IMG/VR virus record: IMGVR_UViG_3300009076_000019 | Coordinates: 1 to 38,052 of that record | DNA from: a virus | Strand: one strand, 5' to 3' | DNA length: 38,052 nucleotides | In this document: one piece after another, positions 1 to 38,052 of the stretch | Layout of the letters: each line of letters starts with the position of its first letter | Position numbering within the stretch: the first letter of the stretch is position 1 | Notes under the pieces: generated by a model | The model's input: the letters and a program-made list of their open reading frames with translations, nothing else | Told to the model about the DNA's origin: nothing | Database searches by the model: none | Translations under genes and position numbers: made by a program

Positions 1-107
1 TTGAGCCAGGCGATTTGTTTGGAGGGTAGACGATAGCCGGTGATCGCAACCAGCTCGTCGTCTTCCAGGGTTTCGGTCTGGTGACCGATTTGCTCTGCTG
101 CGCTCAT
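1..107 (-). CDS. DUF4224 family phage protein (partial)
   Basis: The gene starts at the ATG at 107 and runs off the left edge, so only about 35 residues are visible. They end in a segment reading DDELVAITGYRLPSKQIAWL, which I recognise as the start of DUF4224. These are short phage proteins, usually encoded immediately before a tyrosine integrase and sometimes thought to be excisionase-like. The inference is that a conventional integrase lies just left of the window on the minus strand. The function of the family is not established. Confidence 0.7.
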   Translation of the reverse strand, partial: MSAAEQIGHQTETLEDDELVAITGYRLPSKQIAWL

Positions 108-148
108 AGGTGCCTCTCTACCCCTATGCCGGGGAGTGTGGGAAGGGG

Positions 149-736
149 TTAGGCCGCGCCTTTGCGGGAAGCCTCAAGCCGAATCAGAAAGCTCTGCGGC
201 AGCCGTGCTGCATATTTGCCTTCTGACCAGGACAGCGGCTCGGACTTGCGGATCATCTCGTTGAGCAACTCGAAAGCGGCCAACAGATCGCCGTCGCGGA
301 TTTCGCCGTCCTCGGGAAGGTGATCGCAGAAAATGTCTTCCGGGTCGATTTCGTGCGGCATGTTGGGCTCGCAGATACAGAGCCGCAGCTCGTTGACGTC
401 AATTTCTTCATCAACGAGATAGTCAATCAGGCTGTCCTCGTCGAAGAAGTAGCGGTCGTCATCGAAGATCACCAGCGGTTCGCCTTCCCAGTCCTTAACC
501 GGCATCTTGGTAAATGCCTCGGCTCGCCGCTCTTCGTGGCAGACGGAGCAGTAGCCGCGAACCTTATGAATCGGGTGATCGGGATTATTCTTGCACTGCC
601 GGTGTGTGGCCCCGTCGTAGCGGGCCATTGCCTCATCCTCGCCCCAGAATCTGCCGCTGGCAGATACCCAACCTGTTACGGTTTTGAGCTCTGCGGCATC
701 GGCAGACTCGAACATGATTACTTTGTCTTTGGACAT
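149..736 (-). CDS. Phage hypothetical protein with Cys/His cluster
   Basis: This is a 195-residue acidic protein. I chose the ATG at 736 because GGAG lies about nine bases upstream; a GTG at 751 would add five residues but sits within that ribosome binding site. Residues around 48-70 hold a Cys/His cluster (one Cys, then CSVC) that could bind zinc, followed by acidic stretches rich in Asp and Glu. I do not recognise a named family. It lies in the leftward operon near the integration end, where accessory phage proteins are common. Confidence 0.7.
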   Translation of the reverse strand: MSKDKVIMFESADAAELKTVTGWVSASGRFWGEDEAMARYDGATHRQCKNNPDHPIHKVRGYCSVCHEERRAEAFTKMPVKDWEGEPLVIFDDDRYFFDEDSLIDYLVDEEIDVNELRLCICEPNMPHEIDPEDIFCDHLPEDGEIRDGDLLAAFELLNEMIRKSEPLSWSEGKYAARLPQSFLIRLEASRKGAA

Positions 737-790
737 AGCTACGCTCTCCACCGGCTCAAGCCGGCACAGTTGATTGGGGTTTGATCGGGG

Positions 791-1264
791 CTAGGTGCGA
801 GGTGGTCGCGGGGTTTTCATTGCGGCCAGCTGTTCGCGGTCGGGATGGCGGTAGTTCAGAACCCATGCTGGGTGCTTCATAAGCCGCCCGTCTGCGTCCA
901 CGATCTGAACCCGTGAACTGATGTTCGGCTGATTGACCCAGGTCGCTTCCCATTCATATAACAGCCTGGCCATATCCGCCTGCCAGGCATCCGGCATGTC
1001 ATGCATCATCACGCGCGGCAGCGTTACCCATGCCGCGCGGGATAGGCCAAACGAAAGCCAGAGCGCGTCGTAGCCTGGGCGGTCGCCTTCGGTCGCGCAG
1101 TTAGGCGCTGGCTTGTTCCACGCTTCGATCAGGCCATCCATCGTGAACGCCGTCGCTTCACGCTCGCACTCAGGGCAGGTCAGCGAGAAGTAAACGCCTT
1201 GGTGATTCATTCCGGCCAGTTCGCCATGGTAGCCGCAGTGGCAGGGATTGAGTTGTTCACTCAT
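791..1264 (-). CDS. Lar-like zinc-ribbon phage protein
   Basis: The protein has 157 residues. Its N-terminus has the layout of restriction alleviation (Lar-like) zinc ribbons: CHCG at 8-11, CPEC at 30-33, then the family-typical phrase LIEAWNK. The first knuckle is one residue shorter than the usual CPFCG. The remaining 110 residues are not part of Lar and contain a Trp-rich region of unknown role. It overlaps the upstream gene by 8 bp, suggesting translational coupling. A role in countering host restriction is inferred from the family only. Confidence 0.65.
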   Translation of the reverse strand: MSEQLNPCHCGYHGELAGMNHQGVYFSLTCPECEREATAFTMDGLIEAWNKPAPNCATEGDRPGYDALWLSFGLSRAAWVTLPRVMMHDMPDAWQADMARLLYEWEATWVNQPNISSRVQIVDADGRLMKHPAWVLNYRHPDREQLAAMKTPRPPRT

Positions 1265-1460
1265 GACATTGCCCCATTACTTGCCCGGCGAGCACGGCGC
1301 TTTCCTTCAGCTCACTGAGCAGAAGCTTTGCGTGGTCGTCGGAGGTTGCGTAGAAGTAGCCGCTTGGCCTGCCATCTGGCGACTCGTAGTCGAAGCTGTA
1401 CAGGTTCCAGGTGTGGCCGTTGACGTGGCTGGATAGCGGGAGGGCGAGGAAGCCGCTCAT
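1257..1460 (-). CDS. Small phage hypothetical protein
   Basis: This 67-residue protein overlaps its upstream neighbour by an ATGA-type junction and its downstream neighbour by 8 bp, so it belongs to a tightly coupled leftward operon. It has aromatic-rich text in the middle (Tyr, Phe, Trp) and an Ala/Leu-rich helix at the end. No family is recognised. Confidence 0.65.
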   Translation of the reverse strand: MSGFLALPLSSHVNGHTWNLYSFDYESPDGRPSGYFYATSDDHAKLLLSELKESAVLAGQVMGQCHE

Positions 1461-1675
1461 GGCTGCCGTCTCCAGATATTGGTGTTGGTCCAGTCCTTCC
1501 AGGTCGCGTACTTGGCGCGGCCCTCGATGTCGCGCAGCTCAACGCCGGCGCCTGGTATTTCCAGCATCACTTCGTAGCTGTGGTTGGTAGGCAGGTGGCA
1601 GGCCACGCGTTTGGCTGGGATATCAAGCAGCTGCTCGATGTGCTTGGCTGCTGCGCCTTTGGTCATGACGGTCAT
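1457..1675 (-). CDS. Small phage hypothetical protein
   Basis: This 72-residue basic protein starts in an ATGA overlap with the stop codon of the gene at 1672-2187 and ends in another 4-bp overlap with the next gene. The sequence alternates short helices and probable strands. I see no known motif. The coupling on both sides is the main evidence that it is real. Confidence 0.6.
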   Translation of the reverse strand: MTVMTKGAAAKHIEQLLDIPAKRVACHLPTNHSYEVMLEIPGAGVELRDIEGRAKYATWKDWTNTNIWRRQP

Positions 1676-2187
1676 GCGCCGTACTCCTCATGCGGGATCA
1701 CTGCGCCGGTCGGGCTCTTGAAGCCCCAGCCATGGCGCTGGCCCCAGGTGACGAACAGTGTCCAAGCGCCATCTGGACCGACTTTGGCGATACGGTGGAA
1801 CTCGCCGCGGCGCATGGCTGCTGTTGTGCCTGGCAGGCGCATCCGCCTGCGAACGCCACCGGCATGCTCCCGCGCTTCCAGGTAGCCGCCACGCAGGATG
1901 AAGGTGCGGAACTGCCATGGGTGGTCGTGCATATCGCGGCCGATGTCGGCCAGCAGGATGTGGTGCACGCGGATTTGCAGGGGGCCAAAGCGCAGGAACC
2001 ACCAGCGGCGCATGTACCAGCTATCACCTGGCCACAGAGTTGTGTCGTGCGGTAGGCGAATGATTCGACTGCCATCAGCAATGGCAAGGTGGTCATAGGG
2101 TGTGCGCTGGGCGCGCTCGATGATCCAATCGGCAATAGCTGGCCGTGCCAGCAGCTTCGCGAGGAAGCGCCAGAAGAGGCTTTTCAT
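1672..2187 (-). CDS. Cupin-like phage protein
   Basis: This is a 171-residue protein. Near the middle it has HDHPWQFRTFILRGGYLE, the pattern of a cupin metal-binding strand pair (His-x-His followed by a Gly-rich turn), with a further His in the C-terminal half (GEFHRIAKV). Small cupin proteins of this type occur in many tailed-phage accessory regions, but substrate and reaction are unknown. The first 25 residues are hydrophobic and basic and could associate with membrane. GGAG lies about nine bases before the ATG. Confidence 0.6.
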   Translation of the reverse strand: MKSLFWRFLAKLLARPAIADWIIERAQRTPYDHLAIADGSRIIRLPHDTTLWPGDSWYMRRWWFLRFGPLQIRVHHILLADIGRDMHDHPWQFRTFILRGGYLEAREHAGGVRRRMRLPGTTAAMRRGEFHRIAKVGPDGAWTLFVTWGQRHGWGFKSPTGAVIPHEEYGA

Positions 2188-2193
2188 GGTGGG

Positions 2194-2280
2194 TTACTCC
2201 GGCGTGATGGGCGTGCAGCGAAGGCAGCCGCACTTGGCGATGAGCAGGCGGGTAGTGCGGCAGTAGGTTTCGGCGGTCAT
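2194..2280 (-). CDS. Cys-rich mini-protein, 28 residues
   Basis: A very short gene starting with ATG at 2280, overlapping the preceding stop codon in an ATGA junction and ending seven bases before the next gene starts. The peptide has four cysteines, three of them in the phrase CGCLRC, suggesting a metal-binding knuckle. Evidence is limited to the coupled start and the Cys pattern; it could be a chance open frame. Confidence 0.4.
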   Translation of the reverse strand: MTAETYCRTTRLLIAKCGCLRCTPITPE

Positions 2281-2894
2281 GCTGCAGCCTGCTGCTGATC
2301 CGCCTGCAGCGCTTCCTGTACGGCAGCTATGATCCGGCACAGGTACTGGTAATCCGGGTTCGGCTCGGTTGCGCTGGATGCGTAGTGCCAGGGCTCGGTG
2401 GTTTCGAAGATTTCCTCGAGCAGTTCGCCATGCCAGTTCACGGCCTGTTCCAAGGTGTCTGCGCCGTTCAGTTCGTCGGCGGCGTCGAACAGGCGCCGGC
2501 ATTGCTCTTTGTCCAACCAGCTGAACTCATGGTCGCGATTCTTCCAGCCTTGTCGCCGACTGATGATTGTCTTCTTTGCCAGCGCAACCAAGGCGTAGCC
2601 GCTGAATCGCGAGTTGCTTAGCTGCGGTGACAGGCAGCCGCTCAGATAATCGGCACTACAATCGCAGAAGAACTGGGCCAGAGTACGGTTAACCATTGCG
2701 CCCCAGTACGCTGACCAGGACTTGCTGTAGCACTCGATAATGATCTTGCCGCGGTGCGATATTCTGGCCGGGTCGCTTCCGCTGCTGTTTGGGCCGAGGT
2801 CTTCAAGGAAAACCGTTACAGGGTCCAGCTTGTGCTGGGTTGCAATCAGGTCACTGATCAGCAGCTTGGTCACGCTGGTGCGTTCGATACGCAT
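2277..2894 (-). CDS. Conserved phage protein of unknown function
   Basis: This 205-residue protein begins MRIERTSVTKLLISDL, and its first half contains DPVTVFLEDLGP and YSKSWSAYWGAM. I recognise this pattern from hypothetical proteins in enterobacterial and Pseudomonas lambdoid phages, but no function has been assigned to them to my knowledge. It starts four bases after the reverse transcriptase stop codon, so it may be translated from the same message as the DGR core. Confidence 0.65.
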   Translation of the reverse strand: MRIERTSVTKLLISDLIATQHKLDPVTVFLEDLGPNSSGSDPARISHRGKIIIECYSKSWSAYWGAMVNRTLAQFFCDCSADYLSGCLSPQLSNSRFSGYALVALAKKTIISRRQGWKNRDHEFSWLDKEQCRRLFDAADELNGADTLEQAVNWHGELLEEIFETTEPWHYASSATEPNPDYQYLCRIIAAVQEALQADQQQAAA

Positions 2895-2897
2895 GGT

Positions 2898-4058
2898 TCA
2901 CCTCTTCGGATAGGTCTTGGTCAGCGCGCCATTCACTGTGTGGCCGCGCTTGAGGATCAGACGCGCCAGGGCGGCGCGGTCTTTCTGGCTGTGGCTGGCC
3001 TGGCTGAGCAGGCCGAAGTAGCTGTTGGCGGTTTCGCGCAGGTCATCTGCTGGTGCTGCGGCGGTACGTTTGATGGCCTGGGCCACTGAGCGTTTCCGGG
3101 TGGTGCGCCGCCAGGGCTTGATGACGTGGCCTACGAAGTCCACGCCGCGAGCAATGGGCTGCAGGATGGTCTTGGTCGGGTTGAGGCGAGCGCCCAGCGA
3201 GGGCAGGAAAGCTTCAATCTCGGCCAACCAAGCGTTGAGCTGTTGCGGAGACTCATGCAGCAGCACGAAGTCATCCACATAGCGCACGTAGTGCTTGCAG
3301 CGCAGGCGGTGCTTCACGAACTGGTCCAGGGCATCCAGGTACACGTTGGCGAAGAACTGCGACGACAGGTTGCCGATCGGTAAACCCAGCCGCGCAGGCT
3401 GTGCAGTCAGGCGCTTGTGCTGCGGCACCCGGTTGAACAGGTGGTTGGGGCTGCGCACTTCGTAGTCGGTGCGCGGATCGTGCATCAGGATCTGTTCGGC
3501 CATGGCCAGCCACCAAGGCTCGGTGATGCGCTTGGCCAGCTGCTGGCGCAGCACCTGCTTGTCGATGGCGACGAAGAAGTTGGCAAGGTCGCCCTTGAGG
3601 TAGAAGACCGGCTTCGCCCAGTTCTGGCTGATGCTGCGGATCTTCGATTCCAGGCGCTCAGCGGCGTACAACGTGCCGCGCGTTGGTATGCAGGCGCAAC
3701 TGTCCGCTATGAAGCTGGCGTAGAAGCGCGGTGCCACATGGTTGTAAAGCAGGTGGTGGACGATGCGGTCTCGGAAGTCCGCCGCCCATACCTCCCTGGC
3801 CTTGGGCCGGGTAACCACGAAGCAGATAGAGCGGCCTGGCCGGTAGGTGCCGGCAGTCAGGTCGCTGTGCAGCTGGGTGAGATTCCGCTCTAGGTCTGCC
3901 TCGAAGGCCAGCGCGCTGGCGCTGTTGCGCTTGGAGCGCCGGCAGTCGTAGTAGGCCTGGACCAGATCGCGGAACGGGTAGGGTGCAACAGTCGAATCTG
4001 CGGACGGGGCGGACGAGACACTCGTTGTTCTTGTCGTTGTTGTTCTGATTGCCATCAT
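2898..4058 (-). CDS. DGR-type reverse transcriptase
   Basis: The 386-residue reverse transcriptase copies the TR RNA with frequent errors at adenines to make cDNA that replaces VR sequence. The palm motifs are clear: an Asp in KGDLANFF (157), GLPIGNLSSQ (225-234), which is the form typical of DGR enzymes, YVDD (260-263) and GVDFVGHVI (305-313). The N-terminal conserved block (FEADLERNL, then TYRPG) also matches this clade. There is no separate maturase domain, as expected. The start is unusual: the frame has a TGA three codons before the tandem ATG at 4058/4055, and no ATG, GTG or TTG between there and the conserved N-terminal block. Both ATGs lie inside TR, so the first 20 or so residues (Thr/Ser/Arg-rich) are encoded by TR in a different frame from the lectin. 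No good ribosome binding site is visible. Confidence 0.95.
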   Translation of the reverse strand: MMAIRTTTTRTTSVSSAPSADSTVAPYPFRDLVQAYYDCRRSKRNSASALAFEADLERNLTQLHSDLTAGTYRPGRSICFVVTRPKAREVWAADFRDRIVHHLLYNHVAPRFYASFIADSCACIPTRGTLYAAERLESKIRSISQNWAKPVFYLKGDLANFFVAIDKQVLRQQLAKRITEPWWLAMAEQILMHDPRTDYEVRSPNHLFNRVPQHKRLTAQPARLGLPIGNLSSQFFANVYLDALDQFVKHRLRCKHYVRYVDDFVLLHESPQQLNAWLAEIEAFLPSLGARLNPTKTILQPIARGVDFVGHVIKPWRRTTRKRSVAQAIKRTAAAPADDLRETANSYFGLLSQASHSQKDRAALARLILKRGHTVNGALTKTYPKR

Positions 4059-4098
4059 CGAAGTTCATGTTGAATGCGTTGTTGGCTGAGCGCTGCGA
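3998..4098 (-). repeat. DGR template repeat (TR)
   Basis: This 101-bp copy matches the three VR copies without gaps. Read on the minus strand in the lectin frame it has ten Asn codons (AAC or AAT), the usual design for A-directed mutagenesis because AAY codons cannot mutate to stop by changing A. It is not inside a target gene: its upstream side diverges right after TCGCAGCGCTCAGCC. It overlaps the reverse transcriptase start. The 27 bp at its 3' end are G+C-rich and identical in all VRs (the IMH-like segment). Confidence 0.95.
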
Positions 4099-4269
4099 CC
4101 TGTCGTGCTATCTACGTCGCCGAGCCGAAGGCAAAGCCGATCAGCCCGGAAACTGCGCGAGACCTACGCGGACGCTTTAGACCGGCGGTATCTCGGATGC
4201 GCATGGCGGTGGCCTATCGGCCAGCGGCACGACCAGATTCAAATCGCACAGACCTGATCGCCGTAACGG
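4099..4269 (-). ncRNA. Putative 5' part of the DGR TR RNA
   Basis: A 171-bp gap between avd and TR without a convincing gene. In known DGRs the template RNA extends on both sides of TR and folds, with avd upstream. A small hairpin at 4210-4223 (TGGCC, loop GATA, GGCCA on the minus strand) lies about 112 bases before TR and resembles the hairpin behind VR2. The exact ends of the RNA cannot be read from the sequence. Confidence 0.5.
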
Positions 4270-4626
4270 TCAGGCAGCGGGCGCGGTTGCGGTGTAGCGT
4301 TTCCAGGCGTTGGCCTGCTTGCCGATGGAAGCGGTCAACTCGATGGCCGCCGCATGCTGCGGAACGCTGATAAAGCGCTTTTCCTTGAACAGCCTGAGCA
4401 GGAACTCAACCACTTGGATTCGCTCAACCAGTGAGCCCAGGTGCGGCTGCTCGTCTCGCGCGGCATTGGCCCTGGCAATCAGCACCATGACCTCTATGCA
4501 TTCATCGCGAACCTTCGCGCCAAGCCCGGCCTTGAAGTCGCGCGGGATGTTCCGTGTGATATCGGTGGCCAGACTGAGCAGATCAAAGGCGAGTTTGTGT
4601 ATCGGCAGATCCGTATGCATTGCCAT
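4270..4626 (-). CDS. avd: DGR accessory variability determinant (Avd-like)
   Basis: This basic, mostly helical protein has 118 residues, the usual length of Avd, a four-helix bundle that forms a ring, binds the reverse transcriptase and TR RNA, and is needed for mutagenic cDNA synthesis. Family-like phrases are the N-terminal LPIHKLAFDLL, the IPRDFKAGLGAKVRDE segment, LIARANAA, and the C-terminal VEFLLRLFKEKRFIS with SIGKQANAWKR. I chose the ATG at 4626 because GGAAG lies seven bases upstream; a TTG at 4656 would place the start inside the VR1 hairpin. It sits between target 1 and TR, the standard DGR order. Confidence 0.9.
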   Translation of the reverse strand: MAMHTDLPIHKLAFDLLSLATDITRNIPRDFKAGLGAKVRDECIEVMVLIARANAARDEQPHLGSLVERIQVVEFLLRLFKEKRFISVPQHAAAIELTASIGKQANAWKRYTATAPAA

Positions 4627-4646
4627 CGGCTGGCTTCCATAAAGCA

Positions 4647-4664
4647 CCGGCCGCAAGCGGCCGG
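4647..4664 (-). other. Hairpin downstream of VR1
   Basis: A perfect inverted repeat with arms CCGGCCGC and GCGGCCGG and a two-base loop (or seven pairs with a four-base loop). It begins exactly 30 bp after the end of VR1 on the coding strand. Hairpins or cruciforms just downstream of the VR are known to raise retrohoming in the Bordetella phage DGR. No T-run follows, so it is not a typical terminator. Confidence 0.8.
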
Positions 4665-4678
4665 ATTAAATGAACGAA

Positions 4679-5293
4679 TTAATCAATTAGCTCGCTGCGG
4701 ACGGGGCGGACGAGACACTCGCCGTGCTTGCCGAAGTTGCCCTGATGGCCATCATCGAAGTGCACGTGGAATGCGTCGTAGGCTGAGCGCTGCGAACTCG
4801 ACCAGTACCAGCGCGCCTGGAAGGCCTCAGTGCCACCATGCTGGAAGGAAGACAGCGCGGTCTGTGCTGGCGACTCTTTGTCGTACAGGGTGCCCACCGG
4901 CAGGCTGTTGGGGTTGTCACCGTCACGGTTCCAGCAGTAGTTCTGCTCGGTGGTCGGCTTGAAGTGGCGGTACTGCAGCTCCTGCACGTCGCGGGCTGGG
5001 ATAGCCCAGTCAGTGAAGCCGCCGATATCCAGGGCCAGCACCTGCTGCGCCAGTTCGCTTCCGGCTGCGGCCATGGCCTCGGTATTGGCGCGGCTATCGG
5101 TGAAGCTGCCCGCACCTTCGATCTTGACGCCGTAATTGCCCCATTCGCCTTCCAGCTCATGCTCACGGCCGGCGGTGATGTTGAGGTAGCGCTTGCCGTC
5201 CTGCACGGTGATGCCCGAGAAGAAGCCGCCGCCGTAGGGTGCGCCGATCTCGGGAATGGTTACCGCAGAGTCCTGCTGTTGTGCTGCTTGCAT
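4679..5293 (-). CDS. DGR target 1, DUF1566/C-type-lectin-like protein
   Basis: A 204-residue target protein. The C-terminal fold has the DUF1566/lectin signature WYWSSSQRS, then the variable segment, then ECLVRPVR; the last 40 residues are encoded by VR1. An N-terminal domain of about 50-100 residues (EGEWGNYG, then ANTEAMA, then LALD) is shared with target 3, so the two are paralogues. There is no signal peptide, membrane segment or tail-fibre repeat, so I cannot say whether it reaches the virion or the cell surface. AGAGGA precedes the ATG by eight bases. It follows a terminator behind target 2. Confidence 0.92.
   Translation of the reverse strand: MQAAQQQDSAVTIPEIGAPYGGGFFSGITVQDGKRYLNITAGREHELEGEWGNYGVKIEGAGSFTDSRANTEAMAAAGSELAQQVLALDIGGFTDWAIPARDVQELQYRHFKPTTEQNYCWNRDGDNPNSLPVGTLYDKESPAQTALSSFQHGGTEAFQARWYWSSSQRSAYDAFHVHFDDGHQGNFGKHGECLVRPVRSELID
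4695..4795 (-). repeat. DGR variable repeat VR1
   Basis: The 101 bp align to TR without gaps. By eye there are 14 differences, all at positions where the TR coding strand has A. The changed codons alter residues at most Asn positions of the TR-encoded peptide (for example to Tyr, Asp, His, Gly and Phe), while WSSSQRS and ECLVRPVR are kept. Confidence 0.95.
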
Positions 5294-5319
5294 GGGTGCA
5301 TCCTCTTTTTGAAGGCAAC

Positions 5320-5340
5320 AAAAAAGGCGCTGCTGCGCCC
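5320..5340 (-). terminator. Rho-independent terminator after target 2
   Basis: On the minus strand the arms GGCGC and GCGCC enclose AGCA and are followed by six T. It lies between the VR2 hairpin and the target 1 start. The stem is short (5 bp), so termination may be partial. Confidence 0.65.
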
Positions 5341-5350
5341 TGAGTTACTG

Positions 5351-5366
5351 CTGGCCTGTCGGCCAG
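5351..5366 (-). other. Hairpin downstream of VR2
   Basis: A perfect inverted repeat, CTGGCC, loop GACA, GGCCAG on the minus strand, beginning exactly 30 bp after the end of VR2. The loop fits the GRNA pattern described for DGR hairpins. Same spacing as behind VR1. Confidence 0.85.
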
Positions 5367-5383
5367 AATGAATTAGCAAATGA

Positions 5384-5998
5384 TCAAATGAATGCTCTGC
5401 GGACGGGGCGGACGAGACACTCGATGCTCTTGTCGAAGTTGTCCTGAAAGCCATCATCGAAGAGCATGAAGAACGCGCAGTTGGCTGAGCGCTGCGAGCT
5501 GCTCCAGTACCAGCGATCCTTGGTGAAGATGCCCGGCACGTTCAGCCAGCCGAGGTACAGCTCAGCTGCAGCTGGCAGGTAGAAGTCTTTGTGTCCATCG
5601 GCGCTGTACTTCGCTGCCGCTTCTGCCGCTGGTTGGTCACCCTCGGCCAGCAGCGCCTTGGTGTTGGCCACGCCATCACGCTTACTGGTGGCCGCTGACT
5701 CTTTCTCGTAGCCACCCCAGGCGAACTTTCCGGCGTCATGCTTCGCCCAAATCAGGTAATGGGCCGGCACCTCGCCGTGAGCTGCCACCAAGCCGCCGTT
5801 GATGCCGCCTTGCTCTGGCCAGTATTCGCCCACTGCCGGGATGGAGTGCGCGCTCGGTGCCGCCGCTGGTGCTGCAACCGGCTGCACAACGCCAACCTGG
5901 GCCAGCGCTGCAGAGATAAAGGTGGTGGCCACAACATGGGCCGGCACTGACAGCTTGAAGCCTTCCGGCGTGGTGATCTTGATCATGTCGCGTTTCAT
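5384..5998 (-). CDS. DGR target 2, DUF1566/C-type-lectin-like protein
   Basis: A 204-residue target. Residues 1-55 hold a hydrophobic helix (near VVATTFISAALAQVG) and an Ala/Pro-rich linker, then the lectin-like domain with DGVANTKAL (shared with targets 1 and 3) and the closing WYWSSSQRS ... ECLVRPVR. The last 37 or so residues come from VR2. The N-terminal region differs from targets 1 and 3, which suggests a different attachment partner. GAGGA precedes the ATG. The hydrophobic segment is too internal and too short to be a clear signal peptide. Confidence 0.92.
   Translation of the reverse strand: MKRDMIKITTPEGFKLSVPAHVVATTFISAALAQVGVVQPVAAPAAAPSAHSIPAVGEYWPEQGGINGGLVAAHGEVPAHYLIWAKHDAGKFAWGGYEKESAATSKRDGVANTKALLAEGDQPAAEAAAKYSADGHKDFYLPAAAELYLGWLNVPGIFTKDRWYWSSSQRSANCAFFMLFDDGFQDNFDKSIECLVRPVRRAFI
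5397..5497 (-). repeat. DGR variable repeat VR2
   Basis: A 101-bp gapless match to TR with 14 differences by eye, all at TR adenines. The resulting residues are strongly hydrophobic at several sites (Phe, Leu, Cys, Ile), unlike VR1, which carries more His and Gly. That suggests different ligand preference. Confidence 0.95.
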
Positions 5999-6049
5999 GG
6001 GGAGTCCTCGCCAGTGGCGTGAATTATTGGAAGTGACTAGGGTCTATGT

Positions 6050-6102
6050 TCACCACCCTCCCGCCCGAGCATCAGGCAGGGAGTGGGCGGGTAGGGTGGT
6101 GA
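6050..6102. other. Long inverted repeat after the methyltransferase gene
   Basis: Arms TCACCACCCT plus CCCGCCC pair with GGGCGGG plus AGGGTGGTGA, 17 pairs with one bulged base and an 18-base loop. It begins directly at the methyltransferase stop codon (6103). No T-run follows on the minus strand, so it is not a standard terminator. It could protect the upstream message from 3' exonucleases or slow transcription into the DGR genes. Confidence 0.7.
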
Positions 6103-7131
6103 TTACAGCTGCATGTAAGCGGCTATGAACTCTTTCGCCGCTTCAGCATTGATGGCGTTTCCGTAGGCGCGCAGGCGTCCCACTCGGGAGGGAGCCCCAT
6201 TAGCCAGCGGGAATGTGCCGGATTCAACTGGCCGCCACTTTCCATCCCGGCAGAAGAGCCAGTCAGAATTAACCCAGAGGCCGTTAACCGGGCCGGCACA
6301 GTCAGCTGGGCGGCATCGTCCAAGTTCCTCTTGCCCTCGGCAAACCGCTTCATTGCCGTCTGCGGTGTCGAGGTCCGTCCGTTCGGGTCTCCGTCCCTGG
6401 CTTGCGGGGTTGGCCATCCGCCCAAGTGCCAGCTGATCGCATCCACCGTTTTCCGGCTGCTGTCGTTGTTCCCCGCTGCACTGTTGCCATTCTGCGCCGG
6501 CGTGCCCGCCATCGGAGTCGGCCAGCCGGTCAGGCATGCAGCCGCCGCAAGGTCCGGGCCGTGATTCCGCATCGCCTCCATCAGCCCCCCCTCGAAAGTC
6601 CGGACCCCTTTGTCTGCCAGCGCCGCAGTCGGTGTCGGCCACCCAATAAAGCCTGTCTCGGATGTGCGGCGCACCGATGCCCGCAGACGGGAACGGGACG
6701 GCCCCGAAGGCGTAACCCATGGCTTCCAGGTCAGCGTGTACAAGGTCGACCCAAGGCTCGACATCCTTGCTTGCAACCTGCTCTCCAATAACGACTGGAG
6801 GCGCGCACTGCTTGATGAGCCAGCCAAAACTTGGCCAGAGGTGTCTTGGGTCCGCAAACCCACCGCCAGCGCCTGCCGCGCTGAAAGGCTGGCATGGGCA
6901 ACTTCCTGTCCAGATAGGTCGATTATCCGGCCATCCCGCGCGACGCAAAGCCAATGACCAGACGCCGACTCCGGCAAAGAAGTGGCATTGCGTGTATCCC
7001 ACAAGCTCATCTGGCTTGATGTCTTCAATGCTGCGCTCATCAACTACTCCTGGCGCGATGTGACCCTCCTTGATTAGGTTGCGGAGCCACTCGGCGGCGT
7101 ATGGATCGATTTCGTTGTAATAGGCGGTCAT
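6103..7131 (-). CDS. Phage DNA cytosine-5 methyltransferase
   Basis: A 342-residue enzyme that would methylate C5 of cytosine using S-adenosylmethionine. Motifs seen: FFAGVG (motif I, 51-56), PCQPFS with the catalytic Cys (motif IV, 79-84), GEQV (motif VI variant, 116-119), HIRDRLYWVA (motif VIII) and YGNAINAEAAKEFI near the C-terminus (motif X). The middle 120 residues, which should include target recognition, are low complexity (Gly, Asp, Gln) and read another gene in a second frame. I chose the ATG at 7131 because it overlaps the upstream stop in an ATGA junction. The target sequence is unknown; a role in avoiding host restriction is inferred. Confidence 0.88.
   Translation of the reverse strand: MTAYYNEIDPYAAEWLRNLIKEGHIAPGVVDERSIEDIKPDELVGYTQCHFFAGVGVWSLALRRAGWPDNRPIWTGSCPCQPFSAAGAGGGFADPRHLWPSFGWLIKQCAPPVVIGEQVASKDVEPWVDLVHADLEAMGYAFGAVPFPSAGIGAPHIRDRLYWVADTDCGAGRQRGPDFRGGADGGDAESRPGPCGGCMPDRLADSDGGHAGAEWQQCSGEQRQQPENGGCDQLALGRMANPASQGRRPERTDLDTADGNEAVCRGQEELGRCRPADCAGPVNGLWVNSDWLFCRDGKWRPVESGTFPLANGAPSRVGRLRAYGNAINAEAAKEFIAAYMQL
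6123..7040 (-). CDS. Overlapping gene nested in the methyltransferase
   Basis: A 305-residue open frame on the same strand as the methyltransferase but in another frame. The ATG at 7040 has a strong AGGAG at a six-base spacing, better than chance would give. The protein has repeated GWPTP phrases, STLYTLTWKPW, and a C-terminal RWLMGLPPEWDACAPT. I recognise these from proteins found beside or over phage cytosine methyltransferases, where a LMGLPPEW-type phrase is common. The function is unknown; it may assist or modify the methyltransferase. Confidence 0.7.
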   Translation of the reverse strand: MSAALKTSSQMSLWDTRNATSLPESASGHWLCVARDGRIIDLSGQEVAHASLSARQALAVGLRTQDTSGQVLAGSSSSARLQSLLESRLQARMSSLGSTLYTLTWKPWVTPSGPSRSRLRASVRRTSETGFIGWPTPTAALADKGVRTFEGGLMEAMRNHGPDLAAAACLTGWPTPMAGTPAQNGNSAAGNNDSSRKTVDAISWHLGGWPTPQARDGDPNGRTSTPQTAMKRFAEGKRNLDDAAQLTVPARLTASGLILTGSSAGMESGGQLNPAHSRWLMGLPPEWDACAPTETPSMLKRRKSS

Positions 7132-7541
7132 AGCTTTAGGCCCAGGTATTTGATGGCCTTCTCGCGCCACTCGAAATCATCCCAGCCGCCCAACCTGATG
7201 TTGCACTTGTGGCAAACCAGGCCGCGAACAGCGTCGGTGTTGTGGCAGTGGTCGACGCAAGGCCGCCGCATCTCGGCCTCACAGACTGCGCATCGACCAA
7301 GCTGAGAAATCAGCATCCCCTCGAAACCATCAGCGCTCAGCTTGTAGCGGGTTGCCAGCTGCCACTTCGCTTTGTTGGCCTTGGAGTAGGTGCGCTTCCT
7401 GTTCTCTCGACGGTTTGTGTTAACGCAAGGCTTGCACCAGCTGGCGTGCCCATCGCTCGACTTGCTTGAGAGGTGGAATCCAGACAGCGGCTTTGATGTT
7501 TTGCACTTTGTGCAGGGCTTCTCTGGCTCGATTTGCTGCAT
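7128..7541 (-). CDS. Endonuclease VII-like HNH protein
   Basis: A 137-residue nuclease of the recombination endonuclease VII family, which cleaves branched DNA. It has an N-terminal CTKC ... CKPC zinc pair and a C-terminal CAVC ... CVDHCH ... VRGLVCHKCNIRLGG block holding the HNH-like catalytic site and the second zinc pair. In phages such small forms may resolve DNA branches before packaging or act as homing-type nucleases. It ends in an ATGA overlap with the methyltransferase and starts in a TAATG overlap with the gene upstream. Confidence 0.85.
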   Translation of the reverse strand: MQQIEPEKPCTKCKTSKPLSGFHLSSKSSDGHASWCKPCVNTNRRENRKRTYSKANKAKWQLATRYKLSADGFEGMLISQLGRCAVCEAEMRRPCVDHCHNTDAVRGLVCHKCNIRLGGWDDFEWREKAIKYLGLKL

Positions 7542-7738
7542 TACAGCCTCCGGCCGCGCCGTGGGTTTAGGAATGGCTTGCCGCGCTCGCCAGCTGCTGG
7601 CACGAACTGGGTGCAGATGACCACCACGTCTGTTCCGTCCTGCCGGTGCACTGGCATGGTGTGGAAGGGAAGGTGGCTGCAGTCATGTAGGCGCTTGGTG
7701 CAGGATTGGCAGCGGCTGCGCTTGGGGTGGTGGGTCAT
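7541..7738 (-). CDS. Small Cys/His phage protein
   Basis: A 65-residue basic protein with CQSCTKRLHDCSH near its N-terminus, a possible single zinc knuckle. It overlaps neighbouring genes at both ends (TAATG with the nuclease; 4 bp with the gene upstream). No named family recognised. Confidence 0.6.
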   Translation of the reverse strand: MTHHPKRSRCQSCTKRLHDCSHLPFHTMPVHRQDGTDVVVICTQFVPAAGERGKPFLNPRRGRRL

Positions 7739-8130
7739 GCACTCGATTCCGGATCGTCTTCAGTGACCGATGCCATCCCCGAGTCGAGGTCGCGCAGGTC
7801 TTGAATGCTGATGGTTGTGGTGCCGTCAGTTACCGCCCACTGATTCAGCTCTAGGCTGCGGAAGGTGCCGCAGAAGTGGCGGTATGCGCCGAGGGCTGCT
7901 CGCCGGAATGACTTGGCGGCAACCGGGCCAATCGGAATGTCCTTACCCCCCCCTGTGAGAGTTAGGTTAAACGTGGCCAGGGCCGCGATACGCTTCTGAG
8001 CGGCCCGCACAGTGCTTGGCTGCAGCTCCATAAGCTCAGCCACTTCACTGATCGACTTGCCCGCCAGTGCGTTGAATATGTTCTGGTCACGCTCCGGGTT
8101 GCGTAGGCCGGCATAAAGTACGTTCTGCAT
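7735..8130 (-). CDS. Phage protein with possible HTH
   Basis: A 131-residue protein. Residues of about 27-50 (ISEVAELMELQPSTVRAAQKRI) read as a helix-turn-helix, suggesting DNA binding. The rest is an alpha/beta region ending in an acidic tail. GGAG lies about nine bases ahead of the ATG. It could be a regulator within the leftward operon, but no target is known. Confidence 0.6.
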   Translation of the reverse strand: MQNVLYAGLRNPERDQNIFNALAGKSISEVAELMELQPSTVRAAQKRIAALATFNLTLTGGGKDIPIGPVAAKSFRRAALGAYRHFCGTFRSLELNQWAVTDGTTTISIQDLRDLDSGMASVTEDDPESSA

Positions 8131-8185
8131 AGCTTTCTCCAGGCAATAGCAGCCCGTTGCGCTGCTGGCGCTGGGCTTGGGTGGG

Positions 8186-8515
8186 TTACTTGATGTGGGC
8201 GGTGTTCTCGTCGCCCGGATCGGCGCGTAGTTCGCGCAGGCTTTCGTTGTGAAATTGCCGCGCCACGTTTTCGCTTATCTCGAAATTGTGGCGCGGGCTT
8301 TTCAGTGCATGGGCTGAGCCTTCCGGCCCAAGGGCGTGCAGGTTGATGATCATGTTCTGGATTGCTTCGGATATGACCGTGATGCCGTGCCAGCGCATGA
8401 GGTCGGCGAGCATGGCGCGAATGCCAGGGCGCACTTTGTGGCGCAGTTCTTCCTCGCCAGCCTTTGCAGCTTTTTCAGCGGACTTCTTTGAGCGCTCCTG
8501 CGTGTTCTTGGCCAT
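8186..8515 (-). CDS. Phage protein, possible DNA-binding regulator
   Basis: A 109-residue protein with a Lys/Ala-rich N-terminus (AKNTQERSKKSAEKA), a central helical block (GIRAMLADLMRWHGI) and a C-terminal PRHNFEISENVARQF phrase known from Pseudomonas phage hypotheticals. I chose the ATG at 8515 because it overlaps the preceding stop (TGATG) and follows GGAGG. Its coding DNA contains an inverted repeat at 8259-8295 that shares 13 bp with the large inverted repeat before the replication gene. Confidence 0.6.
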   Translation of the reverse strand: MAKNTQERSKKSAEKAAKAGEEELRHKVRPGIRAMLADLMRWHGITVISEAIQNMIINLHALGPEGSAHALKSPRHNFEISENVARQFHNESLRELRADPGDENTAHIK

Positions 8516-8883
8516 CACGCCTCCAAGTTCATCTTGGGTCCGCGTGTGATCTTGAACTCATCCAGCAGGCTCAGGATGGTGCGTGGCGTGCTGCCGATGG
8601 CGCGTGCCATGCCGATGATGGTTCCACCGGTGGCCGCCAGGGGTTTGATCTGTTCAGCCTGCTTTGCTCGGCGCTCCATGCGCATCTGGTTGAGGCGCTG
8701 GCGGGCAGAAAGGATGCCTGCCGGCGAGTTGTCTTGATCCAGCCAGCGGACTTCTTTGTTCAGCCGCTGGCGGGCCTGGTGCTGGGCGAAGCGCCGCGGG
8801 TGTTTGGCTGGATCAAGCTTTGCGGCGCAGCCGAGCATGGCGTGCTGCTCGGCGTGGCTGTGAAAGTGGGGGGTTGGGATCAT
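8515..8883 (-). CDS. Phage hypothetical with C-terminal HTH
   Basis: A 122-residue basic, His-rich protein (several His in the first 35 residues). Its end reads GMARAIGSTPRTILSLLDEF, a plausible helix-turn-helix. GGAGG precedes the ATG. It is coupled to the next gene through a TGATG overlap. No family name recognised. Confidence 0.6.
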   Translation of the reverse strand: MIPTPHFHSHAEQHAMLGCAAKLDPAKHPRRFAQHQARQRLNKEVRWLDQDNSPAGILSARQRLNQMRMERRAKQAEQIKPLAATGGTIIGMARAIGSTPRTILSLLDEFKITRGPKMNLEA

Positions 8884-8895
8884 GCTGGCCTCCGG

Positions 8896-9165
8896 TCAGG
8901 CGTGTGCCTGGGTGTGGGTGCCGTTTTCCAGCGCCTGCTGCAGCCAGGCGGCCTCGCGGGCCGTACGGCGAAAGCCCAGGCAGCGGCCGCTGGTGCTGTC
9001 GATGACGTGCACCATGCCTTTGCCGGCCATGAGTGCCTGGGTGCGGTCTGGGCGGTAGCCTTGCGAGAGGTTGCGGCCGGCGAATGCCGCGCGGGCTTGG
9101 CGGGCGAGTTCCAGCAGGTCAGTCAGTTCGGTGACGCTGGCCTTGGCTTGTTGCAGTGCGTTCAT
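8896..9165 (-). CDS. Small phage hypothetical protein
   Basis: An 89-residue protein from the ATG at 9165, which follows GAGGTG. Upstream codons stay open to 9438, but that extension lies over the structured RNA-like region and has no good start. The N-terminal third is a coiled helix (MNALQQAKASVTELTDLLELA). The C-terminal part contains GRCLGFRRTAREAAWLQQAL. Function unknown. Confidence 0.6.
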   Translation of the reverse strand: MNALQQAKASVTELTDLLELARQARAAFAGRNLSQGYRPDRTQALMAGKGMVHVIDSTSGRCLGFRRTAREAAWLQQALENGTHTQAHA

Positions 9166-9837
9166 GGTGTGGCACCTCGGTTGGTCATACCCATAAGTCA
9201 GCCGCACCAACGCGCCAGACTTCCGCAAGGTTGCCTGCCGGGCTGGCTGCTTATGGGTGCGGGGAAGGGGAAAAGAGCCCGCCGAATGAAAACTGGCGGG
9301 CTTTGAATATCCGGCTTGCGACCTTTCCGGATGACCTTCGGTGCTAGTGACACCTGGCGGCTCCGCTCCTGCGTTGCCGTGGCCCGATGTACGTGTCTGC
9401 CTCACGGCGAGCCCTGCCCAGCTGGAATGCAAAGGCATCTAACTGGGTTGTGATGCGCGATATTGCGCATCGGCCAATGATCGAAGCACCACGGCGTAAC
9501 CCGTGCTTACTTCCCGCCCGCTCGTTTCTGGTATTGGCCGTCTTGCATTAACCGGCCCAGGAGAATTGCGGGGCTTTGCTGCTCCAAGCGTTGCGTGGCA
9601 CTTGCCAACGCCTCAATCATTGGCCGATGCGCCCTGTTACCAGGCTATCGGTGCCTTACTGCCCAGGCGGCAAACCTGCTCATTACCGGGCGCTGCTTCA
9701 TGCGTTGCCCGGCGGCGTCCCGGTCGTGTTGCGGGATTAGTTGCAGGCGCAGGGCGCTTCCCCTGTGCGCATCTGGTCTAGCCAGCGTCGTTGCCGGCCC
9801 CGCGATTCACCTGCAAAGAAGGGAATGAATTACTGAA
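9166..9837 (-). ncRNA. 672-bp gene-free region with C4-like structured RNA
   Basis: No convincing gene. Minus-strand 9276-9460 has several nested hairpins: GCCGTG with CACGGC, GGTG with CACC, ATCCGG with CCGGAT, then a terminator-like stem at 9276-9302 followed by CTTTT. A further inverted repeat (ACCCATAAG with CTTATGGGT) lies over 9187-9256. The order and the sequence resemble, from memory, the C4 antisense RNA region of P1/P4-type phages, where an open frame (Ash-like) spans the RNA, as here up to 9438. C4 RNA silences a downstream antirepressor; no antirepressor is seen here. The 9480-9837 part carries no clear signal. Confidence 0.4.
9276..9302 (-). terminator. Terminator-like stem
   Basis: AGCCCGCC and GGCGGGCT enclose an 11-base loop, followed on the minus strand by CTTTTCCCC. 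It would end the putative structured RNA ahead of the small gene at 8896-9165. The T-run is short. Confidence 0.5.
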
Positions 9838-10317
9838 TTAGCAAATGAGCAATCTGCGGACGGGGCGGACGAGACACTCGTCGTTCTTGTCGTCGGTGGT
9901 CTGATTGCCAACACCGAAGTGCATGAAGAATGCGCCGTAGGCTGAGCGCTGCGAGCTGCTCCAGTACCAGCTGCTTTTGAACTTCAACAGGCCAGCATGC
10001 TTGGCGGCGAACAGCAGGTTCAGCTCCAGGGCTGCTGGAATAAATGCGCCGTCTAGCGCGAGCGCCAGCTGGGCAATGCTGCTGCCGGTTTCAGCCATTG
10101 CCAGGGTATTGGCCATGCCATCGCTGTAACTTGCAGCGCCAGGCACTTCCTGGCCGTACTTCCCCCATTCGCCTTCGAACTCTGCCTCGCTGCCCAGATC
10201 AATCAGGGCGTACTCGGCATCACCCAGCCAGTAGCGGGTGACGAAGGTGCCGCCGGCGAGTGGCTGGCCTCGCGCTGGAAGATCAGCGGCGGCGATTCTT
10301 TGTTGTGCTGTTGTCAT
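9838..10317 (-). CDS. DGR target 3, DUF1566/C-type-lectin-like protein
   Basis: A 159-residue target, the shortest of the three. It has EGEWGKYG, ANTLAMAETGSS and LALD in the same order as target 1, and the closing WYWSSSQRS ... ECLVRPVR; the last 37 or so residues come from VR3. AGAGGAACG precedes the ATG. It lies 3.8 kb from the other targets, as the first gene behind the pL-like promoter with operators, so it may be expressed at a different time. There is no signal peptide or membrane segment. Confidence 0.92.
   Translation of the reverse strand: MTTAQQRIAAADLPARGQPLAGGTFVTRYWLGDAEYALIDLGSEAEFEGEWGKYGQEVPGAASYSDGMANTLAMAETGSSIAQLALALDGAFIPAALELNLLFAAKHAGLLKFKSSWYWSSSQRSAYGAFFMHFGVGNQTTDDKNDECLVRPVRRLLIC
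9854..9954 (-). repeat. DGR variable repeat VR3
   Basis: A 101-bp gapless match to TR with 12 differences by eye, all at TR adenines. Uniquely, the two Asp codons that VR1 and VR2 keep (GAT GAT) are changed to Gly and Val. VR3 lacks the hairpin found 30 bp behind VR1 and VR2, though the AATTCATT flank is at the same distance. Confidence 0.95.
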
Positions 10318-10626
10318 GATCGTTCCTCTGTTCGGTTGTCATCCCAAGCAGCCCTGTCGCCAAGGCTGCTCAGTGATGCTGTCCGTGTTGCTGCTGCACT
10401 GGTTGCCAGGCCTTCCTCGCGGTTCGGTCATCACCTCGTCCGCCGCAGCCCCTCTGTTGGCTGGTGAAGCGGTACGCCGGTCGCCGGCTTGCAGTGCGCG
10501 TGTTATTCACCTGACTTTGTGTCGCCCCACAGGTGATGGCCGGGGCTGCCTCGCCGGTTGCCCGGCTAGCTGTTCATGGCGCGCGTTGTTAAAGAGTGGC
10601 GCCGGGTGTGGCTTCGGCGTGATTAG
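10318..10626 (-). other. Long structured leader ahead of target 3
   Basis: About 300 bases separate the pL-like promoter from the target 3 ATG. There is no good gene. The stretch is G+C-rich, with stems such as GCAGCC/GGCTGC next to the gene. It looks familiar from other Pseudomonas prophages, which is a recollection rather than a search result. It could act in antitermination or translation control. Confidence 0.5.
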
Positions 10627-10656
10627 AATATGAACCATAAGTACAAACACCGTCAA
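10627..10656 (-). promoter_or_regulatory. pL-like promoter for the leftward operon
   Basis: On the minus strand, TTGACG (10651-10656) and CATATT (10627-10632) are 18 bases apart, a good sigma-70 promoter. It overlaps both operator-like repeats and would start about 300 bases before target 3. Confidence 0.7.
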
Positions 10657-10671
10657 GAACCAAAAGTACAT
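10632..10671 (+). promoter_or_regulatory. OL-like operator pair
   Basis: Two copies of a 14-15 bp element, GAACCATAAGTACA (10632-10645) and GAACCAAAAGTACAT (10657-10671), 25 bp apart. They are imperfect palindromes (GAAC.. / ..GTAC) and match the pair beside the repressor start, which suggests repressor binding at both sites. Confidence 0.7.
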
Positions 10672-10842
10672 AATTTTTCGAAGGGCATGCAAAAGTCGCA
10701 AAGAGCACCGCCGCACCGCCGTGGTGTAACGCTTGCGTGACTCCTGTGGCTGATGTATCGCAGGCGTTACATGAGCCAAATCACAGGCGTAAAAAAGCCC
10801 GCACGGTGGCGGGCTTGTTCAGTTGGACTGAAGGGTTATCCG
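10672..10842. other. Gene-free stretch between OL and the repressor
   Basis: 171 bp with no gene that I accept. It holds an inverted repeat, GTAACGC (10726-10732) and GCGTTAC (10764-10770), and the repressor terminator. A 90-residue open frame crosses it and the operator on the minus strand but has no ribosome binding site. Confidence 0.5.
10791..10816 (-). terminator. Terminator of the repressor gene
   Basis: AAGCCCGC and GCGGGCTT enclose a six-base loop and are followed on the minus strand by a T-run. It would insulate the repressor message from the leftward operon. Confidence 0.8.
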
Positions 10843-11580
10843 TTATTCCGACTGGGTGAAGCGCGAGGTTTTCACGATTGCGCCTACGTACTGGATGTAT
10901 TGGATCTCATGCTCGGCCAGAAAGATCGGGTCATAGGCTGCGTTGACGCTATCAAAACGGTACTGGCCGTCCCGAAAGTAGACGAACTCTTTGATCATGC
11001 ACTGGCCGCCCTTGGTCTTAACCAGCACCTCGTCGCCCGATACGTATTCTTTGTTCGGCTCGACTACAACGAACTCGTTGTGCTTGATGCGGGGCTTCAT
11101 GCTGTGCCCCACAACCCGCAGGCCATAGGCGTTAGGGTCATTGCTGAAAATGCTGAGGAAGCCTTCGCCATGCCCAACAGGATATTCGAGCGCCTCAAAA
11201 TAGCCATCAGGCCCAAGCATTGCTTTACCCACTACCGGAACACTCCCTGCTCGGACTTCTAGGGGCTCCCCTTGCACGTTGCTGTCTATTGCATCAGCAA
11301 AGGTGTAGCTACCGCGATGTTCTTCCGCGCCATTGGCTTGCGGGGCGCCAATGCCGTACTGCAGCCACTCAGCTCGAACCGAGAGAGCGCTGGCTATCGC
11401 TTCCAGGTTGGCGCGCCCTGGCATCGACTCTTGGTTTAGCCACTTGCTCGCCGCCTTGGCTGTTGTGCCGGCTATAGCGGCCAGGCGAGCGCCAAGGCCC
11501 CACTCGGGTATGCCTTTTTGTTGAGCTGCCTGTTTAAGGCGATCCACGAATGGGCCGCGCACATCTTCTGACTGAACCAT
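10843..11580 (-). CDS. CI/LexA-type phage repressor
   Basis: A 245-residue lysogeny repressor with an N-terminal helix-turn-helix (about 28-50, GARLAAIAGTTAKAASKWL) and a C-terminal S24 self-cleavage domain. The hinge has the Ala-Gly cleavage pair at 111-112 (RAGSVPVVG), the nucleophile is Ser160 in GHSM, and the general base is probably Lys197 in CMIKEF. RecA filaments would trigger cleavage, so the phage should respond to SOS. I prefer the ATG at 11580 to the ATG at 11625 because the latter sits inside the operator pair; neither has a strong ribosome binding site. It is divergent from the Cro-like gene. Confidence 0.9.
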   Translation of the reverse strand: MVQSEDVRGPFVDRLKQAAQQKGIPEWGLGARLAAIAGTTAKAASKWLNQESMPGRANLEAIASALSVRAEWLQYGIGAPQANGAEEHRGSYTFADAIDSNVQGEPLEVRAGSVPVVGKAMLGPDGYFEALEYPVGHGEGFLSIFSNDPNAYGLRVVGHSMKPRIKHNEFVVVEPNKEYVSGDEVLVKTKGGQCMIKEFVYFRDGQYRFDSVNAAYDPIFLAEHEIQYIQYVGAIVKTSRFTQSE

Positions 11581-11600
11581 TTGTTCACTGTCGCACGTCC

Positions 11601-11630
11601 TTGCATGTACTTTCAGTTCCGTCATAGTAT
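11601..11630 (+). promoter_or_regulatory. pR-like promoter for the rightward operon
   Basis: TTGCAT (11601-11606) and TAGTAT (11625-11630) are 18 bases apart on the plus strand, ahead of the Cro-like gene, and overlap both operator copies. A second CATATT at 11643-11648 matches the -10 of pL by position but lacks a good -35. Confidence 0.6.
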
Positions 11631-11643
11631 GTACTTACAGTTC
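11605..11643 (-). promoter_or_regulatory. OR-like operator pair
   Basis: GAACTGAAAGTACAT (11605-11619) and GAACTGTAAGTACA (11630-11643), both read on the minus strand, 24 bp apart. They mirror the OL-like pair and lie between the divergent repressor and Cro-like genes. Confidence 0.75.
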
Positions 11644-11663
11644 ATATTCCGATTGGGGTTCCA

Positions 11664-11903
11664 ATGGTCACTCTCAAACAATGCATCGAAGCCGCCGGGG
11701 GTGTTCCGCCTGTTGCGGCTGTATGCCAGGTGAGCCTTCGGGCTGTTTACAAGTGGCTTGCGGCTGACGCCCTGCCACGTACCGAGTACACCGGCGAGAC
11801 CCGGCATGCCTCTCGGATCGCCGAACTTGCCGCTGAGAAGGGCCACCCCTTCAGCACCGATGAGCTGCTTGCCGCGGCCTCGCCAAACAAAAGCGTCGCC
11901 TGA
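11664..11903 (+). CDS. Cro-like HTH protein
   Basis: A 79-residue protein with a helix-turn-helix near GVPPVAAVCQVSLRAVYKWL and the phrase LPRTEYTGETRHASRIAEL, typical of Cro-like proteins in Pseudomonas phages. Divergent from the repressor and first in the rightward operon, it should shut down repressor synthesis during lytic growth by competing for the same operators. Confidence 0.8.
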   Translation: MVTLKQCIEAAGGVPPVAAVCQVSLRAVYKWLAADALPRTEYTGETRHASRIAELAAEKGHPFSTDELLAAASPNKSVA

Positions 11904-11967
11904 TCGTTCGACCAAACAACAACTGGGCCGGCTTTCCATGGCTCAAGAATAGGGAAGGGGTAGCCAC

Positions 11968-12591
11968 GTGACATCGTCCAAACCAAGACAGCTTTCGCAA
12001 ACCCGTGACCAGGTGCTGGTGGCGCATGCCGCCGAGATGATCGCGCGCACCTCGCTGAGCCAAGACAAATTCGCCCAGGCCCTGGCCGCGCAGCTGCATG
12101 CGCTGGTGCCGGGTAAGGCTACTGATGCTGGCGTGCCGGACTTCGATGCACTGGCTGCTGGCAATGACGTGGCGGCCTTCCTGAAAGGCTCGGGCAGCTG
12201 GTTGAAGCGTGTGCAGCGCTGGCTGGCTGGCGATATCGACCTGCCGAGCTGGGTTGAAGAGGCCTGGGTGCTGGCGCTGGACGCTGAGTACCGCGAGCGC
12301 TGTGTGAATGAACTGGCCAGCCGTCACGGACTGCTGGGTGCGCGTGAGCTGGGCGCAGATGCATGCCCGGTGCTGGCCTTCGGTCAGCTGATCGCCCGCC
12401 TGGGCGAGGCCGTTGAGGCCACTGGCGGTGTGCTGGCTGACGGGAAGATTGATGCGGCTGACCTTCCACACCTGCCAGAGGCAATCGAAAGGCTGCTGGC
12501 CGTTGAAAGCCGCGCCTGCGAGGTGCGCCGGCGCATGGAGAACGTGCTGGCAGAGCACACCGGCCAGCACAAGCTGCGGATCGCTAACTAA
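11968..12591 (+). CDS. Phage early protein of unknown function
   Basis: A 207-residue, mostly helical protein starting at a GTG that follows AAGGGG. The phrases GSWLKRVQRWLAGDIDLPSWVEEAWVLAL and ERCVNELASRHG are known to me from Pseudomonas phage proteins placed after Cro. It occupies the CII position, but I see no clear CII homology. An early regulatory role is only inferred from its place. Confidence 0.65.
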   Translation: MTSSKPRQLSQTRDQVLVAHAAEMIARTSLSQDKFAQALAAQLHALVPGKATDAGVPDFDALAAGNDVAAFLKGSGSWLKRVQRWLAGDIDLPSWVEEAWVLALDAEYRERCVNELASRHGLLGARELGADACPVLAFGQLIARLGEAVEATGGVLADGKIDAADLPHLPEAIERLLAVESRACEVRRRMENVLAEHTGQHKLRIAN

Positions 12592-12606
12592 ATACCGGGC
12601 ACAAAA

Positions 12607-12628
12607 AAGCCGGTGGCTAGACCGGCTT
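12607..12628. terminator. Bidirectional terminator-like hairpin
   Basis: AAGCCGGT and ACCGGCTT enclose a six-base loop. On the minus strand six T follow; on the plus strand the tail is CTTCTTC. It may attenuate rightward reading into the replication genes. Confidence 0.6.
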
Positions 12629-12696
12629 CTTCAACAGCAACAACTTGCGAGGCCGATTATGCACACCGAACCCCACCCAAGCAATACCGCCCACCG

Positions 12697-12732
12697 CGCG
12701 CCACGTTTTACGGTTGCGCAAAACGTGGCGCG
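12697..12732. promoter_or_regulatory. Large inverted repeat before the replication gene
   Basis: Perfect 13-bp arms (CGCGCCACGTTTT at 12697-12709; its complement at 12720-12732) with a 10-base loop. It ends 21 bp before the replication protein ATG. No T-run follows. It could be an operator or a translation-control hairpin. Confidence 0.75.
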
Positions 12733-12753
12733 GACTATGCGGAGCACTGCGTA

Positions 12754-13605
12754 ATGGCCAGGGCCCGCAATATCAAACCTTCGTTCTTCAGCAATGAGCT
12801 GCTGGCCGAGTTGCCGGCGTTTGATCGACTGCTGTTCATCGGCCTTTGGTGCCTGGCTGACCGTGAGGGGCGGTTAGAGGATCGGCCTAAGCGGATCAAG
12901 ATGGAGCTGTTCCCGTGCGACTCGTATGACGTCGACTCTGGGTTGGCTGATCTGTGCGCTGCTGGGTTCGTTACTCGCTACCAGGTTGAAGAGCATTCAG
13001 TCGTTGAGATCGTCAACTTCCACAAGCACCAGAGCCCTCATGGCTCGGAGAAAGACAGCACCTTACCGGACAAGGACGGTTATTTAACCGTTAACGAACG
13101 GGCCAAGAACGTTGTACTTACAGGTAAAAGCACGAAGGTTCACGTTAAAGGCACGTTAGTTAACGTTAAACAACCGTTAGATAACGCCCTGATTCCTGAT
13201 TCTCTGATTCCTGATTCTCCGAATCCTGATCCCCTCAAAGAACCTTCGGCATCCGCCTCGGCGCAGGTGGTGGTGAAGGTTGACCCTATGGAGGGGTTTG
13301 CCGAGTTCTGGATCCGCTACCCCAAGAAGAAATCTAAGCAGGACGCCGAGAAGGCCTGGAAGAAGCTGCAGCCCAATGCCGAACTGCGTGGAACCTTGCT
13401 GACTGCCCTTGGCAAGCAAGCCAAAACCCCAGACTGGACCAAGAGCGAAGGGCAGTTCATCCCGCTGGCCGCCACTTGGCTTAACGGCCGGCGTTGGGAG
13501 GATGAGGTGCCAGGGCCGCTGCTGGACAAGCACACGGGCTTCAACGGTGAGCGCGATTACAAGCTTGGCTTGGAGGGGAATGCCGATGGCACGTTCAAAT
13601 TCTGA
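12754..13605 (+). CDS. Phage replication initiation protein (O-like)
   Basis: A 283-residue protein of the type that recognises the phage origin and recruits a helicase loader. The N-terminal 110 residues look like a winged-helix initiator (FFSNELLAELPAFDRLLFIGLWCLADREGRLEDRP). A middle linker is encoded by repeated DNA. The C-terminal domain, FAEFWIRYPKKKSKQDAEKAWKKL, is common in phage replication proteins. I chose the ATG at 12754 (GGAG nine bases upstream); a longer frame from 12613 would run through the inverted repeat. It is followed by a DnaC-like loader. Confidence 0.82.
   Translation: MARARNIKPSFFSNELLAELPAFDRLLFIGLWCLADREGRLEDRPKRIKMELFPCDSYDVDSGLADLCAAGFVTRYQVEEHSVVEIVNFHKHQSPHGSEKDSTLPDKDGYLTVNERAKNVVLTGKSTKVHVKGTLVNVKQPLDNALIPDSLIPDSPNPDPLKEPSASASAQVVVKVDPMEGFAEFWIRYPKKKSKQDAEKAWKKLQPNAELRGTLLTALGKQAKTPDWTKSEGQFIPLAATWLNGRRWEDEVPGPLLDKHTGFNGERDYKLGLEGNADGTFKF
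13075..13235. other. Candidate replication origin with iterons
   Basis: The linker of the replication gene holds several copies of a CGTTA-type element (as in AACGTTAA and ACCGTTA), in both orientations, next to tandem CTGATTC units (13189-13230). It is the least G+C-rich stretch of the gene. As in lambda O, the origin probably lies within its own initiator gene. Confidence 0.65.
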
Positions 13606-14398
13606 CCTGATCGTGCAGCCGCTTGAGTTGCGCTTTGGGGTGATCGAGAAGCGTTGGGCCGACTGCGAGCAGCACGGCGATTACATAGCGATCCAGACGA
13701 AGCACCGCCCGGAGTTCAGCGGCTGCCCTGCGTGTGCGGATGTGGTTCAGCGGCAGCGCGAGGCGCTGGATAGCATCGCGGCGCAGCAGCAGAACGCCCG
13801 TGACCGCCTGCAGCGCCGCCTGGGCAATGCGCTTATTCCGCCGCGGTTCGCGAGCAAGACGTTTGCCGATTACCGGGTGGGCCACGATGAGCAGGCTGCC
13901 GCGCTGAACGCTTGCCAGCAGTACGCCGAGAACTTTGCGGCGCACCTGACCGCCGGCCGCTGCCTGCTGCTGCTGGGCAACGTTGGCACCGGCAAGACGC
14001 ACTTGGGTTCGGCCATAGCGGCGCATGTGGTGCGTGAGCATGGCGCGGTGGCGGTGTATCGCACGGTGCACGGGTTGATGCAGTTCGTGAAGGCCAGCTT
14101 CAACCGTGATGCCGAGTACACCGAGGCACAGGCCTATGAGCGGCTGATCGCGCCGGCGCTGCTGGTGATCGATGAGGTTGGCGCGACCAAGCAGACGGAG
14201 TTCGAGCAGGCGGCGTTGTTCAACGTGATCAACGGACGCTACGAGCAGCAGCTGCCGACCGTGATTATTTCCAACCTGATGCCGACCGAGCTTGGCGGCG
14301 CGCTGGGTGACCGTTGCGTCGACCGCCTGCGCGAGAACGGCGGCATCGCCCTGGTTTTCGACTGGGGCTCTGAGCGGGCTAGGGCGGGCAATGAGTAA
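13586..14398 (+). CDS. DnaC-like helicase loader ATPase
   Basis: A 270-residue AAA+ protein that would load the host replicative helicase at the phage origin. A Cys/His cluster near the N-terminus (ending CPAC, 47-50) may bind zinc. Walker A is GNVGTGKT (131-138) and Walker B is LLVIDEVG (192-199). The ATG at 13586 has GGAGG about eight bases away. It overlaps the end of the replication gene by 20 bp, so the two are coupled. Confidence 0.88.
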   Translation: MARSNSDLIVQPLELRFGVIEKRWADCEQHGDYIAIQTKHRPEFSGCPACADVVQRQREALDSIAAQQQNARDRLQRRLGNALIPPRFASKTFADYRVGHDEQAAALNACQQYAENFAAHLTAGRCLLLLGNVGTGKTHLGSAIAAHVVREHGAVAVYRTVHGLMQFVKASFNRDAEYTEAQAYERLIAPALLVIDEVGATKQTEFEQAALFNVINGRYEQQLPTVIISNLMPTELGGALGDRCVDRLRENGGIALVFDWGSERARAGNE

Positions 14399-14516
14399 GC
14401 GCTGCTGGAAAGTTCTGTTACCGGGCCGTGCGCCTTTCTCGATGATCCTGATGGATGACGACGAAGACGCGCTGACTGTTGCCCGATCAATTTGGCCGAA
14501 TGCGGAGGTGGTTTGA
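14391..14516 (+). CDS. 41-residue phage protein
   Basis: A short protein (KVLLPGRAPFSMILMDD and an ARSIWPNAEV ending) seen in Pseudomonas phage early regions. It overlaps the helicase loader by 8 bp and the next gene by a TGATG junction. The coupled position supports it; function unknown. Confidence 0.6.
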   Translation: MSKRCWKVLLPGRAPFSMILMDDDEDALTVARSIWPNAEVV

Positions 14517-14764
14517 TGGACCAGCCTGATGAAATAAACAACCCACAGCACTACCAGCTGTTCCCCGATATGCAGGCCATCGACGTGATCAAGGCAGCGC
14601 TGACGCCTGCTGAATACATCGGTTACCTGAAGGGCAACGCACTCAAGTACCGCCTGCGCGCTGGTGACAAAGGGCCGGCTGAGAAGTGCATCGCCAAGGC
14701 CAATTGGTATCAAGATCGGCTGCGGTCTGCAGCTGATCAGCCTGGACGAGTGGTTGAGATCTGA
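14516..14764 (+). CDS. DUF3310 protein
   Basis: An 82-residue protein. The phrases NNPQHYQ, IDVIKAAL, GYLKGNALKYRLRAGDKG and KANWY define DUF3310, sometimes annotated as a nucleotide kinase-like phage protein, with unproven function. GGAGG precedes the ATG by seven bases, and its stop overlaps the recombinase ATG. Confidence 0.85.
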   Translation: MDQPDEINNPQHYQLFPDMQAIDVIKAALTPAEYIGYLKGNALKYRLRAGDKGPAEKCIAKANWYQDRLRSAADQPGRVVEI

Positions 14765-15780
14765 TGGCGGCCAAGGGCGGCGAACTGCGCACCACTGGCG
14801 ATGTGCTGCTGTGGTGGTTGGAGCGGGTTGAGAGTGACCGAGCCAGCTCGGACAGTTACAAGCGCAGCACGCGCAGCATGGTGCGTAAGAACATCCTGCC
14901 TGCCCTGGGCAAGGTGTCGGTCGCCAAGCTGGATCGGCGTGCGCTGGATGACAAGCTGGTGTGGCCGATGGTGCAGGACGGCAAGAAGGCTGGCACTCAG
15001 CAGAAAGCATTCCAGGCGCTGCGCCAGGCCTTTTTGCTGGCTGAAAAAACCGGGCGCATCAAGGCCAACCCGATGGCCTCGCTGACCTTCAAAAGCTTTC
15101 ACCGCGGCGCCATTGGCAGCAAGGCGGCTCGGTTGTCGCGGGTTGATCTGCCAGGGCTTGTGCAGCAGTTGGCGGCGAACTTTAACCGCGACCCGGTGAA
15201 TGGCCTGTTGCCTTTGCTGATGCTGGCCCATGGCACGCGCATCGGCGAAACCCTGCAGGCGCAGTGGTCGCACATCTCCCTGGTTGAGCGGGTGTGGGTG
15301 CTGCCAGAGCTGAACTGCAAGTCTCGCCGCCAGCACATCCTGCCGCTTACCCCTCAGGTGCTGGCCTTGTTGGCGCGCTATCGCCAGGCGCTGCCAGATG
15401 CTCGTGCGCAGATCGATTGGGTGTTCCCAGTGCGTGGTGGTGCTCGGCTGTCGCCAACCACTGCCAGTGCAATGTTCAGGTCGGTATCGGGCGGCAAGTG
15501 GTCGAGCCATGACCTACGCAAGCTGATGCGCGATTGCTTGGCTGACCTGGGCGTCGACTTCTTTATCGGTGAGCGGCTGATCAATCACAGCCTGGGCAAG
15601 GTGTCGGAAACCTACCTGACCCGCGACGTGATGGAGCGTTGCCGGGAGGCGTTGGAGCGCTGGCATGCACGCCTTGATGAGTGTGGTTTCAGTCTCGCGC
15701 ACGGCTTGGATATGGCCGCTCCTGCATCTTCACCAAATCCAGAAACCCCAGAGCCTACGGGCGCTGCGGCCATTTCCTGA
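14764..15780 (+). CDS. Tyrosine recombinase in the rightward operon
   Basis: A 338-residue tyrosine recombinase with the full catalytic set by eye: Arg159 (HGTRIGE), Lys186 (NCKSRRQ), His249 and Arg252 (SSHDLRK), His275 (LINHSLG) and the nucleophile Tyr284 (SETYL). The N-terminal 110 residues form a SAM-like core-binding domain. It lies between DUF3310 and DUF1064, not at an attachment site, and is coupled by a TGATG overlap. The DUF4224 protein at the left edge suggests a second, conventional integrase. This one may act in DNA processing or in a different recombination event. Confidence 0.88.
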   Translation: MAAKGGELRTTGDVLLWWLERVESDRASSDSYKRSTRSMVRKNILPALGKVSVAKLDRRALDDKLVWPMVQDGKKAGTQQKAFQALRQAFLLAEKTGRIKANPMASLTFKSFHRGAIGSKAARLSRVDLPGLVQQLAANFNRDPVNGLLPLLMLAHGTRIGETLQAQWSHISLVERVWVLPELNCKSRRQHILPLTPQVLALLARYRQALPDARAQIDWVFPVRGGARLSPTTASAMFRSVSGGKWSSHDLRKLMRDCLADLGVDFFIGERLINHSLGKVSETYLTRDVMERCREALERWHARLDECGFSLAHGLDMAAPASSPNPETPEPTGAAAIS

Positions 15781-15803
15781 GTTTTCAATTGTAGAGGATG
15801 AAG

Positions 15804-16226
15804 ATGGAGCAAATAGACAAACTCCGCGCCGTCCTCGACCGCCAAGAACCGGCGTTTCTTAAGGCTAAAGCTGCTATGGCGAATAACCCTGTATCGAAGC
15901 TCCAAGCCCTCGGGCGCCTCAAGCAAGGCGCGATGAATAAGACCGAGGCGGCTTATGACCTGCTGCTGAAACAACGCCTGCATGCCGGCGAGATCCAGTG
16001 GTATCGCTTCGAGGGCGTGAAGCTGCGCCTGGCTGACAACACCTTCTACACCGCCGACTTCTTCGTGATGAATTCCGAGAGCGTGCTGGAGGTGCATGAG
16101 GTGAAGGGCTTCTGGACGGATGACGCCCGGGTGAAAACCAAGGTGGCCGCCAGCATGTACCCGTTCAAGTTCTTCGGTGTGCTGCGCGGCAAGCGCAACA
16201 CCGGCTGGTTGGTCGAGGAATTCTGA
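15804..16226 (+). CDS. DUF1064 nuclease-like protein
   Basis: A 140-residue protein of DUF1064, whose members look like PD-(D/E)xK nucleases. Candidate catalytic residues are the Asp in YTADFFVM and the Glu and Lys in EVHEVKGF; NKTEAAYDLLL and AGEIQWYRFEGVKLRLADN are also family-like. GAGG six bases ahead favours the ATG at 15804 over 15798. It may process recombination intermediates, but activity is unproven. Confidence 0.8.
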   Translation: MEQIDKLRAVLDRQEPAFLKAKAAMANNPVSKLQALGRLKQGAMNKTEAAYDLLLKQRLHAGEIQWYRFEGVKLRLADNTFYTADFFVMNSESVLEVHEVKGFWTDDARVKTKVAASMYPFKFFGVLRGKRNTGWLVEEF

Positions 16227-16546
16227 TGGTGCGCATGGTTGCGGTGATCCCGTTGGTGCGTTGCGAGATATGCCAGGGCAAGGGCGTGACGCCAGGCATC
16301 TTCCATGTGCTGACCTGCGCTGGCTGCAACGGTGCTGGGCTGATCGATCGCGCAACCAATCAGGCGCTTAGCCTTGAGCAGATGGTGCAACAGCTTCGAG
16401 TAAGGCTGAACCGGGCGAACCGCCAGGTTGAGCAGCAAAGAGAACAACTGGAGGCCGCTGGCTTAGTGCCTGTCACAGGGCCAGCTGCGGACTACCAGGG
16501 GAAGAACAAGAGGGGCGCGGGCGGCGCGCACCTCACTGGCGATTAG
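16226..16546 (+). CDS. Zinc-knuckle phage protein
   Basis: A 106-residue protein with CEICQGKG and CAGCNGAG, two DnaJ-type zinc knuckles that should form one zinc site, followed by a coiled-coil region rich in Gln and Arg. It starts in a TGATG overlap. Likely an early DNA- or protein-binding factor; no specific role is known. Confidence 0.65.
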   Translation: MVRMVAVIPLVRCEICQGKGVTPGIFHVLTCAGCNGAGLIDRATNQALSLEQMVQQLRVRLNRANRQVEQQREQLEAAGLVPVTGPAADYQGKNKRGAGGAHLTGD

Positions 16547-16555
16547 GGGATAGCC

Positions 16556-16969
16556 ATGAGCAGATCTGCATTGAAGAACACGCTGCGCCCGATGGGTGAC
16601 ACTGAGTACATGCTTGAGCAGTGGGGCAGCTGGCGCATGAGCGGCATGGGGGTGCCGCGATACGTTTCACCGAGCTTTGCGATCATGCGGGACAACGTTG
16701 AGCAGGTTGGCGGCGTTTCGTTCTGCATCACTGATGAGATGGCCATGCTGGTTGATGGGTGCGTGGCTCGGCTGGTACTTCGCGAGAGCCAGCACAAGGG
16801 TATTGGCCCCTCCATGGGCGATTGTGTTTGGCTCTACTTCGGCGCGAAATGGCCCGCGCTGCGGGTGGCTCGCCACTTCGGTGTGAGCGAGGCCAAAGCC
16901 CGCGAGATCATCCGATCTGGTGTTGCTTGGGTGGATAGCCGGCTGGATGCGCTGATGGATGCTGCATAG
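16556..16969 (+). CDS. Phage antiterminator Q-like protein
   Basis: A 137-residue protein matching the phage antitermination Q family (PF06530 type): LEQWGSWRMSGMGVPRYVSP at the start, WLYFGAKWPALRVARHFGVSEAKAREII in the second half, which includes a helix-turn-helix. It would load onto RNA polymerase at the adjacent late promoter and make it ignore terminators. The promoter and three hairpins directly downstream fit this. Confidence 0.88.
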   Translation: MSRSALKNTLRPMGDTEYMLEQWGSWRMSGMGVPRYVSPSFAIMRDNVEQVGGVSFCITDEMAMLVDGCVARLVLRESQHKGIGPSMGDCVWLYFGAKWPALRVARHFGVSEAKAREIIRSGVAWVDSRLDALMDAA

Positions 16970-16972
16970 GTG

Positions 16973-17001
16973 TTGCATCCGCGCGGATGAATCTGTAATT
17001 T
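16973..17001 (+). promoter_or_regulatory. Late promoter (pR'-like)
   Basis: TTGCAT (16973-16978) and TAATTT (16996-17001) are 17 bases apart, just after the Q gene and ahead of three hairpins. This is the expected location of a Q-dependent promoter. Confidence 0.65.
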
Positions 17002-17036
17002 GTGCCTATCTTGCGGTTTTACTGACCCGCACCTTG

Positions 17037-17066
17037 AAAGCCCTGGCCATTGCGCCGGGGCTTTTT
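17037..17066 (+). terminator. Late-leader terminator 1
   Basis: AAAGCCC-T-GGC pairs with GCC-G-GGGCTTT and is followed by T residues. It would stop late transcription unless Q is present. Confidence 0.75.
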
Positions 17067-17081
17067 CGTTTCTGATCCCTC

Positions 17082-17100
17082 AGCTGTTACCCCAACAGCT
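17082..17100 (+). other. Late-leader hairpin without T-run
   Basis: AGCTGTT and AACAGCT enclose a five-base loop, between the two late terminators. It may act as a pause or RNA structure. Confidence 0.55.
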
Positions 17101-17102
17101 TT

Positions 17103-17128
17103 GCCCGCCGTCACACGCGGGCTTTTTT
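17103..17128 (+). terminator. Late-leader terminator 2
   Basis: GCCCGC and GCGGGC enclose an eight-base loop and are followed by six T, 19 bases before the first late gene. Confidence 0.8.
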
Positions 17129-17146
17129 ATTCGATGGAGACTGCCA

Positions 17147-17500
17147 ATGGCTGAGCCGAGCACCACTTCGATTGTGGTCGTGGGCGCGGTCGGCGCCGGG
17201 TTTGCTGGCATGCTGGCCGGGATCAACGCCGAGGCCGCTGTTGGCGCGTTGTTCGGTGCGCTGATCTATTTCACAACCACACGCGAGCTGCCAGTTTGGC
17301 AACGCACACTGTTCTTCCTCACTTCGTTCGTGATGGGTTACCTGCTGTCGCCGGCCGTTGGTGAGTTCGAGCTATGGGGCATGCGGCCATTTGCATTCCC
17401 TGGCCCAGCCGCATTCGGTGCCTCGCTGCTGGTAGTGACTATCTCTCTTGCAGCTATCCGCCGTGGTGGTCTGGGTTCGGCTGGGGGTGCACATGGTTAG
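17147..17500 (+). CDS. Putative holin
   Basis: A 117-residue hydrophobic protein with three to four membrane segments (starting SIVVVGAVGAGFAGMLAG), resembling putative holins of Pseudomonas phages (N-terminus MAEPSTTS, middle ELPVWQRTLFFL). It would open the inner membrane to end infection. First gene after the late terminators. No endolysin is seen beside it, so that enzyme is probably outside the window. Confidence 0.7.
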   Translation: MAEPSTTSIVVVGAVGAGFAGMLAGINAEAAVGALFGALIYFTTTRELPVWQRTLFFLTSFVMGYLLSPAVGEFELWGMRPFAFPGPAAFGASLLVVTISLAAIRRGGLGSAGGAHG

Positions 17501-17810
17501 CGACATCCTGACTCAGCTCACCATGCTGCTGAGCGCTGCCCTGTTTGTTCGGTTGTTCACATATCGCCGAGGCGGCGCCCGCTTTCGTCGTGGCGTCTCG
17601 GTTGTCGCAACCATCCTCATGGGTTGCGCTGGTGCGATGGTCCTGTTCATAGCGCAGGGCAAGCTATCTGTGCAGGCCTATGAATGGCCGCTTGTGGTGG
17701 TGCTGGCCGTCTTCACGGTGGCCACGGTCCGTTGCGGTGGCAATCTCTCAAGCGTACTGCGTGACCCCTCGGCATGGTCTGGGCAGGAGCGCCGCAAGGC
17801 TGGTCCCTGA
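17493..17810 (+). CDS. Holin-like membrane protein
   Basis: A 105-residue protein with about three membrane segments, in the style of 3-TM phage holins (PF05449 type): Arg-rich loop YRRGGARFRRGVS after the first segment and a polar C-terminus. It overlaps the preceding gene by 8 bp. The two could be a holin and antiholin pair. Confidence 0.65.
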   Translation: MVSDILTQLTMLLSAALFVRLFTYRRGGARFRRGVSVVATILMGCAGAMVLFIAQGKLSVQAYEWPLVVVLAVFTVATVRCGGNLSSVLRDPSAWSGQERRKAGP

Positions 17811-18541
17811 TGATCCAGGTCACGTTCAAGGGCTTGCGCGAAAGGCTGCAGACCCTTGATCGGCTTGAGCGTGAACAGCTGCCATTTGCTGCAGCTCTGG
17901 CCCTGACCACCACCGCCCAGGATGTTAAGGCGGCCTTGGTGGAAGAGATGGCCTCAGTGTTCGACAGGCCTACACGCTTCACCCTGAACAGCCTGTTTGT
18001 TGAGCCTGCTACCAAGGACAACATGAAGGCCAGGGTATGGATGAAGGACAAGAGCCAGGAGAGCGGGGGCCGCCCAGCCACTGAGTGGCTAGCCCCGCAG
18101 ATATTCGGTGGTGGTCGTGATGAGAAGGCCAGCGAGAAGCGCCTGAGTGATCGCGGTCTGCTACCTGCAGGCAAGTACATCGTGCCAGCCAAGGGCGTGA
18201 AGCTGGATGCATACGGCAACATCAGCCGCGGCACGATGAACAAGATCGTTTCAGGCCTGGGCGCACAGTTCGATAAGTATGCGAACAGTACGGCCAGCCG
18301 CCGCAGTGCGGGCAACCTGAAGCGCTACTTCATTATGAAGAAGGGCAACCGTCCTATCGGCATCGGTGAGCGCACAGGCAAGGGCAGGGCAGGCATGCGC
18401 ATGGTCGTGGCCTTCGCCAGTCGCCCTCAGTACAGCAAGCGCTTCGACTTCTTCGAGGTAGCAGAGCGCGTTGCAGATGATCGCTTACCCATCAGGTTTG
18501 AGCTGGCTCTGGCCCGCGCGCTGGGCACCCGGCGGGTATGA
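17810..18541 (+). CDS. Phage morphogenesis protein, minor-tail-like
   Basis: A 243-residue protein starting in a TGATG overlap. Phrases FAAALALTTTAQDVKAAL, FDRPTRFTLNSLFV and PAKGVKLDAYGNISRG are common to a phage protein family placed between lysis and terminase genes and sometimes annotated as minor tail protein. I am not certain which virion part it serves. Confidence 0.6.
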   Translation: MIQVTFKGLRERLQTLDRLEREQLPFAAALALTTTAQDVKAALVEEMASVFDRPTRFTLNSLFVEPATKDNMKARVWMKDKSQESGGRPATEWLAPQIFGGGRDEKASEKRLSDRGLLPAGKYIVPAKGVKLDAYGNISRGTMNKIVSGLGAQFDKYANSTASRRSAGNLKRYFIMKKGNRPIGIGERTGKGRAGMRMVVAFASRPQYSKRFDFFEVAERVADDRLPIRFELALARALGTRRV

Positions 18542-18554
18542 CCCTGCCATGCAC

Positions 18555-18625
18555 CGTTATGGGGCGGTCTTGGGTCCTCCCCAGGGGGTGCCCCGGTGAG
18601 GGTAATTCGGACCCCGCGCGCCAGA
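18555..18625. other. Candidate cos region
   Basis: A gene-free stretch between late genes and terminase with clustered dyads: GGGTCC (18572-18577) with GGACCC (18609-18614) around a G+C-rich core. This is where cos is found in phages with Nu1/GpA-type terminases. The cut position cannot be read. Confidence 0.4.
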
Positions 18626-18665
18626 TATGTATGACCCCATTCCCAAGGTTGGTTGTTGTTTAGTC

Positions 18666-19211
18666 ATGGCCAAAAACGAAACAACCAAAGAGCGCGGGTG
18701 GTTGAACAAATCCGACATGGCGTCGAGCCTGGGGATTTCGCCGCAAGCCTTTGATAAATGGGGCGTGCAGCCCGTCGCGCGTATCGGTCGCGAATCGTTT
18801 TATCGGGTGTTTGATGTGGTGCAAAACCGCATTGATCACTCAGCTCGAAAGCAACAACCCGAGGGTGGTCTACCGGAAGGTCTCGATCCTTTCGCCGAGG
18901 CGAAGCTGACACAAGAGCGGCTTCGGCTGACGACAGCTCAGGCGGTCGCCCAGGAACAGAAGAACAAGGTCACCGACAAACAGCTTGTGCCGGTCCAGTT
19001 CGCGACTTTTGCCCTGGCCAGAATCGCAGCTCAGATCGGCTCGAAACTTGAGACGGTTGGGAAAACGGTCAGCCGACGCCATCCGGAGCTAGACGGCCGA
19101 GTCCTTGAATCCTTTGAGCGGGAGGTTGCCCAGGCTCGAAACATCGCCGCAGCTTTTGGCGACGACCTACCGGAAATCCTCGATGACTACCTTGCAACCC
19201 TGGATACATGA
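18666..19211 (+). CDS. Terminase small subunit (Nu1-like)
   Basis: A 181-residue protein of the DUF1441/Nu1 type that recognises cos and recruits the large subunit. The N-terminal helix-turn-helix is WLNKSDMASSLGISPQAFDKWG, followed by a coiled helix (EAKLTQERLRLTTAQAVAQEQKN). I chose the ATG at 18666, although its ribosome binding site is weak. It overlaps the large subunit gene by 29 bp. Confidence 0.8.
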   Translation: MAKNETTKERGWLNKSDMASSLGISPQAFDKWGVQPVARIGRESFYRVFDVVQNRIDHSARKQQPEGGLPEGLDPFAEAKLTQERLRLTTAQAVAQEQKNKVTDKQLVPVQFATFALARIAAQIGSKLETVGKTVSRRHPELDGRVLESFEREVAQARNIAAAFGDDLPEILDDYLATLDT

Positions 19212-21162
19212 CCTAGGAAGTGCGGTCAGGGTAGGGTTGCAGGCGCTGTACAAAGAACCGCCGATGACGGCGGTTGAATATGCCGACAAACATTTCTATA
19301 TGTCGGCTGAGTCCTCCTACAACGAGGGCAAGTGGGAAACGCAGCCGTTCCAGGTGGCGATCCTCAACGCAATGGGCAACGACCTGATCCGGGTCGTGAA
19401 CTTCGTGAAGTCGGCCCGAATCGGTTACACCAAGCTGTTGATGGCGAACATCGCCTACAAGATCCAGCACAAGCGCCGCAACGTGATGATGTGGAGTCCG
19501 ACTGACCCGGACGCCGAGGACATCAGCAAGCAGCACGTAAACCCGATGATTCGCGATGTGCCAGTTCTGCTTGCGCTCGCACCGTGGTTTGGGCGCAAGC
19601 ACAGCGATAACACGCTCGACAACAAAGTATTTTCCAACCGCCGCAACCTCTGGATTCGCGGTGGCAAGGCTGCGCGGAACTACCGCGAGAAGTCAGCCGA
19701 TGAGGTGATCTACGACGAGCTGTCAAAGTTCGACAGCAACGTTGAGGGCGAGGGTTCGCCAACATTCCTGGGCGACAAGCGCCTGCAGGGTGCGGTGTAT
19801 CCCAAGTCAATCCGGGGCTCTACCCCTGGGCGCGAAGGTCTGTGCCAGATAAGCAAGGCCGCAGAAGAGTCACCGATTCGCTTGCGGTTGCACATCCCGT
19901 GTCCGCACTGCCACAAGGAGCAGGTACTTAAGTGGGGTGGGCCTGATTGTGAATACGGCCTCAAGTGGGAGAAGAACGAACGCAGCGAGACCGTAAAGGC
20001 CTGGTATGCCTGCGAGCACTGCGCCTGCATTTTCACTCACCAGGACATGGTTGCAGCTCAGCCGAAGGGCCGGTGGATCTGTGAAGAAACCGGCATCTGG
20101 ACGCGAGACTCGATGGACTGGTTTGGGCCAGACGACGAGCCCACAACAACGCCGCGCTCAATCTCTTTCTACTGCTGGGCCATTTACAGCACCTGGGTCA
20201 CCTGGCTCACGCTGATTGACGAATGGCTGGTTGTAGGCCACGACCGTGAAAAGCTCATCACCTTCGTCAACACGACGAAGGGCGAGGTGTGGGTTGAGGA
20301 TCAAGGCGAGCGCGTCGAGTGGGAAACGCTATACGGCCGCCGCGAAATCTACCCATGCACCGACTACGTGCCGGAGCAGGCGCTAGGCCTGTTCGGCGGG
20401 ATCGATACCCAAGATGACCGCTATGAGGGTCGAGTCTGGGCGGTCGGGGCTGGCGAGGAAAAGTGGCTGATCCGACGCTTCATCCTCAACGGTGACCCGG
20501 CCAGCGTCGAGCTGCGCCGGAAAGTTTCCCTTGAGCTAAATCGCGAGTTCAAGCGGCCAGATGGCACGCCGATGCGCGTTGAACGTTGGTGCTGGGATGC
20601 CGGCGGCCACTACTCCGACGAGGTGGCCGAAGAGAGCAAGAAGCATGGCGTCCGCTGGGTAGTCCCTATTTTCGGGGCCAGCACCTACGGCAAGCCGATC
20701 GCCAACTTCCCGCGCCGCCGCAAGAACAAGATCTACAAAACCGAGGTTGGTACTGACAACGCAAAGGAGCTCATCTACGGGCGCCTGAACATTGTCGTGC
20801 CTCAGCCATGGGTTTCAACGCCTGGCTGCATCCACTTCCCACTGATCGACTGGTGCGACGAGGACGAGCTCACGCAGACCACCGCCGAACGCAAAAAGCC
20901 GGTGATGGTGAAGGGCAAGCGTGAGATGCGCTGGGACGCTGCGGGCCGGCGCAACGAGGCCGGCGACTGCCTGGTTTACGCCTTGGCCGCTCTGCGGATC
21001 AGTCAGACCCGATTCGGCTTCGACCTCGAAGCACTTGAGCGAGCTCGCATCGCCGCCCAACAAGACGAACCCAAAGCCAAGGAACCGCCGACGAAACCTG
21101 AGAAGGCCGCGGCTGTGACCAGCAACTGGCTGCAAACAGAAGGAAGTGGTCCATGGCTCTGA
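19183..21162 (+). CDS. Terminase large subunit (GpA-like)
   Basis: A 659-residue packaging motor of the lambda GpA family. The ATPase half has a Walker A variant (KSARIGYTKLL) and DEVIYDELSKFD as Walker B. A CPHCHKE ... CEHCAC zinc pair follows, as in GpA. The C-terminal nuclease half contains GGIDTQDDRYE and CWDAGGHYSDEV with acidic catalytic candidates. It pumps DNA into proheads and cuts at cos. Confidence 0.92.
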   Translation: MTTLQPWIHDLGSAVRVGLQALYKEPPMTAVEYADKHFYMSAESSYNEGKWETQPFQVAILNAMGNDLIRVVNFVKSARIGYTKLLMANIAYKIQHKRRNVMMWSPTDPDAEDISKQHVNPMIRDVPVLLALAPWFGRKHSDNTLDNKVFSNRRNLWIRGGKAARNYREKSADEVIYDELSKFDSNVEGEGSPTFLGDKRLQGAVYPKSIRGSTPGREGLCQISKAAEESPIRLRLHIPCPHCHKEQVLKWGGPDCEYGLKWEKNERSETVKAWYACEHCACIFTHQDMVAAQPKGRWICEETGIWTRDSMDWFGPDDEPTTTPRSISFYCWAIYSTWVTWLTLIDEWLVVGHDREKLITFVNTTKGEVWVEDQGERVEWETLYGRREIYPCTDYVPEQALGLFGGIDTQDDRYEGRVWAVGAGEEKWLIRRFILNGDPASVELRRKVSLELNREFKRPDGTPMRVERWCWDAGGHYSDEVAEESKKHGVRWVVPIFGASTYGKPIANFPRRRKNKIYKTEVGTDNAKELIYGRLNIVVPQPWVSTPGCIHFPLIDWCDEDELTQTTAERKKPVMVKGKREMRWDAAGRRNEAGDCLVYALAALRISQTRFGFDLEALERARIAAQQDEPKAKEPPTKPEKAAAVTSNWLQTEGSGPWL

Positions 21163-21386
21163 CGCTCGAACAGACGCAGCGGATGCTGCAGCGCTACCTC
21201 GATGCCGAGCTGGAGATTCTGGACGGCAAGACCGTCACCTTCAGCGGTCGCACCCTGACCATGGTTGACCTTGGCGATATCCAGAAGGGTCGCCAGGAAT
21301 GGGAGCGCAAGCTCACACAACTTAAGCGCGCCGCTCGCGGTGGCAAACCTTACAAACTCGCGAGCTTCAACAATGAATGTCATTGA
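21153..21386 (+). CDS. Head-tail joining protein (gpW-like)
   Basis: A 77-residue protein between terminase and portal, the place of lambda gpW. It reads as helix, two strands (KTVTFSGRTLTMVDL), helix, then a basic tail. DUF6148 is an alternative family. It overlaps both neighbours. Confidence 0.7.
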   Translation: MALTLEQTQRMLQRYLDAELEILDGKTVTFSGRTLTMVDLGDIQKGRQEWERKLTQLKRAARGGKPYKLASFNNECH

Positions 21387-23013
21387 CCGTCTGCTGGCTC
21401 CGTTCGCGCCTGGGGTAGTAGCAGAGCGCTTGCGCGCCCGTTCGGTTATTCAGGCTTATGAAGCGGCGAGCCCAACACGCACGCACAAGGCGAAGGGTGA
21501 CCCGCGCAGCGCTGACGTGGCCCTGCAGCAGGCTGGCCGCTCACTGCGTGATCAATGCCGCTGGCTCGACAACAACCACGACGTAGTGACCGGTATTTTT
21601 GACCGACTTGAAGAGCGCGTAGTGGGCGGTAATGGCATTGCAGTTGAGCCGCTTGCGCTGGATCTGGCTGGCGATGTTCACCTTGAATTCAACGCCCAGC
21701 TAAAGGCTGCCTGGGCAGAATGGTCACTGCGTCCGGAGACAGCCGGCGAGCTCACCCGCCCGCAGATGGAACAGCTGGTTGTGCGTACCTGGCTGCGTGA
21801 CGGCGAAGGCCTGGCGCAAAAGATCATGGGGCCCGTCGCCAATTACAAATACCTGACCCAGGTTCCGTTCGCGCTCGAACTGCTCGAACCGGACTACCTT
21901 CCGATGGAGTACAACGAGCCCAGCAATGGAATCGTGCAGGGCATCGAGCGCGATGCATGGCGCCGTGTGCGGGCCTTCCACCTGCTGAAATCGCACCCCG
22001 GAAGTCTCATGAATGGGATCTACCAGCAGACTAAGCGGGTAGAAGCCGATCGGGTGATTCACATCGCCTACCGCAAGCGCATCGGCCAGAACCGTGGCGT
22101 GCCTCTGCTTCACTCTGCGCTAATCCGCCTGGCGGATATCAAGGATTACGAAGAAAGCGAGCGGGTAGCCGCGCGCATCTCAGCTGCCATGGCCTTCTAC
22201 ATCAAGAAGGGCTCGCCAGAGGACTATGACGAAACCAAGTCTGGAGCGAGTCGGAGCACGTTCCCCATCGCCCCCGGCATGGTCTTCGATGACCTGGCGC
22301 CAGGCGAAGACATCGCCATGTTCGAGAGCAACCGGCCAAACCCGTTTCTTGAAGGTTTTCGCAACGGCATGCTGCGCTGTGTTGCAGCAGCCGGCCGTAG
22401 TGCCTATTCGACAATCGCTCGCTCTTACGACGGCACCTACTCTGCGCAGCGCCAGGAACTGGTTGAGGCGCAACTGGGTTACGACCTGCTTCAGCACCAG
22501 TTCATTGATTACTGGTGCCGGCCCACTTACCGCACCTTTGTGCAGATGGCCATCGCCTCGGGCGTTGTTCGTGTGCCTACTGACGTTGACCCGCGCACGA
22601 TCCTCAGCGCCGTCTACCAGGGTCCGGTAATGCCATGGATCAACCCTGTTCACGAAGCCAACGCATGGGAGCTGCTGGTCAAGGCTGGCTTTGCCGACGA
22701 GGCCGAAGTAGCGCGTGCCCGTGGCCGCAATCCGCAGGAGCTGAAAAAGTCCCGCGCGGCGGAGATTAAACACAACCGCGAGGAGGGGCTGATCTTCAGC
22801 TCCGACGCCTCCCATGGCATCAGCAAGGCCGATGAAATGAACGCCGTCGAGGCGATCCAGAAAGCGTATCTCGGCGTCGGCAAGGTGCTTACCAGCGACG
22901 AGGCCCGCGAGCTGGTGAACCAGTTCGGCGCCAACCTGCCGATTCCCGGGCCTGACTTCACAGCAATGAACGACCAAGGAGGCGCCAATGGGCAGCCATC
23001 GCAAACTGAATAG
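21373..23013 (+). CDS. Portal protein (lambda B family)
   Basis: A 546-residue portal of the lambda type (PF05136) that forms the dodecameric ring for DNA entry. It has SLRDQCRWLDNNHDVVTGIF near the start, PDYLPMEYN, VIHIAYRKRIGQNRGVPLL and AAAGRSAYSTIARSYDGTYS. The ATG at 21373 overlaps the gpW-like gene by 14 bp. Its 3' end overlaps the protease start by 26 bp. Confidence 0.9.
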   Translation: MNVIDRLLAPFAPGVVAERLRARSVIQAYEAASPTRTHKAKGDPRSADVALQQAGRSLRDQCRWLDNNHDVVTGIFDRLEERVVGGNGIAVEPLALDLAGDVHLEFNAQLKAAWAEWSLRPETAGELTRPQMEQLVVRTWLRDGEGLAQKIMGPVANYKYLTQVPFALELLEPDYLPMEYNEPSNGIVQGIERDAWRRVRAFHLLKSHPGSLMNGIYQQTKRVEADRVIHIAYRKRIGQNRGVPLLHSALIRLADIKDYEESERVAARISAAMAFYIKKGSPEDYDETKSGASRSTFPIAPGMVFDDLAPGEDIAMFESNRPNPFLEGFRNGMLRCVAAAGRSAYSTIARSYDGTYSAQRQELVEAQLGYDLLQHQFIDYWCRPTYRTFVQMAIASGVVRVPTDVDPRTILSAVYQGPVMPWINPVHEANAWELLVKAGFADEAEVARARGRNPQELKKSRAAEIKHNREEGLIFSSDASHGISKADEMNAVEAIQKAYLGVGKVLTSDEARELVNQFGANLPIPGPDFTAMNDQGGANGQPSQTE

Positions 23014-25102
23014 CCTGCTCGCGCCTATGGCCATGGCCGTTGCGCTGGCAGCCGCCCAGCCTGCGCTGAGCGAAGAAACTGCACCGAAGAACAGCTGGTA
23101 CAGCATCAAGGCCTTGTCGCGTGGCACCGCCGAGGTGCTGCTGTACGACGAGATCGGGGCGTGGGGTATCACTGCTCAGCAGTTCGCCAAGGACCTTAAA
23201 GCCATGGGCGACCTCAGTCGCATCGACCTGCGCGTGCATTCGCCAGGCGGTGATGTGTTTGAAGGCACGGCCATTTACAACCTGCTCAAGCATCACCCTG
23301 CGCGGGTTGAGGGCTACGTGGACGGCCTGGCCGCCTCAATGGCCACCGTCATTCTCATGGCCTGCGACACCATCTACATACCCGAGAACGGCCTGATGAT
23401 GATCCACAAGCCATGGGGGATCACCGGCGGCGATGCCGACGACATGCGCCGCTATGTCGAGCTGCTCGACAAGATCGAAGACACCATGGTCATGGCCTAC
23501 GCCAGCAAGACCGGCAAAGGCCCTGAAGAAATCAAATCCCTCCTTAAGGAGGAAACCTGGATGACAGGCCGCGAGGCTGTCGAGGCCGGCTTTGCCGACC
23601 AACTTACCGAGCCGCTCGCCGCGGCAGCTCACCTCAACTCGAAACGCATGCAGGAGTTCACCCACATGCCAGAAGCACTTAAAGCACTGCTGCAGCCGCG
23701 CGCGAATATCACCGTGCCTCCTGCCGCCACCCAACCAGCCACGGTTGCTGCAGTTACTGCCGCGCCCGTCGCTGCCGCTCCATCTGAGGCCGAAGTGCGC
23801 GCAAGCATCCAGGCCACTGAAGACGCACGCCGCACTGGCATTCGTGCTGTGTTCGCCCCATTCGGCGAAACCCATGCAGCGCTGATGAATGAGGCGCTGC
23901 TCGACAGCGCCCAGACCGTTGAGGCTGTACAGGCCAAGCTGCTCGCCAGCCTGGCTGTCGGCACCACTCCATCAGCACCTGCCGGGGCTCGCTCCGGCCC
24001 CAACGCGCACATCCACGCGGGCAACGGCAACCTGGTGGGCGACTCTGTACGTGCCTGCGTCATGGCCCGCGCTGGCCATGATCAGTTCCAGGCCGACAAC
24101 GCCTACAACCACATGAGCCTGCGCGAGCTGGCGCGTGCCTCGCTGCATGACCGCGGCATTGGCGTTGCCAGCCTGAACCCGATGCAGATGGTTGGCCTGG
24201 CCTTCACCCACACCACCAGCGACTTCGGCGTCATCCTCATGGATGTGGCCAACCGCTCGATGCTGGCGGGCTGGGATCTTGCCGAAGAGACCTTCCAGCT
24301 CTGGACCAAGAAAGGCCAGCTGAGCGACTTCAAGGTCTCTCACCGTATCGGCCTGGGCGAGTTCCCGTCGCTGCGCCAGGTGCGCGAGGGCGCCGAGTAC
24401 AAATACGTCACCATCGGCGAGAACAGCCAGCAGATCGCCCTGGCGACCTACGGTGAACTGTTCAGCATCACCCGCCAGGCCATCATCAACGACGATATGA
24501 ACCTGCTGACCGACATCCCTCGCAAGATGGGCATGGCAGCCAAGGGCACTATCGGCGACCTGGTGTACGGCATCCTCACCAGCAACCCTGAAATGGCTGA
24601 TGGCATTGCGCTGTTCCAGGCCGCCAACCACAAGAACCTGCAGACCGGTGCTGGCTCTGCGCTCAGCATCGAAAGCCTGGACAAAGGCCGCACCCAGATG
24701 CGCACCCAGAAAACCAGCGCAGAAGGCGGCAAGCAGCGTCCGCTCAATATCCGCCCGGCCTACCTGCTCACCCCGGTTGCACTGGAAGCAAAGGCTCTGC
24801 AGCTGATCAACTCCACTTCGGTGCCGACCGCACAGGTCAACCAGGGCGTCGCGAACCCGATTCAGGGTATGGCGCAGGTCATCTCCGAGCCGCGCCTGGA
24901 CGATAACTCGGCTACCGCCTGGTATCTGGCTGCAGCTCAGGGCACCGACACCATCGAGGTGGCATACCTCAACGGTGTGGATACCCCATACATGGAGCAG
25001 CAGCAGGGCTTCACCGTCGACGGCGTAGCCACCAAGGTGCGCATCGATGCTGGTGTGGCGCCGCTCGACTTCCGCGGCCTGCAAAAAGCCAACGGCGCCT
25101 GA
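22988..25102 (+). CDS. ClpP-like prohead protease fused to major capsid protein
   Basis: A 704-residue fusion. Residues 35-215 are a ClpP-like serine protease: SPGGDVFEG, the nucleophile Ser117 in LAASMAT, and His140 in MMIHKPW. Residues 225-330 are an Ala/Pro/Thr-rich scaffold-like linker, and 335-704 form a Mu gpT-like capsid domain. Self-cleavage would free the capsid part. AGGAGG six bases before the ATG is very strong. Two internal ATGs have good ribosome binding sites (23561 and 23666), as in lambda C/Nu3. The N-terminus is signal-peptide-like (hydrophobic, then AQPALSEE), which is odd for a prohead enzyme. Confidence 0.9.
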   Translation: MGSHRKLNSLLAPMAMAVALAAAQPALSEETAPKNSWYSIKALSRGTAEVLLYDEIGAWGITAQQFAKDLKAMGDLSRIDLRVHSPGGDVFEGTAIYNLLKHHPARVEGYVDGLAASMATVILMACDTIYIPENGLMMIHKPWGITGGDADDMRRYVELLDKIEDTMVMAYASKTGKGPEEIKSLLKEETWMTGREAVEAGFADQLTEPLAAAAHLNSKRMQEFTHMPEALKALLQPRANITVPPAATQPATVAAVTAAPVAAAPSEAEVRASIQATEDARRTGIRAVFAPFGETHAALMNEALLDSAQTVEAVQAKLLASLAVGTTPSAPAGARSGPNAHIHAGNGNLVGDSVRACVMARAGHDQFQADNAYNHMSLRELARASLHDRGIGVASLNPMQMVGLAFTHTTSDFGVILMDVANRSMLAGWDLAEETFQLWTKKGQLSDFKVSHRIGLGEFPSLRQVREGAEYKYVTIGENSQQIALATYGELFSITRQAIINDDMNLLTDIPRKMGMAAKGTIGDLVYGILTSNPEMADGIALFQAANHKNLQTGAGSALSIESLDKGRTQMRTQKTSAEGGKQRPLNIRPAYLLTPVALEAKALQLINSTSVPTAQVNQGVANPIQGMAQVISEPRLDDNSATAWYLAAAQGTDTIEVAYLNGVDTPYMEQQQGFTVDGVATKVRIDAGVAPLDFRGLQKANGA

Positions 25103-25120
25103 TAGCCGCTGCAACCACCT

Positions 25121-25151
25121 AAAGCCCCGCCAAGTGCGGGGCTTTGTTTTT
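25121..25151 (+). terminator. Terminator after the capsid gene
   Basis: AAAGCCCCGC and GCGGGGCTTT enclose five bases and are followed by GTTTTTC. It probably sets the level of the genes behind it. Confidence 0.85.
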
Positions 25152-25180
25152 CAGCCATATCGTTCCAGGAGAACATCAAC

Positions 25181-25489
25181 ATGGCCAAGAATTATCACCA
25201 GGACGGCAACGTCCTTGACCTGATTGCACCCGTTGGCGGTGTTGTATCTGGCACCGCTTACATCATCGGCACAATCAACTGCGTTGCCTTGGTCGATGCC
25301 GAAGCTGGCGAGACCTTCGCGGCTTCCGTAGTCGGTGTCTGGTCCCTGCCGGCTGCTGATGGCTTGGCCCAGGGCGCCGGCGTTGCGTTGACTGCTGGCG
25401 AGCTTGTTGCCGTCGCATCTGGCGAGCTTTTCGGCAAGCTCGTCGGTGCCAGCGCAGACGGTTTGGCGCTCTGCCGCCTGAGCAACTGA
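25181..25489 (+). CDS. Capsid decoration protein (DUF2190-like)
   Basis: A 102-residue, mostly beta protein (NYHQDGNVLDLIAPVGGVVSG, GAGVALTAGELVAVASG) matching DUF2190, often placed directly after the capsid gene and thought to be a decoration or capsid fibre protein. It is behind a terminator and has AGGAGA ahead of the ATG. Confidence 0.75.
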   Translation: MAKNYHQDGNVLDLIAPVGGVVSGTAYIIGTINCVALVDAEAGETFAASVVGVWSLPAADGLAQGAGVALTAGELVAVASGELFGKLVGASADGLALCRLSN

Positions 25490-25491
25490 CC

Positions 25492-25815
25492 GTGCAAGGG
25501 CGGTTCGCGGGTCCGCTGAGTCGCCTGCATCAAGTCGGTTCGCGCCGGCTGGCCGATTCGGTTGGCACATACATCGAAGCAGGCCTAGTGCCGGTTTGCG
25601 GTATCCCTCTGCAGACCGATCAAGGCGTGCTGGTTAATGGGCCTGAAGGCGTCATGCGCAGCAACCAGACGGCTATTGGGTGGAAAGCCAGCGACCTACC
25701 AAAGGTGGCGCTGCGGGTCGGAATTTTTGAAGTGAACGGCCAGCGCCTGCTTATCGAAGACATCATCGAAGACGACGGCCACTTCATCGTGGCCGCCTGC
25801 ATGGTGACTAAATGA
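25492..25815 (+). CDS. Head completion or head-tail connector protein
   Basis: A 107-residue protein starting at GTG two bases after the preceding stop. Mixed alpha/beta, ending RLLIEDIIEDDGHFIVAACM. Its position between decoration and tail genes suggests a connector. No direct family recognised. Confidence 0.6.
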   Translation: MQGRFAGPLSRLHQVGSRRLADSVGTYIEAGLVPVCGIPLQTDQGVLVNGPEGVMRSNQTAIGWKASDLPKVALRVGIFEVNGQRLLIEDIIEDDGHFIVAACMVTK

Positions 25816-26267
25816 ATCTGCTTAGCGAAGGCCGGAAGGCTCTGATTGCTCGGCTGTCTGTCATCAGCCCTACAAACGGTTACCTCACGGCGGCCGGGAG
25901 CATGGTGAAGACAGGATGGGTGAATGAAGTTCTTGAGGAAGCCAAAGAAGGCTTCCCCATGATCATCGTTCAGCCGGGCAAGGGGCAGCCCCCAGCGCCG
26001 CAGCCTGGCGCGATCATCTTGGGTAAGGGTTTCTCTGTGGTGGGTGCGGTGGATGCCGGCACTGATTACGAGGATGCGCTCGATGATCTTGAGCTTGATC
26101 TGATCCGCTGCCTGATGCCGGTTCACAAAACCTTTCCCAAGTGGCTGCCGCTTGGCGTTACGAAAATTCAGCTCGGCACCCCGGAAGCCTTCCCGCCAGG
26201 GAATGGCATGGTGGCGGCCACGATCCTGATCCCCGTCTACCTCAGTACGATCATCGAAGGTATGTGA
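25812..26267 (+). CDS. Tail terminator-like protein
   Basis: A 151-residue protein coupled by ATGA to the preceding gene. The layout (helix, strand, a long loop, DYEDALDDLELDLIRCL, then final strands) and position before the tail tube gene fit a tail terminator or completion protein like lambda gpU. Assignment by context. Confidence 0.6.
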   Translation: MNLLSEGRKALIARLSVISPTNGYLTAAGSMVKTGWVNEVLEEAKEGFPMIIVQPGKGQPPAPQPGAIILGKGFSVVGAVDAGTDYEDALDDLELDLIRCLMPVHKTFPKWLPLGVTKIQLGTPEAFPPGNGMVAATILIPVYLSTIIEGM

Positions 26268-26268
26268 A

Positions 26269-26454
26269 ATGACCGACAAGCCCGAATCGGCTGGCGCGGC
26301 TGCGCCTAAGCCTGCCCAGCGCTTCCCTGTGAAGCTGCTGAAGCCCCACACCCATGCCGGCAAAGAACACGAAGCCGGCGCAACCATCCACGTTACCGCC
26401 CGCCAGCGCACCTTTCTGGCTGAGTCGGAAGTGATCGCGCCGGAGGCGAAATAA
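26269..26454 (+). CDS. Small tail-region protein
   Basis: A 61-residue protein reading KLLKPHTHAGKEHEAGATIHVTARQRTFL, a pattern in small phage proteins (DUF7210 type) next to tail tube genes. Function unknown. Confidence 0.65.
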   Translation: MTDKPESAGAAAPKPAQRFPVKLLKPHTHAGKEHEAGATIHVTARQRTFLAESEVIAPEAK

Positions 26455-26455
26455 C

Positions 26456-27238
26456 ATGGCCCGTAAAGTCGAAACAGTCATCATGGGCGGCATCGTCAAG
26501 ATTCGCCCGGCCGGTACCGGCCAGCCATTCCGCGATGCCGGCTTGGTCTCCACCGTCCAGCAGGCCACGGAAACCACCGACATTGTGCTGGCAAACACCC
26601 GCACCCCAGAGGGCGGCAACTTCGACAAGAAAACGCGGATCACTGCGTTGACCCTGGCGATGAACTTCCGTGAGTTCAACACCGAGAACATCGCCGCCAA
26701 CCTGTGGGCTGACGTCACTGCCGTGCCGAGCGCCGCCGTAACTGGCGAAGTGCTGCACGCCGAGGTGGGTAAAACCTGCGTCCTCGACAAAATGCCGCTC
26801 ACAATCACCAGCGTGGTCGACGCGGCCACCGGCCTGGTTGTTTTCGAGGAAGACGAAGACTTCCGCATGACCGGCTCCGGCATCGAGCCACTCGAAGGCA
26901 GCAGCCTGGCTGACGCCATCGAAGCTTTTGCTGTTTCCGATCCTGGCGAGCCGTACCTGCTGGAGATCGACTCCACCTGCGCGGACTTCGACGAGATCGA
27001 AGCGCTGGTATCGTCCAGCCAGGAATTCGAGATCATGCTCGAGGGCCAGAACGGTGCCGGCACCCAAGGCCGCATCAATCCACGCTTCTGGCGCTGCAAG
27101 TTCGCGCCGGCTGAGTCGCTGGATTGGCTCGGCGCCGATGACTTCATGGGGATGAACGTCGCCGTTGAAGTGCTGGCAGACGCCACCCGCGGCACCGGCA
27201 AGTCGGCTTACATGAAGATCCAGAAGGAAACGAAGTAA
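26456..27238 (+). CDS. Major tail tube protein
   Basis: A 260-residue beta-rich protein just before the chaperone genes, the usual place for the tail tube. It has RTPEGGNFDKKTRITALTLAM and ends with LADATRGTGKSAYMKIQ. The assignment rests on length, predicted beta content and gene order. Confidence 0.75.
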   Translation: MARKVETVIMGGIVKIRPAGTGQPFRDAGLVSTVQQATETTDIVLANTRTPEGGNFDKKTRITALTLAMNFREFNTENIAANLWADVTAVPSAAVTGEVLHAEVGKTCVLDKMPLTITSVVDAATGLVVFEEDEDFRMTGSGIEPLEGSSLADAIEAFAVSDPGEPYLLEIDSTCADFDEIEALVSSSQEFEIMLEGQNGAGTQGRINPRFWRCKFAPAESLDWLGADDFMGMNVAVEVLADATRGTGKSAYMKIQKETK

Positions 27239-27267
27239 GCGTGACCGCTTCGGCTGCATTGGGCTAA

Positions 27268-27296
27268 AGTCCCTCCTATATCAATTGGGAGGGACT
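27268..27296 (+). promoter_or_regulatory. Hairpin hiding the ribosome binding site of the membrane gene
   Basis: Perfect 9-bp arms, AGTCCCTCC (27268-27276) and GGAGGGACT (27288-27296). The right arm holds the GGAGG of the next gene (GTG at 27301), so translation should be low unless the stem opens. Confidence 0.75.
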
Positions 27297-27300
27297 GCCC

Positions 27301-27666
27301 GTGAAGATTGTTGGTGGATCATTCGGCCTTAAGGGGAGTGCTTTTTTAAGCGGCGACACCCTGGCCATCCAGGCCACGAAAAATGCTGACTACCACCGCG
27401 ACCAGGTGCAGTCAGTTGATGCGCAGCAGGTAAAGGAAAAGAGCTTTGGCTGGCTCGGCGCGATTGTAGGGGCGCTGTTGCTGGGGGCTTTGATTAGCCT
27501 ATTTGCTGGCCCCTTGGGCTTTCTTATTGGGGCCGCCTTTGCCATTGCCGGCTCTTTCTATACCAACAAACGCAACGTGGTGAGCGTTGCTTTTGCAGAT
27601 GGATCCACAGTGATTCTTGAATGTACGCCGCGCGCCGTGGATAAGTTGGTGCGCTTTAAGGGGTAG
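27301..27666 (+). CDS. Moron-like two-segment membrane protein
   Basis: A 121-residue protein with two membrane segments (about 50-85, LGAIVGALLLGALISL and GFLIGAAFAIAGSF) and basic ends. It sits between tail genes but does not look structural. It is framed by a hairpin over its ribosome binding site and its own terminator, the classic moron arrangement. Starts at GTG. It could alter host surface or superinfection, which is inference. Confidence 0.7.
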   Translation: MKIVGGSFGLKGSAFLSGDTLAIQATKNADYHRDQVQSVDAQQVKEKSFGWLGAIVGALLLGALISLFAGPLGFLIGAAFAIAGSFYTNKRNVVSVAFADGSTVILECTPRAVDKLVRFKG

Positions 27667-27683
27667 CCCCGCCAAACAATTAG

Positions 27684-27706
27684 AACCCGCTCCGGCGGGT
27701 TTTTTT
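27684..27706 (+). terminator. Terminator after the moron-like gene
   Basis: AACCCGC, loop TCCG, GCGGGTT followed by seven T. It closes the small inserted unit. Confidence 0.85.
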
Positions 27707-27722
27707 ATGTCCGGAGAAAAGC

Positions 27723-28123
27723 ATGAGCAGTATGGGAAACAGCACGCAGGTGGAGGTTGCAGGCAAGGAGGTCATCTGCCGAGAGCTAACCGTCGCTGGC
27801 GTACGCAAGCTGATTTCTGATGATGGCGACACCGACCTCGCCAACAACTATCTGTTTGAAGATATGCGGCTGAGCGATATCCCCAGCTTCACAAACTTAA
27901 AGGCCAAGGATGTTGAAGCGTTAAGGCCTAGCGAAATTGATGAGGTGGTGTCGGCCTGCAAAAAGGCCAACCCGCATTTTTTCGCGATGCTGGCTCGGTT
28001 GCGCAAGACGCAGGCGCAAGCCTAAGCCAGCTTGATGATCTGATTTGCAAACTGACCGTCCTTGGTCACCACCGGGTTTTGGATTACCCCTGGTCACTTT
28101 TCTGCCGCGCCTTGAAGGGCTAG
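27723..28123 (+). CDS. Tail assembly chaperone with programmed -1 frameshift (G/GT-like)
   Basis: The first product (27723-28025) has 100 residues and ends KTQAQA. A slippery heptamer T TTT TTC at 27977-27983 in the correct phase allows a -1 shift. The -1 frame then stays open to TAG at 28121-28123 and gives LDDLICKLTVLGHHRVLDYP and PWSLFCRAL, typical of the T part of tail chaperones. The frameshifted form binds the tape measure protein encoded next. The unshifted form coats it in excess. Confidence 0.85.
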
Positions 28124-28126
28124 CCC

Positions 28127-30994
28127 ATGACTGATATCGAACTGCGCCTGACCGCTGATGTGGCCCAGGCCACGAAGGGTGTCGGTAGTTTCCGGAAGGA
28201 ATACGAGGCGACGGTCAAGGCTATAGAAAAGCCCATCAAGCAGATCGGCGCATTCCGTGAGCTTGAGGACAGTCTTGAGTCAATTGAGAAGCAGTCCCGC
28301 GTAGCCCGCGACCGTGTTCGTGATTTTGGAAATGAGCTTGCTAGTGCAAGCAATCCGAGCAAGGCATTAACGGCCAGCTATCGCGATGCGGTTTCCGAGT
28401 TGCAGCGCCTCACTCGCGCCGAGACTCTGGCACAGAATCAGTTGGCTGCTCGCCGCCGGGAACTGCAAGCCGCACGAATCGACACCAGCAACTTGTCTGG
28501 TGAGCAGCGCCGGTTAACCGGAGAGCTGAGCGCCGCGGCGCGCACTGAAGGCCGGAATGCTCTGGCTGCTCAGAATCAGCTGCTTGCTCAGCAGCAGCGC
28601 CAAGCCCAAGAGGCTGCAGCTGCTGGTTTGATCACACGCCGCGAAGCGGCCATCCAGGGTATTCGTGCGCAATCCGCCGCCCTTGGCCAGCTGGCCCGTG
28701 AGCAGCGGCTATCCAATCTGGAAGAGGCAAAAGCCGGCTTGGGCGTGGGCCGATATCGCCAGCTTGAAAGTGAGCTGGCCCGCATTCGCAACCAATACCA
28801 GTTGCTGCGCGCCTCCGGAAACCTGACCACGCGTGAGCTTGCTATTGCTCAGCAGGCTTACACCCGTCGAATCAGAGAAACAACCAACGCCATGAATGGC
28901 CTGGCTGCTGAACAGCAGCGCTTACGCGGCGGTGGTTCTTTCCTGCCCGGGCTGGTTAGCGGCGTTGGTGCTGCCTATGCCACTGGCGCTGCGATCAAAG
29001 GCATTGCTGCGCAGGCTGATGCATACAGCCTTATGAACGCCAGGCTGAAGCTAGCCACCAGTTCGCAAGAGGAGTTCTCGACTGCTCAGGCCGAACTTGC
29101 CCGAATCGCGCAGTCGACTCAAAGCCCTATCTCGTCTTTGGTAACTCTTTATGGCCGCATCAGCAGGCCCCTGAAAGAGGCTGGCCGTAGCCAGGCTGAT
29201 ATCCTCAAAGTTACCGAGGCTGTTGCCACTTCGTTCCGGGTTTCAGGCGCTACAGCTGAAGAATCCCAGAATGGTGTTATTCAGTTCGCCCAGGCGCTTG
29301 GCGCCGGCGCTTTGCGCGGTGAAGAGTTCAACAGTGTTGCCGAGCAGGCCCCGCGCCTGATGCAGGCATTGGCTGCATCCATCGGCGTTCCGGTTGGCGC
29401 GCTGAAAGAGATGGCCACGCAAGGCCTGCTCACTGCTGATGTTGTGTCTGATGCATTGGTAAGCCAGCTCGATGTTCTGCGCCGCGAGGCCGAAACACTG
29501 CCCGAAACTGTTGGCGGCGCGATGACTGCGCTCGCTGATAAGTGGCAAAAAGCAATCGGGCAGACCAATGTTCAGCCGCTAATCGACTCCATTAACAAGC
29601 TCGGTGAAACAATCTCTGATCCGGTTGTGGTCGAAAATCTGGTGACCCTGGCTTCAGCCCTTGCCACGCTAGCAGGAACGGCTGTTGAAGGCGGCTCTGA
29701 GCTAGTTGACCTAGGCAAGCGAATAGCCTTTATCTCTGCAAATTCGCAGGGGCTGGTGACAGACCTTGATCTTGTCGATCAGCAGATCGCTGACCTTGAC
29801 CGGAGTATTGCTGGTTCCGGGTTGAGCACCACTATCGACGGTTTTCTCTACAGCAAGGAAGAGCTGCAGGCTAAGCGTGACGCGCTAGCGGCATTCCGCG
29901 TTTCCATCGTCGAAGAGCAAACTGGGCTGAATACGGAGCTGGAGTTCCTGGCCGAGGTTGGGGCCGCCGCCGCTGAAGCTGGCCGCCAGAAAGAAGTCGA
30001 CGCCAACACCAAGTACATCGGCGAGCTGAAGAAACTGCAGGACGAGCAGGTAGCCAACGCGAAGAAGGCTGGCAAGGCCCTGGTGGCCGAAGAGAAGAAG
30101 GCGACCGCCGAGCTTGAGAAGGTCCGCAAGGATCGCCTCGATATCGATAAACGCTACAAGGAAGCACTGGCAGGCCTGGGCGGTCAGGGTGAAGCGTCGT
30201 TCAACGCCGCCCAGGACCTGAAAATTGGCGCCCGCAACGCCCTGCAGTCCGGTGATGTTGAGGGCGCCCAGGCCCAGGCCCAAGCAGCATTGAAGATGCT
30301 GCAAGACCTGGCCGCCGCCGGCGAGAACACCTACGGCTTCAGTGGCTTTATTCAGGAGCTGCAGGCTATTGAGCTGGCTGCCAACGACATCGAGCAAACC
30401 AATGCTGAGAACAAGATCGCCGCTATCCGCGAGCAGATAAAAAGCCTTGAGACCGATGCCGCCAAGCTGAAGGACATGCCGCTCAGCATCAAGTCGGACG
30501 AAGCCAGCATTGAGGTTGTGCGCTCGCAGATCCAGCAACTTGTTGCCGACATGGGCAAGCAGGAGATTGTTCTGCCCGTGCGCGTTGTTCACCCTGATGG
30601 GCCAATTGTTCCAGATTTACCGCCTCTTCCTGGCTATGCGTCTGGCGGGAAACTCCGCGGCCCTGGCACTGGCACAAGCGACAGCATCCTGATGTGGGGT
30701 TCAAACGGCGAGTTCATGCAGCCCGCATCGTCGGTTAATTACTATGGCGAAGCGTTTATGGAGGCCATCCGCCAGCGTCGTATTCCCAAGTTCGCCGAGG
30801 GTGGCTCAATCAGCCAGCGAGCCCTCCCAGCAATCCCAACAATGAACCCTGCGTTGATGGCCGGCCCGAGCTTCCCTGACCTTGGACGCCTAGCACTTGA
30901 GCTTGGTGGCGAGCAGGTGAATTTGTACGCCAGTCCATCGGATGCGCTCAACCTGCAGCGCATCGCCACCAAGTTCGGTCGCACCCGCAGCTAA
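28127..30994 (+). CDS. Tape measure protein
   Basis: A 955-residue protein that sets tail length. It is mostly helical with long coiled coils (1-240 and 590-820), a Gly-rich hydrophobic patch (SFLPGLVSGVGAAYATG) and a tape measure domain (FRVSGATAEESQNGVIQFAQALGAGALRGEEF). The C-terminus has SGGKLRGPGTGTSDSI, common at the end of such proteins. It lies directly after the chaperones. Confidence 0.92.
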   Translation: MTDIELRLTADVAQATKGVGSFRKEYEATVKAIEKPIKQIGAFRELEDSLESIEKQSRVARDRVRDFGNELASASNPSKALTASYRDAVSELQRLTRAETLAQNQLAARRRELQAARIDTSNLSGEQRRLTGELSAAARTEGRNALAAQNQLLAQQQRQAQEAAAAGLITRREAAIQGIRAQSAALGQLAREQRLSNLEEAKAGLGVGRYRQLESELARIRNQYQLLRASGNLTTRELAIAQQAYTRRIRETTNAMNGLAAEQQRLRGGGSFLPGLVSGVGAAYATGAAIKGIAAQADAYSLMNARLKLATSSQEEFSTAQAELARIAQSTQSPISSLVTLYGRISRPLKEAGRSQADILKVTEAVATSFRVSGATAEESQNGVIQFAQALGAGALRGEEFNSVAEQAPRLMQALAASIGVPVGALKEMATQGLLTADVVSDALVSQLDVLRREAETLPETVGGAMTALADKWQKAIGQTNVQPLIDSINKLGETISDPVVVENLVTLASALATLAGTAVEGGSELVDLGKRIAFISANSQGLVTDLDLVDQQIADLDRSIAGSGLSTTIDGFLYSKEELQAKRDALAAFRVSIVEEQTGLNTELEFLAEVGAAAAEAGRQKEVDANTKYIGELKKLQDEQVANAKKAGKALVAEEKKATAELEKVRKDRLDIDKRYKEALAGLGGQGEASFNAAQDLKIGARNALQSGDVEGAQAQAQAALKMLQDLAAAGENTYGFSGFIQELQAIELAANDIEQTNAENKIAAIREQIKSLETDAAKLKDMPLSIKSDEASIEVVRSQIQQLVADMGKQEIVLPVRVVHPDGPIVPDLPPLPGYASGGKLRGPGTGTSDSILMWGSNGEFMQPASSVNYYGEAFMEAIRQRRIPKFAEGGSISQRALPAIPTMNPALMAGPSFPDLGRLALELGGEQVNLYASPSDALNLQRIATKFGRTRS

Positions 30995-30995
30995 C

Positions 30996-31019
30996 AGCCC
31001 GCCCTTCGCGGGCTTTTTT
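30996..31019 (+). terminator. Terminator after the tape measure gene
   Basis: AGCCCGC and GCGGGCT enclose CCTTC, then six T. Confidence 0.85.
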
Positions 31020-31037
31020 ACGCCTGGAGTTTCCTGA

Positions 31038-31547
31038 ATGGCCGCAACCCTCATGCTCGGCGGTGTCGAGATACCGCTGCACGCTGGCGCGCCGGTAATT
31101 ACTGACGGCCCGGTAGCGGGCGGTACAGGCCGCGTTCGGCTATCCGGCGGGGCGCTGGTAAAGATGGAGCGCTGGAGCAAGCGTGCGGGCACCATCAGCG
31201 CGCAGGGCTGGATGCCGCCGGGCATTGGTGGGCTGGACTTCAGCCAGCCGCTGGAGCTGCGCAGCACAAAGGTGCGGACAGCCGGCGGTACTGGTCTTGT
31301 GTACACCCTGCCATTTACCCCGCGGCCCGACTTTGCGCCGTGGGCATTTGCCAGAGTCGACGGCGAGTGGAAAGAAACCCCGTGCAGCACGGTTGATGGT
31401 GTAACCACTGTGACTGAGCTTACCGGCGCGGATCTATACCAGGTGTGGGCGATGCCGGTGTACTCGGTAATGGTCGAGCCCCCTGACGAATCGCAAGACA
31501 ACGGCGCAGGCGTGCACGGTTGGTCGCTGAACTGGGATGAAGCCTGA
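31038..31547 (+). CDS. Tail tip assembly protein
   Basis: A 169-residue beta-rich protein after the tape measure gene, overlapping the next by one base. Its position matches distal tail or tip proteins. No specific family recognised. Confidence 0.55.
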   Translation: MAATLMLGGVEIPLHAGAPVITDGPVAGGTGRVRLSGGALVKMERWSKRAGTISAQGWMPPGIGGLDFSQPLELRSTKVRTAGGTGLVYTLPFTPRPDFAPWAFARVDGEWKETPCSTVDGVTTVTELTGADLYQVWAMPVYSVMVEPPDESQDNGAGVHGWSLNWDEA

Positions 31548-33265
31548 TGCTCAACGGCGAAACCCTCAACGGCACTGAGCTGAACGGCGGCGCTGGACCA
31601 GCGGCGGCGCCAGGCCCTGACCCTGAATACGTGGTGGCGGGCATCAGCTACCTGTGGCGCGACCGGGTTGTGGTTAATGGCGTTGATGTCAGCGACCAAC
31701 TTGTGGGCGGCCTGGATTACGATCGGGAAGAGGGTGCAGCCAGCGTGGCGGGGTTTGGCATCTTCCTGCCGCCAGGCCCAGTTGTGCCATCGGACTGGGT
31801 TGGGCTCTCGGTAACCATCGACTACATCACCACCACCGAGGGTGTGACCACCGAAGAGCGGCGCTTTACCGGCGTGATTGCCTTGCCGCCCGACTGGAAC
31901 AGCGAGCTGCGCGTGCTCAACTGCGAGTGCAGCGACTCGCTGCAGCAGCGGGTTGAGGCCATGCCGCAGGGCGAGATTGATACCCTGACTGGCGGCATGT
32001 GGTCGGAGGATCTGTTCGAGCCACTCGCGGGCCGTAGCCATTGGGATTATGCCGTTGAGCGCATGAGCACTCGCACGGCCAGCCTGGATTGCGACCCGTT
32101 CGGCGCGCCGCGCGTGACCAGCTGGTACGCCAAGACCACGCCAGACTTTGTGTTTGGCCCAGGCACCACCATTGATCAATCGGTGAAGGTTGAGCCTGCC
32201 GGCCTGGTCGGCCGTACAAACCGTATCGAGCTTGAAGTCAGCTTTCGTTATGCCAGGCTGTGGCAGCGCAACCAGAGTTACAGCTGGCTGCACCCGGAGA
32301 CCGATGGCACCGAAGGCATCCCCGGCTTCTGCAACTGGCGCGGCTACCCGAGCGAGTTGCCGACCATCACCATGATCGAGGAAGCGACCCAGCAAACCGG
32401 GCAGACGGTGATCAACCCGCTGTACTACCTGCTGCCGCCCACCACGCCAAACCCCTGCGGTGATGGAGTGCCGTGGATCAACCGCTTTGATGATCTGTTG
32501 CTTGGTGTGGACTGGACCGGCGCCCGCCGCTGGGTGCAAACCATCACCGAGACCTACCGCATGGTGCTGGCCACAACGGCCGGCGTTGGCACTACCAGCC
32601 GCATCGTGCAGCGCAATGGGTACTCGGTTGAGGTGGAGAACACTGCAGCTGAGGCCTGGGAGGCCGACCCCATTACCGGCGGCAGCGGCGGCCATACCGA
32701 CTTGAATGATGAAACCCGCCGCGGCGCCCTGGTTGAGGGTTCGCAGCGTATTGCCCTGGCTGAGGTTGTGGCAGCCCACCGTGAAACAACGGTGAGCTGG
32801 CAGGTGCCAACCAGTATGGCGTTGGGCATCGACCACACCCACACCCTTGAGGTGAATGACCAGGGCGTGCGCGCCCGTGGCAAGTGCCGGCGCATTGCTG
32901 GTAGCCATGATCCGGAGACCGGCCTGGCCATCACCACGCTGAGCATTGCGGTGATGCGCGGCGGCGGGGTGAGTGATGCCCTGACTGTGCCGGCTCGGCT
33001 TGGCCTGGATGAAGACCCCGGCGCCGGCGGCGATGGCATACCCACCATTCTGCCAACCCAGATCAGTGGCTTCGGCTTACCGGACTACGACCCAGACCTT
33101 GACGGCTTCTCTGGCAACAGCGATGCCGGCGGCGGGCCGTCGCAATTCCCGCGTGAAATGGTGGTGCCAGCAGATGAGGTGCCCGAGGAAGCGCGCGATG
33201 AGCGCGTGCTGACGGGTGATTACCTCTACCGCGTGGGCATCCCCAATGACCTGTTGGAGCTCTAA
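31547..33265 (+). CDS. Tail tip / baseplate hub-like protein
   Basis: A 572-residue protein. The N-terminus MLNGETLNGTELNGG is a repeat-like lead seen in several phage tail proteins, followed by a beta-rich body with a hub-like strand pattern (RDRVVVNGVDVSDQLVGGLDYD). It lies behind the tip protein in the usual order. It may bind the tape measure end and the fibres. Confidence 0.65.
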   Translation: MLNGETLNGTELNGGAGPAAAPGPDPEYVVAGISYLWRDRVVVNGVDVSDQLVGGLDYDREEGAASVAGFGIFLPPGPVVPSDWVGLSVTIDYITTTEGVTTEERRFTGVIALPPDWNSELRVLNCECSDSLQQRVEAMPQGEIDTLTGGMWSEDLFEPLAGRSHWDYAVERMSTRTASLDCDPFGAPRVTSWYAKTTPDFVFGPGTTIDQSVKVEPAGLVGRTNRIELEVSFRYARLWQRNQSYSWLHPETDGTEGIPGFCNWRGYPSELPTITMIEEATQQTGQTVINPLYYLLPPTTPNPCGDGVPWINRFDDLLLGVDWTGARRWVQTITETYRMVLATTAGVGTTSRIVQRNGYSVEVENTAAEAWEADPITGGSGGHTDLNDETRRGALVEGSQRIALAEVVAAHRETTVSWQVPTSMALGIDHTHTLEVNDQGVRARGKCRRIAGSHDPETGLAITTLSIAVMRGGGVSDALTVPARLGLDEDPGAGGDGIPTILPTQISGFGLPDYDPDLDGFSGNSDAGGGPSQFPREMVVPADEVPEEARDERVLTGDYLYRVGIPNDLLEL

Positions 33266-33267
33266 GC

Positions 33268-33696
33268 ATGAGCCTATCTGATGAGCGCCGCGCGATCCGC
33301 AACGGTGTTGCAGCTGGCCGCGCGCCAACCTCGGGAGCCCAGCGCCAAGCCATTGGCAAACGGCTGGAAACTGAGCGCCGCGGCGCGCAGGTGGTGGCAG
33401 ACCTCAACCGCCTGCAGCGCGCCCCGCAACAGCGTCGCACCTTGCGCACCGTGCCTCCGGTTGGCGCGGTGCCGGCATCGCGCGGGCGGGCATCCTACAA
33501 GCCTCCGGCAACAGGCGGTGGCTTTGATGGTGAGTTCACTGAGGTTGAGCGTGTGTATTCGCCTGACCCGATCTACCTGGAAACTATCGACGGCAGCGGT
33601 TACTTCGCCGTGCGCCGGCTGGAATCGCTGACCATGGAAGGCGATGCCGGCTCGGTGGTGGTGTTCCGCTTCCCTGAACTGGTGCTCGGCCCATGA
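33268..33696 (+). CDS. Tail-region protein with basic N-terminus
   Basis: A 142-residue protein with an Arg/Ala-rich first half (coiled and basic) and a beta second half ending VVVFRFPELVLGP. It overlaps the next gene by 4 bp. Function unknown. Confidence 0.6.
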   Translation: MSLSDERRAIRNGVAAGRAPTSGAQRQAIGKRLETERRGAQVVADLNRLQRAPQQRRTLRTVPPVGAVPASRGRASYKPPATGGGFDGEFTEVERVYSPDPIYLETIDGSGYFAVRRLESLTMEGDAGSVVVFRFPELVLGP

Positions 33697-35261
33697 CCAT
33701 TCAAGGCCAGTGGCCGTACCCGCTGACCATTGAAGCTGTCGACCCTTACCCATTCCACGGCCTGGCGTACATCGACAGCGGCGGTGACTGGCTGGACCCC
33801 ATGGATGGGCGAGACCGCATACCGCTGCCGGCCCTGCCGGGGTTTGATTCGCAATGGACCCGCTTTCTGCCAAAGATCAATTCCGCCCTTTGGGACATTG
33901 GCAAGCCAGACCCACCGCAGACAGCTGGCCTTATTGCTGCTGGCGGCCTCTCAATTGGTCGCAAGCTGATGGCCCTGGAGCCGGTGTTTGTCGCCAGAGT
34001 GGCCGGCGTATCCCGGCGCTTGTCGCTGGAATGGTTCGGCATCGGTCTGTTTGAGTTGCGCGACGTGGAGAGCGGCGATCTGCTGGCCTCGCTGGAGATC
34101 GACACTGACCTGGTGTTTGACGGTGAAACGCTGATCACCAACCAGGACAACCAGTTTGACATTGTGCTGGCCACATCAACGCAGCTCAGCCTGTTGGACA
34201 TCGCACCCGATGGCCGCGAGCTGCTGATCGCACTGCAGGCCACGTACTACTCCGCCGCGACAACCATCAACACATCCTGCTTCGTTGCCGTGCTGGTGTT
34301 GGGCATTACCGAAAGTGCTGGCGTGTATGGGCTGAACTACAGCGTTGCCGCTGGCCTGCTGGATTGCTTGGGGGCGCTGACCATTGAGCGCGAGTCTGAC
34401 CGCTACAACTACGCGCTGAACGCCAGCACCGGAGAGGTAACGCCGGCGGCCATCCCGCCGGACACCAACACCCTAGAGGCTGGGCGCGGCGGCTACCAGG
34501 TGCCGCACTTTGGCAGCTTCACTGAAGGCTGGTCCCGTACCGGGCAGATCATCGGCGGCTTCTTCGCCGGCGGTGGGGTGGAGTTCTTGCGTTTCGACAG
34601 CAGCTGGCAGGCAGAGACCACCGGCACGGCTAGCCTGGAGACCGAGCTAGGCGGCTCCAGCTACCGGGTGAAGCGGTTGATCTCATCGGCAACGCGCACG
34701 CAAACCTCAACCATGCGCCTGCACCGTGGCCTGGCCGAGGTAACCGGCGAGTACAGCTATGCCGTGCTCGGTGCACTGGACTACCAGTACAACTACGCGT
34801 TCAGCGGCGGCTTTGAAAACGCCGATTTCACCTACACCACGGACATAGAAGAAAGCGCCACCGAGCTGGCTGACGAAGTGCGTGATACCGAGTTCACCCA
34901 GACCGGCTCGCTGATCAATGCCGCCGTGTTTGCCGATGCCTACGTGCTGGCCGGCAGCCCGCTGGACCCCGGCAAGATCTACGCCCCAGCTCGCCCGCCA
35001 TTCCCTGGCCTTCTGCAAACCTGGCTCTGCCAGACCAGCAGCACCAAGGCTATGGCCCTGGCAAGCGCCAACACCGACTCGGGCGTATGCGCGGTGAGCG
35101 GGGCGCTAACTCCGGCCGGCACAGCTGGGGATTGGGAGGAAGCCACTGGCTACAACCCAACCCTTCGGCGCGTTGTATCCGTGGTGGCCTACAACCCGAT
35201 GACAGGGCAAGTCGCCCGCGCTGTTGATATGCCAAGCCGCACCATCACCGGCTGGCTATAG
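33693..35261 (+). CDS. Large tail protein of unknown role
   Basis: A 522-residue beta-rich, aromatic protein in the tail tip block, starting in an ATGA-type overlap. It has no clear enzyme motif. Its place before the fibre genes suggests a central tip or fibre-anchoring part. Confidence 0.6.
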   Translation: MTIQGQWPYPLTIEAVDPYPFHGLAYIDSGGDWLDPMDGRDRIPLPALPGFDSQWTRFLPKINSALWDIGKPDPPQTAGLIAAGGLSIGRKLMALEPVFVARVAGVSRRLSLEWFGIGLFELRDVESGDLLASLEIDTDLVFDGETLITNQDNQFDIVLATSTQLSLLDIAPDGRELLIALQATYYSAATTINTSCFVAVLVLGITESAGVYGLNYSVAAGLLDCLGALTIERESDRYNYALNASTGEVTPAAIPPDTNTLEAGRGGYQVPHFGSFTEGWSRTGQIIGGFFAGGGVEFLRFDSSWQAETTGTASLETELGGSSYRVKRLISSATRTQTSTMRLHRGLAEVTGEYSYAVLGALDYQYNYAFSGGFENADFTYTTDIEESATELADEVRDTEFTQTGSLINAAVFADAYVLAGSPLDPGKIYAPARPPFPGLLQTWLCQTSSTKAMALASANTDSGVCAVSGALTPAGTAGDWEEATGYNPTLRRVVSVVAYNPMTGQVARAVDMPSRTITGWL

Positions 35262-35269
35262 GAGAAACC

Positions 35270-35737
35270 ATGCAGCTGTTTATTGATAACTGGCGCACCA
35301 CACTGCTGGCCGATGCTGCAGCCGCTGACACCTCCCTCAGTGTGCTGCCGGCAAAGGCTGACCTGCTGGTGGGCCTCGGTGCCGGCGACTACTACGAGCT
35401 CACGCTTGCCCGAGTGGTTGAAGGTGTGGAAACCGCCTGGGAGGTGGTGCGCGTTGATAACACCAGCGAAGGCATGCTGGCCGTCACGCGCGGGCCTGAC
35501 CCGCTGGACTGGCTTGAGGGTGAGTTGATCAGTGCGCGACTCACCGCCGGCGCGCTGCGCACCATCCAGAGCGTGATGCCGGTGATCCGCAGTATCGGTG
35601 AGCCAGCCGAGGCGCCAACCGGCCCCGGCATGTACATCAACGAATACACCCCCTATGGCGTGTGGATTGCCATCTACAAAAACGGCGAGTTCTGGGCCTG
35701 GGAGCGCCTGGCGCTCTACTCAAACCTACCGGAATAA
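35270..35737 (+). CDS. Tail tip accessory protein
   Basis: A 155-residue protein (MQLFIDNWRTTLLADAAAAD, TSLSVLPAKADLL) of a type common before fibre genes, ending in an aromatic segment (EFWAWERL). AGGAG precedes the ATG, and a terminator follows. Confidence 0.6.
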   Translation: MQLFIDNWRTTLLADAAAADTSLSVLPAKADLLVGLGAGDYYELTLARVVEGVETAWEVVRVDNTSEGMLAVTRGPDPLDWLEGELISARLTAGALRTIQSVMPVIRSIGEPAEAPTGPGMYINEYTPYGVWIAIYKNGEFWAWERLALYSNLPE

Positions 35738-35743
35738 CTGCCG

Positions 35744-35767
35744 AGCCCGCCCACTGCGGGCTTTTTT
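35744..35767 (+). terminator. Terminator before the fibre genes
   Basis: AGCCCGC and GCGGGCT enclose CCACT, then six T. Confidence 0.85.
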
Positions 35768-35782
35768 ACGCCTGGAGAATTT

Positions 35783-36367
35783 ATGCAGCCCGCCCGCCTA
35801 GACCTGCGCATCAACCAGGGTGCCACCCTGCGTAAGCCGCTGCTGATGATGCAGCCGGTGTATCAATACAAGCCCATCACCGCCATCCAGGCCACGGCGC
35901 CTCTGCTGCTCACCGTTACCGATCACGACCTGCTCGGCGATTGGCCGATCTGGATCGAGGGCGTGACAGGCTGGGGCGAGTTGAGCCGCGACAAAACCCG
36001 CCAGCCGTTCCACCTGGCCAAGGTCATCAACCCCAACACCCTGGAGCTGAACGCCTTTAACGGCACTGGCCGCAGCGCCACAGGCGGCATGGTGGTTTAC
36101 CAGCCGCCCGTAGACCTCACAGGCTGCACCGCCCGCATGTTTATCCGTGACGCCAGCGGCGCTCTGCTGCTGGAGCTGACCACCGAGAATGATCGGCTGG
36201 TTATCGCTGCACCTGGCCGCTTGATCATCACCCTGACCGCCGAAGAAACCGCCGCTATCACCTGGACCCAGGGGCGCTATGACCTCGAGCTGACCATGAG
36301 CAATGGCGATGTCACCCGCTGGGCGGAGGGTGATGTGGTGGTAAGCCTGGAGGTCACCCATGACTAG
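35783..36367 (+). CDS. Tail fibre-region protein
   Basis: A 194-residue beta-rich protein. A first half with WIEGVTGWGELSRDK is followed by a domain with DLTGCTARMFIRDASG and YDLELTMSNGDVTRW, which looks like an immunoglobulin-like or carrier module seen in phage fibre regions. It overlaps the next gene by 8 bp. Confidence 0.6.
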   Translation: MQPARLDLRINQGATLRKPLLMMQPVYQYKPITAIQATAPLLLTVTDHDLLGDWPIWIEGVTGWGELSRDKTRQPFHLAKVINPNTLELNAFNGTGRSATGGMVVYQPPVDLTGCTARMFIRDASGALLLELTTENDRLVIAAPGRLIITLTAEETAAITWTQGRYDLELTMSNGDVTRWAEGDVVVSLEVTHD

Positions 36368-36683
36368 CTGCCCGCGCGTGCTGGTGACGGCTGAGGCATT
36401 TGCGCTGGTGGTTGAGCCTGAGCAGGCACCTGTTGCCTTGGTGGCGACGGGTGAGCAGGGACCCGCTGGCCGCCCCGGCACCAACGGCGGCGAGACATTC
36501 CAGTTTGAGCAGGAAGATCCGCTAGCCGTTTGGACCGTACCGCACAACCTACAGCGGCGCCCCAGCGTCATGGTCACCGACCTGGCCGGCAATGCCGTGA
36601 TCTCCGATATCCGCTACATCGACGACAACATCATCCAAATCACGCACGGCCGGCCTGTGGCTGGCTTCGCTTACTGCAACTAG
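36360..36683 (+). CDS. Short collagen-like fibre protein
   Basis: A 107-residue protein with a short Gly-x-y run (GEQGPAGRPGTNG) that could trimerise, followed by a fibre module (WTVPHNLQRRPSVMVTDLAG) shared by many tail fibres. It is likely a spacer or adaptor of the fibre. Confidence 0.65.
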   Translation: MTSCPRVLVTAEAFALVVEPEQAPVALVATGEQGPAGRPGTNGGETFQFEQEDPLAVWTVPHNLQRRPSVMVTDLAGNAVISDIRYIDDNIIQITHGRPVAGFAYCN

Positions 36684-36691
36684 GAGCGCCC

Positions 36692-37414
36692 ATGAAGATC
36701 ACAAATCACCTTAACGCCGATGGCTTCCGGGTTCAGAACCTGGCTGATGCCGTGGACCCGCAGGACGCAGTAAGCAAAGCCCAGCTCGACGCCGCCGTAC
36801 AGGGCTGGAAGTGGAAAGAGCCCGTACGCGCTGCCAGCACTGCAAACATCACGCTTTCTGGTGCGCAAACCATCGACGGCGTGAGCGTTGTTGCGGGCGA
36901 CCGTGTACTTGTGCCGCTGCAAAGTGATGCTGCAGATAATGGCATCTACGTTGCTGCAACCGGCGCCTGGTCGCGTGCCGCCGACTTTGATGCAGGCAGC
37001 GAGGTGGTAGGCGCCACCGTATTCGTGTCAGAGGGTACTGCCAACGGCAACAGCCAGTGGCACATGACCACTGATGCCCCGATCACTATCGGCACCACTG
37101 ACCTGGTGTGGGCGCAGGTTGGTGGCGGTGCTAGCTACACCGCTGGCGACGGAATCGAGATCAGTGGCGGCGTTATCTCCATCGATCCTGCTGTGGTTGC
37201 CCGAAAGATTAGCGCCACAATCGGTGACAACACCGCCACCACCATCTCGGTAACTCACAACTTTGGCACCCGTGACCTGATCGTGAGCGTGAAGGAAGTG
37301 TCGAGCAATGCTGGCGTTATTGCTGACTGGGTAGCCAACACCGACGACACCGTGCAGATCACATTCGGCGTTGCCCCGACCACTGGGCAGTACCGGGTAA
37401 CGGTGGTGGCATGA
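36692..37414 (+). CDS. Tail fibre protein
   Basis: A 240-residue protein from the ATG at 36692 (AGGAG upstream). The N-terminal KITNHLNADGFRVQNLADAVDPQDAVSKAQLDA is typical of siphophage fibres, and it ends in a module (THNFGTRDLIVSVKEV) similar to that in the preceding protein. It probably contacts the host. It is not a DGR target. Confidence 0.75.
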   Translation: MKITNHLNADGFRVQNLADAVDPQDAVSKAQLDAAVQGWKWKEPVRAASTANITLSGAQTIDGVSVVAGDRVLVPLQSDAADNGIYVAATGAWSRAADFDAGSEVVGATVFVSEGTANGNSQWHMTTDAPITIGTTDLVWAQVGGGASYTAGDGIEISGGVISIDPAVVARKISATIGDNTATTISVTHNFGTRDLIVSVKEVSSNAGVIADWVANTDDTVQITFGVAPTTGQYRVTVVA

Positions 37415-37764
37415 GGCACGTAGGCCTGCGAAGCGATGCCCAAGACATTGCTTCGCAGGAGCAGCTAAGCCCTATACCTAAGGGCCGGGTAGTTATATCC
37501 ATCGCTAGTGGCGTGCTTACAGTGCGCAGCTCATATGGGATAACCATTACCGTAACCAGGGCGAGCGCCGGATTATTCAGTGTGTCTTTTGCCAGCCAAG
37601 GGAATGCGTATTACCCATTTTGGGTTGGGGCAGCGGCTGCTTCAGGGGTCATCAACCTGGATGCGAATACCTATGCCAAGACGGCCACTGGCTTCTCCGT
37701 TAACTGTTACGTTTTTGGCGGTGCCACCACAGACCCCGAGCACTTAATTATTGAGGTTGGCTGA
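37411..37764 (+). CDS. Small fibre-region protein
   Basis: A 117-residue beta-rich protein overlapping the fibre gene by 4 bp. It has Ser/Thr-rich strands and no known motif. It may cap the fibre. Confidence 0.55.
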   Translation: MRHVGLRSDAQDIASQEQLSPIPKGRVVISIASGVLTVRSSYGITITVTRASAGLFSVSFASQGNAYYPFWVGAAAASGVINLDANTYAKTATGFSVNCYVFGGATTDPEHLIIEVG

Positions 37765-37765
37765 A

Positions 37766-38052
37766 ATGGTTGCCCACTTTGTTACGCCGCTTGGGGATTT
37801 CATAGCAACTTACCTGGACGGCCGCCGGCCAGGTATTCCGCATGTCGAGGTTCCATCAGCGCCTAGCGATGGGTCGCAGGTTTGGCTATTCCCAGGATGG
37901 AGTCCGCCTGCGGCGATTGATTTAGAGGCCGCCCTTCGCGCCAGTCGGCGACTCGCCAACAACATTAAGTATGAGAAGGCCACTCAAGCCATCACGGCAG
38001 ACTACCCGCAGCTGGAAAAGGACACCTGGCCAACGCAGGACAAAGAGTCAAA
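37766..38052 (+). CDS. Tail fibre assembly-like protein (partial)
   Basis: Starts at the ATG at 37766, 2 bp after the preceding gene, and runs off the right edge; 95 residues are visible. The end reads ATQAITADYPQLEKDTWPTQ, which resembles tail fibre assembly or DUF4376-type proteins. Such proteins act as fibre chaperones. The rest lies outside the window. Confidence 0.65.
   Translation, partial: MVAHFVTPLGDFIATYLDGRRPGIPHVEVPSAPSDGSQVWLFPGWSPPAAIDLEAALRASRRLANNIKYEKATQAITADYPQLEKDTWPTQDKES

Follow-up and report, generated by a model that had tools for sequence, protein, structure and literature searches.

A complete diversity-generating retroelement with three lectin-like target genes in a putative CI-controlled early operon of a temperate phage

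The window analysed here, a 38,052-base IMG/VR virus record taken at its full length, carries a reverse transcriptase gene beside a repeat that recurs at the 3' ends of three other genes, and the locus raises two questions: is it a complete diversity-generating retroelement (DGR) that works in nature, and what kind of protein does it diversify? A sequence-only reading had proposed a complete DGR with one template repeat (TR) and three lectin-like targets, and its parts, the reverse transcriptase (RT), Avd, the TR and three adenine-mutated variable repeats (VRs), are all confirmed here (Table 1). Overall, we believe the element is very probably a complete DGR (probability about 0.9), naturally active as judged from its relatives; retrohoming itself would follow the BPP-1 model.

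Table 1. Features of the DGR and of the neighbouring repressor region, in window coordinates
Feature	Position	Strand	Description
DGR reverse transcriptase ORF	2898..4058	-	YVDD and IGNLSSQ motifs
TR	3998..4098	-	101 bp, 32 A
RT-15 structured RNA (Rfam RF03018)	4096..4286	-	leader, avd 3' end to TR; 180.2 bits, gathering threshold 82
Avd accessory protein	4270..4656	-	Pfam bAvd 48.4 bits (cut-off 40); PHROG 3206 'Avd protein of DGR'
Hairpin CCGGCCG-CTTG-CGGCCGG	4647..4664	-	candidate target-recognition hairpin, 30 nt after VR A
Target A	4679..5293	-	204 aa, C-type-lectin fold (model)
VR A	4695..4795	-	14 mismatches to TR, all at TR adenines
Hairpin CTGGCC-GACA-GGCCAG	5351..5366	-	30 nt after VR B
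Target B	5384..5998	-	204 aa, short N-terminal strand-strand-helix module and C-type-lectin fold (model)
VR B	5397..5497	-	14 mismatches to TR, all at TR adenines
Target C	9838..10317	-	159 aa, lectin-like by sequence family; putative first gene of leftward operon
VR C	9854..9954	-	12 mismatches to TR, all at TR adenines
Inferred PL promoter	10627..10656	-	TTGACG-18-CATATT
Inferred OL	10632..10670		two operator-like sites, 10632-10645 and 10657-10670
CI-like repressor	10843..11625	-	phrog_4
Inferred OR, cI/cro junction	11573..11643		matching sites 11574-11587, 11606-11619, 11630-11643

The RT ORF matches RVT_1 (E 1e-15), PHROG 1423 'Reverse transcriptase' (E 6e-115) and, ahead of all other PDB entries, the BPP-1 DGR RT (8ub7, E 1e-37, titled 'Reverse transcriptase'); by tblastn it is 31% identical to BPP-1 brt over 85%. 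Together with the two RT motifs, these matches bear out its assignment to the DGR type, and the Avd-like protein beside it is upheld by bAvd and PHROG 3206, while the NCBIfam Avd model also matches, with a score under its cut-off. Each VR is the 3' end of one ORF, and when the three are pooled over the common block all 40 of 40 mismatches fall on TR adenines, an outcome with a chance of about 1e-20 given the base composition (32 A in 101 bp). The repeats had been described as exactly 101 bp long, which holds for the block common to TR and VRs, whereas in B and C identity extends 0-3 bp beyond it; scanning all 38 kb yielded no further VR. Read in the target frame, the TR holds many AAC codons, giving a capacity on the order of 1e17 protein variants. 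All three targets have strong phrog_4245 matches and so form one family, as would be expected of plain lectin paralogues whose 3' ends are conserved and which have no link to the RT. That explanation is already excluded by the adenine pattern, and we give it practically no credence: the repeated block also stands upstream of the RT as the TR, every change lies on an adenine, and the same is true of 320 TR/VR pairs in relatives.

The case for activity is built on natural variation between near-identical relatives. Across those 320 distinct pairs, 44% of adenines are changed, against fewer than 0.4% of C, G or T. Consider, for example, two relatives (L063 and L064) with identical TR and core: about 2.7 kb around the RT differs only at 14 adenine sites of VR A, and 17 further adenine sites differ in VR B. 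Likewise, two prophages of one genome (L049 and L050) have the same TR and differ at 13 and 19 adenine sites in their two VRs. Because relatives sharing an identical core show differences at VR adenines alone, we regard the DGR as active. A search for a near-identical copy of the window itself, to compare VRs directly, found none in the viral contig collection, from which records very close to the window may have been withheld. A decayed element, with the repeats as relics of an RT that no longer works, might be suspected from those relatives that lack a VR or have a rewritten, adenine-poor TR; it is very improbable for the window, where RT, Avd and RT-15 are intact and the VRs have zero non-adenine mismatches, and the relatives show almost no drift outside adenines. 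Thus neither of the two observations that had been named as fatal to the proposal, a lack of VR variation in related phages or an inactive RT, was made: variation is present, at adenines only, the RT motifs are intact in the window, and YxDD and GxxxSQ are present in 150 of 151 distinct relatives.

The three targets are themselves less unusual than had been implied. Relatives are encoded in 458 viral and 144 genome stretches. The 151 distinct loci include 119 with at least 9.5 kb of upstream DNA, and these have two VRs in 79 cases, three in 34 and four in one. As a rule, a pair of targets sits side by side at about -1.5 and -0.8 kb; where there is a third, its distance is mostly 3.4 to 9.7 kb. 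Since 35 of the 119 have at least three VRs, three targets are an ordinary state of this lineage, and the suggestion of rarity is unsupported, all the more as DGRs with multiple VRs, some of their targets distant, are already reported in two surveys (PMC3521204, PMC6642488). Among Pseudomonas-family phages, cassettes of this type are frequent and have been recognised before.

The template RNA offers a less familiar feature. RT-15 occupies the same place in 7 of 7 further loci, beta-proteobacterial ones included, and in 149 Pseudomonas genomes all 10 of the 10 above-cut-off matches adjoin a DGR RT and two VRs, as seen in the short stretches examined. In E. coli genomes the TR plus leader has no match. 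The family RF03018 is catalogued only as 'RT-15 RNA', and a literature search for RT-15 together with DGRs returned no match; here its placement suggests that it forms the 5' leader part of the template RNA in this DGR lineage, and the data would thereby give the family a function. Regarding the RT start, the only in-frame ATG, GTG or TTG before the conserved RT region are at 4058 and 4055, both within the TR, and a start downstream of the TR was rejected because the window has no such codon there. In 55 of 137 distinct loci the nearest upstream in-frame start is the TR start (position -81), as it is in the window, where the codon is an ATG within the TR; the RT frame is open across the TR in the relatives listed, except one or two very distant ones. 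Since the frame is open through the TR and the nearest in-frame start lies within it, the N-terminus of the RT is probably encoded by the TR, read in a second frame. An overlap of the TR with the RT 5' end is already known, group 3 of DiGReF (PMC3521204) being those in which the TR overlaps the 5' or 3' end of the RT.

At the 3' ends of the repeats the system departs from the best-known model. In BPP-1, the IMH of the VR differs from the IMH* of the TR, and the difference protects the template. That difference, and with it directionality of the BPP-1 type, is absent from the window, where the last 25 nt are identical in the TR and all three VRs; TR and VR 3' ends are exactly equal in 226 of 323 pairs of relatives, and because they are mostly identical in the lineage, the sequence difference that guards the BPP-1 template is lacking there. 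The IMH/IMH* difference is a property of BPP-1, not of every DGR. Because hairpins are present after VR A and VR B and not after the TR, they may mark the recipient repeat, or they may alternatively be terminators. No clear hairpin was found downstream of VR C in the window. Among relatives, a hairpin follows VR A in 94 of 128 cases, VR B in 38 of 105 and VR C in 12 of 47, compared with 5 of 136 for the TR as control and about 3-5% expected from shuffles. The template itself also seems to change. One relative (L005) has a TR that departs from that of the window at 13 sites, every one an adenine, and a VR B identical to its own TR except at one site; in L124, an isolate genome, seven changes at adenines only set the 3' half of the TR apart from that of L125, and most of them recur in both VRs. 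The simplest reading would be that in these two relatives the template was replaced by a mutated copy, which then served in its turn as the source for new copies. For L005, a lone metagenome contig of which no independent copy was found in the viral contig collection, an assembly fault is possible. Since the template seems rewritten in two relatives, its protection in this lineage looks leaky.

What, then, are the proteins being varied? Pfam Lcl_C (PF07603) scores the three targets at 32.4, 23.2 and 23.6 bits, all under its gathering threshold of 34.9. The model of target A (pLDDT 86, pTM 0.86) has as its best match the Legionella Lcl C-terminal domain 8q4e, at Z 11.8, and that of target B (pLDDT 83, pTM 0.68, the VR-encoded stretch being its low-confidence part) matches the Lcl C-terminal domain at Z 9.5. 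Both also match other C-type-lectin folds, and target A matches, at Z 6.2, a protein known to be the product of a DGR, Treponema denticola variable protein 1 (2y3c). Foldseek gave no match below E 0.001 for target B, with Lcl ranked first. As modelled, targets A and B appear alike to the Lcl C-terminal domain in fold and are not Lcl_C members. Each VR is the 3' end of a different lectin-like gene, as had been proposed, by modelled fold for A and B and by sequence family for C. A Fis-like match of the N-terminal module of target B (Z 3.3) was too weak for use.

The position of these genes bears more directly on their role. That the targets belong to the early operon, away from the tail genes, is the more telling peculiarity, and the sequence-only reading did not mention it. 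All three targets, avd and the RT are codirectional and read leftward, and target C starts behind a ribosome-binding-like AGAGGAA. This third target had been placed 3.8 kb away, in front of the repressor; the distance holds when taken from target B (it is about 5.8 kb from the TR), whereas the gene actually lies downstream of the repressor with the same orientation, past the cI terminator and the putative OL and PL. The palindromic operator-like motif GAACnnnnnGTwCA occurs 8 times where 0.25 would be expected. Six of these sites surround cI, a pair bracketing the putative PL and the remainder at the cI/cro junction; operators and promoter are assigned here by consensus. A terminator-like hairpin (inverted repeat I14) follows cI, and because an operator-like site overlaps the start of the ORF, the true CI start may be further downstream. 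We infer that target C is the first gene of a leftward operon behind CI, with PL set in CI-type operators. An S24-type repressor is codirectional and upstream of the RT in 88 relatives and downstream in one, and in Cruim01, Haboob, Magia, phPA-G and LPPA56 the cassette sits amid early genes (methylase, recombination genes, integrase). On the BPP-1 model, RT-Avd would copy a leader-TR RNA, inserting bases at random opposite its adenines, and the resulting cDNA would replace the VRs, homing at the common GC-rich 3' end, with the TR remaining the master copy. The anatomy suggests that all parts are transcribed leftward from the CI-repressed PL, and because they lie behind that promoter, diversification and target expression would fall in the early lytic or induction phase.

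Our preferred, if tentative, reading is that the targets could be small, early-made, non-structural binders of a variable host or rival-phage partner and not receptor-binding tail parts. Early gene position is no proof that a target is absent from the virion, and the targets could instead be minor virion proteins, adhesins that alter adsorption as Mtd of BPP-1 does, their early position being incidental. Most phage DGR targets investigated to date are tail proteins (PMC8144416, PMC10743442), the C-type-lectin fold is that of known receptor binders, and the Magia authors suggest a change of host range (PMC7883833). Nonetheless, we consider virion adhesins rather unlikely. Targets A and C comprise hardly anything beyond a lectin domain, with no evident virion anchor, and the genes follow cI in an operon that also contains genes for DNA methylase, recombination or integrase. 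In 20 phage records TR-like DNA occurs nowhere but in the TR itself, the pair of VRs next to it and, at most, a single distal VR; in 18, no lectin homologue, among the tail genes or elsewhere, lies beyond the cassette with its distal target. In the largest survey most viral DGR targets are classed as tail proteins (PMC8144416), an arrangement that the window's lineage does not display.

Another role is suggested by the gene that heads the operon. Lambda keeps rex downstream of cI, the position held by the distal target here, and target C (perhaps B) might be a superinfection-exclusion or defence protein made by the lysogen; DGR-based prokaryotic immunity has indeed been proposed (PMC10053308). 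We judge this unlikely: the terminator-like hairpin after cI and the OL/PL sites intervene between cI and target C, so read-through from cI is not expected, and inspection of targets A and C reveals no evident signal peptide.

As a cassette the element is nothing unusual within its lineage; that lineage, however, is common and carries its targets in an early operon. It is possible, at somewhat less than even odds, that in temperate phages of Pseudomonas and beta-proteobacteria a widespread lineage of DGRs hypermutates small, CI-regulated early proteins that stay out of the virion, for example binders of variable host or rival-phage proteins; if so, this would be a second phage use of DGRs besides tail-fibre tropism switching. 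The textbook assumption that phage DGRs serve receptor switching thus becomes testable in cultured Cruim01, Haboob or Magia. New here are the putative early CI-controlled setting, RT-15 as the likely leader, the overlap of TR and RT start in the lineage, the adenine-only variation and the apparently rewritten TRs; multi-target DGRs with distant targets, and the two target genes of Magia, were already known.

Comparison with known systems places the element more precisely. BPP-1 (mtd-avd-TR-brt) is alike in the order target-avd-TR-RT, in adenine mutagenesis, in its lectin-fold target and in its homologous RT. Unlike BPP-1, the window has three targets, which lie in an early operon, a TR that overlaps the RT ORF, a long RT-15 leader, and identical TR and VR 3' ends with a template that lacks IMH*. 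Published surveys (DiGReF, PMC3521204; PMC6642488) report two to four VRs, targets up to 370 kb distant, and Pseudomonas fluorescens WH6 with 2 VRs; unlike the present analysis, the parts of them consulted do not give an early-operon or RT-15 context. Burkholderia phage Magia (NC_070954) has an RT 64% identical to that of the window, Avd and three adenine-mutated VRs, one of them 7.2 kb upstream. Its authors name two target genes, 47 and 57 (PMC7883833); the distal one, gp57, is the first leftward gene shown, and the third VR, found here, lies in gp46, adjoining avd. The Pseudomonas phages Cruim01, Haboob, SC_8_H2H8_2017, LPPA56 and phPA-G (RT identity 71-87%) have the same core with two neighbouring targets in the early region. 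There is no distal VR in the whole records of SC_8_H2H8_2017 and Haboob or in about 8 kb upstream in LPPA56 and phPA-G, and Cruim01 has, as does the window, a third and distal target.

In two relatives of the window's diversity-generating retroelement (DGR), the metagenome contig L005 and the isolate genome L124, the template repeats (TRs) differ from the presumed ancestral TR at adenines only, and 19 and 22 adenines, respectively, remain in them. In both, it looks as though a mutated copy replaced the original template and then served in turn as the source for the variable repeats (VRs).

The distal VR of locus L064, about 8.5 kb upstream of its reverse transcriptase (RT), carries several non-adenine mismatches to its own TR, and its 3' end resembles that of the window-type TR; this target no longer matches its own template and may have been gained by recombination. 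L049 and L050 are two prophages in one genome (record set 2639763197), with DGR cores 99.5% identical and VRs that differ between them; cross-homing between the two would be possible.

The N-terminal module of target B is conserved and is absent from target A, and many of the distal targets in Pseudomonas phages have something similar; partner binding and oligomerisation are candidate roles. Directly upstream of target B (6023-6052, minus strand) lies a promoter-like TGAACA-18-AATAAT, a type of site present only at chance-level number.

Features of the window and of related DGR loci
Feature	Position	Strand	Remark
ORF downstream of RT	1672-2187	-	match to phrog_4786 (cysteine dioxygenase)
Target B N-terminal module, residues 1-45	5864-5998	-	short strand-strand-helix
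Integrase-like ORF	14764-15780	+	call from ORF sequence alone
L005 TR	9877-9977		
L005 VR B	8475-8575		
L124 TR			upstream of RT

In Haboob, Cruim01 (Pseudomonas) and Magia (Burkholderia), phages with a related DGR cassette, the integrase ends the leftward operon, whereas the window's integrase-like ORF, so called from its sequence only, lies on the rightward strand and adjoins the replication genes.

Follow-up and report, generated by a model that had tools for sequence, protein, structure and literature searches.

In the DGR of phage BPP-1, which is ordered avd-TR-spacer-brt, the 144-nt spacer recruits the enzyme and primes cDNA according to the available text of PMC12875486. A layout in which the template repeat (TR) overlaps the open reading frame (ORF) of the reverse transcriptase (RT) is a published class, DiGReF structural group 3, and the available text of that paper describes the overlap without a test of frame (PMC3521204). 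In Pseudoalteromonas ACA phages, TR is described as being translated as an N-terminal extension of RT (PMC10612066, available text). The locus described here shares with BPP-1 an Avd, a TR, an RT, a lectin-type target and TR/VR differences restricted to adenines, and it has TR overlapping the RT ORF by 61 nt (4058–3998), as in DiGReF group 3.

The DGR cassette of the window

The window, which is the whole of virus record IMGVR_UViG_3300009076_000019 (38,052 bases), carries a DGR on its minus strand with the following parts:

2898–4058, minus strand: RT ORF, 386 amino acids, start inside TR (ORF list)
3981–3997, minus strand: translated linker from TR to the conserved RT domain, 17 nt
3998–4097, minus strand: TR, 100 nt (alignment to VR1 and VR2)
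4053–4058, minus strand: ATG ATG, the sole canonical RT starts in the open frame
4065–4067, minus strand: in-frame TGA, which bars any start further upstream
4096–4286, minus strand: RT-15 structured RNA (Rfam RF03018), adjoining TR on its 5' side
4270–4656, minus strand: Avd accessory protein, start codon TTG in the ORF list
4679–5293, minus strand: lectin-like target protein 1, Lcl_C domain (Pfam Lcl_C, 1.3e-07)
4695–4794, minus strand: VR1 (TR alignment)
5384–5998, minus strand: lectin-like target protein 2, Lcl_C domain (Pfam Lcl_C, 8.6e-05)
5397–5496, minus strand: VR2 (TR alignment)

The RT is of DGR type as judged by matches to PHROG phrog_1423 (5.9e-115, residues 32–380) and Pfam PF00078 (1.1e-15) and by tblastn alignment to BPP-1 brt at 31% identity. 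Avd was matched by both Pfam bAvd (1.5e-12) and PHROG Avd (1.9e-31). The Lcl_C score of target 1 lies slightly under the Pfam curated cut-off and that of target 2 is also below it; the two targets have a PHROG in common. VR1 and VR2 end 16 and 13 nt short of the ends of their respective target ORFs, and all 14 mismatches of TR to VR1 and all 14 to VR2 fall at TR adenines. With A-only TR/VR differences, an Avd and lectin-like targets carrying a VR near the C-terminus, the cassette is a genuine DGR, and the A-only differences show, at the level of sequence, past DGR activity. Elsewhere on the minus strand, a phrog_3451 gene of unknown function (2277–2894) starts 3 nt past the RT stop, and a DNA methyltransferase ORF (6103–7170) shares most of its length with a 306-aa ORF read in a different frame (6123–7043).

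An earlier note on this DNA held that a TGA lies three codons before an ATG pair at 4058/4055 in the RT frame and that no ATG, GTG or TTG follows before conserved sequence. Direct codon-by-codon reading bore out both the positions and the count: the order is TGA (4067–4065), ACT, TCG, ATG (4058–4056) and ATG (4055–4053), and none of the RT-frame codons between the ATG pair and the conserved YPFRDL (TAC CCG TTC CGC GAT CTG, first codon 3980–3978) is ATG, GTG or TTG. The RT of the window phage would thus have to begin in TR, as that note had argued, since the two TR ATGs are the only starts in its open frame. The dual-coding character which it ascribed to TR was likewise found, the lectin being read in one frame and the RT N-terminus in the other over the 61-nt overlap. 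Read one base out of step, the lectin FDDG Asp codons (GAT GAT GGC) yield the ATG pair in the RT frame, and the second ATG (4055) is the start position most widely common to the relatives.

No good Shine-Dalgarno was found before the TR ATG, 142 of 143 TR-start loci giving values between +0.4 and -3.3 kcal/mol, and part of the ATG region is paired in the predicted fold of the window RNA, which counts against a TR start. Because there is no strong Shine-Dalgarno at this position, RT output from a TR start is probably low; in the available text of PMC12875486, BPP-1 brt is likewise without a clear ribosome-binding site.

Reading phase between TR and RT

Relatives of the RT were gathered from phage records, IMG/VR and GTDB genomes, taking the best 80 loci per search. 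Some IMG/VR records are present twice under different identifiers (e.g. L298 and L170), and loci with identical neighbourhoods were collapsed, so that 315 scored loci gave 268 distinct ones, of which 266 had a TR 3' anchor; six loci which were too short or ended before the RT start were left out. Start modes were assigned for 261 of the 268, after L119, L150, L154, L234, L284, L290 and L291 had been set aside. An Avd homologue lies upstream of RT in every one of these 261 loci among the matches listed. The RT relatives L234 and L290 have no TR found next to RT on the upstream side.

The distance from the TR 3' end to the RT domain was a multiple of three in 263 of the 266 anchored loci among the matches listed, with 12 in-phase lengths of 15–51 nt. 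L154, L284 and L291, the three exceptions, are among the seven loci left out of the start-mode scoring. In each, an ATG occurs downstream of TR, four codons ahead of the RT domain, and the RT-15 anchors are weak. Clustering at 90% RT identity reduced the 261 loci to 146 representatives, a set which does not contain the three exceptions, and none of these was out of phase. Parsimony on the RT tree counted 45 length changes and one phase change; these Fitch counts rest on a single FastTree tree; irrespective of the tree, 12 lengths need no fewer than 11 changes. The control was a set of 12 distant phage DGRs with 56–320 nt from TR to the conserved RT domain, and in it all three phases between the TR lectin frame and RT occurred (4, 5 and 3). 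Since phase is kept through length changes in this lineage and is free in the distant DGRs, we conclude from the sequences that translation of its RT starts inside TR or ahead of it.

The coding signal of the linker itself was clearest at its commonest length, 27, where third-position variation in the RT frame was 0.45 versus 0.24 and 0.35 in the others and where the RT frame had the most synonymous changes; at lengths 30 and 36 the signal was weak or absent.

Start positions and the N-terminal tail

Each locus was scored for two features, an ATG inside TR and an open in-frame ATG in the 30 nt before the RT-15 conserved core. Among the matches listed, 58 of the 261 loci had an upstream start only, 147 (the kind to which the window belongs) a TR start only, 52 had both and four had neither. 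Of these last four, L168 carries an in-frame ATG further up, at codon -94, and the Pseudomonas relatives L003, L004 and L126 show a third start position, their ATG standing one codon ahead of the RT domain. The earlier statement that the enzyme begins in TR therefore stands for the window phage, and what it missed is that many relatives start upstream and translate all of TR.

The upstream start has features of its own. An open in-frame ATG just 5' of the RT-15 core was present in 58 of the 59 loci which lack an ATG between the RT-15 end and RT, 46 of them with strong Shine-Dalgarno pairing, and where the core was out of phase such an ATG was found in 5 of 118 loci, none with a strong Shine-Dalgarno. 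In 35 of the 58 upstream-start loci, counting from the first base of the RT start, the avd stop begins 5 nt further on, an 8-nt overlap whose layout would be typical of coupled translation. RT-15 lengths follow the same division: in the 59 loci without a later ATG, RT-15 changed length 14 times, always in phase, and the 202 loci with an ATG between the RT-15 end and RT had 54 length changes and 34 phase changes.

The codon usage of TR also depends on whether an upstream start is available. The lectin codon lying 16 RT codons before the TR 3' anchor was NAT, and so gave RT an ATG, at 143 of the 151 loci that lack an upstream start and at 22 of the 110 that have one (48/54 versus 20/92 when counted by 90% clusters); this agrees with the proposal of the earlier note that TR evolution and enzyme expression are tied together. 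The two starts were allowed to change independently on the tree in 6000 simulated runs, and the 830 runs whose tip counts did not depart far from the observed ones were retained; only one of these left four or fewer loci without either start (mean 37.9). The same note had allowed that a sequencing error might hide an upstream start. A near in-frame stop recurs in 100 of 168 loci (the window counted twice), and 95 of 261 distinct loci among the matches listed have the exact ATG pair as their only TR ATGs and lack an upstream start, so that such an error is practically excluded.

Very probably, then, RT starts either in TR or upstream of it, and selection keeps an open frame in phase. The DGR is ordered avd, RT-15, TR and RT and would have no untranslated spacer from TR to RT. 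In the window phage and Pseudomonas-type relatives, ribosomes would begin RT at the ATG derived from the lectin FDDG Asp codons, and a single RNA would serve as both template and message. In other relatives translation would begin about 18 nt before the RT-15 conserved core, close to where avd stops and in most cases after a Shine-Dalgarno; the ribosome would then decode almost the whole of RT-15 and TR, giving a tail of roughly 80 residues. Selection would maintain the open, in-phase frame from whichever start serves.

The tail encoded from the TR start in the window has 26 Thr-rich residues, 20 of them from TR, and would be floppy. RT N-terminal tails of both kinds are predicted to be disordered, AlphaFold giving pLDDT below 50 for residues 1–27 of the window RT and 1–81 of an upstream-start RT; these models are of moderate confidence (mean pLDDT 67.9 and 69.7) and were used for tail disorder only. 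The RT-15 part of upstream-start loci contained 0 RT-frame stops per sequence versus about 1.4–2.3 in the other frames, and no clear third-position excess was seen there. Protein-level selection on the RT-15-encoded tail was considered and found no support in this part; with stops absent and third-position excess not clear, what selection appears to preserve is an open frame and not a peptide.

Of the other explanations, the one that survives best, and still an unlikely one, places the RT start after TR at a non-canonical codon such as the CTG of YPFRDL, the open frame through TR being incidental. The missing Shine-Dalgarno at the TR ATG would fit such a start, as would L003, L004 and L126, which have no TR ATG and place theirs next to the RT domain, but it leaves unexplained why the TR-RT phase is held through many length changes and is free in the 12 distant DGRs, and why NAT follows the lack of an upstream start so closely. 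Production of RT by frameshifting, or by termination-reinitiation from an upstream or lectin-frame ORF, we regard as very improbable. A lectin-frame ATG does lie 10 nt upstream at 4068 and a third-frame TGA (4057–4055) overlaps the ATG pair, but RT-15 of the window has stops in all three frames, TR-start loci have RT-15 in all three phases with respect to RT (37, 72 and 38 of 147), which leaves no constant upstream ORF to lead into the RT frame, and RT entry would in any case still fall inside TR. A fixed upstream ORF coupled to RT in the window was rejected on these stops and on the frame not being kept. That the phase lock reflects a spacing need of the RNA and not translation is hardly credible, for the RT-15 fold kept in both start modes does speak for strong RNA constraint nearby, yet the linker, at 15 to 51 nt, varies in steps of three only and RT-15 changes length out of phase just where a TR ATG makes this harmless.

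RT-15 and comparison with known systems

RT-15 is said to originate with Weinberg 2017. In the window it is matched at full length with 180.2 bits (E 4e-45; gathering score 82), its 3' end reaching the 5' edge of TR, and full-length matches between avd and TR were obtained in all 15 relatives tested, which cover both start modes. Its fold has the support of covariation, with two-sided changes in 14 of 36 predicted pairs among upstream-start loci (30 of 58 loci used) and in 12 of 32 among TR-start loci (30 of 147). The conserved structured RNA is RT-15, on the 5' side of TR and not on the 3' side.

The earlier note had also supposed that RNA after TR, which is important for cDNA priming in the Bordetella phage DGR, would be coding here. 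That this RNA is coding was upheld; a BPP-1-like priming RNA in the same place was not, the first 48 RT codons keeping their synonymous variation. No synonymous suppression was detected in these codons in three groups of relatives. Codons 37–48 dip in the Pseudomonas-like group (0.25 versus 0.40 overall), but this dip is equalled elsewhere in the gene and has no match in the other two groups. In place of an untranslated structured spacer of BPP-1 type there is the 17-nt linker, and a spacer hidden in the RT coding start was dismissed on the synonymous profile. With so short a linker and unreduced synonymous variation, the priming-RNA claim is not supported.

RT-15 is the apparent RNA element of the DGR in this lineage and may replace the BPP-1-type spacer. 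In the two upstream-start loci whose alignments were inspected (L277:3706-3888 and L193:3721-3903), the RT Shine-Dalgarno and ATG lie on opposite arms of the first RT-15 hairpin, which is therefore a possible translation switch in upstream-start relatives. A tentative extension, to which we give rather less than even weight, is that the template RNA is the RT message by design: RT-15 would be the 5' counterpart of the BPP-1 spacer, in upstream-start members its first hairpin would hold the RT start codon paired to the Shine-Dalgarno, the templating fold would exclude translation, RT would prefer its own message, and starts would have moved into TR where the switch was lost.

A mutator template which also codes for part of its own enzyme makes frame lock, TR codon choice and start switching measurable, and the question is raised of how cDNA is primed in a DGR with no spacer after TR. 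A frame test or start switching was not found in the literature searched, whose scope excluded Weinberg 2017 and Wu 2018 (a DGR survey). The frame lock, the start switching and the RT-15 context seem to be new here, and conservation combined with a shifting start seems to be undescribed. Rfam RF03018 is listed as an RNA gene; here it is found immediately 5' of a DGR template and, unlike that listing, it lies largely within the RT ORF in many relatives. The ACA phages differ in having 135 nt from TR to the conserved RT domain and an RT which is about 35% identical. In BPP-1, by annotation, TR directly follows avd and is separated from brt by 144 nt, whereas here TR is preceded by RT-15 and followed after only 17 nt by the conserved RT domain.

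Follow-up and report, generated by a model that had tools for sequence, protein, structure and literature searches.

The window analysed here, a linear virus record of 38,052 bases (IMGVR_UViG_3300009076_000019), comes from a lambda/D3-like Pseudomonas temperate phage whose DGR lies in the early-left operon, behind a putative repressor-controlled promoter, pL. In the reading that we favour, with a probability of about 0.7, this early-left control region answers to cI, its leader RNA antiterminates, and the three DGR targets are rewritten during the lytic phase. The usual picture of phage DGR targets is one of late-made tail adhesins; here one target appears to be wired as an immediate-early, repressor-controlled gene with the reverse transcriptase (RT) in the same operon, and induction should therefore offer a way to test when a DGR is switched on during the phage life cycle. 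The leader RNA, which is compact, covarying and absent from Rfam, is located where antitermination is expected, and its host genus has good genetics.

Operators and promoters of the immunity region

A cI-like repressor gene is flanked by the left operon, which runs on the minus strand from 10317 to about 149, and by a rightward operon (cro at 11664, a CII-like gene at 11968, replication initiation at 12613, then larger rightward ORFs). The control elements and the genes around them are as follows.

9276..9302, minus strand: intrinsic terminator-like hairpin between target 3 and the remainder of the left operon
10627..10656, minus strand: candidate pL, with -35 TTGACG, 18 nt and -10 CATATT (9/12 consensus)
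10632..10645, minus strand: promoter-proximal OL operator, TGTACTTATGGTTC
10657..10670, minus strand: distal OL operator, TGTACTTTTGGTTC
10795..10816, minus strand: intrinsic terminator-like hairpin after cI, separating cI from pL
10843..11580, minus strand: cI-like repressor with HTH and S24 peptidase (longest ORF starts at 11625)
11606..11643, plus strand: OR operator pair, overlapping pR
11664..11903, plus strand: cro-like gene (YdaS/phrog_35)
11968..12591, plus strand: CII-like activator (phrog_4834)

A preliminary description had reported an operator-like pair at 10632-10671 matching the pair at OR, and this was borne out by all four sites. The whole window of 38,052 bases contained exactly four exact matches to TGTACTTNNNGTTC, two of them between cI and cro (11606-11619 and 11630-11643, plus strand) and the other two at 10632-10670 (10632-10645 and 10657-10670, minus strand), straddling the leftward promoter. 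The same pattern gave 0 matches in 100 dinucleotide shuffles, a count that flatters the sites because the pattern was composed after they had been seen. When the window was probed with the two OR 17-mers alone (≤4 mismatches), one probe hit both OR sites and, at OL, the distal site, and the other hit every one of the four, with a single stray match besides at 13112 (4 mismatches). The operators are spaced 25 nt apart at OL and 24 nt apart at OR, and on each side the promoter-proximal operator runs into GTTCATATTC, the -10, giving the same operator/-10 overlap at pL as at pR. The further claim that both pairs overlap sigma-70 promoters held for pL and less well for pR, which has the same CATATT and, by our own reading, a weak -35, and is absent from the site list of the scan. 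The pL hexamers by themselves occur at chance level (1 found, 0.8 expected), and pL was the only promoter-like site in 9200-11800 in the sigma-70-like scan. The case for OL/pL as the putative switch is thus one of agreement between two operator sets and of relatives, not of promoter consensus.

Among a viral collection of 2.9 million contigs, only three stretches contained the full OL-pair pattern, one of which (L111) encodes a cro 58% identical and a cI HTH part 60% identical to those of the window. Locus L077 has the OR pair and one left-side operator site; L109 and L110 gave no exact operator match, yet their cI is 56-59% identical to the window's. An automated OR-versus-left comparison scored 14 for the window against a shuffle maximum of 13 and did not beat the shuffles in most other loci, so that OL elsewhere is established only case by case. 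Because a terminator-like hairpin follows cI and pL is the sole promoter-like site, putative repressor control of target-3 expression is the best inference.

As a separate observation, ARAGORN predicted a 97-nt tRNA-Ile(tat) at 8240-8336 (plus strand). This is probably a false call or a regulatory repeat, since the region holds a GCGCCACGTTTT..GTGGCGCGG inverted repeat that is also found near 12697-12735.

The third DGR target and its recurrent slot

The left operon contains the RT, its template repeat (TR), an RT-15 RNA, Avd, targets 1 and 2 and the third target, placed as follows.

2898..4058, minus strand: DGR reverse transcriptase
3998..4098, minus strand: TR (approximate limits)
4096..4286, minus strand: RT-15 RNA (Rfam RF03018)
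4270..4656, minus strand: Avd-like gene (tblastn match 4273-4626)
4679..5293, minus strand: DGR target 1 (core)
5384..5998, minus strand: DGR target 2 (core)
9823..9853, minus strand: T-rich ATTCATT tract just 3' of VR3, common to VRs of RT-bearing relatives
9854..9954, minus strand: variable region VR3 (approximate limits), with A-restricted mismatches to TR
9838..10317, minus strand: third DGR target (159 aa, with an Lcl_C/DUF1566-like domain), which lies first behind pL

The RT was identified by RVT_1 (1.1e-15) and phrog_1423 (5.9e-115), and the Avd-like gene by 56% identity to the four-helix-bundle protein of Haboob over 4273-4626; a close relative of the latter is annotated Avd in phPA-G. 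VR3 was aligned to TR over 108 positions, including 34 template adenines, and differed at 12 of these and at one G (chance of at least 12 of 13 mismatches at A, 2e-6). VR1 and VR2 each differed from TR at 14 A and one other site, and the T-rich tract also lies behind these core VRs. With 12 of 13 mismatches on template adenines, the sequence identifies the gene at 9838-10317 as a genuine DGR target, 5.8 kb from the RT. Its start codon lies 315 nt from the proximal operator, no other ORF with a ribosome-binding site comes between it and the leader, and it precedes an intrinsic terminator-like hairpin; the earlier placing of a DGR-type third target in the position of N is therefore upheld. That account had left out that the whole DGR (targets 1 and 2, Avd and RT) shares the same leftward operon, so that putative repressor control would extend to the machinery as well as to the third target.

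By eye, target 3 has no export or attachment segment and no N-like feature. Its AF2 model has a confident core (mean pLDDT 81, pTM 0.79) and is unreliable in the VR (residues 126-146 below pLDDT 50). The predicted structure matched D3 orf68, DUF1566 proteins (TMq 0.52 for one) and an S74-type phage protein (TMq 0.62), and no PDB fold was matched at E≤0.001; Pfam Lcl_C scored below its cut-off. A protein scan of viral contigs with the single window target sequence found no relative, and the scan repeated with an alignment did find relatives (best 80 of 142 loci).

Several small elements were noted around the targets. A GC-rich hairpin, GGCCGCTTGCGGCC (4647-4664, minus strand), stands behind the T-rich tract after VR1 and after the core VRs of many relatives, and is absent after VR3 and most remote VRs. 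Target 3 is separated from the next gene by about 530 nt of non-coding sequence, which folds more stably than its shuffles (z -4.0) and contains a 17-bp perfect inverted repeat (9465-9481 and 9616-9632).

Recurrence was assessed in 56 RT-bearing loci, namely those with a long RT match, duplicates included. An extra target more than 2.5 kb from the RT was present in 13 of them, and the remaining 43 had no separate far target within the stretch examined. All 13 far-target VRs differed from their own TR at 8-20 A versus 0-3 other sites, and in 10 of the 10 loci with cI visible the far target lay 529-3527 nt past cI on the same strand. By its sequence, the Pseudomonas prophage L158 repeats the exact layout of the window with an unrelated immunity and a different operator, ATAAGNNNNCTTAT. 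Three sites make up its OR (4732, 4755 and 4779) and two, 25 nt apart, its OL (7808 and 7833); a boxA at 7891 and the leader RNA come next, then the target in first-gene position, and two core targets, Avd and RT follow 1.1-4 kb further on. The fit of the remote VR of L158 is less clean, with 11 mismatches at A and 3 elsewhere. D3 orf68 and PMG1 gp68, which are 58-62% identical to target 3, are likewise the first gene behind a presumptive pL with boxA in the leader. These results point to the slot behind pL as a recurrent one for a DGR target in this phage group rather than a one-off, and the preliminary view of it as an unusual place for a DGR target is wrong within the group. Targets distant from the RT were, as Roux et al. 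(PMC8144416) state, out of reach of their own survey, in keeping with this layout having escaped notice. Among the papers listed by searches of one open-licence library, none described the layout or the leader RNA in its title or the beginning of its abstract.

The DGR of Bordetella phage BPP-1 (brt/avd/mtd) comprises an RT, Avd, TR and an adenine-restricted VR in a C-type-lectin-like target. The window has the same parts, with an RT similarity of 31%, but it differs from BPP-1 in having three targets, none beside tail genes and all in the early-left operon, one of them directly behind pL.

The structured leader RNA

The pL leader of about 300 nt, which the earlier account had passed over between promoter and target, contains a conserved structured RNA made up of a boxA, a hairpin and an H-type pseudoknot.

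10506..10603, minus strand: conserved leader RNA (boxA, hairpin and H-type pseudoknot)
10587..10597, minus strand: boxA, ACTCTTTAACA (sequence match)
10553..10566, minus strand: hairpin GCCGG-GCAA-CCGGC in boxB-like position
10524..10546, minus strand: pseudoknot stem S1 (10542-10546 with 10524-10528)
10507..10536, minus strand: pseudoknot stem S2 (10530-10536 with 10507-10513)
10342..10378, minus strand: strong hairpin just upstream of the target-3 ribosome-binding site (z -5.8)

In the window, S1 pairs GCCCC with GGGGC and S2 pairs TCACCTG with CAGGTGA. An exact pattern found the element in 28 viral stretches, and the set was then extended by a model. In an alignment of 25 sequences, 23 of them distinct, each of three S2 pairs was changed at both of its positions in 10 sequences, and the covariation score was 0.215 versus at most 0.083 when slid. 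Because selection fixed S1 in the pattern-found set, it was examined in the model-found relatives instead. The 43 distinct sequences carried GCCCCG/TGGGGC (29), GCCCG/CGGGC (4) or CTCCC/GGGAG (10) and no mixed version (0/43), which amounts to few independent events, as the versions cluster in related sequences. Both stems were perfect in 40 of the 43 distinct sequences versus 40 of 4300 shuffles; the R1 model matches L156 and L157 (27-28 bits) had been dropped as weak before these counts.

No Rfam 15 family matched 9200-10700 at E≤5. Of 298 genomes in one Pseudomonas genus, 17 gave an R1 model match, 2 of these a weak one; there was no match in the 25 genomes of another Pseudomonas genus or in 274 genomes from across the class, the two large R1 genome searches using strict filters. 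The sequence upstream of the element differs from phage to phage, and the first ORF after it falls into 32 clusters by mechanical ORF calling. A DGR target lay within 1.4 kb downstream in 6 of the 37 leader-selected loci (out of 43) that have 1.4 kb downstream. No more than 8 of the 78 target/immunity loci were matched by the strong model, and the majority of relatives therefore have a different leader. When the intervals from cI to target were scanned for boxA alone, 20 of the 61 distinct ones carried it on the operon strand and none of the 61 on the other strand. The window itself has a single exact boxA and a single strong model match, on the left side only, with no nutR-like second copy at pR.

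Lambda OL/pL-nutL-N consists of immunity-matched operator sets, a leftward promoter, boxA, and a first gene followed by a terminator. The window has two matched operator sets and the same order of leftward promoter, boxA, first gene and terminator, and both nut-type features, boxA and a hairpin in the boxB position, are present in its leader. Unlike in lambda, the first gene is a DGR target rather than an N-like protein, only two operators were found per side, and a pseudoknot follows the boxB-like hairpin. The structured RNA in the early leader also resembles HK022 put RNA, which acts alone to suppress termination according to PMC9378689; the window leader differs in its boxA plus pseudoknot. 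In rRNA antitermination, boxA is reported to bind NusB/NusE (PMC4807359). Because the boxA-led leader stands right behind pL and upstream of the terminator-like hairpin at 9276-9302, its likeliest role is that of a nut/put-like antitermination leader, followed by a slot for cargo in which a DGR target is often found. Tentatively, and at somewhat less than even odds, the boxA-hairpin-pseudoknot may constitute a new family of cis-acting antitermination RNA that works with host Nus factors and no N, freeing the first-gene cargo slot, where DGR phages would place a hypervariable protein, expressed and mutagenised only in the lytic phase.

Early-left genes in these phages repeatedly have, just before the start codon, a hairpin whose flanks are conserved (TTTCACTG...GGGAAA type), as at 10342-10378 (minus strand) in the window and at about 4331-4370 and 4660-4700 in locus L072. 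It is possibly a translation or processing element.

Proposed lytic-phase rewriting and RT-less relatives

The mechanism that we infer covers repressor binding, promoter use, antitermination, timing and ligand binding. In the lysogen, cI at OL would keep pL shut, with target 3, targets 1 and 2, Avd and RT silent. Once repressor is lost (induction) or absent (infection), pL would fire, and its transcript would carry the boxA-hairpin-pseudoknot leader followed by target 3 as an immediate-early gene. Helped probably by host Nus factors, the leader would enable RNA polymerase to read through the terminator behind target 3, and RT, Avd and targets 1 and 2 would therefore be delayed-early, made slightly later than target 3. 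All three targets would be rewritten by adenine mutagenesis during the lytic burst. Target 3 itself would be a small stand-alone variable ligand-binding protein (C-type-lectin/DUF1566-like) that does not replace N. Lytic replication itself may help editing, because in a reconstituted DGR system editing was influenced by the direction of replication, and only mildly by transcription (PMC12875486). Diversification of the targets is probably tied to leaving lysogeny, since the layout recurs in related phages. The preliminary description went too far in tying the hypervariable protein to the lysis/lysogeny decision: the layout would couple expression to repressor release, not to the decision itself.

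A serious competitor, although it falls short of an even chance, is that target 3 is mainly a receptor-binding part of the virion, transcribed early from pL only because the DGR cassette entered the left operon, with its product stored and assembled later. DUF1566 and S74 (tail-fibre chaperone type) phage proteins are among its top predicted-structure matches, and most viral DGR targets of clades 1, 4 and 6 were annotated as tail proteins by Roux et al. (PMC8144416); but target 3, at 159 aa, has no recognisable tail-attachment domain and lies outside the late operon, and its homologues are found among small unknown genes in virulent jumbo phages. The same source gives host-surface functions as typical of cellular DGR targets, which would suit moron-like expression of target 3 in the lysogen, from its own promoter or by cI read-through, with OL/pL control incidental. 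We consider this improbable given the terminator-like hairpin after cI, the lack of any other sigma-70-like site in 9200-11800 and the fact that the slot follows pL in other immunity types too.

The role of the leader is subject to a similar choice. It could be an attenuator, an sRNA or a translation-control element for the first gene, and the very stable hairpin just before the target-3 start codon agrees with this, as do other roles of boxA-type sites, the Nus complex being also described as a repressor (PMC5725501). This alternative is less likely than antitermination, because boxA stands directly behind pL and is kept whatever the first gene (32 first-ORF clusters, mechanical calling), and a terminator comes just after the first gene in the window. 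That the OL-like pair binds some other protein, such as a host regulator, or reflects chance resemblance would gain from the operator pattern having been defined after the fact; it is nevertheless highly improbable in view of the OR-probe and pattern matches in the window, the rare OL-pair pattern shared with L111 and its related cI and cro, and the two-at-OL layout recurring with a wholly different operator in L158.

Unlike the window, D3 has no RT in its record, and its T-rich post-VR tract is cut short, as in a fossil target. The RT was absent from the whole D3 and PMG1 records and from 18 of 21 target records of the RT-less type, with RT remnants in the other 3. The sequence after D3 orf68 resembles what follows the RT in Haboob; D3 is accordingly read as a deletion derivative, and this classical phage appears to carry a fossil of the DGR system. 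The VRs of RT-less phages look A-restricted against a Haboob-type TR, a result favoured by picking the best of 10 TRs for each VR, and that of phage 30-2 fits badly (14 non-A). Mutation of these targets in trans was considered and set aside in favour of RT loss, because the post-VR tract is truncated in most (29 hand-picked loci compared) and RT remnants occur in 3 of 21 records; L056 and one U7 copy keep part of the tract.

DGR-type target genes with A-biased VRs and no RT in the record were seen in D3 (orf68; L008, 6001-6561), PMG1, FBPa42 and the jumbo phage PA5oct (L009, L012 and L015); they are either fossil targets or genes that were gained once already diversified. L016 (Aurca01), L017 (D14O) and L029 retain C-terminal remnants of a DGR RT, in one case with internal stops, and judged from these remnants the three are DGRs caught decaying.
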